From: an uncultured Bacteroidales bacterium | GTDB lineage: Bacteria; Bacteroidota; Bacteroidia; Bacteroidales; Muribaculaceae | Direction: 5' to 3' | Assembly (NCBI GenBank): GCA_947175575.1 | Contig: CAMWNG010000001.1 | Coordinates: 1 to 64,000, forward strand | DNA: 64,000 nucleotides | Shown: positions 1 to 64,000 of the stretch, piece after piece | Numbering within the stretch: position 1 is the first letter of the stretch | Layout: each line of letters opens with the position of its first letter | Position numbers and translations under genes: made by a program | The notes under the pieces: model-generated | Databases searched by the model: none | What the model saw: only the letters and a program-made list of their open reading frames with translations | Told to the model about the DNA's origin: nothing

Positions 1-98
1 GTCTACATAGTGAGTTCCAGGACAGCCATAGCTACATAGTGAGACCCTGTCTTGAAAACAAACAAACAACAAAAAACAAACAAAACAAATAAAAACTC
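1..98 (+). repeat. Mouse B1 (Alu-like) SINE fragment, 3' half plus A-rich tail; host-derived sequence at contig edge
   Basis: GTCTACATAGTGAGTTCCAGGACAGCCATAGCTACATAGTGAGACCCTGTCTTGAAAACAAACAAAC closely matches the rodent B1 consensus (GTCTACAGAGTGAGTTCCAGGACAGCCAGGGCTACACAGAGAAACCCTGTCTC + A-rich tail). Confidence 0.93.
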
Positions 99-188
99 TG
101 CAAATGGAACACATATATTTATTTATACTTTCTATGTGTCTTGCGCGTTTTTCTGCGCGCCCCCCCCCGCTACTGTTTTTTACGGATA

Positions 189-1100
189 TTATTTCGTCAT
201 GTCGGCGCGCGATTTTGAAATCGTGACAAGGTACAGACCGGTGAAAATAAGAATCACTGCAAGACCTTTAAGAGCTGAGAACGTATCAAGACCGAGATAC
301 AGGCCAACTCCGGTAGCGACTATGGGCTGAAAATAATTGTACATGCCTACGATGGTTGGACGCAGGTTTTTTTGTCCTATCATTATGCAGATGTATGCAA
401 TGAAAGTCCCGAAAAACACCACATATGCCGCTCCGCCAATTTCGGACAATGTCAAATGGGCGAAAGGCGTGTGAACCCATGTGTTTACGGAGAATGGAAG
501 AATCACTGCCGAAGCGAAGGTGAACATCCATTTCATCAGGGTGACCAAAGTGTATTTTTTTATGAAATTCTTATACAAGGTCAGATAGAGGGCGTATGAA
601 AGCTGGGCAGTGAGCACCAGAAGGTCTCCGAGCATGGGATTGTTGCCTCGCGCTGAGTTTGCGATACCGGAGTAGACCAGAATTACGGCGCCGGTAGCTC
701 CAAGAGCGATGCCGCCGGCCTTTTTCCATGTAATCGGTTCGTGAAGTATCAATGCTGCAAGAACCATCACCCACATCGGCATGGTGGTGGTGATGATCGA
801 TGCTTCGCCGGGAGATGTGAAGCTGACTCCGAAAATGAAACATCCCTGGTTGAACAGAACGCCCAGCATGCCCGCTCCTGCAAGTAATGCCAGATCCTTA
901 AGAGGAACATGTTCACGGGGAGTGAAGATTGATAACAGCCAGAAAAGCAATGCGGCTCCCATCACCCGTAAGTCTGTCATAAGGAGCGGTGTGACGATGC
1001 CTGCTCCCATGACTACCTTCGCCACAGGTGACATAAGTCCCCATATCACATTCGCACCGAGCATGGCGGCATGCCCTTTGATGTTTATCTGAGTTCTCAT
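189..1100 (-). CDS. EamA/DMT family transporter
   Basis: 303 aa, two EamA-like repeats, about 10 hydrophobic segments; GANVIWGLMSPVAK start. Confidence 0.85.
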   Translation of the reverse strand: MRTQINIKGHAAMLGANVIWGLMSPVAKVVMGAGIVTPLLMTDLRVMGAALLFWLLSIFTPREHVPLKDLALLAGAGMLGVLFNQGCFIFGVSFTSPGEASIITTTMPMWVMVLAALILHEPITWKKAGGIALGATGAVILVYSGIANSARGNNPMLGDLLVLTAQLSYALYLTLYKNFIKKYTLVTLMKWMFTFASAVILPFSVNTWVHTPFAHLTLSEIGGAAYVVFFGTFIAYICIMIGQKNLRPTIVGMYNYFQPIVATGVGLYLGLDTFSALKGLAVILIFTGLYLVTISKSRADMTK

Positions 1101-1156
1101 TCAATATTATTTTAGTTTCCGGGGTGCAAAGTTACTCAAAATTGCCAAACTTTTCG

Positions 1157-1164
1157 TACCTTTG
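1157..1164 (+). promoter_or_regulatory. Bacteroidetes -7 element (TACCTTTG) upstream of ftsY
   Basis: TACCTTTGC 26 bp before the likely ftsY ATG at 1190; an opposite-strand TAACTTTG lies at 1127-1134 for the divergent transporter. Confidence 0.6.
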
Positions 1165-1189
1165 CATCCTAAACCGCAATGTCACTTTC

Positions 1190-2155
1190 ATGAACTTTTT
1201 TAAGAGCATATTTTCACGCGAAAAAAAGGAAACCCTGGACAAAGGCCTTGAAAAGACCAAAGAAGGCGTTTTCGGCAGACTCAAACGTGCTTTTGTAGGC
1301 CGAAAGACAATTGATGATGACTTTCTTGACGAACTGGAGGAAATCTTTATAACAGGAGATGTAGGAGCCGAGACCACTCTACGCATCATAGAACGTATTC
1401 AGGCGCGTGCCGCACGCGATAAATATGTCAACGAGGACGAGTTGAACGATATGCTTGTGGAGGAAATCACCGCGTTGCTTGCCGAAAACCCTAATGATGT
1501 GTCGGCAGACGGAAGTTTTTCTGTTCCGGCCGGTAAAAAGCCTTATGTAATCATGGTCGTAGGAGTTAACGGAGTAGGCAAGACCACCACCATCGGCAAG
1601 ATGGCATACCAATACAAAAAGGCCGGCTACAAGGTGATGATCGGTGCCGCCGATACATTCCGCGCCGCCGCCGTCGAACAGATCGATGAATGGGGTCGCC
1701 GTGCCGATGTGCCGGTCATAAAGCAACAGCTCGGCAGCGATGCTGCCGCTGTGGCGTATGACACCCTGTCATCAGCCGTCGCTAACGATGTGGATGTGGT
1801 TATCATAGATACGGCCGGCCGTCTCCATAACAAAAAAGGACTTATGGACGAATTGTCCAAAATCAAACGGGTGATGCAGCGTGTAGTGCCCGACGCGCCG
1901 AATGAGGTCCTTTTGGTGCTTGACGGCTCCACGGGGCAGAATGCTTTCGAGCAGGCCCGCCAGTTCTCTGCTGCGACTCAGGTCACGGATCTGGCAGTCA
2001 CCAAACTCGATGGCACGGCCAAAGGCGGTGTTGTGATAGGTATAAGCGACCAGTTTAAGATTCCGGTTAAATATATCGGTCTCGGTGAAGGTATTGAAGA
2101 TCTTCAGGTATTCAACAAACGCGAGTTTGTTGAAAGTCTGTTCGGCAAACGCTAA
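1190..2155 (+). CDS. ftsY: Signal recognition particle receptor FtsY
   Basis: SRP GTPase motifs GVNGVGKTTTIGKMA, DTFRAAAVEQ, DTAGR, TKLDGTAKGG; start set at MNFFKSIFSREKKE rather than the upstream ORF start at 1124. Confidence 0.95.
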   Translation: MNFFKSIFSREKKETLDKGLEKTKEGVFGRLKRAFVGRKTIDDDFLDELEEIFITGDVGAETTLRIIERIQARAARDKYVNEDELNDMLVEEITALLAENPNDVSADGSFSVPAGKKPYVIMVVGVNGVGKTTTIGKMAYQYKKAGYKVMIGAADTFRAAAVEQIDEWGRRADVPVIKQQLGSDAAAVAYDTLSSAVANDVDVVIIDTAGRLHNKKGLMDELSKIKRVMQRVVPDAPNEVLLVLDGSTGQNAFEQARQFSAATQVTDLAVTKLDGTAKGGVVIGISDQFKIPVKYIGLGEGIEDLQVFNKREFVESLFGKR

Positions 2156-2169
2156 TCTTCTCGATTAAG

Positions 2170-3507
2170 ATGAAGCCCAAAGTCAATATTATCACTCTGG
2201 GATGCTCCAAGAATCTTGTCGATTCCGAGAGAGTCATGCGCATGCTTGCCGATGCCGGATTTTCGGCCGTGCACGAAGCCGATGATTTCTCCGGAGGTCC
2301 GGTCGTAATCAATACATGCGGCTTTATCAGCGATGCCAAGGAGGAATCAGTGAACACCATTCTTGATGCGTGCCGACTCAAGGAGGACGGAATCATTGAC
2401 CGTGTTTATGTGATGGGGTGCCTTGCGCAGCGTTATGCCGATGAACTGCCTCCTGAAATTCCGGAGGTGGACGCATGGTTCGGAAAGTTTGATTGGAAAA
2501 ATGTCGTAGAACGTCTTAAAGCGGATTATCCGGTTACGCCATTGCGGACCCGTCATCCGTCCTGGGACCGCAAGATAACCACTCCCTCGCATCACGCATA
2601 TCTCAAGATAGCGGAAGGATGTAACCGCTTCTGTGCTTTCTGTGCCATACCCATCATTACCGGACGTTATCATTCCCGTCCCGTTGATGAAATTCTTGCG
2701 GAAGTGCGCTCGCTCGTCAAGCGCGGTGTGCGCGAGTTCAATGTCATAGCACAGGATCTGTCAAGTTACGGGCGAGATCTTCCCGGCACGCCTTCCGGCG
2801 CGTCCCATTTCGTTGATCTGCTTGAACGTATGTCCGATACAGAGGGTGTGGAATGGATTCGTCTCCATTACGCATATCCGTCTGATTTTCCCTATGAGAT
2901 TCTTCCGGTCATGGCATCGCGTAAGAATATCTGCAAATATCTCGACATAGCTTTCCAGCATATCGATGACCGGGTGCTTGGCAATATGCAACGGCATATT
3001 GACGCAGAAAAGACCCGTGAATTGCTGGCGCGATTAAGGGCCGAGGTTCCCGGTATTCATATCCGTACGACGCTTATGACAGGATTTCCGGGCGAGACGG
3101 AGGAGGCTTTTGACAATCTGATGGATTTCGTGCGTGAGCAGCGTTTCGACCGTATGGGTGCTTTCGCTTATTGCGAGGAAGAAGATACGGCAGCCGCCCG
3201 AAACCTCACTGATGACATTCCTCCGGAAGTCAAGCAGGAGAGGCTTGACCGTCTCATGGCTCTTCAGGAAGAGATCGCTCTCGAACTTAACCGCGCAAAG
3301 ATCGGCAAGGTGATGCGTGTGGTGATTGACTCTGAGAATGATTTGAATTATGTTGCCCGAACAGAATTCGATTCGCCTGAAGTCGATCCTGAAGTAATAG
3401 TGACGAAAGATGTTCCGTTGCAAATCGGCGAGTTCTATGATGTGGTAATTACCGACGCGGCTCCATTCGAATTGTTTGGAAGTATAGTAAATCCGGCTGC
3501 AAATTGA
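2170..3507 (+). CDS. rimO: Ribosomal protein S12 methylthiotransferase RimO
   Basis: ITLGCSKNLVDSE, radical SAM CNRFCAFCAIP, C-terminal TRAM-like domain. Confidence 0.95.
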   Translation: MKPKVNIITLGCSKNLVDSERVMRMLADAGFSAVHEADDFSGGPVVINTCGFISDAKEESVNTILDACRLKEDGIIDRVYVMGCLAQRYADELPPEIPEVDAWFGKFDWKNVVERLKADYPVTPLRTRHPSWDRKITTPSHHAYLKIAEGCNRFCAFCAIPIITGRYHSRPVDEILAEVRSLVKRGVREFNVIAQDLSSYGRDLPGTPSGASHFVDLLERMSDTEGVEWIRLHYAYPSDFPYEILPVMASRKNICKYLDIAFQHIDDRVLGNMQRHIDAEKTRELLARLRAEVPGIHIRTTLMTGFPGETEEAFDNLMDFVREQRFDRMGAFAYCEEEDTAAARNLTDDIPPEVKQERLDRLMALQEEIALELNRAKIGKVMRVVIDSENDLNYVARTEFDSPEVDPEVIVTKDVPLQIGEFYDVVITDAAPFELFGSIVNPAAN

Positions 3508-4502
3508 ATCTGATTAAGGATAAGACACGTAACGAGGTCATAAGGTTGCTCGGCGAAGGTGCCGACTTTATGCTTTACCGACTTCCGGGACGCACGCCTA
3601 AACTTGTGACGGCGCGCAAACCGAAGGTCGACGTGCGTATTATTCCTTGGAATACCCATCTTTCCGATGCCATAGTTCCCGATGATACAGCAGAGGCGAC
3701 TTTCGAACTGCCATCCGAAACGCCGGAGCAGTATTATCTCGAAAGTCTTGAAAAAATTATATCCCGATTAAAGCAGCGCGGGAGAGCCAAGACTGTCATA
3801 TCGCGTGTTATAGCCGGATGCAATCCGGAATGTGACTGGGTGGATATCGCCGACTGCCTGTGGCAGAAATATCCCGACACATTCGGATATCTTTTTTATA
3901 CCTCCGGAACCGGAGGATGGGTAGGGGCTACCCCTGAGAAATTGCTGTTCACGTTCAGTCCCGACACGTTCACCACTTGCGCGCTCGCCGGAACATTGCC
4001 GACAGATGTTGAATGGAACCGTAAGAATTATGATGAGCAGCAGATGGTTGCTGACTTCATCAAGGATACTTTGACGCGACTTGGACTGCGGTTTGAGGAA
4101 AATGGGCCGCGGACGCTGCGTTACGGAGCGATAAAGCACCTGATGACTAATTTCAGAGGTGTGATGGATAACCCTGAAATGCAGATTCCTGTGTTGCTCG
4201 ACTCGCTTGCTCCTACGCCGGCGCTTGCGGGTTTGCCGCGCGAGGATGCTTTGGCTGACATAGCTGATACGGAACTGCACCGCCGCGGGTGTTACGGGGG
4301 ATATATATATGTAGGGGATGATACTCGCGTCTACACCTTTGTGACAATACGTTGCGCTCAGTTCGACCCGCGTGACGGCAGGTGGGCGGTATATGCCGGT
4401 GGAGGAATAACCCCGGCAAGTGTTCCGGCCGATGAATGGGCTGAAACGTGTGCCAAATCAGACACATTGGTGCGACTTATAAGAAAGGAGGTGCCGGAAT
4501 GA
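3504..4502 (+). CDS. Chorismate-binding enzyme, likely isochorismate synthase (MenF-like)
   Basis: GGWVGATPEKLL, ALAGTLP, GCYGGYIYVGD, YAGGGITPAS motifs; TTG start overlaps the rimO stop. Confidence 0.8.
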   Translation: MNLIKDKTRNEVIRLLGEGADFMLYRLPGRTPKLVTARKPKVDVRIIPWNTHLSDAIVPDDTAEATFELPSETPEQYYLESLEKIISRLKQRGRAKTVISRVIAGCNPECDWVDIADCLWQKYPDTFGYLFYTSGTGGWVGATPEKLLFTFSPDTFTTCALAGTLPTDVEWNRKNYDEQQMVADFIKDTLTRLGLRFEENGPRTLRYGAIKHLMTNFRGVMDNPEMQIPVLLDSLAPTPALAGLPREDALADIADTELHRRGCYGGYIYVGDDTRVYTFVTIRCAQFDPRDGRWAVYAGGGITPASVPADEWAETCAKSDTLVRLIRKEVPE

Positions 4503-5902
4503 ACAATTCTCGCCGCCCTCTCATCATTTCGTTGGGAGCCGTAGTAATCCTGATTGTGCTTTCGAGTTGTCCATGGGCTGAATGGAGCGGCGGACGTCTT
4601 AAGGATTTTCATCTTTTCGCCGACCTTATGCCGCAAAAGGTGAATGTCGAGGCAGCCCGACGTTCAGCTGCCGAAAATGTGGATCCGGAACTGCTGGCTT
4701 ATGTTGACCGTCGAGACTCGGTTATCGTTCATGCTGACAGTGTGGCGGAGGTCGTACCGGACACTCTACCCGTTCCGGTGATAGAGCGTTGTACAGAGGC
4801 TCCACGTCGCGGAGATGTCGTGCTGATCGAGGATTACTCGCCGGAAGGTGACGGTCTTTCCCGTCTTAAATCGACACTTTCCGAGGCTTCGGGAAGAACA
4901 GTGCGTATCGCCATGGTCGGAGATTCGTATATCGAAGGCGATATTCTTGCGCAGGATATCCGTGCCGGGCTTCAACGTAAGTATGGCGGTCGCGGAGTAG
5001 GGTATGTACCCGCTTTTACAAATTTTCCGGGTTTCCGCGGGAGTGTCGTTCAAAGCGGGGCTCATTGGGAAGAGCGTGAGATACGAAAAATGAATGACGA
5101 TCCATTGCGTACAATCCTCGGTACATATTTTATAGGCGGAGACGGTGCCTTTTCACGATATAAAGGGAGTGCCAGTCCCGATTTTGTTGATTACTGGACA
5201 CGGTCGACCATCGTGTTTTCAGCTCCACGCGAGGGTACTCTCACCTTTCATATCGCTGCTGAAGATTCGGATCGGGTCTTTAAAATCGAGCCGTCGTCAG
5301 GTCTGCAGGCCATCTCTGTGCCGGCGGTGGCCAAAGATCTGAAAATAACGGCCGAACTTCCGGGCATAAAGGTTGCCGGAGTGTGGCTCGACAGTTCGCG
5401 GGGAATTGTTTTTGATGATATATCGCTTCGAGGTAACAGCGGTATAAGCCACCGGCAACTCGATGCCTCCACTACCGCACAGATGCGTCAGTGGATCGAT
5501 TATGATCTTATAATACTTGAATTCGGAATGAACGCGCTTTCCGCTGCTCAAAAAGATTATACAGCCTACGGAAAGGGAATGGAAGCGGTTGTAATGAATC
5601 TCAAGTCGCTATATCCCAATGCACAGATTCTTGTGATGGGGGTAGGTGACCGTGGTACGAAAATCGGTACAGGTCTCGGCTCTATGCCCACAGTGGCGGC
5701 TCTCGTCGACGCACAGCGCGCGATGGCCCACCGTACGGGGTCGTTGTTTTACGATACTCGTGCCGCAATGGGTGGCGACGGTGCCGCCGTGGATTGGAAC
5801 CGCCGCCGTCTTCTCAATTCCGATTACGTGCACCTCAATCATAAAGGCGGCGCGGAACTTGCTGAAATTTTTCTTGAATCACTCAATCAAAGTCTACAAT
5901 GA
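4499..5902 (+). CDS. SGNH/GDSL-type hydrolase-like secreted or membrane-anchored protein
   Basis: N-terminal signal anchor; MVGDSYIEGD (block I), EFGMNAL, DYVHLNHKGGAELA (DxxH block V). ATGA overlap with upstream gene. Confidence 0.8.
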   Translation: MNNSRRPLIISLGAVVILIVLSSCPWAEWSGGRLKDFHLFADLMPQKVNVEAARRSAAENVDPELLAYVDRRDSVIVHADSVAEVVPDTLPVPVIERCTEAPRRGDVVLIEDYSPEGDGLSRLKSTLSEASGRTVRIAMVGDSYIEGDILAQDIRAGLQRKYGGRGVGYVPAFTNFPGFRGSVVQSGAHWEEREIRKMNDDPLRTILGTYFIGGDGAFSRYKGSASPDFVDYWTRSTIVFSAPREGTLTFHIAAEDSDRVFKIEPSSGLQAISVPAVAKDLKITAELPGIKVAGVWLDSSRGIVFDDISLRGNSGISHRQLDASTTAQMRQWIDYDLIILEFGMNALSAAQKDYTAYGKGMEAVVMNLKSLYPNAQILVMGVGDRGTKIGTGLGSMPTVAALVDAQRAMAHRTGSLFYDTRAAMGGDGAAVDWNRRRLLNSDYVHLNHKGGAELAEIFLESLNQSLQ

Positions 5903-7134
5903 GAACCAAAATACTACTATATCTGGCACTGGCCGCCGCACCGGTGATGTGCGGTCAGGAACAGGCTGAATTGCGCGAAAATCCCCGGATGGAGTCTGCG
6001 AAACGTGAGAATTTTGTCGCTCCGGCTGTCGAATATCCGTCGTATGTGAAGACATCCGCGAATCACATCGATCTTCACGGGCACGACTGGTCCGGACTGG
6101 CTGCGAGACTCCGTGGCGCCGACTCAGTGCGAGTCAATATCGTTCATATAGGAGATTCGCATCTGCAGGCAGACATGGGCACCGCCGTAACGCGAACTCT
6201 TCTTGGTCAGCACTACGGATCCGCAGGTCGCGGGCTTATCGTTCCGTTCAAACTCGCGGGAACTAATGAGCCTGTCGATTATGTCATCACTTCGGAAACC
6301 CCTATGGCGCAGGGTCGTCTTCTGAAACAGCCCTGGGGGACCAGGATGGGTTTTACCGGCATAGGAATCTGCCCCGATGCCGATGAGGTTACTTTTGAAA
6401 TAAGCGCACGTGAACCGTTTGATTCCATTGCAATATATTATACCGGTGACGATCCCGAAGTGCTCGCGCCGGCACCAGGCTGCAAAGGATGCGATGGAAT
6501 TATCTCATTCGCTTTACCTACGGATACGGCCGCTGTAGTGACCTTGGCACTCGCCGCGACAGAACGCCCCACTTTTCACGGAATAAATCTTGTAAATGGC
6601 GAAGCAGGAGTTGCATATCATGTAATCGGTAATAATGGAGCGACTTATGGCACATATAACATGATTCCCGGATTTGCCGATGACATCGCGCGTTTCGAAC
6701 CGGCATTGCTTATCGTCTCCCTCGGTACGAATGAGGCATATAATAATGTGACTGATGAAGAATTCAAACAGGAGATGCGCACGTTGCTTACCGATCTGCG
6801 ACGTTCATGTCCCGATTCTGAAATATTGCTTACAACACCATCCGAGTGTCAGCGTAAGATAGTGCGCCGACGTCGCCGTCGCAAGATCACCACTTACGCC
6901 GTCAACCGGGATGTGAAACGTATGCGTGATCTAATCCTTGAAGTAGCCGCCGAGGAACAACTTCCGGTCTATGACTTTTATCAGGTAGCCGGAGGCCAAG
7001 GTACGTCCGACAAATGGCTCGCGGATCAATATCTCAACCGCGACCGCATTCACATGACCCGTGCCGGATACACCTTACAGGGACATCTTTTTACTGAGGC
7101 GCTTGAAGCAGCCTTTGATTCCTATAAAAACTGA
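5899..7134 (+). CDS. Second SGNH/GDSL-type hydrolase-like secreted protein
   Basis: Signal peptide; HIGDSHLQAD, NGATYGTYN, SLGTNEAYN, DRIHMTRAGYTLQG. ATGA overlap with upstream gene. Confidence 0.85.
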   Translation: MRTKILLYLALAAAPVMCGQEQAELRENPRMESAKRENFVAPAVEYPSYVKTSANHIDLHGHDWSGLAARLRGADSVRVNIVHIGDSHLQADMGTAVTRTLLGQHYGSAGRGLIVPFKLAGTNEPVDYVITSETPMAQGRLLKQPWGTRMGFTGIGICPDADEVTFEISAREPFDSIAIYYTGDDPEVLAPAPGCKGCDGIISFALPTDTAAVVTLALAATERPTFHGINLVNGEAGVAYHVIGNNGATYGTYNMIPGFADDIARFEPALLIVSLGTNEAYNNVTDEEFKQEMRTLLTDLRRSCPDSEILLTTPSECQRKIVRRRRRRKITTYAVNRDVKRMRDLILEVAAEEQLPVYDFYQVAGGQGTSDKWLADQYLNRDRIHMTRAGYTLQGHLFTEALEAAFDSYKN

Positions 7135-7145
7135 ACCGATAACCT

Positions 7146-8663
7146 ATGGACTCTCTCTCTCTTTCATCAATTTCCGATTTTCTGAGCCGGTTTGATTTTT
7201 CACGGCTACCGGATCTTCTGCGATACGATCCGCAGAGCCCGATGCTGTTCAATACAGGATTGTTCCTGCTGCTTTTCGCAGCGTTCATGATCGTTCATGA
7301 ATTGCTGCGTAACCGCCCTACAGCCAGGATGATAGCGATAATAGCCTTCTCACTGTACTTTTACTATAAGGCCAGCGGATGGTGTTGCGCGTTGCTTTGC
7401 GGAATCTGTATATCCGATTATCTGTTAGGGCTCTGGATGTCCCGAACAGTCTCAGATGTGCTGCGACGGCTGATTGTTGCTCTTAATATCGTGGTGAATA
7501 TCGGAATGCTCGTGTATTTCAAATATTTCAATCTGTTGGGACGTACATGGGCCGAACTCCGTCACGGACAGTTTGACGCCTGGGATATAATTCTTCCTGC
7601 GGGAATATCATTCATAACTTTCCGTTCCATCAGTTATATAGTCGATCTATATCGCCGTGACCTCGAAGCAGAGAAAAATTTTCTGAACTATGCCTTCAGC
7701 CTCACCTTCTTCCCGCCCCTCCTGGCGGGGCCGGTGGTACGGGCGCGCGATATTCTACCACAGGTAAAGGAGCGCCCCGTGGCCACATCTGAAATGGTAG
7801 GTCAGGGATTTTTCCTGATTATGAGCGGTCTTATCAAGAAGGTCATAATAGCTGACTATATTTCGGGTAATTTCGTTGACCGCGTGTTCGACAACCCTTC
7901 GCTTTATACCGGCTTCGAGAATCTGATGGGTGCGGTGGGATTCACCGTACAGTTATATTGCGACTTTTCAGGATATTCCGATATGGCAATAGGCATAGCG
8001 TTGCTGATGGGATACAGGTTCAAAGAAAACTTCCGTGCACCATTCAAGGCACAGAATCCTTCAGAGTTCTGGCACAGATGGCATATCTCGCTTTCAACAT
8101 GGTTGCGCGACTATCTGTATATTCCGCTTGGAGGCTCCCGAAAAGGTAAGTTCCGCACATATCTGAACAATTTCATCACAATGGTTCTCGGAGGCCTATG
8201 GCATGGTGCGGGCTGGATGTATCTGCTCTGGGGCGGCTATCACGGTGTTCTGCTTGCTTTTCATAAGTTTTTCAAGGGAAAATATGAATTGTCAGAGCGA
8301 CTTCGTCGCTCTCCATTGCTCAGAGCTGTGAACGTGACGGTTACTTTCGCTCTTATTGTAATCGGTTTCGCTATCTTCCGTGCAGACTCTCTTGCTACGC
8401 TCGAGGCTATGGGGCGTCAGATACTGTTTGCTTTCCATCCCGATATCGCGGTTCAATTCGTGTCGAGTTACATGCTGATTGTCGCTGCAATTATTGTAGC
8501 GATGGCCGGACATCTTGCTCCGCGTGCATGGACTACGGGAATGTGCACCTTCTATCAGGAGCGCTCGGTAGCCGTTCAGACCATAATTCTGGCAATAGTC
8601 CTGTTCGCCGTAATTCAGGTCAGCTCTTCGGATCTGGTACCGTTCATCTATCTGCAATATTAA
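7146..8663 (+). CDS. MBOAT family O-acyltransferase (AlgI/DltB/PatA-like)
   Basis: 505 aa polytopic; GISFITFRSISYIVDLYR, FPPLLAGPVVRA, FWHRWHISLSTWLRDYLYIPLGGSRKG, GLWHGAGWMYLLWGGYHG. Confidence 0.93.
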   Translation: MDSLSLSSISDFLSRFDFSRLPDLLRYDPQSPMLFNTGLFLLLFAAFMIVHELLRNRPTARMIAIIAFSLYFYYKASGWCCALLCGICISDYLLGLWMSRTVSDVLRRLIVALNIVVNIGMLVYFKYFNLLGRTWAELRHGQFDAWDIILPAGISFITFRSISYIVDLYRRDLEAEKNFLNYAFSLTFFPPLLAGPVVRARDILPQVKERPVATSEMVGQGFFLIMSGLIKKVIIADYISGNFVDRVFDNPSLYTGFENLMGAVGFTVQLYCDFSGYSDMAIGIALLMGYRFKENFRAPFKAQNPSEFWHRWHISLSTWLRDYLYIPLGGSRKGKFRTYLNNFITMVLGGLWHGAGWMYLLWGGYHGVLLAFHKFFKGKYELSERLRRSPLLRAVNVTVTFALIVIGFAIFRADSLATLEAMGRQILFAFHPDIAVQFVSSYMLIVAAIIVAMAGHLAPRAWTTGMCTFYQERSVAVQTIILAIVLFAVIQVSSSDLVPFIYLQY

Positions 8664-8672
8664 TTTTATGAT

Positions 8673-8721
8673 ATAAGACATGAGCCTCGTTATTCGTCGA
8701 ATAACGAGGCTCATGTCTTAT
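8673..8721. terminator. Bidirectional hairpin between convergent MBOAT and guaB
   Basis: Perfect 24-bp inverted repeat ATAAGACATGAGCCTCGTTATTCG-T-CGAATAACGAGGCTCATGTCTTAT. Confidence 0.8.
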
Positions 8722-8731
8722 AAGGTCTTTA

Positions 8732-10234
<1,503 letters not shown>

Positions 10235-10244
10235 TTATTGCATG

Positions 10245-10276
10245 CAAAGTTACGAATTTCCCCGCAACCCGCCAAG
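10245..10276 (-). promoter_or_regulatory. Putative guaB promoter (-33 CTTG, 20 bp, -7 TAACTTTG)
   Basis: On the minus strand CTTGGCGGGTT...TAACTTTG; spacing is exactly 20 bp. Confidence 0.6.
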
Positions 10277-10338
10277 ACTTTTCCGAAAATTCCCGCAAAC
10301 TCTTTTTCGAGTCGGGTATCAACAATCGAAATAGTCCA

Positions 10339-10368
10339 CACGTTATATTATATATAATGTATAACGTG
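10339..10368. promoter_or_regulatory. Inverted repeat immediately upstream of the 10376 ORF
   Basis: CACGTTATA-N12-TATAACGTG, 7 bp before the ATG. Confidence 0.5.
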
Positions 10369-10375
10369 GAATTAT

Positions 10376-10945
10376 ATGGACAATAAAGAAATCGTAAAAG
10401 AGTTTGAAGAAAAGATCCGGAAGAATCTTGAAGAGTTCCTCCAGCGCAAAGAAGCTTTGGACAGTCATGTGCCCGAATGTCCTGATGTCGAGGAGAAATG
10501 GCCCGTGATAGCACGTGCATATCTGCCTGATGGTGCTCGGGAATTCAAGGATTATCCTGTTGTATCGCTCGGCTGGATGATGCTCATGGGTATGGCCATG
10601 GCTTTCTATTGGGATACAGACTGGGCAAAATATGCGTCGCGCGACAATCTTTATGAAGAATTACGCGATAAGGACGGCTATGACAACTTTGACGATACGG
10701 TCGTGAAGTCCTTACTCGGGTATGAAGGCGAAGCTGCTGAAAAGGTAACGGAGCTTGTATCGGAATGTGCCGCAAGGGTGCTTGATATGCTGCATCGTGA
10801 ACATGTAGAGCCCGGAACAGAGACAGCGTTCGGATGCTATGTGGCGGCGATCCATCAGTTGTATCTCGCCGGAATGGCTATGGAACTGAATGCCCTGGGT
10901 TATCACATGACTCCTCTGACCGCGCAGGATATAAAAGGTAATTGA
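10376..10945 (+). CDS. Hypothetical protein, 189 aa, helical
   Basis: Intact ORF with ATG, between guaB promoter and terminator-like hairpin; family not recognised with certainty. Confidence 0.7.
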   Translation: MDNKEIVKEFEEKIRKNLEEFLQRKEALDSHVPECPDVEEKWPVIARAYLPDGAREFKDYPVVSLGWMMLMGMAMAFYWDTDWAKYASRDNLYEELRDKDGYDNFDDTVVKSLLGYEGEAAEKVTELVSECAARVLDMLHREHVEPGTETAFGCYVAAIHQLYLAGMAMELNALGYHMTPLTAQDIKGN

Positions 10946-10965
10946 CGAATTATTGTCAGATAAAG

Positions 10966-11009
10966 TAAATCGGCGGCACCGTTACATTTCGTACAGTGCC
11001 GCCGATTTA
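10966..11009. terminator. Bidirectional hairpin between convergent 10376 ORF and nrdJ
   Basis: TAAATCGGCGGCAC-N16-GTGCCGCCGATTTA, 14-bp perfect stem. Confidence 0.75.
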
Positions 11010-11027
11010 AGTCAGATCACGTAGTTA

Positions 11028-13583
11028 TTAGCCACATTTGGATGTACCGCATGAGGTACATATCAGGCATCCTTCCTGATAGACAAGCGTTTCGTGCCCG
11101 CAGTTCGGACATTTCTGACCGGAAGCGCTGGTTCCGTTGGGAAGATATTTTTTGAGTGCGCGTTCAACTCCGTTTTTCCACGAGTTAATTGACTGGGAGT
11201 TGAGTTCGAGCCCACTGACAAGTTTCAGAACCTGATCGATAGGCATGCCGTAGCGCAAAACACCGGATATGAGTTTGGCATAGTTCCAGAATTCGGGATT
11301 GAATTTGTCTGAAAGACCCTCGATGGTGGTTTTATAGCCGCGTTTGTTGATGAACTGGAAGTCGTAGCGTTTGTTTCCTTCGGCATCCACGGCCTTGATT
11401 ATCTTGCCGTGAGAAACGGATTTCGGACAGAAGATGCCTTCGTCATCGTCGGCGAGGCCGGTGAAAATTTCGTATGGTTTACCGTCCATAAGTCCCACGA
11501 AGGCAATCCATTTTTCCTTGTTGTTCTGGAAGCGAACCACATCAGCTTCAAGTTCAATAGGACGTTTGGCAACATGATGAGCCGGGAAGCCGTGGCTTTC
11601 GTGTGCTGCTTCGGCCGGTTCTTTCTTTGTTTTCTGTTCTAACGCCACCAATACGCCTGAACGAGACCCATCGCGATAGACAGTACATCCTTTGCACCCT
11701 GATTTCCAGGCTTCCATGTACAGGCGGTTCACTACTTCTTCGGACACGTCAGAGGGCAGATTTATGGTGACCGAAATGGAATGATCGACCCATTTCTGAA
11801 TCCGTCCCTGCATATGGACTTTTTCAAGCCAGTCGATATCATTGGCCGTCGCGCCTGCATAAGGCGAACGAGCCACCAGACTGTCGATCTCTTCTTGTGT
11901 GTATGACTTTGAAGGATCGATTCCGGCTGATTCCATCCAGTCGAGGAATTTGGGGTGATAAACGATATATTCTTCGAAAGCATCGCCGGTTTCGTCCACA
12001 TAGTCGACACGTACATCCGGATCGCCGGGATTCACCTTGCGGCGGCGTTTGTACACGGGCATGAACACCGGTTCGATACCGGATGTGGTGCGGGTCATCA
12101 GCGATGTGGTGCCGGTGGGAGCGATGGTTAGACAGGCGATGTTGCGGCGTCCGAACTGCTTCATGCGTTCGTACATCTCCGGATCAGCTGCGGCGAGACG
12201 TTGCATGAAGGGATTATTGCGTTCGCGTTCAATGTCGAACACTTCGAACGCTCCGCGTGTACGTGCGAGGTCGACTGAAGAGCCATATGCTGCAAGAGCA
12301 AGATTCTTATGCACGAGTTCGGAGAAGTCAGTAGCTTCCGGAGTGCCGTATTTGAGGCCGAGAGCCGCAAGCATATCGCCTTCGGCTGTAGTTCCTACAC
12401 CTGTGCGGCGGCCCTGTCCGGTCTTGTTTTTTATTTTAAGCCATAGGTTGCGTTCGGTAGACTTAACTTCTTCGGTCTCGGGATCGGAATCGATTTTTTC
12501 AAGAATAGCGTCGATTTTCTCCATTTCGAGATCGATAATGTCATCCATTATGCGCTGTGCTTTGGCGACATGTGAGCGGAAAAGATCGAAATCGAAACGG
12601 GCCTGCGGAGTGAACGGGTCAACGACATAGCTATAGAGGTTGATGGCAAGCAGACGGCATGAGTCGTAAGGGCACAGGGGAATTTCGCCACACGGATTGG
12701 TCGAGATGGTGCGGAAGCCGAGATCGGCGTAACAGTCAGGTAATGATTCACGTGTTATAGTGTCCCAGAAAAGTACGCCGGGTTCGGCGGATTTCCATGC
12801 GTTATGAATGATTTTAGCCCATAATGCCTTGGCATCCACATCTTTGGTGACAAGCGGACTATCGGAATCGACGGGATATTTCTGAGTGTATGACTCTCCC
12901 GTTTCGGCCGCCTGCATGAACCCGTCGGTTATGCGCACCGAGACATTGGCGCCGGTGACCTTGCCTTCCGTCATTTTCGCATCAATGAAAGCCTCACTGT
13001 CGGGATGGGCGATGGATACGGTCATCATGAGCGCACCGCGGCGTCCGTCCTGAGCCACCTCGCGTGTGGAGTTGGAGTATCGCTCCATGAAGGGAACGAG
13101 GCCGGTGGAGGTCAGAGCCGAATTTTTAACAGGGGTTCCTTTCGGACGTATATGCGAGAGGTCATGGCCGACACCGCCACGACGTTTCATAAGTTGGACC
13201 TGTTCTTCATCAATTCGGATCACACCGCCGTAGCTGTCGGGATTACCGTCGAGTCCGATAACAAAACAGTTTGACAACGAACCTACCTGGAAATTATTTC
13301 CAATGCCGGTCATGGGGCTGCCCTGGGGGACAATGTAGCGGAAGTCCTTGAGGAGGGCGAAAACCTCGTCGTGAGACATCGGCTCGGGATATTTGTTCTC
13401 AATTCTGGTGATTTCGGAAGCCAGGCGATGGTGCATATCGTCCGGCGTGAGTTCATACAGATTTCCGAAAGAATCTTTCAGGGCGTATTTGTTGGCCCAA
13501 ACGCGGGCGGCCAACTCGTCGCCGTTGAAATATTTTTTCGAAGCTTCGAAAGCTTCTTCAAAAGTATAAGTCTTGTTTTCCAC
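11028..13583 (-). CDS. nrdJ: Adenosylcobalamin-dependent (class II) ribonucleotide reductase
   Basis: STNPCGEIPLCPYDSCRL, IAPTGTTSLMTRTTSGIEPVF, C-terminal zinc-ribbon-like CPNCGHETLVYQEGCLICTSCGTSKCG. Confidence 0.92.
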   Translation of the reverse strand: MENKTYTFEEAFEASKKYFNGDELAARVWANKYALKDSFGNLYELTPDDMHHRLASEITRIENKYPEPMSHDEVFALLKDFRYIVPQGSPMTGIGNNFQVGSLSNCFVIGLDGNPDSYGGVIRIDEEQVQLMKRRGGVGHDLSHIRPKGTPVKNSALTSTGLVPFMERYSNSTREVAQDGRRGALMMTVSIAHPDSEAFIDAKMTEGKVTGANVSVRITDGFMQAAETGESYTQKYPVDSDSPLVTKDVDAKALWAKIIHNAWKSAEPGVLFWDTITRESLPDCYADLGFRTISTNPCGEIPLCPYDSCRLLAINLYSYVVDPFTPQARFDFDLFRSHVAKAQRIMDDIIDLEMEKIDAILEKIDSDPETEEVKSTERNLWLKIKNKTGQGRRTGVGTTAEGDMLAALGLKYGTPEATDFSELVHKNLALAAYGSSVDLARTRGAFEVFDIERERNNPFMQRLAAADPEMYERMKQFGRRNIACLTIAPTGTTSLMTRTTSGIEPVFMPVYKRRRKVNPGDPDVRVDYVDETGDAFEEYIVYHPKFLDWMESAGIDPSKSYTQEEIDSLVARSPYAGATANDIDWLEKVHMQGRIQKWVDHSISVTINLPSDVSEEVVNRLYMEAWKSGCKGCTVYRDGSRSGVLVALEQKTKKEPAEAAHESHGFPAHHVAKRPIELEADVVRFQNNKEKWIAFVGLMDGKPYEIFTGLADDDEGIFCPKSVSHGKIIKAVDAEGNKRYDFQFINKRGYKTTIEGLSDKFNPEFWNYAKLISGVLRYGMPIDQVLKLVSGLELNSQSINSWKNGVERALKKYLPNGTSASGQKCPNCGHETLVYQEGCLICTSCGTSKCG

Positions 13584-13683
13584 GGTAAGGGAGCGATTGG
13601 TTTATTCGCTGCAAAGTTACACCATGCAGTCCGTAAATAAAAATTTTAAGGAAAAGAACCGTCCGAAATGTTGAAAACTTTTT

Positions 13684-15168
13684 TCAGAGCCGTCCGCGGA
13701 TATATCCGATTACATCTGATTGTATTTTTGAACCGGCTGCTTTGTTGACAAAAAAGTAAATAATCAGAGCCGTTGGAATTTGTATTAACAAGCAAATCAA
13801 CGGATTGTGAATAGTTTCGGACAAGTACCATAAACCGAGACAGATTATGGCTGACTCAAAAAAGTATGGAGCGATGTCTGACAGGAAGCTTCCAAATGTC
13901 GTTTTGGTAAGCCGTGAAGTATAAATTAAAGTGAACAGCCAGCTTATTACGGCTGCCAAAAGCTGACCCCAGAGCAGCAGTTCAAGTCCCAATACGGGGT
14001 GCTCAGGATTTTCGAGGCGTATGAACGGCAGACATGCGGCCAGGGCTATGAGAGCGACAGAATCACGCAGGACTTCCATCCACATGATCGTGCGCGCATG
14101 GCCTTGCGATAACAGAAAATTATTGTATAGTCCGGTTAGCACCGTGAACACTCCCCTGAGGAGCAGAATCTGGAAAAGTATGATGGACGGATCCCATTTC
14201 TGTTGGAAAAGAAGATGGAAGATCGGGGTGGCCATGGCCATCAGGCCGAACATTGCCGGAAAGAGAAGATAAGCTGTGAAACGATTCATCTTGGAGCATG
14301 CCCGACGGAAACGGTCATAGTCATCCTGAACGGCCGACAGAGTAGGGAGGAACGATGAGGTGAGCGTCTGAGAAAGAGACATGATTCCCATTTTACTCCA
14401 TTTGTCGCTCTGGGTATAGTAACCTAATTGCGATAGACCGGCCCGGTTGCCGATGACGAAAGAATATATATTAAGGAATAATGTGTTGAGAAAGGAAGTC
14501 AGCATCATGCGGCTCCCTATGCCTAAAAAACCTCGCAGGGCATGCCATGAAAACCGTGCAGATGGAAGCCACTTCTGAGTGGTCCATAATACGATTGATT
14601 TTACCGATCCGAGCGTAATGGTCTGCCATACGATCGCCCATGCCCCGAAACCGTTTACGGCCAATGCGATGCCTGCCACGGCGCCCGCGACGAGTCCGAG
14701 TGAATTGCTCACGGCGACCATTTTCACATCCATGCGTTTCATCAGTCGGTTTGTCTGCACAATGGCGGAGGCATTGATGATGAACGATATGAACATCACT
14801 CTCGAGAGAGGGATAAGCCGGCGGTCGCCCTGAAAACAATCGGCTATGAGAGGTGCGCAAAACCATAGTAAAATGTATAAAGCGACCGCAACAGCCATGT
14901 TGAACCATAATACCGTTGAGTAGTCAGTCTGAGTCGGATTCTTACGTTGAATCAACGCGTAGGAAAAGCCGCTGTCAACCAAAAGCGAGGCAAACGCCTG
15001 AAAGACAAGAACGGCTCCCACCAGACCGAAATCCTCGGTGCTGAGAAGCCGAGCGAGCACGATGCCTGTGACCGCATACAGCACCTGAGATGCCAGACGG
15101 TCGATCACGTTCCACTTCAGGGTGCGTGCGGTGCGGCTTTTGAGCCGGTCGTCCTCGGGGGATGTCAC
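13684..15168 (-). CDS. Lipopolysaccharide/oligosaccharide flippase (PST/Wzx-like)
   Basis: 494 aa polytopic; TLKWNVIDRLASQVLYAVTGIVLARLLSTEDFGLVG typical N-terminus. Confidence 0.88.
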   Translation of the reverse strand: MTSPEDDRLKSRTARTLKWNVIDRLASQVLYAVTGIVLARLLSTEDFGLVGAVLVFQAFASLLVDSGFSYALIQRKNPTQTDYSTVLWFNMAVAVALYILLWFCAPLIADCFQGDRRLIPLSRVMFISFIINASAIVQTNRLMKRMDVKMVAVSNSLGLVAGAVAGIALAVNGFGAWAIVWQTITLGSVKSIVLWTTQKWLPSARFSWHALRGFLGIGSRMMLTSFLNTLFLNIYSFVIGNRAGLSQLGYYTQSDKWSKMGIMSLSQTLTSSFLPTLSAVQDDYDRFRRACSKMNRFTAYLLFPAMFGLMAMATPIFHLLFQQKWDPSIILFQILLLRGVFTVLTGLYNNFLLSQGHARTIMWMEVLRDSVALIALAACLPFIRLENPEHPVLGLELLLWGQLLAAVISWLFTLIYTSRLTKTTFGSFLSDIAPYFFESAIICLGLWYLSETIHNPLICLLIQIPTALIIYFFVNKAAGSKIQSDVIGYIRGRL

Positions 15169-15881
15169 TTAACGGGATTATTGGATACGGGAAAGACTTT
15201 AATACCGAGTCCGCGGTTAACAATTTTTTCAGGTTCACCCGCATAAAAGACTTTTCCGGAACCTGCGCCGTAGACAGTAAGGGATTCAAGCGCCGTGCAG
15301 TCGATATCACCGGTGCCGAAAAGTATAGTCTTGACTTTGCGGGCCTGCAGTCTGCCGGCTTCTACGGGGCCTGTGCCTATGCTTGAAAGTTTGGCTTGAC
15401 GGGCCTGTCCGCCGAGGATCACGACCCGGCCACGACCGGTGGCCACATTCGCTTCAAGTGAGTTTGCTTCAACATTATTAACCAACAAAAGACCGTTCCC
15501 GACTACGCGTGCCCGGAAATTCTGTACCGGTACGTTAGACAGAATCCGCATCGTGGAATCGGACGCGTTCTCAGCTTTTGTAAGCGAGGAAGAATATACA
15601 CGCACGGTAGGCACCCCGATGGAATCGGTGCCGTCTGTGTCAAGCTGAATGCGCAGATTGCCCTTGTTATTCGAGAACATAAGTTTCGATGCCATTTCAG
15701 GTGTGCAGGAGAAATAGGCGTATCCGGCTGAATCAGGTGAACATATATAATCCACGTTGATGTTGTTGGTAACCTGCAACTCGGTAAAATCAAGAATCTC
15801 AAGCTTATAATCGTTGGTTTCGGCTTTGAGAGTGAACAATCCGATGCAGAGTGCAACTAATGTGATGAAGTAATTACGCAT
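15165..15881 (-). CDS. Secreted GIN-domain (DUF2807-like) protein
   Basis: Signal peptide; repetitive beta pattern (ILDFTELQVTNNINVDYICS ... VVILGGQARQAKLSSIGTGPVEAG); overlaps flippase start. Confidence 0.65.
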   Translation of the reverse strand: MRNYFITLVALCIGLFTLKAETNDYKLEILDFTELQVTNNINVDYICSPDSAGYAYFSCTPEMASKLMFSNNKGNLRIQLDTDGTDSIGVPTVRVYSSSLTKAENASDSTMRILSNVPVQNFRARVVGNGLLLVNNVEANSLEANVATGRGRVVILGGQARQAKLSSIGTGPVEAGRLQARKVKTILFGTGDIDCTALESLTVYGAGSGKVFYAGEPEKIVNRGLGIKVFPVSNNPVK

Positions 15882-15913
15882 AAAAGAGATAATTCAATGG
15901 AGAGACAATTTAA

Positions 15914-16906
15914 TCATTTAACAATCGCAGGAAGGATTTCGTTCTCCACCTTGTCTAAAATATTATTGAGTTCATCAAGATTATCTGCTTGAAGCATTGC
16001 GATACGTGTCTGTCGGAAATCAGGAATCCCCTTGAAAAGCGGCGATGCCGCCAGATGCCGCCTGATGTGGAGTATGCCACGGTATTCGTCAATGCGGCTC
16101 ACGCTTTCTCTGATCTGCCGGCGCAGCAGATTGAATTTTTCGGCGACAGACAGTTCCTGCGACGGCAATCCTTTGAGGGCACGCGAAATATCATGAAACA
16201 CCCACGGACAACCGATCGATGCCCTACCGACCATCACTCCGTCCACACCATAGCGGGTGAAAGCCTCAAGGGCAGCTTCAGGTGTGGTGATATCTCCGTT
16301 TCCGATTACGGGAATGTTCAGACGCGGATTTTCCTTAACACGTGCTATCATTTCCCAATCTGCTGCTCCGCTATAGAGCTGTGAGCGTGTGCGTCCGTGA
16401 ACGGTCAGAGCCTGTATGCCACAGTCCTGAAGCTGTTCAGCGAGTTCAACTATGATTTTTGAATCATGGTCCCATCCCAGACGGGTCTTGACAGTGACAG
16501 GGAGGTTAACGGCCTTAACAACAGCGGAAGTGATTTCAAGCATGAGAGGAATATTGCGCAGCATGCCGGCACCGGCTCCTTTTCCGGCCACTTTTTTTAC
16601 GGGACAACCGAAATTTATATCAAGAACGTCAGGACCGGCTTCTTCCACAATCTTGGCGGCCTCGACCATTGGAGCCACTTCTTTCCCGTAGATCTGAATG
16701 GCAGTGGGACGTTCGGCATCGGATATGGTGAGTTTGCGTGTCGTGGCCTGTATATTGCGTATAAGAGCATCAGCACTGACAAATTCAGTATAAGTCATAT
16801 CCGCGCCCAATTCTTTACAGATCAGTCGGAAAGACTCGTCAGTCACGTCCTCCATGGGCGCGAGCATCACGGGACGTTCACCTAAATCTATGTTTCCTAT
16901 CTTCAT
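15914..16906 (-). CDS. dusB: tRNA-dihydrouridine synthase DusB-like
   Basis: LAPMEDVTDESFRLICKELGADMTYTEFVSADAL, INFGCPVKKVAGKGAGAGML. Confidence 0.92.
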   Translation of the reverse strand: MKIGNIDLGERPVMLAPMEDVTDESFRLICKELGADMTYTEFVSADALIRNIQATTRKLTISDAERPTAIQIYGKEVAPMVEAAKIVEEAGPDVLDINFGCPVKKVAGKGAGAGMLRNIPLMLEITSAVVKAVNLPVTVKTRLGWDHDSKIIVELAEQLQDCGIQALTVHGRTRSQLYSGAADWEMIARVKENPRLNIPVIGNGDITTPEAALEAFTRYGVDGVMVGRASIGCPWVFHDISRALKGLPSQELSVAEKFNLLRRQIRESVSRIDEYRGILHIRRHLAASPLFKGIPDFRQTRIAMLQADNLDELNNILDKVENEILPAIVK

Positions 16907-16997
16907 TGTGACCTATCGAGAATTGATTTTTGCAAAGGTACGAAAAAATATTGAGATTCCACTTTACCGCTTTTCCAATTTATTGGAACAAAAAGGA

Positions 16998-17025
16998 AAA
17001 GCGGAGGCGATAGGGCCTCCGCTTT
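16998..17025 (-). terminator. Rho-independent terminator for the 17047 gene
   Basis: AAAGCGGAGGC-N6-GCCTCCGCTTT, followed on minus strand by TTTCCTTTTTG. Confidence 0.8.
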
Positions 17026-17046
17026 AATATTAATATAATTATAAAA

Positions 17047-18699
17047 TTATTTTATAACCTTTTTAGCTGCAACGACAGAACCGTCAGAGAACTTGGCACG
17101 TTCGATAAATATGCCGTTAGAAGGTTCTTTTACTTCGATACCGTTGAGGTTATAATATGTCTTGTTAAGTAATTCACTCTCAGTCAGAGCTGATGAAACG
17201 CCCTTACTTTCTGCGAAAATTACATACGATTCGTAAGTGTCGTCTAAGCTATACATGTAAGCGTAAACACCGCCGGAAAGCACTGACCAGTCATCGCTTA
17301 CAACACAATGACCTACAAAAAACATTTCCTTCAGTACAATTTCAAATTCGTCAAGTTCTTCATTATACACTTCCTCATCGACCTCTTTGGTCATGTTTTC
17401 TTTAAGCCAAGCAGCTCCGGTGGGATTTAAAGTTGCATAGTAGTCCTCGAGAGGGATGTATTCATCAGTTTCAGGGAGCAGGACGAAAGACATGGGAGCC
17501 TCTCCGTTCTGAGACACACCGATGATTGTGCCATCAGAGAGAATCTGACGCACAAGCGGGAATAGACCATTTTCAAGATTCTTGACTTCGGTGAGTGTAT
17601 AATCATCAAGATTCAAAAGATAAGTAGGATTAAGTTCAAGGAATGGGATCCACGACATAGGATCAGGATTATCTATTACGATAGACCGATTGAGAGCCAT
17701 AGTCGTACCGTCGGCACTCATTGTAAATCCGTTCTGAAGGAAGAAATATGACTGATCAATGATTTCTTGAAGTTTTTCATAATAGGTCGCGAATTTTTCA
17801 TTATATTCTAATGATTTGGCGTTGTAATCGTCGACCGCTTCATTAAATGCGTTGATTTCATCTTCACTCATGTAACTGCCCGGTTCGGGATATTCGCCCT
17901 CATAGCCGCTATTAACCCATTCGTCATATGCAGCCTGATAGGCTGCAGCTTCTTCGGGAGTCATGAATGCTGATATTTCCGGATATGGAACGTCTAATTC
18001 TTCCGGTTCTTCCGGTATGGGCAGATGATTGGGATTGATGAGGTCCGCTGTAGGAAGGGTATAGGTCCAATCTCCTTTATCATCGCATTTATATACAATC
18101 GGGTAGAGCTCCATGCCTCTGAAGTCTACAACCTGACCGACAATGGTGCGTCCGTCCGCACTTACATAATCGGCCGACGCACGCTGGATGTCGCGATTTG
18201 TCCAGTCTTTGGCAGGATAGGGAAGGTAATGAACGTCGCTTAACGAACCGTCAGCGTTGATGTCGAAATAAACGGGGACATATGTTGTCTCGTTAGGTTC
18301 TGTGGACGGATTGATTGCGATGCCGGAAACGCGGGTACCTTCCGCATTGATACCGTTGAAGGATAAGGCATCAAATTTTTCAAGAAGGTAGTTCAGATCC
18401 TTGATTTCGCCGTTGACGACCATTATCGGAGTGATGCTTTCGGTGCCACCGACAACTATGGTGCCGTCAGCAGTAATGCAGTTACCGTTTCCGAGCAGGA
18501 AAGATGTCTCGAAGTCAACTACTTCGTTGGTCGCGGTGTTGTAGAGAGTGATAGCATCGAACACCTGGCTTAAGATTACGGAACCGTCGGCCGAGATCTT
18601 TGTGGAATAGAATTCCGGAATCATTTCCGGAGACTTAACTTCGGCAACTGTCGAAAGGGCAGTTCCGAGGCTAATGCAGAGCAGGAAGAAATTCTTCAT
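17047..18699 (-). CDS. Secreted protein, propeller-like N-terminal region, acidic insert, and C-terminal sorting-like tail
   Basis: Signal peptide; repeated ISADGSVILS/ITADGTIVVGG/VSADGRTIVGQ strands; C-terminal YYNLNGIEVKEPSNGIFIERAKFSDGSVVAAKKVIK resembles a Bacteroidetes C-terminal secretion domain. Confidence 0.65.
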   Translation of the reverse strand: MKNFFLLCISLGTALSTVAEVKSPEMIPEFYSTKISADGSVILSQVFDAITLYNTATNEVVDFETSFLLGNGNCITADGTIVVGGTESITPIMVVNGEIKDLNYLLEKFDALSFNGINAEGTRVSGIAINPSTEPNETTYVPVYFDINADGSLSDVHYLPYPAKDWTNRDIQRASADYVSADGRTIVGQVVDFRGMELYPIVYKCDDKGDWTYTLPTADLINPNHLPIPEEPEELDVPYPEISAFMTPEEAAAYQAAYDEWVNSGYEGEYPEPGSYMSEDEINAFNEAVDDYNAKSLEYNEKFATYYEKLQEIIDQSYFFLQNGFTMSADGTTMALNRSIVIDNPDPMSWIPFLELNPTYLLNLDDYTLTEVKNLENGLFPLVRQILSDGTIIGVSQNGEAPMSFVLLPETDEYIPLEDYYATLNPTGAAWLKENMTKEVDEEVYNEELDEFEIVLKEMFFVGHCVVSDDWSVLSGGVYAYMYSLDDTYESYVIFAESKGVSSALTESELLNKTYYNLNGIEVKEPSNGIFIERAKFSDGSVVAAKKVIK

Positions 18700-18804
18700 A
18701 AGCTGTGATTTAAATGATTAATATTACACTAACATATAGAGTGCTTCATGAGGGAAGCAAATCAAAGCATTAGTGGATGGAAATAGTGGAGTTGGAAATG
18801 AATA

Positions 18805-18841
18805 CGCTCCACTGTGCGTGGGGTTCATACACAGTGGAGCG
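18805..18841 (-). terminator. Hairpin downstream of fba
   Basis: CGCTCCACTGTG-N13-CACAGTGGAGCG. Confidence 0.65.
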
Positions 18842-18871
18842 TGAATGAGGATTTGGATGGAAAAAGCTCTA

Positions 18872-19870
18872 TTATTCAGCTTTTCCTGCTGAGCCAAGCA
18901 CATTCACGATTTTGTGCTTGTAGAGTTTTTCCATGTTATCGCGGGCGGGGCCGAGATATTTGCGGGGGTCGAATTCGGCAGGCTTTTCAGCGAATACGCG
19001 ACGGATGGCGGCTGTCATTGCGAGACGGCTGTCAGAGTCGATGTTGATTTTGCATACTGCGCTCTTGGCAGCTTTGCGGAGTTCTTCTTCGGGAATACCG
19101 ATGGCATCGGGAAGTTTGCCGCCGAACATGTTGATGGTGTCGACTTCTTCCTGGGGAACAGATGACGAACCGTGAAGCACGATGGGGAAACCGGGAAGTT
19201 TTTCCATAACTGCGTCAAGCACGTTGAAGGCCAGGGGCGGGGGAACGAGTTTGCCCTCGGCGTTGCGTGTGCACTGTTCGGGAGTGAATTTGTATGCGCC
19301 GTGCGATGTACCGATAGAGATGGCCAGAGAATCGCATCCGGTGCGGGTTGCGAAGTCGATAACTTCTTCGGGGTCGGTGTAGGTGTGATGGTCGCTTGAT
19401 ACCTCATCTTCCACACCTGCAAGCACGCCGAGCTCGCCTTCTACAGTAACATCGTACTGGTGAGCGTAATCAACTACTTTCTTGGTCAGAGCGACATTTT
19501 CCTCATAGGGGAGGTGAGAACCGTCGATCATTACGGACGAGAAACCGTTGTCGATGCAGCTCTTGCAGAGTTCGAAGCTGTCACCGTGGTCGAGGTGAAG
19601 AACGATTTCGGGTTTTTCCCAACCGAGTTCTTTTGCGTATTCCACAGCACCCTGTGCCATGTAGCGCAGAAGTGTGGCGTTGGCATAGTTGCGGGCGCCT
19701 TTGGAAACCTGGAGAATCACGGGTGATTTTTCTTCAGCAGCGGCTTTGATGATGGCCTGAAGCTGCTCCATGTTATTGAAGTTGAAAGCGGGGATGGCAT
19801 AGCCGCCCTTGATGGCCTTTTCGAACATCTTGCGGGTGTTCACGAGACCGAGTTCTTTGTAACTTACCAT
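18872..19870 (-). CDS. fba: Class II fructose-bisphosphate aldolase
   Basis: AIPAFNFNNMEQLQAI, LHLDHGDSFELCKSCIDNGFSSVMIDGSH, LHGSSSVPQE. Confidence 0.95.
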   Translation of the reverse strand: MVSYKELGLVNTRKMFEKAIKGGYAIPAFNFNNMEQLQAIIKAAAEEKSPVILQVSKGARNYANATLLRYMAQGAVEYAKELGWEKPEIVLHLDHGDSFELCKSCIDNGFSSVMIDGSHLPYEENVALTKKVVDYAHQYDVTVEGELGVLAGVEDEVSSDHHTYTDPEEVIDFATRTGCDSLAISIGTSHGAYKFTPEQCTRNAEGKLVPPPLAFNVLDAVMEKLPGFPIVLHGSSSVPQEEVDTINMFGGKLPDAIGIPEEELRKAAKSAVCKINIDSDSRLAMTAAIRRVFAEKPAEFDPRKYLGPARDNMEKLYKHKIVNVLGSAGKAE

Positions 19871-19915
19871 TAGAATAATGTATTTAAAGGGTTTAATTTG
19901 CTAAATAGTTCAAGT

Positions 19916-20518
19916 TCAGTGGGTGAGTAAAGCCTGAAGCGCTTCATTACGCAGCGCGGTGTCTGAGTCGAACACTCCGTTGTATTCAATCGTGGTGGTG
20001 GTCGAATCCTGTTTCTCAACCCCGCGCATTTTCATGCAAAGATGATTTGCCCGGGCTACGACGAGCACGCCACGTGCTTCCGTGGCTTCCGCTACGGCGC
20101 GCGCGACTTCAGCTGTGAGGCGCTCCTGTACCTGAAGTTTGCGTGCGCAGATGTCGACTACGCGGGCTAATTTGCTTAAGCCTACAATGCGGCCTTGAGG
20201 AAGGTAGGATACCGATATAGTGCCGAAAAAAGGCAAGATATGATGTTCGCACATGGAATAAAATTCAATGTCGCGCACCATCACAAGTCCGGACCCGTCA
20301 TGATCGAACATGGCCGATCGGAGAGTTTCCTGAGCATCCTGCCGGTAACCTTGGGTTGCATACATGAGAGCCTTGGCGGCACGGACGGGAGTCTTGAGAA
20401 GGCCGGGGCGTGACACATCTTCGCCCAGCAATGTGATGATTTCGGCAAGATGGGCGGCGATTTTTTCCGTCCTTTGTTCCTCAGTGAAATTTGATAATTC
20501 GTTCTGCGTCATTGTCAC
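19916..20518 (-). CDS. folE: GTP cyclohydrolase I
   Basis: SMCEHHILPFFGTISVSYLPQGRIVGLSKLARVV, QERLTAEVA. Confidence 0.96.
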   Translation of the reverse strand: MTMTQNELSNFTEEQRTEKIAAHLAEIITLLGEDVSRPGLLKTPVRAAKALMYATQGYRQDAQETLRSAMFDHDGSGLVMVRDIEFYSMCEHHILPFFGTISVSYLPQGRIVGLSKLARVVDICARKLQVQERLTAEVARAVAEATEARGVLVVARANHLCMKMRGVEKQDSTTTTIEYNGVFDSDTALRNEALQALLTH

Positions 20519-21021
20519 GGATTGATGCGGTCGCGCACGACACGGAGCTGTGATGCAAACGAAGGGAAGGCTGAACGTATAGCCGCCATTGCAGCATCTG
20601 CTTCGGATCTTGTGCGGAAATCACCTACCTTAACTTTCCAATAAGGTGAATTGAATTGCACGTAGGTACGGAATTCAGGGAATCTGGCTTCAAGCTGCTG
20701 ACGACGGCTCTGTGCATCATGTTTGGCCGACATCACATTATTGTCATCGAAGACCTGAACGCGATATCCGACACGTGTGTTTGCCCGTGAGGACGCAGCA
20801 GTGGCCGACAGTGCGGAGGTTTCATCCGCATTTTCAGTCCTCGAATGGGAGTTTCCTTTCGGGGCGAGACAATCAGTGATACCGGCCGGCAGAATGAGGG
20901 TTATATTTTCAGACTGTTCGATGTCCTTCACAATGCTGAGAGTGTCGGCCGGTGTCTGCGCCGTTATGGCAGGCGCAGACACCAGTATCGACAATGCTGT
21001 GATAAATTTCAGATGCCTCAT
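20515..21021 (-). CDS. SPOR-domain protein
   Basis: Signal peptide; C-terminal YRVQVFDDNNVMSAKHDAQSRRQQLEARFPEFRTYVQFNSPYWKVKVGDFRTRSEADAAM. Confidence 0.8.
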   Translation of the reverse strand: MRHLKFITALSILVSAPAITAQTPADTLSIVKDIEQSENITLILPAGITDCLAPKGNSHSRTENADETSALSATAASSRANTRVGYRVQVFDDNNVMSAKHDAQSRRQQLEARFPEFRTYVQFNSPYWKVKVGDFRTRSEADAAMAAIRSAFPSFASQLRVVRDRINP

Positions 21022-21055
21022 GTCTATCGGTTGCAGCTCAGAGGAAAATTTCGGA

Positions 21056-21811
21056 TCAGAATGCGTTCACTATGCCCATGAAGTCGGCGCATTTGAGCGA
21101 AGCTCCACCGATAAGGCCACCGTCGATGTCGGGCTTGGCGAAGAGTTCTGCCGCGTTGGAGGGCTTGCATGAGCCACCGTAGAGAATCGAGGTGTTGTCG
21201 GCCACTTCATTACCGTATTTTGCGGCGATGGTAGCGCGGATATGGGCGTGCATGTCTTCAGCCTGGTCGGGAGTAGCGGTTTTGCCGGTGCCGATAGCCC
21301 ATACGGGTTCGTAAGCGAGAATGATTTTGGAGAAATCCTCTGCGCTGAGGTCGAACAGAGCCTCTTCGATCTGTTTCTTGACCACATCGTTATATGTTCC
21401 GTTCTCACGTTCTTCAAGGACTTCGCCGATGCAGAAGATGGGAGTGAGACCGTTAGCGAGAGCAAGACCGAGCTTTTCGCGGAGAATTGCGGAGGTTTCG
21501 CCATAATACTGGCGACGTTCGCTATGGCCGAGAATTACGTAAGTAGCACCGGTCGATGCCACCATGGGAGCTGAAACTTCACCGGTATATGCGCCGGAAG
21601 CATGGTCAGCGCAGTTTTCCGCACCGAGACCGAGGACATCCTGATCGATGCAAGCGGCGATGGGAGCGAGGTGTGTGAAGGGCACGCAGATGATGACGTC
21701 ACATTTGGGCTTTGCGGCTGCTACGGCTGCGTTTACTTCTTCGGCAAGTTTGAGACCCTCGGGGAGGGTGGTGTTCATTTTCCAGTTGCCAGCTACGATA
21801 TTCTTTCTCAT
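21056..21811 (-). CDS. tpiA: Triosephosphate isomerase
   Basis: [53 protein letters not shown]; start moved from 21868. Confidence 0.96.
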
Positions 21812-21953
21812 TTTGTACTTGAAATTATATGTATGGTTGTTGTTATATTTCGTGAGAATCTTTCTCACTGCAAAGGTAACAAAAAATTATGGTATATGAT
21901 GTGGAAATAAGTGCTTTTTATACCTTTTTATGCTGAAAACGCTCTTGCACCGG

Positions 21954-23015
21954 TCATTTTTCGGGATGAAATTCGCATATTCCAGTATTGCTGGAGCCGA
22001 ACAGCTGCCTGGCAGAACGTGCAAAATCCCGTGCACGGGGATCGGAACATTTATCGGCCCAAACAAGCCTGAAGTTGTGGCCGTTTTCAGCCGGACGTGT
22101 AAACACGAGTGCGTACTCGGCATCGGTAACACGAGCTATTCCGTCCTCGCCACGTTCAAGATAGACTTTAACCATTGCTCCGCCACGGGTGTCTCTCGAT
22201 TTCATGTTGGAGATGAAGTTCCCGAGAGAGAATACAGTAAGCCGTTTCCCTCCGTTTCCGTTATCGGTGAGATGCATGGGCTGTACGACATGAGGATGGC
22301 CTCCGATGATCAGATCTACACCCTGCTCTTCAAGAAATCGCGCGAACTGCCGCTGTGACGGATGTTCATGCAATTGATATTCGACACCCCAGTGTATGCA
22401 TACGGCCAGAATCTCAGCGCCGGCTTCACGCGCGCGCGTGATATCACGCCTGATTTGTTCTTTATCGATATAATCCACAACCACATCCCTGCCGGGAGTG
22501 ATTCCGTTGGTGCCGTAAGTATAATTCAGAAATCCTACTTTGATACCGTTGATGTTCCGGACAAAGGGCAAGACAGAATCGCGCACCGTGGCCGATTGAT
22601 ATGTCCCTATATGCCGAAGTGCGCGGCAGTCAAGAGAGTCAGCGGTGGCACGCAACCCGCGGTCGTGACGATCGAGTGTATGGTTGTTGGCTGTAAGGAA
22701 AAGATCGAAACCTGCCTCGGACAAAGCATCGATGAATCCTGAAGGTGCGTTAAAACATGGATAGCCGGAGTAGGGCGCTCCGGCTACAGGCGTTTCGAGA
22801 TTCACGACGGCGTAGTCGGCGTTTATGACGTACGGGGCTATCGAGTCAAAATACCCGGTAAAGTCATAGTGGCCTCGTTGACCGGCTGCGCGTGAGGCCG
22901 CGTCAATCTGAGCCTGATGCATCATGGCATCTCCGGCAAATACAATTTCAGCGCTGTCATAGCCGAACAGCAGGGACAGCAAGGAGACAAGGAGTATGGC
23001 CGGCAGTGACGACAC
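21954..23015 (-). CDS. CapA family (PGA_cap metallophosphatase-like) protein
   Basis: FAGDAMMHQAQ, NADYAVVNLETPVAG, TANNHTLDR, HWGVEYQLHEHPSQRQFARFLEEQGVDLIIGGHPHVVQP. Confidence 0.9.
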   Translation of the reverse strand: MSSLPAILLVSLLSLLFGYDSAEIVFAGDAMMHQAQIDAASRAAGQRGHYDFTGYFDSIAPYVINADYAVVNLETPVAGAPYSGYPCFNAPSGFIDALSEAGFDLFLTANNHTLDRHDRGLRATADSLDCRALRHIGTYQSATVRDSVLPFVRNINGIKVGFLNYTYGTNGITPGRDVVVDYIDKEQIRRDITRAREAGAEILAVCIHWGVEYQLHEHPSQRQFARFLEEQGVDLIIGGHPHVVQPMHLTDNGNGGKRLTVFSLGNFISNMKSRDTRGGAMVKVYLERGEDGIARVTDAEYALVFTRPAENGHNFRLVWADKCSDPRARDFARSARQLFGSSNTGICEFHPEK

Positions 23016-23023
23016 TTAATCGG

Positions 23024-23896
23024 TTATTTTGAATGACGCTGCGCCGCAAGCATAGTGTTTCGCATCAGCATGGCGATGGTCATGGGACCCACTCCGCCCG
23101 GAACAGGCGTTATGAAACTGCATTTAGGTGCCACGGCATCGAAGTCGACATCTCCGCTAAGACGGAAGCCGCTTTTACGGGAGGCATCAGGAATCCTGGT
23201 GGTGCCTACGTCAATCACCGTCGCGCCTTCTTTCACCATGTCTGCCGTTACGAAGCCGGGACGACCTAAGGCCGCCACCAGTATATCAGCCTGACGGGTG
23301 ATTTCGGGAAGATTCTCGGTGCGGGAGTGACATACCGTAACCGTGGCGTCCACGCCTTTCTGCAACATCAACGAAGCCAAAGGTTTACCTACTATGTTGC
23401 TTCGGCCGATAATTACACAATGTTTGCCCGCGGTTTTTATACCGTAACGCTTGAGTAACTCAACTATTCCGGCAGGTGTGGCCGAATGGAAACAAGGGAG
23501 GCCGATTGACTGAAGACCTACGTTTACGGGATGGAAACCGTCGACATCCTTATCGGGCAATATGGCTTCGGTCACGATCTGTTCGTCAATGTGTGCGGGG
23601 AGAGGGAGCTGGACAATGAATCCGTCTACTTCGGGATCTTTATTGAGCGAGTCAATCAACGAAAGTAACTCATCCTGAGTCACATCGTCCTCCCGGCGGA
23701 TTACTGTTGATCTGAATCCGCATGCTTCACATGCCTTGACCTTATTGGCCACATAGGTTTCACTACCTCCGTCGTGGCCTACAAGAACCGCAACAAGATG
23801 AGGCGCGCGGCCTTTTTCAGCCATGAATTGGGCGGCTTCCTGGGCTATTTCTGCTTTAATCTGAGCTGAGGTCTGTTTTCCGTCAATCAGTTGCAT
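23024..23896 (-). CDS. folD: Bifunctional methylenetetrahydrofolate dehydrogenase/cyclohydrolase
   Basis: [61 protein letters not shown]. Confidence 0.96.
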
Positions 23897-23926
23897 GATT
23901 AGTAATCAGTCGTTTAGGATTATGTA

Positions 23927-25270
23927 TCAACGGCGGGGTGCCTTCATGCCTTTGAGGCCTTTCATCATGGCCATCGGATTCTTCATTGAACCCACAGAAC
24001 GCATCATCTGGCGTGTCTGTTCGAATTGCTTGAGCAGACGGCTCACATCTTGAATACTTGTGCCCGAGCCCATAGCTATACGTTTCACGCGCGAGCCTTT
24101 AATCACCTCGGGATGCTCACGTTCGTGCGGGGTCATGGAATTGATTATCGCTTCCACACCCTTGAACGCATCGTCGGGAATATCAATGTCTTTGATGGCT
24201 TTTCCGAGACCGGGTATCATGGATGCGAGATCCTTGAGATTACCCATGTTCTTGATCTGCTGAATCTGTTTATAGAAATCAACGAATGTGTACTGATTCT
24301 TCCTGAGTTTGCGCGCGAGTTCTTCGGCCTCTTTTTCATCGAACTGCTGTTGGGCGCGTTCCACCAGCGAAACGATATCACCCATGCCCAGAATTCGGTC
24401 GGCCATACGAGCAGGATGGAAAACGTCAATACCATCCAGAGTTTCACCCGTACCTATGAATTTGATGGGCTTGTCGACTACAGTCCTGATGGACAACGCG
24501 GCACCGCCGCGGGTGTCACCATCGAGTTTTGTGAGCACGACGCCATCGAAGTCAAGACGTTCGTTGAATGTCTTGGCGGTGTTGACGGCGTCCTGACCTG
24601 TCATCGAGTCGACGACGAACAGAGTCTCCGACGGTTTTATCGCTTTCTTTATAGCTTCGATCTCGTTCATCATTTCCTCATCGACAGCCAGACGGCCGGC
24701 GGTGTCGACTATAACGAGATCATTATGATTCTGTTTAGCGAATTCAATCGCTTTTTTAGCTATATCAACGGGATCCTTGCTTCCTTCGATGGTAAATACA
24801 GGCACTTCTATGCTCTCGCCCAGCACTTTCAGCTGGTCGATGGCTGCCGGACGATATACGTCGCATGCAACCAGCAGCGGGCGCATGGCCTTTTCGCTTT
24901 TTAATTTTTTGGCCAGTTTTCCGGTGAAAGTAGTTTTACCTGAACCTTGCAGACCGGACATCAGAATCACGACAGGTTTATCCTTGAGATTGAGATCGGC
25001 CGCATTGCCGCCCATCAATGACGCAAGTTCGTCGTGCACGATCTTCACCATAAGTTCGCTCGGCTTTACGGCGGTGAGCACATTCTGCCCCAAAGCCTTA
25101 GCCTTAACGGTGTCAGTGAATGTTTTGGCCACCTTGTAGTTCACATCGGCATCGATAAGGGCGCGGCGTACGTCCTTAAGGGTTTCTGCCACGTTAATTT
25201 CAGTTATCTTGCCTTGGCCTTTGAGTATCTTGAAACTCCGTTCGAGTCTGTCGCTTAGTTTTTCAAACAT
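23927..25270 (-). CDS. ffh: Signal recognition particle protein Ffh
   Basis: [48 protein letters not shown], Met-rich M domain. Confidence 0.96.
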
Positions 25271-25652
25271 ATCGGTGAGGGGAAAGGGGGTAGTGGTTGT
25301 CTCCCGCGAGACGGTTTGTAAGAGTGTCCGGGAAAATTACTGAGGGGACAAACGTCTTAGCCTCTTCATACGGCATGGAAGCGTATGACATGATAATAAC
25401 GATGTCGCCCGGTTGCACCAGACGTGCGGCGGCACCGTTAAGGCATATTACTCCGCTCCCGCGTTCGCCGGGGATAGTGTATGTGTCAAGGCGTGCTCCG
25501 TTGTTGTTGTTTACTATATACACGCGTTCGCCGGGCAGTATGTTGGCGGCATCAAGCAGATCCTGATCGATCGTGATGCTGCCGATATAGTCGAGCCGGG
25601 CTTCCGTCACCGTCACTCGGTGGATTTTTGATTTGAGAACTTCAACGTTCAT
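25263..25652 (-). CDS. panD: Aspartate 1-decarboxylase
   Basis: [23 protein letters not shown] (GS self-cleavage site), [20 protein letters not shown]. Confidence 0.95.
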
Positions 25653-25670
25653 CGCAGTCGTTGAAAGGCG

Positions 25671-26522
25671 TTATAAAGAGAATTTTATATTGTCGATCAG
25701 ACGTACATCGCCCAACCATACAGTTATGCAACCGATCGCACCGTCGGGAGCATCGGCCATGTTTTTTACCGGTTGAAGTGTTTTAGCGTCAACGATGTCG
25801 AAATATTCCACCTCCATCAGCGGATTGGAATTGATTTCATCCACAACGATATCGTGTACGGATTCGAGATCAAGACCGGCCTTTACCATGTCTGCGGCAG
25901 CGAGCAGAGCCTGATGTATTTCGGGAGCCGCATTACGCTGTTCGGCAGAGAGACGCACGTTGCGCGAGCTCATTGCCAACCCGTCGACCTCACGTACGAT
26001 CTCGCATGGCACGATCTCGCCTTTGAAACCGATAATATCGGCCATTGCCCTAATTACAGCGATCTGTTGGTAATCCTTTTCTCCGAAATAAGCGCGGTCA
26101 GGTTGCGCGAAATCGAATAGTTTGCTCACAACTTGAGCCACGCCGTTGAAGTGCCCCGGTCGCATGGCTCCTTCCATAACCTCGGCAACGGATCCGAGCT
26201 CGAACACACGCGTGTCCGGTTCGGGATATACTTCTTCCACCGATGGTACGAAAGCCACGTCAACGCCGGCCTCGGATAAAAGTTCGCAGTCGGCTTCAAC
26301 GGTGCGGGGATATGTGACAAGATCATTCTGGTTGTTGAACTGCGTGGGATTTACGAAAACGCTGACTACGACAAAGTCGCATTCGCGGCGCGCACGTTCT
26401 ACAAGCGAAATGTGTCCGGCATGCAGAGCACCCATAGTGGGCACCAACCCTACGGTCTTTCCCTGCTCTTTTGCAGCACGGACAGCCTCGCGGAGACCGG
26501 AAACGGTAGTTATGATTTCCAT
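25671..26522 (-). CDS. panC: Pantoate--beta-alanine ligase
   Basis: GLVPTMGALHAGHISLVERAR, VFVNPTQF, FGEKDYQQIAVI. Confidence 0.96.
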   Translation of the reverse strand: MEIITTVSGLREAVRAAKEQGKTVGLVPTMGALHAGHISLVERARRECDFVVVSVFVNPTQFNNQNDLVTYPRTVEADCELLSEAGVDVAFVPSVEEVYPEPDTRVFELGSVAEVMEGAMRPGHFNGVAQVVSKLFDFAQPDRAYFGEKDYQQIAVIRAMADIIGFKGEIVPCEIVREVDGLAMSSRNVRLSAEQRNAAPEIHQALLAAADMVKAGLDLESVHDIVVDEINSNPLMEVEYFDIVDAKTLQPVKNMADAPDGAIGCITVWLGDVRLIDNIKFSL

Positions 26523-26676
26523 TTTTGTGTCTTAGCTAAAAACGCTGCAAAATTAGTCAATTAATTCGGGTTATGCAAATTTTTTGAGATTAGGACATTC
26601 CGCGTGACGCGCGCGCGTGATATTCGCGCTTGACGTGTTTATAGTTTGGGAATTAATTACTAATTTTGCAGTTGAG

Positions 26677-27579
26677 ATGAAAGGATGGACTCAAATATCG
26701 AAAGGCAAGTTCGGCGGATATATTATTGGTGCGATCGCCGGAGCTTCGTACGGACTTAATCCGGCTTTTGCCATTCCCTTGATGCGAGAAGGGATGGATG
26801 TCCGGTCGGTTCTTTTATTCAGATATTCGATATCGCTGCCGTTCATATTGCTGCTTATATTGTGGCGTGGCATAGCGATATTTCCTGACTTTCGCAGAGT
26901 CTTCTGTGCTATGATTGTCGGAGTTTTGATGGTCCTCAGCAGTATAACGCTCTTCGAAAGCTATAATCAGATATCGGTCGGGATTGCTTCCAGTCTTTTA
27001 TTTTTATATCCTTTGTTTGTCGCGTTGATAATGGCGCTTTTCTTTCGTGAAAAACTAAGGCCGGCAACTGTGGCGAGCTTGCTGGGTGCAATAGCGGGAG
27101 TGTATATGCTGTGTGTCCCGGACCGCGGTACAGTCGTTTCATGGTTCGGAGTCGCGCTCGTGGTTGCATCGGCGTTGCTATATGCCTTATATATTATATA
27201 TGTGAACAGGGAGCCATTGCGATCCATGTCCTCACTTGCACTTACGTTCTGGGTGTTATTGTCGGGCTCATTGGTGTTGGCTGTGGTGAGCTTTTCAAGG
27301 ACTCTGCCCGGACTACCTGCTAATGCGGGAGGATGGGTGAATCTCGTACTGCTGGCACTTCTTCCGACACTTCTGTCTTTATTGTGCACTAATGCAGCCA
27401 TCGACAGAATCGGTCCTACGCCTGCTGCCATTCTCGGAGTGTTCGAGCCTGCGACAGCGGTTCTAATCGGAATGTTTCTGTTTCATGAAAGAATGTCTGT
27501 TATGCAATGGTCAGGCTTGGTCGTTATCTTTATAACCGTGTGTATGGTGATTGCCGGAGGCCGCTCTGAACGACAATGA
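26677..27579 (+). CDS. EamA/DMT family transporter
   Basis: Ten hydrophobic segments, duplicated EamA repeats; start uncertain (ORF opens at 26617). Confidence 0.8.
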   Translation: MKGWTQISKGKFGGYIIGAIAGASYGLNPAFAIPLMREGMDVRSVLLFRYSISLPFILLLILWRGIAIFPDFRRVFCAMIVGVLMVLSSITLFESYNQISVGIASSLLFLYPLFVALIMALFFREKLRPATVASLLGAIAGVYMLCVPDRGTVVSWFGVALVVASALLYALYIIYVNREPLRSMSSLALTFWVLLSGSLVLAVVSFSRTLPGLPANAGGWVNLVLLALLPTLLSLLCTNAAIDRIGPTPAAILGVFEPATAVLIGMFLFHERMSVMQWSGLVVIFITVCMVIAGGRSERQ

Positions 27580-27625
27580 TTGCGAGTCTCGTGTAATAAA
27601 GATTGGGAATTTACGTTATATCAAT

Positions 27626-28654
27626 ATGCAATTCATCCGTAAAACCATTTTACCGATCGTTATAGCGGCCTTTCTGCCTCACACCGCTGTTGGGCAGGAG
27701 AGTGCGTCAGGCTATTCGTGGCTTAATATTTCGTCTTCGAGCCGGGTATACGGTCTCGGAGGTGTAAATATATCCCTTGTCGATGATGACATTCAGACAA
27801 TAGATCAGAATCCGGCTCTGCTGGGCACCGAAATGTCCGGTCAGATAGGTGTGAACTATATGCACTATATAGGTGGCTCGAATTTCGCAGGTGTCCGATA
27901 TGGACATTCGGCCGGTGAACGCGGCGCGTGGGCGTTGAATCTCCAGTATTTCGGATACGGTTCCATACGTGAGACGCTTCCTGACGGAACAGTTGTAGGC
28001 AATTTCTCGCCCAAGGATGTAGCGTTCGGAGGAGTATATTCGAGGGATATTACGGAAAACCTTCGCGGCGGTATCAATTTCAAGATGCTTTACAGCGGTT
28101 ATGCCGATTACACTGCTTTCGCATTGGCGGCTGATGTAGGCGTGAACTATTTCAATCCCGACCGCGACCAGTCGTTTTCGGTTGTCCTGGCCAACATGGG
28201 CGGTCAGATCAAGCGTTTTGACGAGGCTTACGACCGTCTTCCGTTCGACATACGTCTGGGATGGTCCCAGTCATTCGGCTCGTTCCCGGTCCGTTTCAGC
28301 ATAACTGCATGGAATCTCACAAAATGGAGATTGCCTTTTGTGGAGACCGGAGACGGCAGTCAGACGGGTGAACCTCAGATTAAAGATACTTTCGTCAGCA
28401 ATCTGTTCCGGCATCTGGTATTCGGAGCCGACTTGATTTCATCGCCGAACTTTTATATCGGACTCGGATACAACTATAAGACTCGCACTGATATGGCTAC
28501 ATATAAGAGGAGCTTTATTTCCGGATGGTCTCTCGCCGGCGGTTTCAAAGGACGCGCTTTTGCAATCGGTTTAGCTCTTGCGCAGCCTCACACAAGCGCG
28601 ACAACCTTTATGGTGAATCTGAATCTCAGTCTTAACGATTTGCTTAATAAATGA
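27626..28654 (+). CDS. porQ: Type IX secretion system protein PorQ-like outer-membrane protein
   Basis: SSRVYGLGGVNISLVDDDIQTIDQNPALLG, beta-barrel pattern, directly upstream of cmk-ispH as in other Bacteroidales. Confidence 0.8.
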   Translation: MQFIRKTILPIVIAAFLPHTAVGQESASGYSWLNISSSSRVYGLGGVNISLVDDDIQTIDQNPALLGTEMSGQIGVNYMHYIGGSNFAGVRYGHSAGERGAWALNLQYFGYGSIRETLPDGTVVGNFSPKDVAFGGVYSRDITENLRGGINFKMLYSGYADYTAFALAADVGVNYFNPDRDQSFSVVLANMGGQIKRFDEAYDRLPFDIRLGWSQSFGSFPVRFSITAWNLTKWRLPFVETGDGSQTGEPQIKDTFVSNLFRHLVFGADLISSPNFYIGLGYNYKTRTDMATYKRSFISGWSLAGGFKGRAFAIGLALAQPHTSATTFMVNLNLSLNDLLNK

Positions 28655-29349
28655 ACAACGATCATAAAATAATTGTAGCCATCGACGGACTCTCGGGTTC
28701 GGGGAAAAGCACAATGGCACGACGTCTTGCGTCGCAGGTAGGTTACCGATACATTGACTCCGGAGCCATGTTCCGGGCAGTAACGCTCTTTGGACTCGAT
28801 TCCGGTTGTTTCACATCGCCGGATGATGATCCTTCTGCCCTGATTGAGTCCGTCGGAACTCTTGACATAAATTTTGAACCGCAGCCTGACGGAACTCAGC
28901 ATACCATGCTTAACGGACGGGATGTCGAGGCTGAAATAAGACAGATGCGAGTCAACTCCATGGTCTCGCCTGTGGCGACCATTCCGGAGGTGCGTCGTCG
29001 GCTTGCGCAGATACAGCAGCAGCTTGGTAAAGAGCGTGGTATTGTCATGGATGGCCGTGATATCGGTACTACGGTTTTTCCGGATGCAGAACTGAAGATA
29101 TATGTTGATACTCCGGCCGAAGTGCGAGCGCGCCGTCGTTATGATGAAATGATCGGAGCAGGTGCAGACGTGAGTTTCGAACAGATTCTCGACAATCTCG
29201 TCTCGCGTGACAAAATTGATATGTCGCGTGCGGAGAGTCCCTTGCGTAAAGCGGAAGATGCCGTGGTTCTCGATAATTCTGACATGACTCTCGAGCAACA
29301 GGACGCATGGATTCTCAGGCAATTCCAAAAAGCTATAGAACGTAGTTAA
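28651..29349 (+). CDS. cmk: Cytidylate kinase
   Basis: VAIDGLSGSGKSTMARRLASQVGYRYIDSGAMFRA, DGRDIGTTVFPDAELKIYVD. Confidence 0.95.
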   Translation: MNNDHKIIVAIDGLSGSGKSTMARRLASQVGYRYIDSGAMFRAVTLFGLDSGCFTSPDDDPSALIESVGTLDINFEPQPDGTQHTMLNGRDVEAEIRQMRVNSMVSPVATIPEVRRRLAQIQQQLGKERGIVMDGRDIGTTVFPDAELKIYVDTPAEVRARRRYDEMIGAGADVSFEQILDNLVSRDKIDMSRAESPLRKAEDAVVLDNSDMTLEQQDAWILRQFQKAIERS

Positions 29350-29351
29350 CC

Positions 29352-30218
29352 ATGTCTGTTCCTGTTATCGAGATTGATGAAAGGTCCGGCTTCTGCTTCG
29401 GAGTGGTGACGGCCATCCGCAAGGCCGAGACTGAACTGGAGGCATCCGGACGCTTGTATTGTCTTGGCGACATCGTGCACAACAGTAATGAGGTGGAACG
29501 TCTGGAAGCCTGCGGTCTCGAGACCATTACGCATGATGAGCTTGAACATCTCCATGATGTCAAAGTGCTTCTCCGGGCGCATGGCGAACCACCCTCTACT
29601 TATGATGTCGCACGGCGTAACAATATTGAGATTATTGATGCGACATGTCCGGTAGTGCTTCAACTCCAGAAAAGAATAAAAGCGACATTTGACAGTGCCG
29701 ACGCACCGCAGATAGTGATATACGGACAGACCGGTCATGCCGAGGTGAACGGACTTGTGGGACAGACTGACGGCACCGCTGTTGTCGTGGAGAATATGTC
29801 TGATCTTGACCGGCTTGATTTTGGACGTGATATAGCACTTTATTCCCAGACTACAAAAAGTGTCGAGGGATTGAATGAGCTTGCTGCGGAGATCAGCCGT
29901 CGGCTGCATTCAGGAGCTACGCTGAAGGTTCATGACACGGTGTGTCGTCAGGTTGCCGGACGCGTGGATCATCTACGACGTTTTTCAGCCGCACATTCTC
30001 TTATAATCTTTGTTGCGGGCGCAAAAAGCAGCAATGGCAAGATTCTGTTCGAGCATTGTCGCGCGGTTAATCCCAATTCAAGGATGATCAGTGACGTAAG
30101 TCAGTTAAACCCCGAATGGATTAAAGATACGGATACTATCGGAATATGCGGTGCCACATCCACACCACGCAGGTTGATGGAGCAGGTCAGGGATAAAATA
30201 CTGGAAATTTACAGGTGA
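29352..30218 (+). CDS. ispH: 4-hydroxy-3-methylbut-2-enyl diphosphate reductase
   Basis: GFCFGVVTAI, LGDIVHNSNEV, RAHGEPPSTY, DATCPVVLQLQ, SSNGKILFE. Confidence 0.94.
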   Translation: MSVPVIEIDERSGFCFGVVTAIRKAETELEASGRLYCLGDIVHNSNEVERLEACGLETITHDELEHLHDVKVLLRAHGEPPSTYDVARRNNIEIIDATCPVVLQLQKRIKATFDSADAPQIVIYGQTGHAEVNGLVGQTDGTAVVVENMSDLDRLDFGRDIALYSQTTKSVEGLNELAAEISRRLHSGATLKVHDTVCRQVAGRVDHLRRFSAAHSLIIFVAGAKSSNGKILFEHCRAVNPNSRMISDVSQLNPEWIKDTDTIGICGATSTPRRLMEQVRDKILEIYR

Positions 30219-30715
30219 AAGACTTTATAGCCATAGACGTTGAAACTGCCAATTTCGAACCCTCGAGCATTTGTGCTGTGGGGGCGGTTAAAGTTGTTGA
30301 CGGTCTAATCGTAGATCGCCGTTACAGCCTGGTAAGACCCGAACCGGATTATTACAGTTACCGTTGTGTGAAAGTACACGGAATCACAGCGCAGGACACA
30401 TTTGACGCTCCATCTTTCGGTTCGGTGTGGACCGCGTGGGCCGACTGGCTTGAAGGTTATACTTTAGTGGCACATAACGCGGCTTTTGATTCAAAATGCA
30501 TCGCCCATGCCTGCCGTGTATATCAGCTTGATGTGCCTGAAAAATGGCTTTGTACCCTCGTCGCGGCCAGAAAACAGATCTCACGTCTCGTTCTGCCGTC
30601 GAAATCGCTTGACAGTTTGTGTGACTTTTTCGGGATACCGCTTCATCAGCATCACAATGCTCTTGATGATGCTACGGCATGTGCCAAACTCGCTATTATT
30701 CTTGGAGATTTATGA
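30215..30715 (+). CDS. 3'-5' exonuclease (DNA polymerase III epsilon-like DEDDh)
   Basis: FIAIDVETANFEPSSICAVGAVKV, LVAHNAAFD, HHNALDDATACAKL; GTG start overlapping ispH stop. Confidence 0.88.
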   Translation: MKDFIAIDVETANFEPSSICAVGAVKVVDGLIVDRRYSLVRPEPDYYSYRCVKVHGITAQDTFDAPSFGSVWTAWADWLEGYTLVAHNAAFDSKCIAHACRVYQLDVPEKWLCTLVAARKQISRLVLPSKSLDSLCDFFGIPLHQHHNALDDATACAKLAIILGDL

Positions 30716-31224
30716 CTGATTCGGAAAATAATAGACAGAACAGTATATCTGACAATGTCAACGCTATCTCGCGAGCATCGGTCTCTTCACGTCCTGCCCG
30801 GACGGGTCGTTCGAGCGCGGCATCTCGCAGAACCGGGGCGGTACCCCGCGGCCGTAAACCAGCTTCCCGTAAAAAAAGGAAGGTCAGACGCCGGATTCAT
30901 AAGGGACGTCTGGCCATTTTGCTCACACCGATCGTAATTATAATAATACTGGTCTTTGTGCTGTGTTCCAATTATGGAAATCCGGGTGAGATATACCGTG
31001 CGTTTTCTGACAATGACGAGCATGTCACGGAGGCATCTGAGGCAGGACGTCGTGATGCCGAACGCGTACTGCACACAGCTGAAGGCTCGATGGAACGGGA
31101 CGGTGCGTTGCTTTTCCTCCATGCACGTGCGTCAAAACTCAGCATGAACGGATATGATGCCGCTGCCGAAGACTATATGAACGGCGCGATGGAACTTTTA
31201 CGTTCACGTAATGTTATTAAATGA
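30712..31224 (+). CDS. Hypothetical membrane protein with basic Ser/Arg-rich N-terminus
   Basis: Start at MTDSENNRQ; RKPASRKKRKVRRRIHKGR followed by a single TM helix. Confidence 0.65.
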   Translation: MTDSENNRQNSISDNVNAISRASVSSRPARTGRSSAASRRTGAVPRGRKPASRKKRKVRRRIHKGRLAILLTPIVIIIILVFVLCSNYGNPGEIYRAFSDNDEHVTEASEAGRRDAERVLHTAEGSMERDGALLFLHARASKLSMNGYDAAAEDYMNGAMELLRSRNVIK

Positions 31225-31814
31225 CTATGGAACGGTTTGATGATTTCGTTATACAGTCGGCTCACAGATCTGACGCCCCGATAATCGCAACTGCGGTGAT
31301 GGAGGCTGTGGGTTCTGAAATATGTATGAATTTTGCCGGTTCGGCTGAACGTCTGTCCTTGGTTACAGAAGTTTTCGAACGTCTGGCTTCGGATGACTGT
31401 TCGCAATACAGCTATCGCAATGCGTTGGTTGCTGTCGCTCCGGGAGGACGTGTAGCCGGTGTCATAGTTGCATATGACGGAGCGCTGCTCCACAGTCTGC
31501 GTCCGCGTTTCATCGAAATTGCCAATGAAGTGTTGGGTCTGCACATGTCGGATGAGGATTTCGTTGATGAAACCGACGAAAGTGAAGTATATATTGACTC
31601 TCTGTATGTTCTTTCTGAGTATCGTGGCCGCGGGCTCGCCGGTGCGCTGATAGAAGCGGCGATAAAGCGCAACTCCGATTGCGGAAAGCCCGCGGGTCTT
31701 TTGGTTGATCCGGATAATCCGAAAGCGCGTAAGGTATATGAGAGACTGGGATTCCGCGATGTAGGTATGCGCCCGTTCGCAGATGTGATGATGCACCACA
31801 TGCAGCGCGGATAA
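31221..31814 (+). CDS. GNAT family N-acetyltransferase
   Basis: YIDSLYVLSEYRGRGLAGALIEAAIKR, NPKARKVYERLGFRDVG. Confidence 0.88.
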   Translation: MTMERFDDFVIQSAHRSDAPIIATAVMEAVGSEICMNFAGSAERLSLVTEVFERLASDDCSQYSYRNALVAVAPGGRVAGVIVAYDGALLHSLRPRFIEIANEVLGLHMSDEDFVDETDESEVYIDSLYVLSEYRGRGLAGALIEAAIKRNSDCGKPAGLLVDPDNPKARKVYERLGFRDVGMRPFADVMMHHMQRG

Positions 31815-31825
31815 GTAAGCGTCCG

Positions 31826-31870
31826 AAAAAATAACAATCGCCCCTGCATCAGGGGCGATCGTTATTTTTT
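31826..31870. terminator. Bidirectional terminator between convergent GNAT gene and malQ
   Basis: AAAAAATAACAATCGCCCCTG-CAT-CAGGGGCGATCGTTATTTTTT; 21-bp stem with one mismatch and T-runs in both directions. Confidence 0.9.
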
Positions 31871-31880
31871 AGAAGTTGGT

Positions 31881-34553
31881 TCAGCGGCCTGAGTTGACGA
31901 TCATGTTGCGCAGACGAGTGTTGAATTCTGTCTGTGCTTTGAGTTGATCGAGGCTGAGATGCATGCGATAGCGCCAGTAATGACGGGGATTTGCCGGCAC
32001 ATTAATAACTTCATCGGCGGGATTATCACGTCGTAGTTTGCCGTCCATCGAGAGCCAGTCGGCAAGCGGGATTATGCAAAGCATTGACGGTGACTGTACC
32101 TGCAGATTCAGGATCTGTTCGCACACCCACGGTTCGGCGAAATAAGGAGCATCGCCTGTGTGTCCGAGAACTGAATGGAAGAATTGAGCGCTCTTGGCTC
32201 GGTCGTCCTCCCACCATGCACGGATACCGCCCATATCGTGTGTGGACGTTGTACATACGCTATAATACGGATAAGACCACGTGTTGCCGAAAGGAGTGTT
32301 GGGATCCTTGGGCATTCTCTGTATTTCCAGAGTGAGAATCTCAAGTTGGCTGAGCACTGCAGGAACACAGTTCGGAATCATGCCGAGATCCTCCGCACAT
32401 GTGAGCATGTTCGTGGCGTCGATGAGCGGCGGGAGTTTCCACATTGCCTTTCCGTACCAGAAGTCGTTGTGACGGCGGTAGAAGAAGTCGTTATAAAGGC
32501 GGTCGAAGCACCAGCGTTCGTAGTCGTTGAGCGAACGGTAGATATAAGTGAACTGGGCTGAGATGCGTGGATGGTATTTGCCTTTTTCGTACGGGTCTTC
32601 AATAAAGAGAACCTGATCGATAAGGCCGAGAAGTCCCTGACAGAGCCGGTGGTTCTTGTCATTATGTTCTTCCTTGGCGAAATAGTCGGCCACTGCGCGC
32701 TGTGTGGCAAAGGTGTCTTTAAGCTTGTATCTGCCATAACCGACATGGTACATGAAGCGTTCACGTGCTTCGTCAGTATATTCGCCGAAGAAATCTCCCA
32801 AGAAGTGATCCATGATGAAGGGAGTGGTCATGAGGTCGACATCCAGCCAGAAATCGTAATTGTATTTAAGTTCGTCGGGAGTGAAGGGGAGTGCGGGGTG
32901 GAATATGCCGAGCAGACCGTGTATGGCGTCAATGGGTATCTGCCAGATGCGGAAGAAGCCCAGGACATGGTCGATACGGTATGCATCGAAATATTCACTC
33001 ATCTTGCGGAAGCGGTTTTTCCACCATTGGAATCCGTCGCGACCCATTTCTTCCCAATTGTAGGTCGGGAAGCCCCAGTTCTGACCGAGTACCGAGAAAT
33101 CATCCGGTGGAGCACCGGCTTGACAGTCCATATTGAACAGTCGTGTGTCGCGCCATGCGTCCACGCTGTCGCGGGAGATGCCGATGGGTATATCGCCTTT
33201 GATAGCTATGCCTTGTGCGTTTGCATACTGGTGTACGTGTTGCATCTGTTTGTCAAGATGGAACTGCAGATAGCAGACGTAATTGATGCGCTCGGCATTG
33301 TCAGCTATGAACCTGTCGACTTTCGCCTGATCGTATTTTGCATATTCGCCCCATTGAGAGAATACCGGTGTGCCGAATTTATCGCGGAGCACACAAAAAG
33401 CTGCGTAGGGCAACAACCATTCCTTGTTGCGTTCTACGAACTGCTTGTATTCGGGAGATGCTATGGTGCGCTCTCCTTCCTGTGCGAAAATCTCGTTGAA
33501 GTATTCGATTTTAGCGCTGTTTACGCGCTCGTAGTCAACCTGAGGCAGTGCATTGAGTTCATGCCGCAGGCGGTCAAAATATTCTCGACGCTCCGGCGAT
33601 GCAAGAATACCCATCTGTTCGAGACGCAGATACATGGGATGCAGCGCGAAGCAGGAATTTGCGTTGTAAGGGTAGGAGTCGACCCATGTGTGGGTCATTG
33701 TGGTGTCGTTGATGGGAAGAATCTGCAGGAATGTCTGGCCTGTGGATTTACACCAGTCAACCATTTTTTTCAGATCATAAAAATCACCTACACCGAAATC
33801 TTCTTCTGAACGCAGGGAGAATACCGGAATTGCTGTGCCGGCACCTTTCCAGGGGGCCATGGGATTTACGAAACGCATTCCGGCTATGATAGTGGATGCA
33901 TGTGCATCAGGAGTTACACCGATGGTACGGTTTTCGCCGCCTTCCCATGCCACAACACTTCCGTCGCGGCGGGTTATGAGGAATTTGTATTCTGTCTCGG
34001 CTTTGATATCCTTGGCTTCTATAGTGACCGTCCAACGGGGATAGAAAGCATCGCTGAGCACGATCGCCTTCGAAGGATCCCAAGCACCCAGAGACTGTGC
34101 AGCACCGCAGATGGCGATACGACAGTCGGAGGCAACCATAGGTGCGGAAACCTCAATCGAGAGGTAACCCATCCGCGGAAGCTGTTCTTTTGACCGATCG
34201 GAGCGCTTGCATACACATTCTGTAAAGGCAGAAGCGTAATAAGGTTTGTCCCAGGGCTGATCCTGCCAGCGGTCATAAACATGATAATTGCGCACACTAC
34301 GTCCGCGCATGAACATGTGGGGAGCTCCCCATTCGGTTTTGGTATAACCGTTCTCATGCCGCACTTCGTAGTGGTACTCGAGAGTCTGAACCGAGTCGGG
34401 CACTTCAATTTCCGCGCTCCAGTGCTCAGAGCCGTCAAGGGTCATGCGGAGGGCCTTATGCCAGTCGCCATCGCCCAGAGCGGGACAGTTGCCCGAAACA
34501 TACAGTGATTCGCCCCAGTTAGTGCGGTAATCAATGTTTAAGGTGATTTTCAT
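31881..34553 (-). CDS. malQ: 4-alpha-glucanotransferase with N-terminal starch-binding (CBM20-like) domains
   Basis: GKGAGTAIPVFSLRSEEDFGVGDFYDLKKMVDW, DIPIGISRDSVDAW, YRIDHVLGFFRIWQIP, CAEDLGMIPNCVPAVL; start shifted from 34586. Confidence 0.94.
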   Translation of the reverse strand: MKITLNIDYRTNWGESLYVSGNCPALGDGDWHKALRMTLDGSEHWSAEIEVPDSVQTLEYHYEVRHENGYTKTEWGAPHMFMRGRSVRNYHVYDRWQDQPWDKPYYASAFTECVCKRSDRSKEQLPRMGYLSIEVSAPMVASDCRIAICGAAQSLGAWDPSKAIVLSDAFYPRWTVTIEAKDIKAETEYKFLITRRDGSVVAWEGGENRTIGVTPDAHASTIIAGMRFVNPMAPWKGAGTAIPVFSLRSEEDFGVGDFYDLKKMVDWCKSTGQTFLQILPINDTTMTHTWVDSYPYNANSCFALHPMYLRLEQMGILASPERREYFDRLRHELNALPQVDYERVNSAKIEYFNEIFAQEGERTIASPEYKQFVERNKEWLLPYAAFCVLRDKFGTPVFSQWGEYAKYDQAKVDRFIADNAERINYVCYLQFHLDKQMQHVHQYANAQGIAIKGDIPIGISRDSVDAWRDTRLFNMDCQAGAPPDDFSVLGQNWGFPTYNWEEMGRDGFQWWKNRFRKMSEYFDAYRIDHVLGFFRIWQIPIDAIHGLLGIFHPALPFTPDELKYNYDFWLDVDLMTTPFIMDHFLGDFFGEYTDEARERFMYHVGYGRYKLKDTFATQRAVADYFAKEEHNDKNHRLCQGLLGLIDQVLFIEDPYEKGKYHPRISAQFTYIYRSLNDYERWCFDRLYNDFFYRRHNDFWYGKAMWKLPPLIDATNMLTCAEDLGMIPNCVPAVLSQLEILTLEIQRMPKDPNTPFGNTWSYPYYSVCTTSTHDMGGIRAWWEDDRAKSAQFFHSVLGHTGDAPYFAEPWVCEQILNLQVQSPSMLCIIPLADWLSMDGKLRRDNPADEVINVPANPRHYWRYRMHLSLDQLKAQTEFNTRLRNMIVNSGR

Positions 34554-34673
34554 ATCGGGTGTTTTCTGATATTGTTTTAAGTTCACAAATTGACTATAAG
34601 ACTAAAGTCCTGCGAAATTAATAAAAATTGTGTATTGCTCCAAAAATTCCGCGATAAAATTCATTTGTGACTC

Positions 34674-36575
34674 TCATTTCATCTCCAAATCGAGTCTGTT
34701 ACGTTCATAGAAGTCAATGAACGCTTCGTTGACAAGTCTGTTGCCGCCCGGTGTTGGATAATTTCCGGAGAAATACCAGTCGCCGGGATGCCCCGGAATA
34801 GCCTTGTGCATGTCCTCGAGAGTCTGATACAAGATATCGACTTTAGCCTTTATGGGATGGGATGCATCCTTGATCAGAAGGGTTACGATTCCGGCTGTAA
34901 TCTCATCGTCTGTAAAAGGTGCATATATGGCTTTTACGCAGTTTGTCCTTTCGTTATAGGGTCGCTTACGCTGAGCGAGACATGCTTCGTAGGTTTCTCG
35001 GACAATGTGACCGCGGCCGCTTGTCATTAACAGCATTATTGCAGCATGAAATGCGATAAACTGGTCGAGGGCTGACATGTCGATGCCATAATAATCGGGG
35101 TAACGTACCTGCGGAGACGAACTTACGATGATTATACGCCGGGGATTGAGACGGTCGAGCTGCCGCAGGATAGACTGCCGCAAGGTCGTGCCGCGCACAA
35201 TGGAGTCGTCTATTGCCACCAAGGTGTCCACACCCGGTTCTACTGTGCCGTATGTCACATCGTAAACATGAGCTACCATATCATCTCGTGAAGATCCTTC
35301 GGCTATGAATGTACGCATCTTTACATCTTTGATCGCTATCTTCTCAACGCGTATCCGTTCGCTCAAAATATTCTTCAGTGTATGCTCGGTTGCGTTTCCT
35401 TCCGATACAGCTTTCTGAATTTTCTGATATTTTATGCCGTCAAGATGTCTCTCAAGACCTTGTATCATTCCGAAGAAAGCAACTTCAGCCGTATTCGGAA
35501 TGAAAGAAAACACGGTATGGCGCACATCGTTGTCTACCATTCCGAGCAGACGTGGAACAAGCATTTCACCGAGACGTTTTCGTTCGGCATAAATGTCTAT
35601 GTCCGAACCGCGGGAAAAATATATACGTTCAAACGAGCAACGGCGGTTGTCTTCCTGAGGTAAAATTTCTTCGACCTTTACGTCTCCGGCCTTGTTGACA
35701 AGCAATGCGTTGCCCGGGGTGAGTTCTTTCACCGAGTCGCATGGTACGTCGAATACAGTCTGAATAACGGGCCGTTCTGATGCCAGTACGACGATTTCAT
35801 CGTCATAATAATAGAATGCGGGACGGATGCCGTGAGAGTCGCGGACCGCGAACATGTCACCGGAACCGGTGGCGCCGCACATCACAAATCCGCCGTCCCA
35901 TTGAGGAGCGACGTTGCGCAATACGCGTCCCATGTCCATCCGGTCCTCGATTGCGATGGCCAGATCCGGGTCGTGCATTGTGTCGCGGAGAGAGCGGTAG
36001 AGATGATGGTTCTCTTTATCGAGAGCATAACCGACCTGCTCAAGAATCATGTTGGTATCGCTGTATATGCGTGGATGCTGGCCCTGAGCCACTACGCCCT
36101 CGAACATTTCGCGCACATTGGTCATGTTGAAGTTTCCGCAGAGCATCAGCGATCGTGAGGCCCAGTTGTTGCGGCGCAGTACGGGATGTGCATAGTTCAA
36201 GCCACTTTTCCCGGTTGTAGAATACCGTAGATGTCCCATGTATATCTGTCCGATATATGGCGTGAACGCATCGACTTCATCTACCGGAAGCTGGTTTACG
36301 TTTTCAGGAATTTCATGGCCTATCTTTGAGAAAATCTGGGGAATGGCGTCTTTCCCCAACGCACGTTCGCGGAAAATCAGTTCATAACCTGCAGGCCCGT
36401 GAAGTTTCACGACACCGACCCCGGCAGCTTCCTGACCGCGGTTGTGCTGTTTCTCCATGAGGAGATACAATTTATCGAGTGCATAGGTGTACGAACCGTA
36501 TTTTTGTTTGTAATATTCAAGAGGGCGGCGCAGTCGTATGAGTGCCACACCGCACTCGTGTTTGAGAGGATCCAT
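34674..36575 (-). CDS. Amidophosphoribosyltransferase (PurF-like, Bacteroidales long form)
   Basis: MDPLKHECGVALIRLRRPLEYYKQ with propeptide-like start before Cys; MGHLRYSTTGKSG; VDTLVAIDDSIVRGTTLRQSILRQL PRPP motif. Confidence 0.88.
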   Translation of the reverse strand: MDPLKHECGVALIRLRRPLEYYKQKYGSYTYALDKLYLLMEKQHNRGQEAAGVGVVKLHGPAGYELIFRERALGKDAIPQIFSKIGHEIPENVNQLPVDEVDAFTPYIGQIYMGHLRYSTTGKSGLNYAHPVLRRNNWASRSLMLCGNFNMTNVREMFEGVVAQGQHPRIYSDTNMILEQVGYALDKENHHLYRSLRDTMHDPDLAIAIEDRMDMGRVLRNVAPQWDGGFVMCGATGSGDMFAVRDSHGIRPAFYYYDDEIVVLASERPVIQTVFDVPCDSVKELTPGNALLVNKAGDVKVEEILPQEDNRRCSFERIYFSRGSDIDIYAERKRLGEMLVPRLLGMVDNDVRHTVFSFIPNTAEVAFFGMIQGLERHLDGIKYQKIQKAVSEGNATEHTLKNILSERIRVEKIAIKDVKMRTFIAEGSSRDDMVAHVYDVTYGTVEPGVDTLVAIDDSIVRGTTLRQSILRQLDRLNPRRIIIVSSSPQVRYPDYYGIDMSALDQFIAFHAAIMLLMTSGRGHIVRETYEACLAQRKRPYNERTNCVKAIYAPFTDDEITAGIVTLLIKDASHPIKAKVDILYQTLEDMHKAIPGHPGDWYFSGNYPTPGGNRLVNEAFIDFYERNRLDLEMK

Positions 36576-36637
36576 ATTAGTTTCAGCGGATATTGTTGAC
36601 TTCCCCGACTGAAAGCAGCCGGGGAGCATTTGGCGTT

Positions 36638-38827
36638 TTAGCGTATGAACAGTAATTCGCGATATTTCGGAAGCGGCCACATACGGTTGTCGACCATTAG
36701 CTCGAGTTTATCGATGTGGTAGCGAATCTCTTCCATAGGAGGAACTACGTTATCGTGATATGCGATTGCTTTTTCACGTTCGCTGGTGATGCGATTGGCT
36801 TCTTTACGTGCTTCGATCATACGGTCTGTTTCGGCTTTGATAGCCTCCATATGTTCCGACATCCTTTCGATGGTGTCAAGATCGTGAGCCACTACTTTTT
36901 CACCTTTTTCACCGGGGAAAAGAGCTTTGAGTTTCACGACATTGTCGACCAGCATTGACTGATAACGTGTGGCAACCGGAACAATATGGTTGATAGCAAG
37001 ATCGCCGAGCACCCGGGCCTCAATCTGCACTTTCTTGGTGTACATTTCCCATTTCACTTCGTTACGTGCTGCGAGTTCCACGGGCGAGAACACTCCGGTG
37101 CGTCCGAACATTTTCACTGATTCCGGAGCGAGGTAGGCATCAAAGATTCTGGGAGCCGATGTTTCGCAGTCAAGACCGCGACGCTCGGCTTCTTCTTTCC
37201 ATTCATCCGAATAGCCGTTTCCGTCAAAATGAATGGCTTTCGATTCTTTTACAAGTTTGCGTAGCTCGGCGAGTATGGAATCCTGTGTGGACATTCCTTC
37301 TGCGATATGTTCCAATACATTTTTGTGGAAACTGTCGAGTTGATCAGCCACAGCTGCATTCAGTGCGATGAGCGCGCCCGCACAGTTGGCAGACGAACCG
37401 ACAGCTCGGAATTCGAATCTGTTTCCGGTGAACGCGAACGGCGACGTGCGGTTACGGTCTGTGTTGTCGAGCATCAGTTCGGGAATCTGCACGAGACCTA
37501 TGGATTTTTCGGCTTTGGACGCAAGTACGGCCAGCTCTTCGGGGGTCATGTTCTCGATCTGTTCGAGCACATGACTGAGCTGTTTCCCCAGGAATATGGA
37601 GATGATGGCAGGAGGAGCTTCGTTAGCACCGAGTCGATGAGCATTGGTCGCTGACATGATTGATGCTTTCAGTAAGGCATTATGGCGATGTACGGCTGCC
37701 ATTACGTTAACAGTGAATGTCAGGAAACGCAGGTTTTCCTGCGGTGTCTTACCGGGTGAAAAGAGCATGTCGCCTTTGTCAGTGCCGAGACTCCAGTTAT
37801 TGTGCTTGCCCGAACCGTTGATACCCGAGAAAGGTTTTTCGTGTAACAGTACATGGAAATTGTGTCTTCGCGCAACCTCAGCCATAAGGGTCATTATGAG
37901 CAGATTGTGGTCGTTGGCAAGATTGGTTTCCTCGAAAATCGGCGCGAGTTCAAACTGGTTGGGGGCTACTTCGTTGTGGCGCGTCTTGACGGGAATGCCA
38001 AGTTTGTGAGCTTCATGTTCAAGATCAAGCATAAAAGCTTCGACACGTGATGGTATCGCTCCGAAGTAGTGATCTTCGAGTTGCTGGTTTTTTGCGCTTT
38101 CGTGTCCCATAAGTGTGCGGCCTGTAAGCACCAGATCGGGACGGGCAGCATACAGGGCCTCGTCTACCAGAAAATATTCCTGTTCCCATCCGAGATAGTT
38201 TTTCACGTGCTTGACCTCTGGATCGAAGAGTTTGGCTACGGCTGTTGCCGCATGATCGATTGCGTTCAGAGAGCGGAGCAATGGTGTTTTGTAGTCCAGA
38301 CTCTCGCCTGTGTATGATATAAATATGGTAGGGATACAAAGAGTTCCGTCAAGAATAAATGCGGGGGAAGATATATCCCACGCGGAATAACCGCGTGCCT
38401 CGAATGTGTTGCGTATGCCACCGTTGGGAAATGAGGAAGCGTCGGGTTCCTGCTGTACAAGGAGTTTACCCGAAAATTCTTCCACGACTCCGCCTTTGCC
38501 GTCCGGCATAACAAACGCATCATGTTTTTCGGCAGTACCGTCGGTAAGCGGATGGAACCAGTGTGTGTAATGGCGCGCGCCATTATCCACGGCCCATCGT
38601 TTCATGCCTTCGGCCACGCTGTCGGCGAGCGAACGTGAGATAGGCTTTTTATCTTCAATTGCGGTGATCAGGGCTTCGTAAGTGTCTTTGGGAAGATATT
38701 CGTACATTTTCTTACGGTTGAACACAGCCCGTCCGAAATAAGCGTCCGGTCGTTCTGCGGGGAGTTCCACTGGAACGGCTTTGCGGTTGAACGCTTCTTC
38801 TACAACTTTAAAACGCAAAGATGACAT
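36638..38827 (-). CDS. glnN: Type III glutamine synthetase
   Basis: 729 aa; VKNYLGWEQEYFLVDEALYAARPDLVLTGRTLMG, HEKPFSGINGSGKHNNWSLGTD, NRTSPFAFTGNRFEFRAVGSSAN. Confidence 0.95.
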   Translation of the reverse strand: MSSLRFKVVEEAFNRKAVPVELPAERPDAYFGRAVFNRKKMYEYLPKDTYEALITAIEDKKPISRSLADSVAEGMKRWAVDNGARHYTHWFHPLTDGTAEKHDAFVMPDGKGGVVEEFSGKLLVQQEPDASSFPNGGIRNTFEARGYSAWDISSPAFILDGTLCIPTIFISYTGESLDYKTPLLRSLNAIDHAATAVAKLFDPEVKHVKNYLGWEQEYFLVDEALYAARPDLVLTGRTLMGHESAKNQQLEDHYFGAIPSRVEAFMLDLEHEAHKLGIPVKTRHNEVAPNQFELAPIFEETNLANDHNLLIMTLMAEVARRHNFHVLLHEKPFSGINGSGKHNNWSLGTDKGDMLFSPGKTPQENLRFLTFTVNVMAAVHRHNALLKASIMSATNAHRLGANEAPPAIISIFLGKQLSHVLEQIENMTPEELAVLASKAEKSIGLVQIPELMLDNTDRNRTSPFAFTGNRFEFRAVGSSANCAGALIALNAAVADQLDSFHKNVLEHIAEGMSTQDSILAELRKLVKESKAIHFDGNGYSDEWKEEAERRGLDCETSAPRIFDAYLAPESVKMFGRTGVFSPVELAARNEVKWEMYTKKVQIEARVLGDLAINHIVPVATRYQSMLVDNVVKLKALFPGEKGEKVVAHDLDTIERMSEHMEAIKAETDRMIEARKEANRITSEREKAIAYHDNVVPPMEEIRYHIDKLELMVDNRMWPLPKYRELLFIR

Positions 38828-39073
38828 CTTTTTTACTATTTTGTATGAGTATTGGATTTAAACTAAAAAGCCGCGCTGCATCCCTGTGCTTTTTCGTGTG
38901 CTCCGACTGAATGTCGGTTAGCATGAAATTTGGGGGATGTCAGAACGGGTATCATGATTCTGAAGCCTTATAAAACAAATGACCCTGCGGCATGGACATG
39001 TCGTCGGTCATGACTGACCGACATTACATCGCATCGCAGGGAAGTATGATTAAAACTCTCCATTTGTGAAAAT
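38828..39073 (-). promoter_or_regulatory. Long structured 5' leader of glnN with competing stems (candidate cis-regulatory RNA)
   Basis: Putative promoter at 39080-39111 gives about 245 nt of leader containing an extended hairpin (38983-39041) and alternative pairing of 39017-39025 with 38910-38918. Confidence 0.5.
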
Positions 39074-39079
39074 GATGTG

Positions 39080-39111
39080 CAAAGGTACAAGTTTTTTTTG
39101 AACCCGCCAAG
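39080..39111 (-). promoter_or_regulatory. Putative glnN promoter (-33 CTTG, 20 bp, -7 TACCTTTG)
   Basis: Minus strand CTTGGCGGGTTCAAAAAAAACTTG-TACCTTTG. Confidence 0.6.
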
Positions 39112-39146
39112 TCTGTGACAAAAAAATGAAGAGAAACGTGCAAATA

Positions 39147-39172
39147 AAAAGTCCGGTTTGAACCGGACTTTT
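39147..39172 (-). terminator. Terminator of the OPT transporter gene
   Basis: AAAAGTCCGGTT-TG-AACCGGACTTTT perfect 12-bp stem. Confidence 0.85.
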
Positions 39173-39189
39173 CAGTGACTCTTATCTTA

Positions 39190-41199
39190 TCAATTCTTAG
39201 CTCTTCGGGAATCGAAGTAGAGATAGCAGATAAGCAATGCGTAAGCAACAATTCCGAGCACTTGCGGAACGAATTCACCTCCGTTCTCCGGAACCTGTTT
39301 GCCACACATGATAGTGACAGCGGCCAAAACGCCGAATAGAGCACCACCGGCAATCAGACCCGATGAAATCAATGTGCCGCGATCCTGACGAGCCTTGCGA
39401 AGTGCCTCGTCTTTAGTGCTGCGTCCCACAAACCATGAGATCAGGCCACCGACAAGCATCGGGGTGTTGAGCGACAGCGGAAGGAACATGCCAAGGCAGA
39501 ATGCAAGTGCCGGTACACCGAGCCAGTTGAGTATCAGTGCAAGGATAGCACCGACTATATATAGGATCCATGGCGGTGTCTGACCCATCATCATGGGTTC
39601 GAGCACACCGGCCATGGCGTTGGCCTGAGGTGCGGCAAGAGCGTTTTCACCGGAGAAGCCGTAGACCTTATTTAGCATCATTATCACGGCACCTACCGTA
39701 GCAGCCGAAACCAATGTGCCGAGGAATTTCCAGCTTTCCTGCTTTTTGGGAGTGGAACCGAGCCAATAGCCTATTTTCAGGTCGGTGACAAAACCGCCGG
39801 CCATCGAGAGAGCCGTACACACCACACCGCCGACTACCATTGCGGCGACTATTCCGGAAGTGCCTTTGAGACCGATGGCGACAAAGATGGCTGAAGCTAT
39901 AATGAGAGTCATCAGTGTCATGCCGCTTACGGGATTAGAGCCTACGATAGCGATGGCGTTAGCTGCAACGGTAGTGAACAGGAACGCTATTATCGTGACA
40001 ACTATCCAGGCCACGACAGCCTGCCAGAAGGTATGTATCACTCCGATCCAGAAAAAGAGCAGAACCGCAACAAGGGCTATGGCGATAAAGAAGGTTATGT
40101 GCTTCATTGAGATATCGGTCTGCGAACGTACGGTTTTGACCGATGTCTGGGCGGAACGCAACTCACGTGAAGCAAGTCCGACGGCTTGTGCGATTATCGA
40201 CCATGATTTGATGATGCCGATGATGCCGGCCATTGCGATGCCGCCGATACCGATATAGCGGGCGTAATCGTGGAAGATGGTTCCAGGAGCCATAGCAGCA
40301 ATTTCCGTAGAGCCGTATGTACCCATGAGAGGAATGATTATCCACCATACGAAAATAGAACCGGCGAAAATCACGAAGGCGTATTTCAGGCCTACGATGT
40401 AACCGAGACCGAGCACGGCCGCACCCGTATTACATGATAATACGAACTTGAATTTGTCGGCAATAGTCTGTCCCCAGGCGTAAGCAGTGGTCGTTACAGT
40501 CTCGGACCAGAATCCGAAAGTAGCGACAAGATAATCGTATATGCCGCCAACCAGCGAGGCTATGACGAGCAGTTTGGCCTGACCGCCGTTTTTGGCTTTT
40601 GAACCGTTGCCGGAAATCAGGACCTGGGTGGTCGCAGTTGCTTCAGGGAAAGGATACTTTCCGTGCTGGTCTTTGACGAAGTATTTACGGAAGGGTATGA
40701 AAAACAGGATACCCAAAACACCGCCGAAGAGTGATGAAAGGAAAATCTGAAAAAAGTTGACGGAAATATCGGGGTGCGAAGCTTGCAGGATGTAGAGTGC
40801 AGGTAAGGTGAAGATCGCTCCGGCAACAATTACACCCGAACAGGCTCCTATCGACTGAATAATCACATTCTGGCCGATCGCGTTTTTCTTTTTCAATACG
40901 CCAGACAGGCCTACGGCTATGATTGCGATGGGTATGGCGGCTTCGAAAACCTGACCCACCTTTAATCCGAGATAGGCAGCTGCAGCGCTGAATATGACAG
41001 CCAGAACAAGGCCCATTGTGACAGAGTAGGGTGTCGCTTCGGGATAATCGTGTGCGGGATGCATCACCGGCACATATTCCTCGTCCTCCGCCAGCTGACG
41101 GAAAGCGTTTTCCGGCAGATCCACCGGTTCAACATCCGCGGGCGGAAGATTGACCGGCCCGGTTGTCTTTGCAAATCCGGGAGTTTTGTCCTTTTCCAT
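39190..41199 (-). CDS. OPT family oligopeptide transporter
   Basis: 669 aa polytopic; ITGNGSKAKNGGQAKLL-like loop, SNPVSGMTLMTLI, LGMFLPLSLNTPMLVGGLISWFVG. Confidence 0.92.
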   Translation of the reverse strand: MEKDKTPGFAKTTGPVNLPPADVEPVDLPENAFRQLAEDEEYVPVMHPAHDYPEATPYSVTMGLVLAVIFSAAAAYLGLKVGQVFEAAIPIAIIAVGLSGVLKKKNAIGQNVIIQSIGACSGVIVAGAIFTLPALYILQASHPDISVNFFQIFLSSLFGGVLGILFFIPFRKYFVKDQHGKYPFPEATATTQVLISGNGSKAKNGGQAKLLVIASLVGGIYDYLVATFGFWSETVTTTAYAWGQTIADKFKFVLSCNTGAAVLGLGYIVGLKYAFVIFAGSIFVWWIIIPLMGTYGSTEIAAMAPGTIFHDYARYIGIGGIAMAGIIGIIKSWSIIAQAVGLASRELRSAQTSVKTVRSQTDISMKHITFFIAIALVAVLLFFWIGVIHTFWQAVVAWIVVTIIAFLFTTVAANAIAIVGSNPVSGMTLMTLIIASAIFVAIGLKGTSGIVAAMVVGGVVCTALSMAGGFVTDLKIGYWLGSTPKKQESWKFLGTLVSAATVGAVIMMLNKVYGFSGENALAAPQANAMAGVLEPMMMGQTPPWILYIVGAILALILNWLGVPALAFCLGMFLPLSLNTPMLVGGLISWFVGRSTKDEALRKARQDRGTLISSGLIAGGALFGVLAAVTIMCGKQVPENGGEFVPQVLGIVAYALLICYLYFDSRRAKN

Positions 41200-41247
41200 G
41201 TATGTTATGATAATGATTAGTATTTCACATTAAATAATAAGATAGGT

Positions 41248-42990
41248 TCAGCGGCGTTTGCGACTTGATGAGCTTTTCGAGGAGGATTGACCCGAACTGC
41301 CCTTTGAGGGTATCACAAGTTTCTGATCGATGCTCAGTGCGTCGCCTTTCAGATTGTTGGCTTTACGGAGTTCGTCAACTGTTACACCATATCGCTTCGA
41401 TATTTTATAAAGATTTTCGCCCTTCACAACGGTATGTGTCGTGGATGATTTCGTTTTCTGCCGAGAAGTATTGCTCGTGGAATCAACAGTTTTTTCAGTC
41501 TGTTTTTTAGCCGATGCCTGACGCGAATTGTTCATTGCACCCGACACTTTTGATTTGGCTTCGGAAGTCTTGGGTTCTGGCTTCTCGATTATCTCCACAG
41601 AATCCGGGAGGATTGCCGGAACGGCAGCCAATGAATCTTCGACAGCCGAACTTACAGTTACATTAGTCTGTTTGACTTCAGGAACAGGTGCCTGGGCGGG
41701 TTCAATGTATTTACGCACATAGGTATTAATTTTGAGTTTCTGGCCTGTGCGAACACGTTTTCCGATTTTATTGGTTTTGCGGATCGCAGCCTGCGTGACA
41801 CCATATCGTTTGGCAATCGAAGCCAGTGTCTCTCCTTTTTTAACGGTATGGTATTTTACCGAAAGTTCTTCGACATATTCACCCTTGCGGTCGGAGCCCG
41901 ATCCGGGTGTGGCCGGCTCGACCACTCCACGCCGACTGTACCGATCGGCAAGATAGTTGCAGATGGAATCCTCGTTGGCGACGTAAGCATAGACCTGAAG
42001 CGATGGTAAAACAAGAGAATAGGGACGGATATCTCCCGGAATGACATCCTGACGATACTGCGGATTTAGCGTGCGCAGTTCCACAATCGGAATGTCAAGA
42101 ACGTGACTGATCTGGTCGAAATGGACACGGCGGGTTACGTGAACCGTATCAGTGAGAATGGGTTTGCGCGCGAGTGCCGGGGATATATTATGGAGATGAT
42201 AGAAATTCATGGCGTAATTTGCCGCGATGAAGGCGGGAACATATCCACGAGTCTCTTGTGGAAGATAGGGATAAATCTCCCAGAAATCCTTTTTGCCACC
42301 TCCCGCACGCTTTATGGCTTTTGTGACATTACCCGGACCGCAGTTATAGGCAGCGATAGCAAGACTCCAGTCGCCGAAGATGTCATAAAGTTTTTTCAGA
42401 TATTTAGCTGCAGCTTCGGAAGAAAGATAGGGGTCGCGGCGCTGGTCGACAAGCGATGACACTTCAAGTCCTTCGCCTGTAGCGGTCGGCAACATGAACT
42501 GCCATAGCCCGGTGGCGCCGGCTTTCGAGACGGCCTCGGGGTTAAGGGCACTTTCTATTATAGGGAGATATTTCAGTTCGAGAGGAAGCTGCTGCCGTTC
42601 GAGAGCTTGCTCGAATATCGGCATATAATACAGACTCATACCGAGCATGTTCTCGACAAGTTGTTTGCGTCGGTCCACATAGGCGAGAATATTGTTCTTC
42701 ACCACGGAGTTGAAAGGCATTTCAATCACAGTGGGCATTTTGCCGAGGCGTTCGACGAACACTTCGTCTGACGGTATTACTGATGCGCGACTATCCGCAT
42801 CGCGATCAATGTCGGCATAGGTCTTCAGATACCAGTTCTCCTGCATTTTGTGTACGTCAGTTTCAAAACTTTCCGGTAGCTGTGAGGGTACACAATGCAG
42901 AGAGTCGCGAATCTGGAGTATAGAAGCCGGACGCCCTGCCAGAGCCGCGGCCGCTAATATAAAAGATGTGACAATTATTCGTGGTTTCAT
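41248..42990 (-). CDS. Membrane-bound lytic murein transglycosylase D-like with two LysM domains
   Basis: LKYLPIIESALNPEAVSKAGATGLWQFMLPTA, IAAYNCGPGNVTKAIKRAGG, YHTVKKGETLASIAKRYGV, HTVVKGENLYKISKRYGV. Confidence 0.93.
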   Translation of the reverse strand: MKPRIIVTSFILAAAALAGRPASILQIRDSLHCVPSQLPESFETDVHKMQENWYLKTYADIDRDADSRASVIPSDEVFVERLGKMPTVIEMPFNSVVKNNILAYVDRRKQLVENMLGMSLYYMPIFEQALERQQLPLELKYLPIIESALNPEAVSKAGATGLWQFMLPTATGEGLEVSSLVDQRRDPYLSSEAAAKYLKKLYDIFGDWSLAIAAYNCGPGNVTKAIKRAGGGKKDFWEIYPYLPQETRGYVPAFIAANYAMNFYHLHNISPALARKPILTDTVHVTRRVHFDQISHVLDIPIVELRTLNPQYRQDVIPGDIRPYSLVLPSLQVYAYVANEDSICNYLADRYSRRGVVEPATPGSGSDRKGEYVEELSVKYHTVKKGETLASIAKRYGVTQAAIRKTNKIGKRVRTGQKLKINTYVRKYIEPAQAPVPEVKQTNVTVSSAVEDSLAAVPAILPDSVEIIEKPEPKTSEAKSKVSGAMNNSRQASAKKQTEKTVDSTSNTSRQKTKSSTTHTVVKGENLYKISKRYGVTVDELRKANNLKGDALSIDQKLVIPSKGSSGQSSSKSSSSRKRR

Positions 42991-43016
42991 TTATTTTATA
43001 GATTTTGAGGTAGGGA

Positions 43017-43730
43017 TCAGAAATTCAATGCCCAACATAATCCGATGGCCGGTTTCATGCCACGCGAGTCAGGCAGGAGCGCAGGCGAGAGGTCCATGGA
43101 TAGATCAGGTGAGATGTCAAAATGGCTCAGTGACGCATCAACATAAGCATCCACCATGGCTATCAGATAAACACCGACCATACAAATTATACAGAGATCT
43201 CGGTTTCGCCTGAAATAGTTTTTCCGGCTTTGCAGAATGTTCGTGAGCCACTTGTGGTCGAGGTCGCTTTCGGATGTCGTAGGAGGGAAAAAGTTCATAT
43301 AAGAGTTGGTGGACGGGTCGTTGTCCATTATATCGCGATATGCTTTGGTATAGTCGGCGAGCAATCCGTTGTTCCATGAGGTTGCGTATCCAAGTCCGAG
43401 ATATGCGCCGACCACAATTGGCAGTTTCCAATAGCGGCGGTTGTAGATCTGGCCAAGACCCGGAAAAAGTGCGCTCATCCATACAGCGCGCGTAGGGTCA
43501 GGATTGAATTCCTCTTCGCGAGGAATCCATTCGTTGAAACCCATCTTGTCGGATGGCGGTAACAGAATGGAATCGGACACTGAGTAAGACGTGGTGTCCG
43601 GCACTACGGCCGTGGAATCCGGTGCTGTATGGATGTGCCGTGTGGGCATGTGGCGTTCCTGTGCCGAAGAAGCCAGTGTGGCGGCACAAGCGAGCATCAC
43701 AATTGTTAATATGCGTGTGATTAAAATCAA
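43017..43730 (-). CDS. DUF5683-like protein
   Basis: PTRAVWMSALFPGLGQIYNRRYWKLPIVVGAYLGLGYATSWNN; downstream of parAB as in Bacteroidales. Confidence 0.8.
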   Translation of the reverse strand: MILITRILTIVMLACAATLASSAQERHMPTRHIHTAPDSTAVVPDTTSYSVSDSILLPPSDKMGFNEWIPREEEFNPDPTRAVWMSALFPGLGQIYNRRYWKLPIVVGAYLGLGYATSWNNGLLADYTKAYRDIMDNDPSTNSYMNFFPPTTSESDLDHKWLTNILQSRKNYFRRNRDLCIICMVGVYLIAMVDAYVDASLSHFDISPDLSMDLSPALLPDSRGMKPAIGLCWALNF

Positions 43731-44617
43731 TTGTTATTATTGATAGAGTCAAACAATGATATCAGGCGTTCAAGCTCGTCATCGCTTCCGAATGAGAATG
43801 TGATTTTTCCTTTTCCGGAACTGTCATATTTGAAACCGACAGAGGTTCCGAAATTAGAAGACAGATGTTTTTTCAACAAATCGAAATCATCTGAACTGAA
43901 ACGACCTTTCGGTTTCTCGGACGAGGTGTTTTTGGGTGCGCCGCCATTTTGCCATGCTTTGGCCAATTCTTCGACTTTACGCACAGAAAGCCCTTGATTT
44001 ATAATCTCGTTGTAAAGTTTGAGCTGCAAAGCAGGATCCTCGAGGGTGAGGAGGGCGCGTGCATGCCCCATTTCGAGGCGTCTGTCTCGCAGGCCGAGCT
44101 GTACTTCAGCCGGGAGACGCAGCAGCCGCAGGAAATTGGCGACTGTCGCACGTTTCTTGCCTATGCGTTCGCTGAGACGCTCCTGTGTCAGTTTGTAAGT
44201 TTCGATCAACTTCCGGAAAGTCAGTGCAATCTCGATGGCGTTCAGATCTTCGCGCTGAATATTTTCTATGAGAGCCATCTCGGTAAGCTCGGTGTCGTTG
44301 GCGGTGCGGATATATGCGGGAACCGTGGTCAGCCCGGCAAGTTGAGCAGCGCGGAAACGACGTTCGCCCGCGATTATCTGATATGTGTCCGGTCCGGTCT
44401 TGCGGAGTGACAGGGGCTGGATGATTCCGAGTTCACGTATCGAGGAAGCGAGTTCCTCAAGCGCTTCCCGGTCAAAAGTGCGCCTGGGTTGGTCGGGATT
44501 CGGGACAATCCGGGCAAGGTCAATTTCATTAATTGCCGATGAACCGGATGCGGGCACATCGTCCATTGATATGAGAGAGTCGAGGCCGCGTCCGAGCGCG
44601 TTACGTTTCAATGCCAT
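43727..44617 (-). CDS. parB: Chromosome partitioning protein ParB
   Basis: LGRGLDSLIS, RRTFDREALEELASSIRELGIIQPLSLR, AGERRFRAAQLAGL, ENIQREDLNAIE. Confidence 0.95.
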   Translation of the reverse strand: MALKRNALGRGLDSLISMDDVPASGSSAINEIDLARIVPNPDQPRRTFDREALEELASSIRELGIIQPLSLRKTGPDTYQIIAGERRFRAAQLAGLTTVPAYIRTANDTELTEMALIENIQREDLNAIEIALTFRKLIETYKLTQERLSERIGKKRATVANFLRLLRLPAEVQLGLRDRRLEMGHARALLTLEDPALQLKLYNEIINQGLSVRKVEELAKAWQNGGAPKNTSSEKPKGRFSSDDFDLLKKHLSSNFGTSVGFKYDSSGKGKITFSFGSDDELERLISLFDSINNNN

Positions 44618-45390
44618 TATTTCCGTGATTTGTTTTTGTTTATGATTTCTTTAGCCAAAAGCGTGTGTGATGTGGCTCCGCGGCTTTCGGGTGCATATAT
44701 CAGCACAGGCAGGCCGTGGCTTGGAGCCTCGCTAAGACGTATGTTACGCGGAATAACGGTGTCGAACACCATATCGGCGAAATGTCCTTTCAGTTCTTCG
44801 TAGATCTGGTTGGCCAGACGAAGGCGTGCGTCATACATGGTGAGCAGGAATCCTTCAATGTCGAGATGCGGATTTAATCGGCTCTTGATGATGCGAATCG
44901 TATTCAGAAGCTTACTGATACCCTCAAGCGCGAAATATTCCGCCTGAACGGGAATGATAACCGAATCGGCGGCCGTAAGTGCATTCACGGTGATCAGACC
45001 GAGTGACGGCGAGCAGTCGATAAGGATAAAATCGTATTTGTCTTTTATGCCGTCGAGCAGTCCCGAGAGTACGCGTTCGCGCTGGGGTTTGTTCACAAGC
45101 TCGAGTTCAGCTCCGGCAAGATCGATACGTGAGCCTATCAGGCTAAGGCCTTCGACACAGGTTTCTACCTGAGATCCGTCGAGAGGATATCCGTCTACGA
45201 GACATTCATAGATGGAAGACGTCATGTTACGGGGATCGATGCCGTAACCGGATGTGGCATTTGCCTGCGGGTCGGCGTCTATTATGAGAACTTTCTTGCC
45301 TGCGGCGGCAAGGGATGCTCCAAGGTTGATGGTGGTGGTGGTTTTACCCACTCCACCCTTCTGATTGGCAATAGCTATTACTTTTCCCAT
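44617..45390 (-). CDS. parA: Chromosome partitioning ATPase ParA/Soj
   Basis: [51 protein letters not shown]. Confidence 0.96.
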
Positions 45391-45546
45391 ATAATACTGT
45401 TAGGATTCGTCTGCAAAGTAACTAAATTCTGATGAATTGGTCAAACAAATGTTCCACGAAATTTGTGAAAAATGCCTTAAATGTTGATAACTCCGTCGGA
45501 ATTTACTAACTTTGCTCCGTAAAAATCACCCTAAAATTTGAGAAAT

Positions 45547-46317
45547 ATGTCAGAAATCCGACCGTTGGTACTCGTTACCAATGATGACTCGATAGAGGCG
45601 CCGGGGTTGTTTAAACTGGTTGAGTGTCTGCCGCAAGATGTTGATATAATTGTAGTTGCACCGGCTCAACCACAATCCGGGAAGTCCTCCGCCATCACTG
45701 TCAACTCACCGTTGCGTATATCGTCACATCCCGATGTGGGAGCAGCCAGGGTGTTTACCGTTAGCGGTACGCCGGTCGATTGTGTTAAGCTCGCACTACA
45801 TGCCATTGTTCCACGGCGCCCAGCTCTCGTGCTTGCGGGCATCAACCATGGCTCCAATTCGGGTTGTAATGTGATTTACAGCGGAACTATGGGGGCTGTG
45901 ATGGAGGGATGCACCGTAGGTATACCGTCATGCGGATTTTCATTGTTGCACCATTCTATGGCCGCTGATTTTGATCTAAGCCTTCCATTTGTCCGGGACA
46001 TCATATCAGGCTTGCTTGCCGACGGTTTACCCGACGGAGTTTGTCTTAATGTCAACATTCCTGCGAAGGTAACACCTCGGGGTGTTCGAGCATGTCGAGC
46101 TGCCCACGGATATTGGACAGATGAATATCAGCGGTTTACTGATCCTTCGGGCAAGCCGTTTTATTGGCTTACAGGAAAATTTGTCAATTCCGAACCACTG
46201 GCCACAGATACTGATGAATACTGGCTCGGACAAGAGTATATTTCACTCGTTCCGGTGAGCGTGGACATGTCAGCGACGTCACAGGTGGAACCAATGTCCA
46301 AACGCTTCGACAAATGA
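45547..46317 (+). CDS. surE: 5'/3'-nucleotidase SurE
   Basis: LVTNDDSIEAPGLFKLVE, PAQPQSGKSSAIT, SGTPVDCVKLAL, GINHGSNSGCNVIYSGTMGAVMEG. Confidence 0.95.
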   Translation: MSEIRPLVLVTNDDSIEAPGLFKLVECLPQDVDIIVVAPAQPQSGKSSAITVNSPLRISSHPDVGAARVFTVSGTPVDCVKLALHAIVPRRPALVLAGINHGSNSGCNVIYSGTMGAVMEGCTVGIPSCGFSLLHHSMAADFDLSLPFVRDIISGLLADGLPDGVCLNVNIPAKVTPRGVRACRAAHGYWTDEYQRFTDPSGKPFYWLTGKFVNSEPLATDTDEYWLGQEYISLVPVSVDMSATSQVEPMSKRFDK

Positions 46318-46865
46318 GTGAGACCGGGTTCAACCGCATGCAGACACTCAAGAGGCGGATGTTTGCCATGCGTAACGGTGTGGTGGCTGATGCCTTACGG
46401 CAGGCTGGGTGCCCGCGAAGGATAATTTTCGGCTTGAATTTGCCGCAGCTCACTGAAATCGCCTCGGAATTCGGACCTGATGCCCAACTTGCGCTTGAAC
46501 TGTTCCGTGACGTCAATGTGCGGGAGAGTCAGTTGCTCGCGCCGATGCTGATGCCGCGAGAGGCTGTTACGGATGAAGCGGCGGCCAAGCTTGCCGAAGG
46601 AGTCGCCTGGGCAGAAGAGGCGGATATCTTGTGCAACAAGCTGTTGCGATGGCTGCCCGGAGCACCGGATTTGGCAACCCGGCTTTGCGCTTCGGAAAAT
46701 CGCCTTAAACGATACACCGGGCTGCGCCTGATGGCTGCAATGACATGTGTGAATCAGGATGAACGTCTGAGAAAAGAAGCTGTCAGTGCGGCTCTTGCGG
46801 AACTTCGCCGTCCGGAACCCATCGCTGCACTCGCCGCACAGATTATTGCCGATAATGACTATTGA
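46314..46865 (+). CDS. DNA alkylation repair-like (HEAT-like) protein
   Basis: LKRRMFAMRNGVVADALRQAG...LFRDVNVRESQLLAPMLMP; overlaps surE stop. Confidence 0.55.
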   Translation: MSETGFNRMQTLKRRMFAMRNGVVADALRQAGCPRRIIFGLNLPQLTEIASEFGPDAQLALELFRDVNVRESQLLAPMLMPREAVTDEAAAKLAEGVAWAEEADILCNKLLRWLPGAPDLATRLCASENRLKRYTGLRLMAAMTCVNQDERLRKEAVSAALAELRRPEPIAALAAQIIADNDY

Positions 46866-46885
46866 ACGTGCCATTTTGACAAACT

Positions 46886-46917
46886 TTTGTTCATATTGAC
46901 AAAAATTCGTATATTTG
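46886..46917 (+). promoter_or_regulatory. Putative etfB promoter (-33 TTTG, 20 bp, -7 TATATTTG)
   Basis: TTTG at 46886-46889 and TATATTTG at 46910-46917. Confidence 0.7.
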
Positions 46918-46993
46918 CACCGCCAATCATGCGGAGCCTCACTCCGTATAGCTGATCACAGAAAAATACAAATCTCTTAATAAACTGAAAATT

Positions 46994-47869
46994 ATGAGTT
47001 TAAACATCATTGTGCTTGCCAAGCAGGTGCCCGACACCCGCAACGTAGGCAAAGATGCCATGAAAGCCGACGGCACCATCAACCGTGCCGCTCTGCCTGC
47101 CATCTTCAACCCGGAGGACCTCAATGCGCTCGAACAGGCTCTGCGTCTGAAGGATGCCAATCCCGGCAGCACCATTACTGTACTCACTATGGGACTTCCC
47201 AAGTCTGCGGAAGTAATCAGAGAAGCCATTTACCGTGGCGCTGACGGTGGTATTGTACTCACCGACCGTGCACTCGGCGGTGCCGACACCCTCGCCACCT
47301 CGTATTCTCTGGCCCAGGCTGTCAAGAAAATCGGCAACTACGACATCATCCTCGGCGGACGTCAGGCAATTGACGGCGATACCGCGCAGGTTGGCCCCCA
47401 GATCGCTGAAAAGCTCGGTATACCTCAGGTTACATACGCTGAAGAAATCGTCGACCTCAAGGACGGAAAAGTCACAGTAAAGCGTCGCCTTGAACACGGT
47501 ATCGAAACCGTGGTGGCTCCGCTTCCCTGTGTCGTGACAGTAAACGGTTCGGCCGCAGATTGCCGTCCCCGCAACGCTAAACGTCTGATGAAATACAAAT
47601 ACGCTGTTTCACCTTCTGAAAAGGCAAGTCTGCCCGAGGAAAAACAAGCGCTTGTAGACGGACGTCCCTATCTTCAGATAAACGAATGGGGTGCGGACTT
47701 CGTTGAAGCCGATCCCCAGCAGATCGGTTTCCCCGGTTCGCCTACAAAGGTAAAGACTGTCGAAAATGTAGTCTTCACAGCTAAAGAAGCCCGTCATCTC
47801 GAAGGTGCCGATGATGCAGGCATCGAAGATCTGATCAAAGAACTCATAACAAATCACACCATCGGCTAA
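46994..47869 (+). CDS. etfB: Electron transfer flavoprotein beta subunit
   Basis: IIVLAKQVPDTRNVGKDAMKADGTINR, DIILGGRQAIDGDTAQVGPQIAEKLG. Confidence 0.95.
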   Translation: MSLNIIVLAKQVPDTRNVGKDAMKADGTINRAALPAIFNPEDLNALEQALRLKDANPGSTITVLTMGLPKSAEVIREAIYRGADGGIVLTDRALGGADTLATSYSLAQAVKKIGNYDIILGGRQAIDGDTAQVGPQIAEKLGIPQVTYAEEIVDLKDGKVTVKRRLEHGIETVVAPLPCVVTVNGSAADCRPRNAKRLMKYKYAVSPSEKASLPEEKQALVDGRPYLQINEWGADFVEADPQQIGFPGSPTKVKTVENVVFTAKEARHLEGADDAGIEDLIKELITNHTIG

Positions 47870-47902
47870 TCCGACCCCTCAGCCGAAAAATCCATTGAAA
47901 CT

Positions 47903-48931
47903 ATGGCAGATAAAAACAATCTTATAGTTTATTGCGAGCTGGACGAAGGTCGTGTGGCCGATGTCAGCCTGGAACTTCTTACCAAAGGCCGTCAGCTGGC
48001 CGACCGTCTGGGCGTAAAACTCGAAGCGCTTGTAATCGGCTCTGATCTCAAAGGTATCGAAGATCAGATATTCCCTTACGGCGCAGATGTTGTCTACAAG
48101 GTAGATGACAAACGTCTCTATCCCTACACCTCACTTCCTCATTCATCCGTACTGATCAACCTTTTCAAGGAAATCGAACCGCAGATCGCCCTGATGGGTG
48201 CTACATGCATCGGCCGTGACCTCGGTCCCCGTGTTTCATCGGCACTCCACAGCGGCCTTACAGCCGACTGCACTTCTCTTGAAATCGGTGACCATACCGA
48301 TGCCAAGACCAAGAAAGATTACAAGGATTTGCTCTATCAGATCCGTCCAGCTTTTGGTGGCAATATCGTCGCAACTATTGTCAATCCCGAATGTCGTCCG
48401 CAGATGGCTACTGTCCGTGAGGGCGTAATGAAGAAAGAGATTTACAATCCCGACCATAAAGGCGTGGTGGTTGACCTCGATCCTGCCAAATATGTGAAAG
48501 ACGAAGATTTTGTAGTCGACATCATCGACCGTCAGATCGCTAAATCGAAAGTCAATATCAAAGGTGCTCCCATCGTGGTTGCCGGCGGATATGGAGTAGG
48601 GTCAAAAGAAAACTTCCAGCTTCTTTTCGACCTCGCGCAGACCCTCGGTGCCGAAGTTGGCGCTTCGCGTGCGGCTGTAGACGCAGGATTCATCGAACAC
48701 GAACGCCAGATCGGTCAGACAGGTGTGACAGTGCGCCCGAAACTGTATATCGCATGCGGAATCTCCGGTCAGATCCAGCACATCGCCGGCATGCAGGAGA
48801 GCTCTATAATCATCTCCATCAACAATGACCCCAACGCTCCCATCAACGCTATCGCAGATTATGTGATCACCGGCAATATGGAAGACGTGGTGCCCAAACT
48901 CATCAAATACTACAAAAAGAATTCGAAATAA
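47903..48931 (+). CDS. etfA: Electron transfer flavoprotein alpha subunit
   Basis: RDLGPRVSSALHSGLTADCTSLEI, VVAGGYGVGSKENFQLL, IACGISGQIQHIAGMQESSIIISINNDPNAPI. Confidence 0.96.
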   Translation: MADKNNLIVYCELDEGRVADVSLELLTKGRQLADRLGVKLEALVIGSDLKGIEDQIFPYGADVVYKVDDKRLYPYTSLPHSSVLINLFKEIEPQIALMGATCIGRDLGPRVSSALHSGLTADCTSLEIGDHTDAKTKKDYKDLLYQIRPAFGGNIVATIVNPECRPQMATVREGVMKKEIYNPDHKGVVVDLDPAKYVKDEDFVVDIIDRQIAKSKVNIKGAPIVVAGGYGVGSKENFQLLFDLAQTLGAEVGASRAAVDAGFIEHERQIGQTGVTVRPKLYIACGISGQIQHIAGMQESSIIISINNDPNAPINAIADYVITGNMEDVVPKLIKYYKKNSK

Positions 48932-48934
48932 GCC

Positions 48935-50638
48935 ATGGCTAACTTCTATACCGATAATCCTGACCTGCGCCATCATCTCACCCATCCGATGATGCGCAAG
49001 ATTGTTGAACTTAAAGAGCGCAACTTTACCGACGCAGAAAAGTTCGACTATGCTCCTCTCGATTTTGAGGATGCAATGGACAACTATGAACGTACTCTTG
49101 AGGTTGTGGGAGAACTTTGCGGAGGTCTCATTGCCGACAATGCCGAGGCTGTCGATCATCAGGGCGCTTCATGCTCGGACGGTCGCGCGCACTATGCCGA
49201 CGGTACGGTCGAAAACCTCAAGGCTTGTCGTCAGGCAGGTCTGATGGGTATGGCAATGCCCCGTCGTTTCGGCGGTCTCAACTTCCCCATCACTCCCTAC
49301 ATCATGGCTGCGGACATCGTAAGCCGCGCCGATACAGGTTTTGAAAACCTCTGGGGACTTCAGGACTGCGCTGAGACTTTGTATGAATTCGGCGATGAGG
49401 ATCAGAAACAGCGTTATATCCCCCGCGTATGCGAAGGCGAGACAATGTCGATGGACCTCACCGAGCCGGATGCCGGTTCCGACCTCCAGAGCGTGATGCT
49501 CAAGGCCTCACAGAAGGAAGACGGCACCTGGGTTCTCAACGGTGTGAAACGCTTTATCACCAATGGCGATGCAGACATCCACCTGGTGCTTGCACGTTCA
49601 GAAGAAGGAACTAAAGACGGTCGTGGACTTTCGATGTTCATTTACGACAAACGTAATGGTGGTGTGACCGTACGTCGTATCGAGAACAAAATGGGTATCA
49701 AGGGTTCACCCACATGTGAACTCGTTTACAAGAACGCTCCCGCCGAACTCTGCGGATCGCGTCGCATGGGCCTCATCAAATATGTGATGGCTCTGATGAA
49801 CGGTGCCCGTCTCGGTATCGCCGCTCAGAGCGTAGGCTGCTCTGAACTTGCATATCGCGAAGCTCTCGCCTATGCCCGCGACCGCCGTCAGTTCGGCAAG
49901 GCTATCATCGAGTTCCCCGCTGTGGCCGAAATGATCGCAGTGATGAAGGCTAAACTTGATGCATCGCGTTCGCTTCTGTATGAGTGCGCCCGTTATGTTG
50001 ATCTCTACAAAATCTACGACGACATCGCGAAAGAACGCGCCCTTACCCCCGAGGAACGCAAGGAGTCAAAGCATTACAATCAGCTCGCCAATGCACTTAC
50101 ACCTATGGCCAAAGGCATGGGCAGCGAATATGCCAATCAGAATGCATATGACTGCATTCAGGTGCACGGTGGCTCTGGCTTCATGAAAGATTACGCATGT
50201 GAACGTCTCTACCGAGACACACGCATCACCTCGATTTATGAAGGCACTACCCAGCTCCAGGTTGTAGCAGCCATACGCTTCGTTACTACCGGCACATATA
50301 AGGCTCTCATCGACGAGTATGCCAAAGAAGAGGTTCGTCCCGAACTTCAGGCTATCAAAGACCGCCTCGCCGTACTCACCGAGATGTACGATTCTGCTGT
50401 CAAAGCTGTGCTCGAAGTCAATGATCCTACATACACCGACTTCATGGCACGCCGTATGGTAGAAATGGCCGGTAACATCATAATGGCATATTTGCTCGTG
50501 CTTGATGCCAACCGCACTGAGTCATTCACCAAGAGCGCACAGGTATATGCAAACCTTGCAGCTGCTGAAGTAACACGTCATGCAGAGTTCATTCGTACGT
50601 TCAACCGTGATGACCTCAACGCATACCTCCAGCACTGA
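48935..50638 (+). CDS. Acyl-CoA dehydrogenase
   Basis: MSMDLTEPDAGSDLQSV, GVKRFITNGD, YARDRRQFGKAI, QVHGGSGFMKDYACERLYRDTRITSIYEGTTQLQ. Confidence 0.95.
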   Translation: MANFYTDNPDLRHHLTHPMMRKIVELKERNFTDAEKFDYAPLDFEDAMDNYERTLEVVGELCGGLIADNAEAVDHQGASCSDGRAHYADGTVENLKACRQAGLMGMAMPRRFGGLNFPITPYIMAADIVSRADTGFENLWGLQDCAETLYEFGDEDQKQRYIPRVCEGETMSMDLTEPDAGSDLQSVMLKASQKEDGTWVLNGVKRFITNGDADIHLVLARSEEGTKDGRGLSMFIYDKRNGGVTVRRIENKMGIKGSPTCELVYKNAPAELCGSRRMGLIKYVMALMNGARLGIAAQSVGCSELAYREALAYARDRRQFGKAIIEFPAVAEMIAVMKAKLDASRSLLYECARYVDLYKIYDDIAKERALTPEERKESKHYNQLANALTPMAKGMGSEYANQNAYDCIQVHGGSGFMKDYACERLYRDTRITSIYEGTTQLQVVAAIRFVTTGTYKALIDEYAKEEVRPELQAIKDRLAVLTEMYDSAVKAVLEVNDPTYTDFMARRMVEMAGNIIMAYLLVLDANRTESFTKSAQVYANLAAAEVTRHAEFIRTFNRDDLNAYLQH

Positions 50639-50654
50639 TTTTTTCTAAAGTAAC

Positions 50655-50697
50655 ATAAAACAAAAGCAACGTCCGATTGGCGTTGCTTTTGTTTTAT
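50655..50697. terminator. Bidirectional terminator between convergent ACAD and MerR genes
   Basis: ATAAAACAAAAGCAACG-N9-CGTTGCTTTTGTTTTAT, perfect 17-bp stem. Confidence 0.88.
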
Positions 50698-50733
50698 TTG
50701 GCTATTATATGATCGTCATTCAGAATGTTGGAG

Positions 50734-51078
50734 TCAGCGTCCTGCGCGTAGTGAATTAAGTGTTTTGAGAAGTTGATTCAGCTTTTCTCGCACTTCACGC
50801 AGACGTTCAATTGCATCGTGGCGCCTGGAAATACCGGAGGGATTTGCACGGTATTGTTCTACGGCTGCTTCGATCTTGAGCCCGCGTTCTTTGATTAGAT
50901 ATTGTATCAACCTGATTTTTTCAATGTCGGCCGGAGTGTAGAACCGTGTTCCACCACGTGTTCGCGATGGTTTAAGGTCGGGAAATTTCTGTTCCCAGAA
51001 ACGAAGAGTCGAAGCCGGAATCTCCAGCATCTCCTGCACTTCGCTGATCCGATATCGTTTTTTTTCTATTGAGTCCAT
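50734..51078 (-). CDS. MerR family transcriptional regulator
   Basis: YRISEVQEMLEIPASTLRFWEQKFPDLKPSRTRGGTRFYTPADIEKI. Confidence 0.93.
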   Translation of the reverse strand: MDSIEKKRYRISEVQEMLEIPASTLRFWEQKFPDLKPSRTRGGTRFYTPADIEKIRLIQYLIKERGLKIEAAVEQYRANPSGISRRHDAIERLREVREKLNQLLKTLNSLRAGR

Positions 51079-51081
51079 AGT

Positions 51082-52050
51082 TTAGTCCATTACATGTCCG
51101 GCATTTTCTGACTGGCGTATCATTTCGTCATATTGATCCGGCGTAAGATCCATGAAATAGTAATTGACCGGGTTTTGAGGCTGTCCGCGGAAACGCACCT
51201 CGTAATGTAGATGCGGTCCTGTGGATTTACCTGTATTTCCTACTTTTCCTATAAGATCGCCTCGTTTCACGGCCTGACCGGGACGTACCAGTATCTGAGA
51301 GAGGTGCGCATAGCGGGTCAGGTAGTTGAAGCCGTGGTCGATGTCAATGCAGTTGCCGTAACCGCTTTCCCAATCGGCCACCCGCACTGTTCCGTCTCCG
51401 GTGGCATAGACAGGTGTGCCTATGGCGGCGGAAAAGTCCATTCCTTCATGGAATTTGGATGTGCCGTAGATAGGATCGCTACGATATCCGTAACCTGATG
51501 CCATGGTTTTCATGTGTTTCGATGAAATTGGCTGTATGCTGGGGATATGCGTCAGGCGGTCAGCCATCAGCGAGGCCTGGGAGTTCAGATAGTCAAATGA
51601 TTTTATCTGATGGTAGAGCAGGTGGTCGAGTTGATCGAGCCGGAGGCTTACATTATGGACGAGTTCGTTGTCGCGTAGCGAATCAAGCTGTTCAAGTTGC
51701 CGTTCACGTTCCATACCGCTAAGCCGTGTAGCCATGGTGAGCGGCTCGGCCTGCATCACCACACGATAGAAGTTGTTGTCTCGGGCTGCGATGTCCTCCA
51801 TCACGGAAATCGCTTCATCGGCCTGACGTCCCAAGGCTTCAAGTTCGTTTTCAAGCATCTCCTTCTGCTGTCTCAACGATCGTTCACGTGGAAAATCTAC
51901 CAGATAGTATGCCGCTATGAAAATTACCACGGCACCGGCAGCCCCAAGTACATATTGCCTCACGAAAGCCCATAGCCGTCGGCGGGGACTCGGATAGACC
52001 CTTTCATAGGCGGAAGTGGCCGGATTGTATCTGTAAAAGGCGCTTTTCAT
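51082..52050 (-). CDS. M23 family metallopeptidase
   Basis: GYRSDPIYGTSKFHEGMDFSAAIGTPVYATGDG, GKVGNTGKSTGPHLHYEVRFRG. Confidence 0.95.
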   Translation of the reverse strand: MKSAFYRYNPATSAYERVYPSPRRRLWAFVRQYVLGAAGAVVIFIAAYYLVDFPRERSLRQQKEMLENELEALGRQADEAISVMEDIAARDNNFYRVVMQAEPLTMATRLSGMERERQLEQLDSLRDNELVHNVSLRLDQLDHLLYHQIKSFDYLNSQASLMADRLTHIPSIQPISSKHMKTMASGYGYRSDPIYGTSKFHEGMDFSAAIGTPVYATGDGTVRVADWESGYGNCIDIDHGFNYLTRYAHLSQILVRPGQAVKRGDLIGKVGNTGKSTGPHLHYEVRFRGQPQNPVNYYFMDLTPDQYDEMIRQSENAGHVMD

Positions 52051-52077
52051 TAGGGCTGGTAAGCTATCTGGGTTTTA

Positions 52078-52113
52078 TTTGCAAATTTAGTGATAATTCC
52101 GTAAATTTGCATA
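52078..52113. promoter_or_regulatory. Overlapping divergent promoters for M23 gene and alaS
   Basis: Palindrome GCAAATTTA-N12-TAAATTTGC supplies a -7 (TAAATTTG) on each strand; + strand -33 TTTG at 52078-52081 with 20-bp spacer. Confidence 0.75.
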
Positions 52114-52161
52114 CCATTTTAGATAATAAATAACTCAAAATATTCAAAGAATTACGGTAAC

Positions 52162-54798
52162 ATGCTTACAGCAAAGGAAATACGTAAATCTTATAAAGAT
52201 TTCTTCGAATCCAAAGGCCACCATATAGTGCCGTCGGCCCCGATGGTTGTCAAAGACGACCCCACTCTGATGTTCACCAATGCCGGTATGAATCAGTTCA
52301 AGGATATCATACTTGGCAATAAGGCTGCGAAATATCAGCGTGTGGCCGACTCTCAGAAATGTCTGCGTGTGAGTGGTAAGCATAATGACCTCGAAGAAGT
52401 AGGACATGATACATATCATCATACAATGTTCGAGATGCTCGGCAACTGGTCGTTCGGTGATTATTTCAAGAAAGAAGCCATCGACTGGGCGTGGGAATAT
52501 CTTGTGGATGTTCTCAAACTGAATCCCGACCGTCTGTATGCCACGGTGTTCGAAGGATCACCCGCCGAGGGACTCGGACGCGATGACGAAGCCGCTGAAA
52601 TCTGGGCCCGGCATCTTCCGCTTTCTCACATAATCAACGGAAATAAGCATGATAATTTCTGGGAAATGGGTGATACAGGCCCTTGCGGTCCCTGCTCGGA
52701 AATTCACATCGACCTTCGTCCCGATGAGGAACGTGCGAAAGTTTCCGGAGCCGAAATGGTCAATAAAGACCATCCACAGGTAATAGAGATATGGAATCTT
52801 GTGTTCATGCAGTATCAGAGAATGGCCGATGGTTCGCTTCAGCCCCTGCCTGCGAAAGTTATCGACACCGGTATGGGTTTCGAGCGCCTTTGTATGGCTC
52901 TTCAAGGGAAGACCTCAAACTATGACACCGATGTCTTCACACCGCTTATTTCCAAGATAGCCGAACTCAGCGGCATGGAGTATGGCAAAGACCATTCTGT
53001 CGATGTCGCCATGCGTGTTATCGCCGATCATGTACGCACTATCGCATTCTCGATTGCTGACTCTCAGCTCCCGTCGAATGCAAAGGCAGGTTATGTCATA
53101 CGACGAATCCTACGCCGTGCCGTGCGTTATGCCTATACCTTCCTTAAGCGGAAACAGGCATTTATGTATCAGCTTGTTGATACGCTAATAGAATCCATGG
53201 GTGAGGCCTATCCTGAACTTCCGGCACAGCGTGAGCTCATCATGAAAGTAATCAAGGAAGAAGAGGATTCTTTCCTCAAGACTCTTGAAAACGGCATACG
53301 AATGCTTGATGATTCGATTCGCGAGGCACGCGAAAAAGGAAATACGCAGATCTCAGGTAAAGAGGCTTTCACGTTGTATGACACGTACGGATTCCCTCTG
53401 GATCTTACGGAGCTAATCCTCAAGGAAAACGGTATGACTCTTGACCACGCGGAATTCGACGCTGAAATGGCCGCTCAGAAACAGCGCGCCCGCAGTGCGG
53501 CCGCGGTTGAGGCCACAGACTGGGTGTTTGTCAACGAGGGCGAACAAGCTTTCGTGGGTTACGATACATTGACGACAGATACACACATTCTGCGTTACCG
53601 TAAGGTTAAACAGAAAAATCAGGAATTTTATCAGATTGTACTTGCTGAAACTCCATTTTATGCAGAAATGGGCGGACAGGTTGGCGACCGCGGCACTCTG
53701 ACCGACAAAGCTATCGGTGAGTCGATCGAAATATATGATACCAAACGTGAAAACGGCATGGGTGTGCATCTGGTAAAGAAGATGCCTTCGAATCCCGAAG
53801 CCGAATTTACCGCTGCTGTCGATGCAGACACACGCGCTGCCATATCGGCCAATCACACTGCCACACATCTGCTCCATCAGGCTCTTCGTGAAGTCCTTGG
53901 CGAACATGTCGAGCAGAAAGGGTCGCTGGTAACTCCTCATTCGCTCCGTTTCGATTTCTCCCACTTCCAGAAAGTGACACCGGAGGAACTCCGTAAGGTC
54001 GAACGTCTCGCCAACCGTCGTGTGCGTCAGGCCATCGCGCGTGACGAACGTCGTGAACTCCCCATCGCACAGGCTAAACAGATGGGTGCTATGGCACTGT
54101 TTGGCGAAAAATACGGTGATGAAGTACGTGTGATCAAATATGACGGTTCGGTGGAGCTCTGCGGTGGAACACATGTGGAGAATACCGGTAATATCGGTAT
54201 GATCAAGATTCTCACTGAAAGTTCTATCGCTGCCGGTATCCGACGTATCGAGGCTATCACCGGAGCCGAGGTCGAGAATGCCCTTGATCGTCTTACTGAT
54301 GATCTGCATTCGCTGGGCGCGATGTTCAATAACGCCCCGGATGTAGTTGCTGCCGTGCGCAAGAGCCTTGATGAAAACGCTTCGCTCCGTAAAGAGGTTG
54401 AGGACGCGTTCAATGAACGTGCGGCCACTCTCACACAGGAGGTCCTCCGTACTGCCATTGAAGTAAACGGTGTAAAGGTCGCTTCACTGCGCGGTGTGCG
54501 CCTGCCTGAGATGGCCAAGAGCGTAGCATTCGGAGTGCGGGCATCTTCGCCTGAGAACACAGCGTTTATTGCCGCGACTGTTGATCCTGCCGGTAAACCG
54601 TTGCTTACTGTTATGCTTACCGAGGATCTTGTCAAGGGCGGATTGAATGCATCCGCTATCGTCAGAGCTGCAGCCAAGAATATTAAAGGAGGCGGTGGTG
54701 GACAGCCAGGTTTCGCTCAGGCAGGCGGTAAGGACAATGCTGGAATTGACTCGGCCTATAACGCCATGTTGGACCAATTATCATCTTCTGAAAAATGA
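52162..54798 (+). CDS. alaS: Alanyl-tRNA synthetase
   Basis: [68 protein letters not shown]. Confidence 0.97.
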
Positions 54799-55625
54799 AT
54801 ATCCGTTCGTCATTGACCGTTGCGCTCATCCTTCAGGCTCTCACGTGTCTGAAGGCCGCAAAGGTTGAAACCATAAGCATCGAATCACCCTATCTCGGCT
54901 CGCCCGAGAGCGTTACGGTAATTACACCCGACATATCCGGAGAATCAAGGGCTTATCCGACGGTGTATCTGTTGAACGGCTACGGTGGAGACCATACTTC
55001 GTGGCTGAAAATCCGGCCCGATCTGCCTGAAATGGCCGATGAGATGGGGCTGGTTCTTGTAATGCCTGATGGACGCGACAGCTGGTACTGGGATTCGCCG
55101 GTGAATCCGGAGATGCAGATGGAGTCATTCTTTGTCAATACCCTTGTCCCATATATTGATAGTAATTATCCAACGTCAGCAACCGCGGATCAACGTGCCA
55201 TATCAGGCTTGAGCATGGGAGGGCAGGGTGCCATGTTTCTTTCAATGCGGCATCCTGACATCTGGGCTAACGCAGGCTCCACGAGCGGCGGCCTTGACAT
55301 ACGTCCCTTCAGTCAGAAATGGAAAATGAAAGAAAGCCTTGGCGACATTTCTGTTAATCCCGAGGCATGGGAGTCGCATACACCTGTAAATCTGATTAAG
55401 GACGTCGTCCCCGGCACTATAAACATAATTTTCGATTGCGGTGCCGACGATTTCTTCGCCGGAGTGAACGAAGCCTTCCATAAGGCTCTTGTTGAGAAAG
55501 GGATAGATCACGACTACATCCAGCGGCCCGGTAACCATTCCATGACCTACTGGAACAACTCGATTCCTTATCAACTCCATTATTTTACTACAAAATTCTC
55601 TCCCCAAACTCCTCCGGCCAAATGA
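54795..55625 (+). CDS. Secreted esterase (esterase D/alpha-beta hydrolase)
   Basis: Signal peptide; [39 protein letters not shown]. Confidence 0.9.
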
Positions 55626-56734
55626 TTCTGGAGTCGCTAAATGCAACCAACTTTAAGAATATAGGCGAGTGTTCATTGGAATTCTCGCCTAAAATTAATT
55701 GTCTCTTAGGCAATAATGGCATGGGAAAAAGCAACTTGCTGGATGCGATATTCTATCTGTCGTTTACAAAAAGCTTTACCCGGGTTCCGGATTCCATGCT
55801 CATACGTCGGGGGGAGACATTCGGCATCCTTACCGGAAAATTTGAACGGCATGGATTCGATGAACTTATCAACGTCGGATTCAGACAAGGAGCCCGCAAG
55901 AGTTTCAAGCGCGGAGGCAAAGAATACAAACGCATAAGCACACATATAGGCTTATTTCCTACCGTGATGGTGGCTCCGGCGGATCAGGCTCTCGTCACCG
56001 ACGGAGCCGAGGAACGCCGCAGATTCATCGATATGATTATATCGCAGGCTGATGCGCAATATCTCGATGCACTGATGAGATATAATCAATGTCTTGAACA
56101 GCGTAACAGGTTGCTGCGTGACGGCTCTACGGATGAATTCCTTTATGAATCCCTCGAGGGTATGATGGACGCTGACGCGAGGCTTATAGAGTCTCGCAGA
56201 GCCTCATATCTGGCAGAGCTGGAAAGTGATTTCTCGGAATATTACCGGCAGATTGCAGGCAATGACGAGGCCGTCGGAATTGAATATATACGCAATACGG
56301 CAGCATATTCTTCCCCGGCCAAGGCATGGGCTGATGTGCGTGGGCGTGACACATTGTTAAAGTTCACTTCCAAAGGTCCGCATCGCGATGATATATCATT
56401 CAGCGTCTGCGGGCTGCCAGCGCGTCAGACGGCCTCTCAAGGGCAGACAAAAACCCTTACGATAGCGTTGCGTCTGGCTCAATATGCTTTTTTGAAGCGT
56501 ATAACAGGCCATGCGCCGCTGTTGCTGCTTGACGATATATTCGATAAGCTTGATGCAGAGCGTGTAGCCAGAATCATGGAAATTGTAAGCCGGGATGATT
56601 TCGGTCAGATTTTCATTACGGACACCAACCGCAAGCATCTCGATGAAATTCTCAGACATACTGGCCCCGACTACCGTATGTGGCATGTCGACCGGGGCAT
56701 GTTCACCCCATTGACCGCCGATGAAACGATCTGA
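55622..56734 (+). CDS. recF: DNA replication and repair protein RecF
   Basis: LESLNATNFKNIGECSLEFSPKINCLLGNNGMGKSNLLDAIFYLSF, SQGQTKTLTIALRLAQY, PLLLLDDIFDKLDAER. Confidence 0.95.
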   Translation: MILESLNATNFKNIGECSLEFSPKINCLLGNNGMGKSNLLDAIFYLSFTKSFTRVPDSMLIRRGETFGILTGKFERHGFDELINVGFRQGARKSFKRGGKEYKRISTHIGLFPTVMVAPADQALVTDGAEERRRFIDMIISQADAQYLDALMRYNQCLEQRNRLLRDGSTDEFLYESLEGMMDADARLIESRRASYLAELESDFSEYYRQIAGNDEAVGIEYIRNTAAYSSPAKAWADVRGRDTLLKFTSKGPHRDDISFSVCGLPARQTASQGQTKTLTIALRLAQYAFLKRITGHAPLLLLDDIFDKLDAERVARIMEIVSRDDFGQIFITDTNRKHLDEILRHTGPDYRMWHVDRGMFTPLTADETI

Positions 56735-57011
56735 ACCCGAACTTGTGGGCGATCTGCTCAGGATGATGGTGGAAAGCGAAGGTAACGGTGAGATTTATCT
56801 GCGTGAAAAAGCTTCGTTTTTGTGGAGTGAAGTGGTGGGCCCGTCAATCACAAGAATGACACTGAAGCGATTTATGAGCGGGAATGACCTGCATGTGTTC
56901 ATCACGTCAGGGCCGGTTAAAAGTGAACTTGCATTCATGGTTAACGGTATTGCTGAGCGAATCAATCTCGCGCTTGGTAAAAAGGTGATTCATCGTATAA
57001 TAATTCATTAA
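56721..57011 (+). CDS. DUF721 (DciA-like) protein
   Basis: Small protein overlapping recF; WSEVVGPSITRMTLKRFMSGNDLHVFITSGPVKSELAFM. Confidence 0.8.
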   Translation: MKRSEPELVGDLLRMMVESEGNGEIYLREKASFLWSEVVGPSITRMTLKRFMSGNDLHVFITSGPVKSELAFMVNGIAERINLALGKKVIHRIIIH

Positions 57012-57026
57012 TAGATTAATAGTATA

Positions 57027-57482
57027 ATGTCAAGTCAAAAGGTTCCGGAAGCGGAAAATCCTTTCCGTCATAAAATTGAGGTCCAGCTTCGTTTCAATGA
57101 TGTGGATATCTTTGGCCATGTGAATAATTCGGTATATCTGCAATTTTTTGATCTTGGTAAATTGCGTTATTTCGAAACTGTTCTTGGAGCTGATTTCCAG
57201 AAATCAGGTCTGGCAGTAGTGGTTGCCAATATCAATTGTGATTTTTTTAGTCCGGCCTTTATGAATGAGGCTCTCGCAGTGCTGACTCAATGCGAACGGA
57301 TCGGTGAAAAGAGCATGATTCTTCATCAGCGTATAATCAATTTAGAGACGGATGAAGTTAAATGTGTTGCTCGAACCGTAATGGTAGGTTTTGACCCGGC
57401 AACACTTAAATCAGCCGCTATTCCGGATGTTTTGACGAGTCAATTCGAGCATTTTGAAAACAGAAAAATGACAAAATCATGA
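57027..57482 (+). CDS. Acyl-CoA thioesterase (4HBT/YbgC-like)
   Basis: VQLRFNDVDIFGHVNNSVYLQFFDLGKLRYFE. Confidence 0.88.
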   Translation: MSSQKVPEAENPFRHKIEVQLRFNDVDIFGHVNNSVYLQFFDLGKLRYFETVLGADFQKSGLAVVVANINCDFFSPAFMNEALAVLTQCERIGEKSMILHQRIINLETDEVKCVARTVMVGFDPATLKSAAIPDVLTSQFEHFENRKMTKS

Positions 57483-57790
57483 TTACGCAGGTTCTCACGG
57501 AATATCATCTGTTAGGTCTTGTCCTGGGACTGTGCACTTTTTTGATAATAGGACTGTTCCATCCCATAGTTATCAAAGCCGAATATTATTATGGAGTAGG
57601 GTGCTGGTGGGCTTTCGCTGTCGGCGGTACAATTCTTTGCGCGCTCGCAGTAGCGATCGCAGACCCATTCTGGTCTACCGTTGCGGGAGTGACGGGATTT
57701 TCCTGCTACTGGTCGATTCTTGAAGTTTTCGAGCAATGCGAACGTGTGCGTAAAGGGTGGTTTCCGGCAAATCCTAAAAGGAAGAAATAA
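57479..57790 (+). CDS. DUF4491-like small membrane protein
   Basis: LVLGLCTFLIIGLFHPIVIKAEYYYGVGCWWAFAVGG ... GFSCYWSILEVFEQ. Confidence 0.75.
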   Translation: MITQVLTEYHLLGLVLGLCTFLIIGLFHPIVIKAEYYYGVGCWWAFAVGGTILCALAVAIADPFWSTVAGVTGFSCYWSILEVFEQCERVRKGWFPANPKRKK

Positions 57791-57796
57791 GGCCGT

Positions 57797-57850
57797 ACGA
57801 ATAAAAGAAACCCCGCAACGCTTACTCGTTGCGGGATTTCTTTTATTCGT
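57797..57850. terminator. Bidirectional terminator
   Basis: ACGAATAAAAGAAACCCCGCAACG-N6-CGTTGCGGGATTTCTTTTATTCGT, 24-bp stem, one mismatch. Confidence 0.9.
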
Positions 57851-57883
57851 AATGATTCGGAGTATGGATTATGTTATAGTGGG

Positions 57884-58555
57884 TCAAAAGTCATATCCCA
57901 GACCGAGTGAAAGCTGTGATCGGCGGAAATTCATAGGATGAAACACATTAATATGGTCGTTCATTCCCATTTTGGATAGTCCGACAGTATAGTCGGCCTG
58001 AATATGCCAGTGTCGCGCGATGTTGAGCGCCACGCCTGCATTCCATCCGATTTCCATACCGGAATTAAGAAGATCGCGATCGATATGTTCATTTCCGGAA
58101 TTACGTATGATGTCATAGACCTCTTTATATTTGAAATTGAAGAATAGCTGTGGTCCTGTAAAAACGCTGATCTGCCATTTTGGACCATTTATGAAGCAAA
58201 AACCTATATCCATAGGCATGCGGATGCCTATATTATTCATGTTTCCCTCAATGCTGCGGCTGTAATGATATTTAGGCTCGTTTATTTCACCGTTAAAGAT
58301 GGTCTTGTCATAGTTGAACAAAAGTGCCGGAGTGAAGTACCAGCGTTGTTTGAATGGAAATGTATATGACATACCGATTGCACCACCTGAGCCCCATTTT
58401 ACAATGTCCGTGTAATTAGTGGTACGATTGAGATCGTAAGCGACGCGGATGCCGATGTGGCCGGAATCTTTCTTTTTATGCCTTCCGGCAGCCGATACCG
58501 GTAGCGAGATCAGAAGCATAAGTGCGAATAGCAAGATTGGACTGACGTGTTTCAT
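57884..58555 (-). CDS. Outer-membrane beta-barrel (porin/PorT-like) protein
   Basis: Signal peptide; alternating beta-strand pattern ending QLSLGLGYDF. Confidence 0.75.
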   Translation of the reverse strand: MKHVSPILLFALMLLISLPVSAAGRHKKKDSGHIGIRVAYDLNRTTNYTDIVKWGSGGAIGMSYTFPFKQRWYFTPALLFNYDKTIFNGEINEPKYHYSRSIEGNMNNIGIRMPMDIGFCFINGPKWQISVFTGPQLFFNFKYKEVYDIIRNSGNEHIDRDLLNSGMEIGWNAGVALNIARHWHIQADYTVGLSKMGMNDHINVFHPMNFRRSQLSLGLGYDF

Positions 58556-58624
58556 TGGATAATAGTTTGGTTACGGATACAAAGATAATAAAATAATCTC
58601 ATTTATGCATAATCCCTTCAGCAA

Positions 58625-59149
58625 TTAATCCTGAGGCGTAAATGTCTCGTAACTATTGTCGGAGTAGAACACCATTATGCTCTTTATTTTTTTTTCGGTT
58701 GCCGGATGCGGAACAGCCCCTTCGAAGACTTTGGTCATTACTTTTGATGCAATTTCATGGGCGGCACGATCAATATTTACCGATTGAATGTCGTTTTCTC
58801 CGGATTGAGATTTTTCCTGAACAGGAAAATTTACGATTTCATCAGAAGTAAGTACTTCATCAACAGGCGAATAATCTGATAATTCCTGCGTTTTTTGACC
58901 TTGTGAACCCTCTGAGATTTCAAAATTTGAATCAAGCCTCATATCCCCTTCGCCAAACAGCAGCCATGAGACGTTTAGTTCGGGGAAGGCAATGTGTAAT
59001 TTCGAAATTAATTCGTCACTGAGCCTTTTGTTGCGTCCGTTAAGAAATTGAGACAGAGTAGGGCGTGCGATTTCTGCTTTGTCCGCAAATTGGGAATTTG
59101 TTAATCCCGTACTATCTTTAAATGCCATGAGGCGCGAGACAATGTCCAT
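58625..59149 (-). CDS. XRE-family helix-turn-helix regulator
   Basis: TGLTNSQFADKAEIARPTLSQFLNGRNKRLSDELISKL. Confidence 0.88.
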   Translation of the reverse strand: MDIVSRLMAFKDSTGLTNSQFADKAEIARPTLSQFLNGRNKRLSDELISKLHIAFPELNVSWLLFGEGDMRLDSNFEISEGSQGQKTQELSDYSPVDEVLTSDEIVNFPVQEKSQSGENDIQSVNIDRAAHEIASKVMTKVFEGAVPHPATEKKIKSIMVFYSDNSYETFTPQD

Positions 59150-59200
59150 ATGGTAAAATTGAGTTCAAAATGACTAAAATAAGGGTAAAATATCATGGTG

Positions 59201-59232
59201 CAAATGTAAAAATAATAATTGACATTTGCAAA
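59201..59232 (-). promoter_or_regulatory. Promoter of the XRE gene (-33 TTTG, 20 bp, -7 TACATTTG)
   Basis: Minus strand TTTGCAAATGTCAATTATTATTTTTACATTTG. Confidence 0.75.
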
Positions 59233-60093
59233 TTTATGGATTTAAAAATGCAATTAACAAATTTGAAATATAATTTACAAACGCATGCTGTGCATAATTT
59301 GCAATTCTAAACGGCATTTATACAAGTTGAACTAAAGATTTAAGTTTTATGTATAACAAGCGGTCAATCACCATGTTACGACGATGTTACAATTCAATTG
59401 CAGATGTAGGTGTTCGCATGGGCTAACTTAACGTATGCTTTAGATATCGCGGGTAATAGGTATGAGAATCAACCGATTACGAGGTGTGTGAATAATTGTT
59501 AAACATAATATTTTGACGTTGTAAATATATTCAGACTTCATTTCATATGATACTTAATAGTATATTTGAATTAGTTAATAGCTTGGGCGTTGTTAACAAA
59601 TATACAAATCTGGGATTACTAAAGCTCTCGTTTGTAATTGTAAATTTGGAATTGTAACGAATTGCGTGTAAGATGTGGTTTACAAATATAACTTATGCTT
59701 TCTAAAACAGAGCTACACTTGTAGAACATCATATAGCGAGAATAGTTGTGAGATATCCCTGTGATTTTTTTGTGAGCTTCAAAGCCGAAAGTTCGCTGCT
59801 TCTCACTAAATACAGCCGGATCTTAAATTACTCGGATAAATGACATGTCGTTTTATTATTGTATGAAGCCGGTCTCTCTACAATCTAATTATATATTGAT
59901 TTCATATTCGATTATTACATTCAGGAAAGTTATATTTTTCAAGAATCATCAGTTTTGATATGCGGAAATATTTGTTTGATAATTATTATTATGTTAAATT
60001 GATTTGTGAAAAAGTGCCCTACTTTATGTCCAATACAAATTTTGAAAAAGCGTCTATTAATGAAAAAATCCCGGGGGTGGAATTTAAAAATAC

Positions 60094-60450
60094 TTATCTG
60101 CGGAGTGACATCCAAAATCTAACGGTCAGAGTGTCGTTACCGTGCATATGGGATGTTGATGGATAAACTATGTGCTTTCCGCAGAATTTGGCCGCGGCAT
60201 GTTCGAGCCGGCAGCCTTTAGAATTTTGGAATCCGTCACCAAAAAACACACCGTCGATGTCATCGGAGAGTAAGGCTTCGATGTCACGACCCATATAGTA
60301 TGCGTAGGAATGGTCAGATTCCGGACAGACGTCAAAAGGCGTGATGCACTTATGGCCGTGCTGCTCCAGCTTCGCCTTGATTGCATCGGCATGATTCCTC
60401 GCATCCTGAATAGGTCGGCCGGTGATGGGAATGGATATGTAGAGTTTCAT
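60094..60450 (-). CDS. DUF4406 (nucleoside deoxyribosyltransferase-like) protein
   Basis: MKLYISIPITGRPIQDARNHADAIKAKLEQHGHKCITPFDV ... DIDGVFFGDGFQNSKGCRLEHAAAKFCGKHIVY. Confidence 0.85.
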   Translation of the reverse strand: MKLYISIPITGRPIQDARNHADAIKAKLEQHGHKCITPFDVCPESDHSYAYYMGRDIEALLSDDIDGVFFGDGFQNSKGCRLEHAAAKFCGKHIVYPSTSHMHGNDTLTVRFWMSLRR

Positions 60451-60489
60451 AAGAATCTTAACATTTTGATTTGATTATAATATGTAAAA

Positions 60490-60521
60490 TTTGTTTGGTT
60501 TATTAAAAATATGTAATTTTG
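60490..60521 (+). promoter_or_regulatory. Promoter with no associated convincing ORF (-33 TTTG, 20 bp, -7 TAATTTTG)
   Basis: TTTG 60490-60493; TAATTTTG 60514-60521; exactly 20-bp spacer. Confidence 0.6.
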
Positions 60522-60526
60522 CATAA

Positions 60527-60655
60527 TGAAAGCGGTTATATCCGTGGAATGTAATGTGTTTCCGATCTTCAAGAGTGCGCTTATTGAAGCGGTCGTTACG
60601 TTTCGGCAACCTCACGCTGGATTGGTATTCCATGTAGGGAGGTTGCCTTTCTATT
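60527..60655 (+). ncRNA. Candidate small RNA, about 125-130 nt
   Basis: Starts about 5 nt after a canonical -7 and ends in GGCAACCTC-N25-GAGGTTGCC + TTTCTATTTT; internal stem GTAATG/CGTTAC enclosing CTTCAA/TTGAAG. Confidence 0.4.
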
Positions 60656-60851
60656 TTAGTCTATCAGTAACGGTATATAGGAAATGTCGTTTTGTTCCTT
60701 TAGATCCATTATTATCCTGTGCAATCCCAAAATACACGCCACGTCCTTGACTGTCCTGATACCTGAAAAACTTTGTCTTACCATCGCTACGCGTTTTATA
60801 TAATTCGTGTGATGTTGGGGACATAAGTTGATTGTGCCAGAATCTTATCAA
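60651..60851 (-). CDS. Small ORF (C-terminal part of a disrupted gene or separate small protein)
   Basis: MSPTSHELYKTRSDGKTKFFRYQDSQGRGVYFGIAQDNNGSKGTKRHFLYTVTDRLK has protein-like composition and overlaps the 3' end of the 60796 ORF in another frame. Confidence 0.4.
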   Translation of the reverse strand: MIRFWHNQLMSPTSHELYKTRSDGKTKFFRYQDSQGRGVYFGIAQDNNGSKGTKRHFLYTVTDRLK

Positions 60852-61149
60852 TATTTATCATTGAATTTCGACTGAAATATTTACCACTCAACATCAACAT
60901 GGTATCATTGGCAACATATTCAATACCACTTCCGGGAAACGTAACATGTAATATTTCCCCATCTGCAAACAAATCTACAGACTTATCCTTGAGATTGGCT
61001 TTCATTTCCTTGATCACCTCTTTCTTAGTCTGCTGAATAACCTCTTGTCGTTCTCGAGGCAACTCCCCATATTCATGACGTACACCATCTATGCTATATA
61101 TGCTATTAGACCATTTTGAGGCTCTATTATCTCCAGCGTACTTAGCCAT
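60796..61149 (-). CDS. Hypothetical protein, downstream partner of the DUF4417 gene
   Basis: 117 aa; GGAG ribosome-binding-like sequence and ATG 18 bp after the DUF4417 stop. Confidence 0.6.
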   Translation of the reverse strand: MAKYAGDNRASKWSNSIYSIDGVRHEYGELPRERQEVIQQTKKEVIKEMKANLKDKSVDLFADGEILHVTFPGSGIEYVANDTMLMLSGKYFSRNSMINIDKILAQSTYVPNITRII

Positions 61150-61169
61150 TGTTAATCTACTCCTGACAA

Positions 61170-61769
61170 TTATTGCGTTGGTCTACTTGGTAAGATCAGT
61201 CCCCGTTGTCTGCAAAACGATTTACACGATTCCCCGCCCCCATAAACAATCATATTTGGCGTTTCTATTCCGGAAATCTCTTTCGCGATTTGCCATTCAG
61301 CCTCTAAATGGCACAACTCTCCATCATGTCCACGAGTCGCAAATGCGTTGTATCCATTCGGCACGCCAAGTTTATTCAATTCCCGAAACTTCGGTGCCAC
61401 GTTCAGATCCACCCACACACGAATACCACATTCCTGAAGCCAACGAGCTATCCAACGCTTTTTATAAAGGAGTTGGAGTCCATAAGCGATAGGGGTTGTC
61501 TGGAACAGAGAAAAATTAGGCTCTACCACTTCACGACAACCGCTCTAAACCAAGCGCTCTGGCCGTTGCCAGATATTAGTGAACCTGTAGTCATCGACAT
61601 AAAAGTGATAGGTGGCTATACCTTTCCGAGCGCGAGGCCTAATCCCCCAGCCATCAAAAGGAAGGAGGAGTCCGTTGCGTGGTTGTAACTCCGACAATAA
61701 ATTCGGGATCTCAAGATCATTGTCACTTGGATATATTCTGTCTTCTGCGACCATATCTGATGATGTCAT
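61170..61769 (-). pseudogene. DUF4417-like gene interrupted by an in-frame TAG
   Basis: ORFs 61769-61545 and 61529-61170 are in the same frame: IWQRPERLV-*-SGCREVVEPNFSLFQTTPIAYGLQLLYKKRWIARWLQECGIRVWVDLNVAPKF; the only interruption is TAG at 61545-61547. Confidence 0.75.
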
Positions 61770-61770
61770 A

Positions 61771-61791
61771 TTGCGTAATGATGTTACGCAA
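61771..61791. promoter_or_regulatory. Operator-like inverted repeat upstream of the DUF4417 gene
   Basis: TTGCGTAA-TGATG-TTACGCAA, overlapping a minus-strand -7-like TATTTTTG (61789-61796). Confidence 0.5.
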
Positions 61792-61935
61792 AAATACGAA
61801 CTTCATTATCCCGTACATTCAATTCTGCTCAAAAACGAATTTTATCCTCAAATACTAACAGGAACGTAGTTAACTGTTTTTCAGCTAACTATACCAATAT
61901 TTCCTCTGACTTAACATAAAATCGAGTTTAATGCT

Positions 61936-62169
61936 TCACTGTTTGTAGACTATCGTTAACTTACTTCCATTCGGATATGTCAATGCCTTTTTGAACAACT
62001 TATGGCATCTTGCCGGAATATTCCGGTACCTCAGATGCCACTCATCCCATATCAGGCAATGACCGCGTTTCTGTCCGGGCGAAAGGTTGGTCGTCCCGGT
62101 GTTAAGAGCCGGGCAACTGCCACAGCTACCCGGCTCTTCGTAGAATTTGTAACCGTTTATCTCAACCAT
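61936..62169 (-). CDS. Small Cys-rich hypothetical protein
   Basis: MVEINGYKFYEEPGSCGSCPALNTGTTNLSPGQKRGHCLIWDEWHLRYRNIPARCHKLF; CxxC plus two further Cys. Confidence 0.6.
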   Translation of the reverse strand: MVEINGYKFYEEPGSCGSCPALNTGTTNLSPGQKRGHCLIWDEWHLRYRNIPARCHKLFKKALTYPNGSKLTIVYKQ

Positions 62170-62356
62170 GTCAGAACGGGAAACGTATTGGTTTAGCCCC
62201 CGGCTCATTTTTCACCATATCGACAAGCACGATAGGTGGATGACGGGAATAAAAGCTTTCAGGAATATCTTTCCGATGAATCACAGACCAAAGAGTGGGG
62301 ACGCCCTACCCTTGCTCGGATTAATTATGCCTACGTCGTTGGCTATGATTAAGAAT

Positions 62357-62395
62357 GAACAATGGCCATTCTTTTGAGGTGAATGACCATTGTTC
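62357..62395 (-). terminator. Hairpin downstream of the thioredoxin-like gene
   Basis: GAACAATGGCCATTC-N9-GAATGACCATTGTTC, 15-bp stem with one mismatch. Confidence 0.7.
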
Positions 62396-62421
62396 GGTAG
62401 GAATAAGTATGTTCAAAGAGT

Positions 62422-62724
62422 TCAGTTAATGAATCCGTTGATTGATTCGTCGATTGTTTCGAATTTCTTTGTACCGGCAGCGTTCCATACTTCCTGTCCA
62501 TCCTTGAAAAGTACCCATGCAGGATAGGTGTCAATTTTGTATTTACGAGCCATCGGGTGGTTATAAGATCCATCAACCATTAGAAATTCGGCTTTATCAC
62601 CATATTTGTCTCTGAGTTCTTTTACGATGTATTTTACTTCAACGGCGTCTTGACGCCCGGCATGGAGGAATGCCAGAAGAACCGGTTTTCCGGAAGCGAG
62701 GCATTTTTCAAAGTTACTTTTCAT
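62422..62724 (-). CDS. Thioredoxin-fold protein lacking the CXXC motif
   Basis: GKPVLLAFLHAGRQDAVEVKYIVKELRDKYGDKAEFLMVDGSYNHPMARKYKIDTYPAWVLFKDGQEVW. Confidence 0.75.
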   Translation of the reverse strand: MKSNFEKCLASGKPVLLAFLHAGRQDAVEVKYIVKELRDKYGDKAEFLMVDGSYNHPMARKYKIDTYPAWVLFKDGQEVWNAAGTKKFETIDESINGFIN

Positions 62725-62781
62725 ATCGGTTGTATTTTATGTTCTGATATTATAACAACCGGATTATTATGCGGGTTCAAA

Positions 62782-62815
62782 AAAAGTGTCCGACAACTGT
62801 GTTGCGGACACTTTT
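62782..62815 (-). terminator. Terminator downstream of ompH/skp
   Basis: AAAAGTGTCCG-N12-CGGACACTTTT followed on the minus strand by T-rich sequence. Confidence 0.8.
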
Positions 62816-62834
62816 AATCTATTTAGTGGTTTTC

Positions 62835-63338
62835 TTATTTTACGCCAAGTTTGGCCTTGACATCATTAGTGACATTGATCACGGTTGAACCGGTGTAAAG
62901 AAGAATTGATTCATTGGGCATAATGAAGGTGAATCCCCCGTCCTGGCCGACAGCCTTGATTGCTTCCATGAGGCGCTGCTGGATGGGAGCCATGAGCTGT
63001 TCGTGCTGACGTTGAAGATCTTGAGAAGCGGTCTGACGGAAGTTGTCTACGTTGCCGGCGAGTGTCTGTATTTCCTGCATGCGACGTTCTTTGATGGTCT
63101 GGGGAGTTTCGGGATCGTCCTGAATGGTCTGGAATTCAGCATAACGCTTCTGGAGTTCGTCCTGAAGTTTCTGGAATTCAGTTTCGTATTTTTTAGACGC
63201 TTCGTTGATGGTTTCCTGAGCAGCGGCAGTTTCGGGCATGGCCTGCATGATGGCGTCAAGGTCTACGACACCGAATTTCTGAGCGAATACCGACATGGGA
63301 AGCATGACGGCAAGCACAAGGATGAGTTTCTTAATCAT
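62835..63338 (-). CDS. OmpH/Skp family periplasmic chaperone
   Basis: Signal peptide; FGVVDLDAIMQAMPETAAAQETINEASKKYETEFQKLQDEL. Confidence 0.9.
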   Translation of the reverse strand: MIKKLILVLAVMLPMSVFAQKFGVVDLDAIMQAMPETAAAQETINEASKKYETEFQKLQDELQKRYAEFQTIQDDPETPQTIKERRMQEIQTLAGNVDNFRQTASQDLQRQHEQLMAPIQQRLMEAIKAVGQDGGFTFIMPNESILLYTGSTVINVTNDVKAKLGVK

Positions 63339-63373
63339 TTTTAATTAGATTTGTATGAGATTGTATAATTGAT

Positions 63374-63889
63374 TTATTTGGAATAACCGAGTTTTGCAAG
63401 CACTTCGTTGCTGACATCAATCGTAGGCGATGAGTAGATGATGTTGGATGAGGACGCACGGTCGAAGATGGTCTGATAGCCTCTCTGCTGCGCAATGGAT
63501 TTTATTGCTTCATACACTTCATCCTGTATGGGCTTGAGCAGTGAAAGGCGTTTCTTATATAATTCACCTTCCGGTCCGAAATATTTGTAGCGCAGATCGG
63601 TGGCCTCTTTTTCTTTGGCAACGATCTCAGTTTCACGTTTTTTCACCTGATCGTCTGTCAGGAAAACTTTTTCGGCCATGAAATTCTGATACATGGATTC
63701 GGCTTCCTTACCCACAGCCTCAACTTCTTTCTGCCAACGCTGCGAGAGCTGGTTGAGCTGCTCTGAGGCCATTTCGTAAGAAGGTACGTTGCGAAGGATG
63801 TAGTCCATATCCACCATGGCATATTTCTGTGCCGAAGCGCCTATAGATGCTGCGGCCGCAATTATGAGGGTCAATACAATTTTTTTCAT
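63374..63889 (-). CDS. OmpH/Skp family periplasmic chaperone, second copy
   Basis: MKKIVLTLIIAAAASIGASAQKYAMVDMDYILRNVPSYEMASEQLNQLSQRWQKEVEAVGKEAE; start moved from 63982. Confidence 0.9.
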   Translation of the reverse strand: MKKIVLTLIIAAAASIGASAQKYAMVDMDYILRNVPSYEMASEQLNQLSQRWQKEVEAVGKEAESMYQNFMAEKVFLTDDQVKKRETEIVAKEKEATDLRYKYFGPEGELYKKRLSLLKPIQDEVYEAIKSIAQQRGYQTIFDRASSSNIIYSSPTIDVSNEVLAKLGYSK

Positions 63890-63941
63890 TTTAATTATTC
63901 TAAAGTCCTTATTATATAAGACAATCATGGATGGCAAAGGT

Positions 63942-64000
63942 TTAGAATTCCTGTCCAAGGATGAAGTGGAAATGGCTTCCACCCTTCATTCCGTCCACTT
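63942..64000 (-). CDS. bamA: C-terminus of BamA/Omp85 outer-membrane assembly factor (truncated by window)
   Basis: Minus-strand translation ...VDGMKGGSHFHFILGQEF* ends in a terminal Phe beta-strand typical of Omp85, directly upstream of two ompH genes. Confidence 0.7.
   Translation of the reverse strand, partial: VDGMKGGSHFHFILGQEF

Follow-up and report, generated by a model that had tools for sequence, protein, structure and literature searches.

How is the glutamine synthetase gene glnN of an uncultured Muribaculaceae bacterium controlled, and does the RNA that precedes it act as a riboswitch, as an attenuator or as neither? The original prediction had proposed a riboswitch or an attenuator, in which an RNA segment (A) pairs either with a neighboring segment (B), inside a hairpin closed by an outer stem, or with a later segment (C) that can also fold on itself. 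To address this question, we analyzed a 64,000-nucleotide stretch of DNA (hereafter "the window"; features in Table 1) from a 2.36 Mb draft genome in 107 contigs, together with its named relatives, which are Muribaculaceae MAGs. We looked for glnN in 49 genomes of the same genus (40 with a match), 198 of the family and 119 of the order, as well as in public contigs; removal of duplicates left 188 upstream regions for comparison, including 36 from the genus.

The glnN-purF locus and its promoter

The promoter lies where the original prediction placed it, and its two elements agree with those of the Bacteroidota consensus (TAnnTTTG and, at -33, a TTTG-like sequence; PMC7366714). Most glnN leaders of the genus likewise carry a promoter box at a comparable distance. 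The gene upstream of glnN encodes an OPT transporter and ends in a terminator-like hairpin followed by a T run, which isolates the glnN promoter.

On the other side, glnN adjoins a gene that is probably purF, as judged from its sequence. Its likely ATG (36575) stands 62 nt past the glnN stop codon, the order glnN then purF was found in 22 of 24 testable loci of the genus, and the two genes likely share one operon. The spacer between them holds a hairpin without a U tract, which could set the relative expression of glnN and purF.

Table 1. Positions of the features of the glnN locus in the window
Feature	Position	Strand	Description or evidence
Hairpin closing the OPT transporter gene	39170-39149	(-)	AAGTCCGGTT-caa-ACCGGACTT, then T run; terminator-like
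Promoter	39080..39111	(-)	CTTG 39111-39108, 20 bp, TACCTTTG 39087-39080
Leader ORF	38968..39063	(-)	31 codons, MESFNHTSLRCDVMSVSHDRRHVHAAGSFVL, then stop; start position relative to box conserved; frame open through terminator
Terminator-like hairpin (outer stem and A:B)	38983..39041	(-)	-31.5 kcal/mol; outer stem CCCUGCG/CGCAGGG; terminator scan, covariation, covariance model
Segment A	39025-39015	(-)	
Segment B	39010-39003	(-)	
U-rich tail of the terminator-like hairpin	38970..38982	(-)	UCAUUUGUUUUAU; sequence; U tracts at the equivalent place in 6/7 aligned relatives
Second hairpin, past the ORF	38899..38923	(-)	UGCU aa CCGAC/GUCGG AGCA; contains segment C
Segment C	38918-38910	(-)	
Hairpin formed by segment C	38917-38903	(-)	
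glnN	36638..38827	(-)	type III glutamine synthetase, 729 aa; Pfam GSIII_N 5e-76, Gln-synt_C-ter, Gln-synt_C
Hairpin in the glnN-purF spacer	36624-36603	(-)	CCCCGGCUG-cuuu-CAGUCGGGG; no U tract
purF-like gene	34674..36575	(-)	probable amidophosphoribosyltransferase; glutamine amidotransferase domain

A terminator-like hairpin and its possible pairing partners

The glnN leader folds far more stably than its shuffled counterparts (-69.8 vs. -50.1 ± 4.5 kcal/mol, z -4.4, 0/200 shuffles). Segments A and B and the outer stem are all found at the predicted positions, and the hairpin that they form is supported by covariation across eight glnN leaders of the genus, aligned by sequence alone. From this alignment, RNAalifold recovered unaided the inner A:B stem together with the outer stem that closes it, and the covariation score of the hairpin was 0.343, compared to 0.180 ± 0.035 after shuffling (0/500 shuffles). 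Pair counting on the named structure gave two-sided changes in 6 of 13 pairs (11 cells, with 79.8% of cells paired), and all slid registers of this structure scored far worse. The four closest sequences taken alone are weaker evidence, their double-change count being reached by 33 of 500 shuffles.

Directly after this hairpin comes a U-rich tract that the original prediction had overlooked, and which occurs in seven of the eight aligned leaders (the exception, L032, has the hairpin and lacks the tract). A stable and covarying hairpin followed by such a tract looks, as judged from sequence, like an intrinsic terminator. Across the genus, a terminator scan detected a hairpin with a U tract in 21 of 36 leaders vs. 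5–8 of 36 dinucleotide-shuffled ones; in the wider family the excess was smaller (38 of 152 leaders vs. 15 expected from shuffling), and the scan used still misses some terminators visible by eye (L134, L136-L138, L099). The tract of the source species is weaker than those of its relatives, and its hairpin is omitted by a simple terminator scan of the window with a loop limit of 8. A covariance model built on this part of the leader retrieved, in the genus, the eight glnN leaders, the reverse strand of the source locus and one weak match (29 bits) before an unrelated gene, which we took as chance; since these eight leaders were the training set of the model, this result shows absence elsewhere rather than an independent confirmation.

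Segment C and its own hairpin were also located correctly in the original prediction, and the alternative A:C pairing can be drawn. However, this pairing is 22 kcal/mol costlier (constrained fold -48.9 vs. -71.2 kcal/mol), has a probability of about 3e-14 and bears no sign of selection. The downstream complement of A beats 197 of 200 shuffles in the source species, which would speak for a switch, whereas in six relatives the complement of the inner arm is not clearly unusual (matched by 17 to 149 of 200 shuffles), i.e., A:C is not conserved. In addition, the polymerase reaches C only some 50 nt past the U tract of the hairpin, hence after the terminator, so that C cannot act as a co-transcriptional antiterminator; it is better seen as part of the second hairpin, past the ORF. 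No aptamer-like conserved core was found in 32 leaders, in which enriched words were mainly those of the terminator and the start codon, and this argues against a riboswitch. Rfam returned nothing credible for the leader at gathering or permissive thresholds, the best weak match in the region being SR1 on the other strand (27.7 vs. a threshold of 45). The glutamine riboswitches of Rfam (glnA RNA and Downstream-peptide motif) are likewise leader RNAs near glutamine-related genes, but the glnN leader differs from them in the lack of both a match and a conserved core. Given the energy, the order of transcription and the lack of conservation, we consider a riboswitch or protein-controlled RNA switch toggling between A:B and A:C to be highly improbable, even though both pairings can be drawn. 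What stands of the original proposal is thus its attenuator half, carried by the conserved and covarying terminator-like hairpin, while the switch between A:B and A:C falls.

Counterparts of the second hairpin, at a similar place but of unrelated sequence, were observed in leaders L032 (z -4.5), L035 (z -5.3; these two being the strongest) and L121.

A reading frame kept open over the hairpin

Also overlooked by the original prediction was a short leader ORF that starts 16 nt past the promoter box, extends over the hairpin and has its stop codon where the U tract ends. Most leaders of the genus have an ATG about 15–33 nt past the TAnnTTTG box, and fixed windows counted from this leader ATG held 13 in-frame stops (most of them the natural ends of short ORFs) vs. 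44 and 48 for the two remaining frames. Of the 20 genus leaders in which a terminator had been detected, 18 (all but L080 and L147) had no stop in this frame before the hairpin ended, compared to 7.3 expected from shuffles and to 8 and 6 leaders for the other two frames; the count of 18 was reached in 0 of 200,000 simulations. For most leaders we took as start the first ATG downstream of the box, a choice blind to frame openness; in L124, L144, L145 and L146, the last three being in the set of 20, the start was picked by eye, which could favor open frames slightly. Internal gaps within the ORF were 3 nt long in a four-species leader alignment. The sequence of the leader peptide is poorly conserved across the genus, and the five leader peptides searched against NCBIfam matched no family. 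Poorly conserved peptides in a conserved frame suggest that what persists across leaders is a frame open over the terminator rather than the peptide.

Within the window, a short ORF containing a terminator follows only one of 40 promoter boxes, that of glnN, and another 800 kb of the source genome yielded 523 boxes and eight candidates, none with a -33 match; the layout was therefore found once in 864 kb. Searching relatives with the DNA of the whole leader retrieved mostly the promoter region, and no orthologous leader was found by plain sequence. Several members of the genus have no such leader (L129, L068, L140, L142, L148, L038). Outside the genus, the open-frame signal of a family-wide search was weak (27, 38, and 36 stops by frame). 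Other Muribaculaceae genera nonetheless include glnN leaders whose ORF passes through a terminator, convincingly L046 and L084 and by eye L042 and L060, and the layout may extend beyond the genus.

Between ORF start and terminator, C is the commonest base of the genus leaders (30%) and G the rarest (22%), unlike the start of glnN, a composition that might matter for Rho or pausing. One or two more small hairpins, possibly pause hairpins, occur in this stretch in L134-L138, L143, L080, and L126.

A promoter and a terminator form a unit, and could thus belong to a separate small gene or 5′-derived sRNA with its own terminator, from which constitutive and unregulated read-through would reach glnN; such sRNAs have been reported in B. 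thetaiotaomicron (PMC7366714). We regard this as unlikely, if with some small chance of being right, because the peptide is poorly conserved, the RNA is conserved in structure only, and species with a terminator near glnN showed no second promoter box in the interval separating the two. In genus members other than the source species, only some 30–80 nt separate the end of the terminator from the start of glnN; a further promoter would hardly fit in, and expression of glnN there needs read-through. Hairpin and ORF might instead act on translation, through coupling or reinitiation at glnN, as the leader stop codon lies 3–33 nt from the glnN ATG in many species. Yet this distance is 130–140 nt in the group of the source species, and the U tracts point to termination, which makes an effect on translation decidedly improbable.

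A ribosome-dependent attenuator as the favored model

In E. coli, it is established that a terminator is suppressed when a ribosome reaches or covers it, and the pyrBI terminator lies within the pyrBI leader gene (PMC4824070; PMC5021804); in amino-acid attenuators, by contrast, the terminator is found downstream of the leader gene, at a distance of more than 20 bp (PMC4824070). The glnN leader resembles pyrBI (pyrL) in its upstream promoter, its biosynthetic operon, and its short leader ORF that contains and passes a putative intrinsic terminator, the terminator being within the leader ORF at the source locus as in the 18 genus leaders above. Unlike pyrBI, it has no U-rich pause region: none was found in the genus leaders, which pooled have 23.7% U before the terminator, with C as the commonest base. 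Attenuators of the pyrBI type are further defined by a read-through that depends on leader translation and on the NTP level. We thus liken the glnN leader to pyrBI in outline and do not file it as a member of this type; as genes and phylum are different, a sequence relationship is not expected.

Attenuators of the trp/his/ilv type also combine a leader peptide and a terminator before a biosynthetic gene, and the short leader ORF, the terminator and the amino-acid-related gene of the glnN locus would suit a classical amino-acid attenuator, in which a ribosome stalling at the codons of the sensed amino acid favors an antiterminator. But this type has its terminator past the leader gene and repeated control codons, and the glnN leader has neither, its ORF passing through the terminator instead of ending before it. 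With 17 Gln codons out of 1320 (29.6 expected), the leader ORFs show no enrichment, which argues against a classical Gln attenuator. The strongest codon excesses are those of K and F, perhaps owing to the A-rich start and to the U tract, followed by a milder excess of R, and no conserved antiterminator was noticed in an unsystematic inspection. Overall, we find an amino-acid attenuator improbable here. An apparent avoidance of Gln codons (1.3% vs. 4.1% in other frames, p-value 6.5e-7) shrinks to z -2.3 under a position-specific null, and is for this reason not claimed. Tandem ANTAR-target hairpins, finally, likewise associate hairpins and a terminator in nitrogen-related leaders, but no pair of the known type of six-base loops was apparent by eye in the glnN leader.

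The reading that we favor, and deem reasonably probable, is that the glnN leader is a transcription attenuator of glnN-purF with the layout of E. coli pyrBI, in which a coupled ribosome suppresses the terminator. The regulator would then likely be the ribosome on the leader ORF. The promoter match, the conserved hairpin with its U tract, the conserved ORF over this hairpin and the linkage of the two genes all support this model. From these we infer that the ORF is translated, that the hairpin terminates transcription, and that control has the following direction. RNA polymerase would start just after position 39080 and soon make the start codon of the leader ORF, inside which the terminator hairpin and its U tract would sit. 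A closely trailing ribosome would occupy and melt the hairpin, and transcription would continue into glnN-purF; if translation lagged behind the polymerase, the hairpin would form and transcription would stop. Because glutamine feeds nucleotide synthesis and purF follows glnN, nucleotide supply is one plausible guess for the signal that might be sensed.

Among open-access papers, we found no description of glnN regulation in Bacteroidota, and no leader-ORF attenuator of this layout for Bacteroidota or for glnN. The locus illustrates that a leader with a poorly conserved sequence can be recognized by a conserved open frame and a covarying terminator. It is tempting, if still rather doubtful, to see here a translation-coupled attenuator of the Bacteroidota through which the pace of the polymerase relative to the ribosome would govern both glutamine synthetase and the first enzyme of purine synthesis. 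Its sequence would evolve fast while hairpin and open frame are kept, and nitrogen would thereby be controlled with neither a dedicated regulator protein nor an aptamer. If the attenuator model is true, the ribosome on the leader would decide whether the glutamine-making gene is expressed in this Muribaculaceae gut bacterium.
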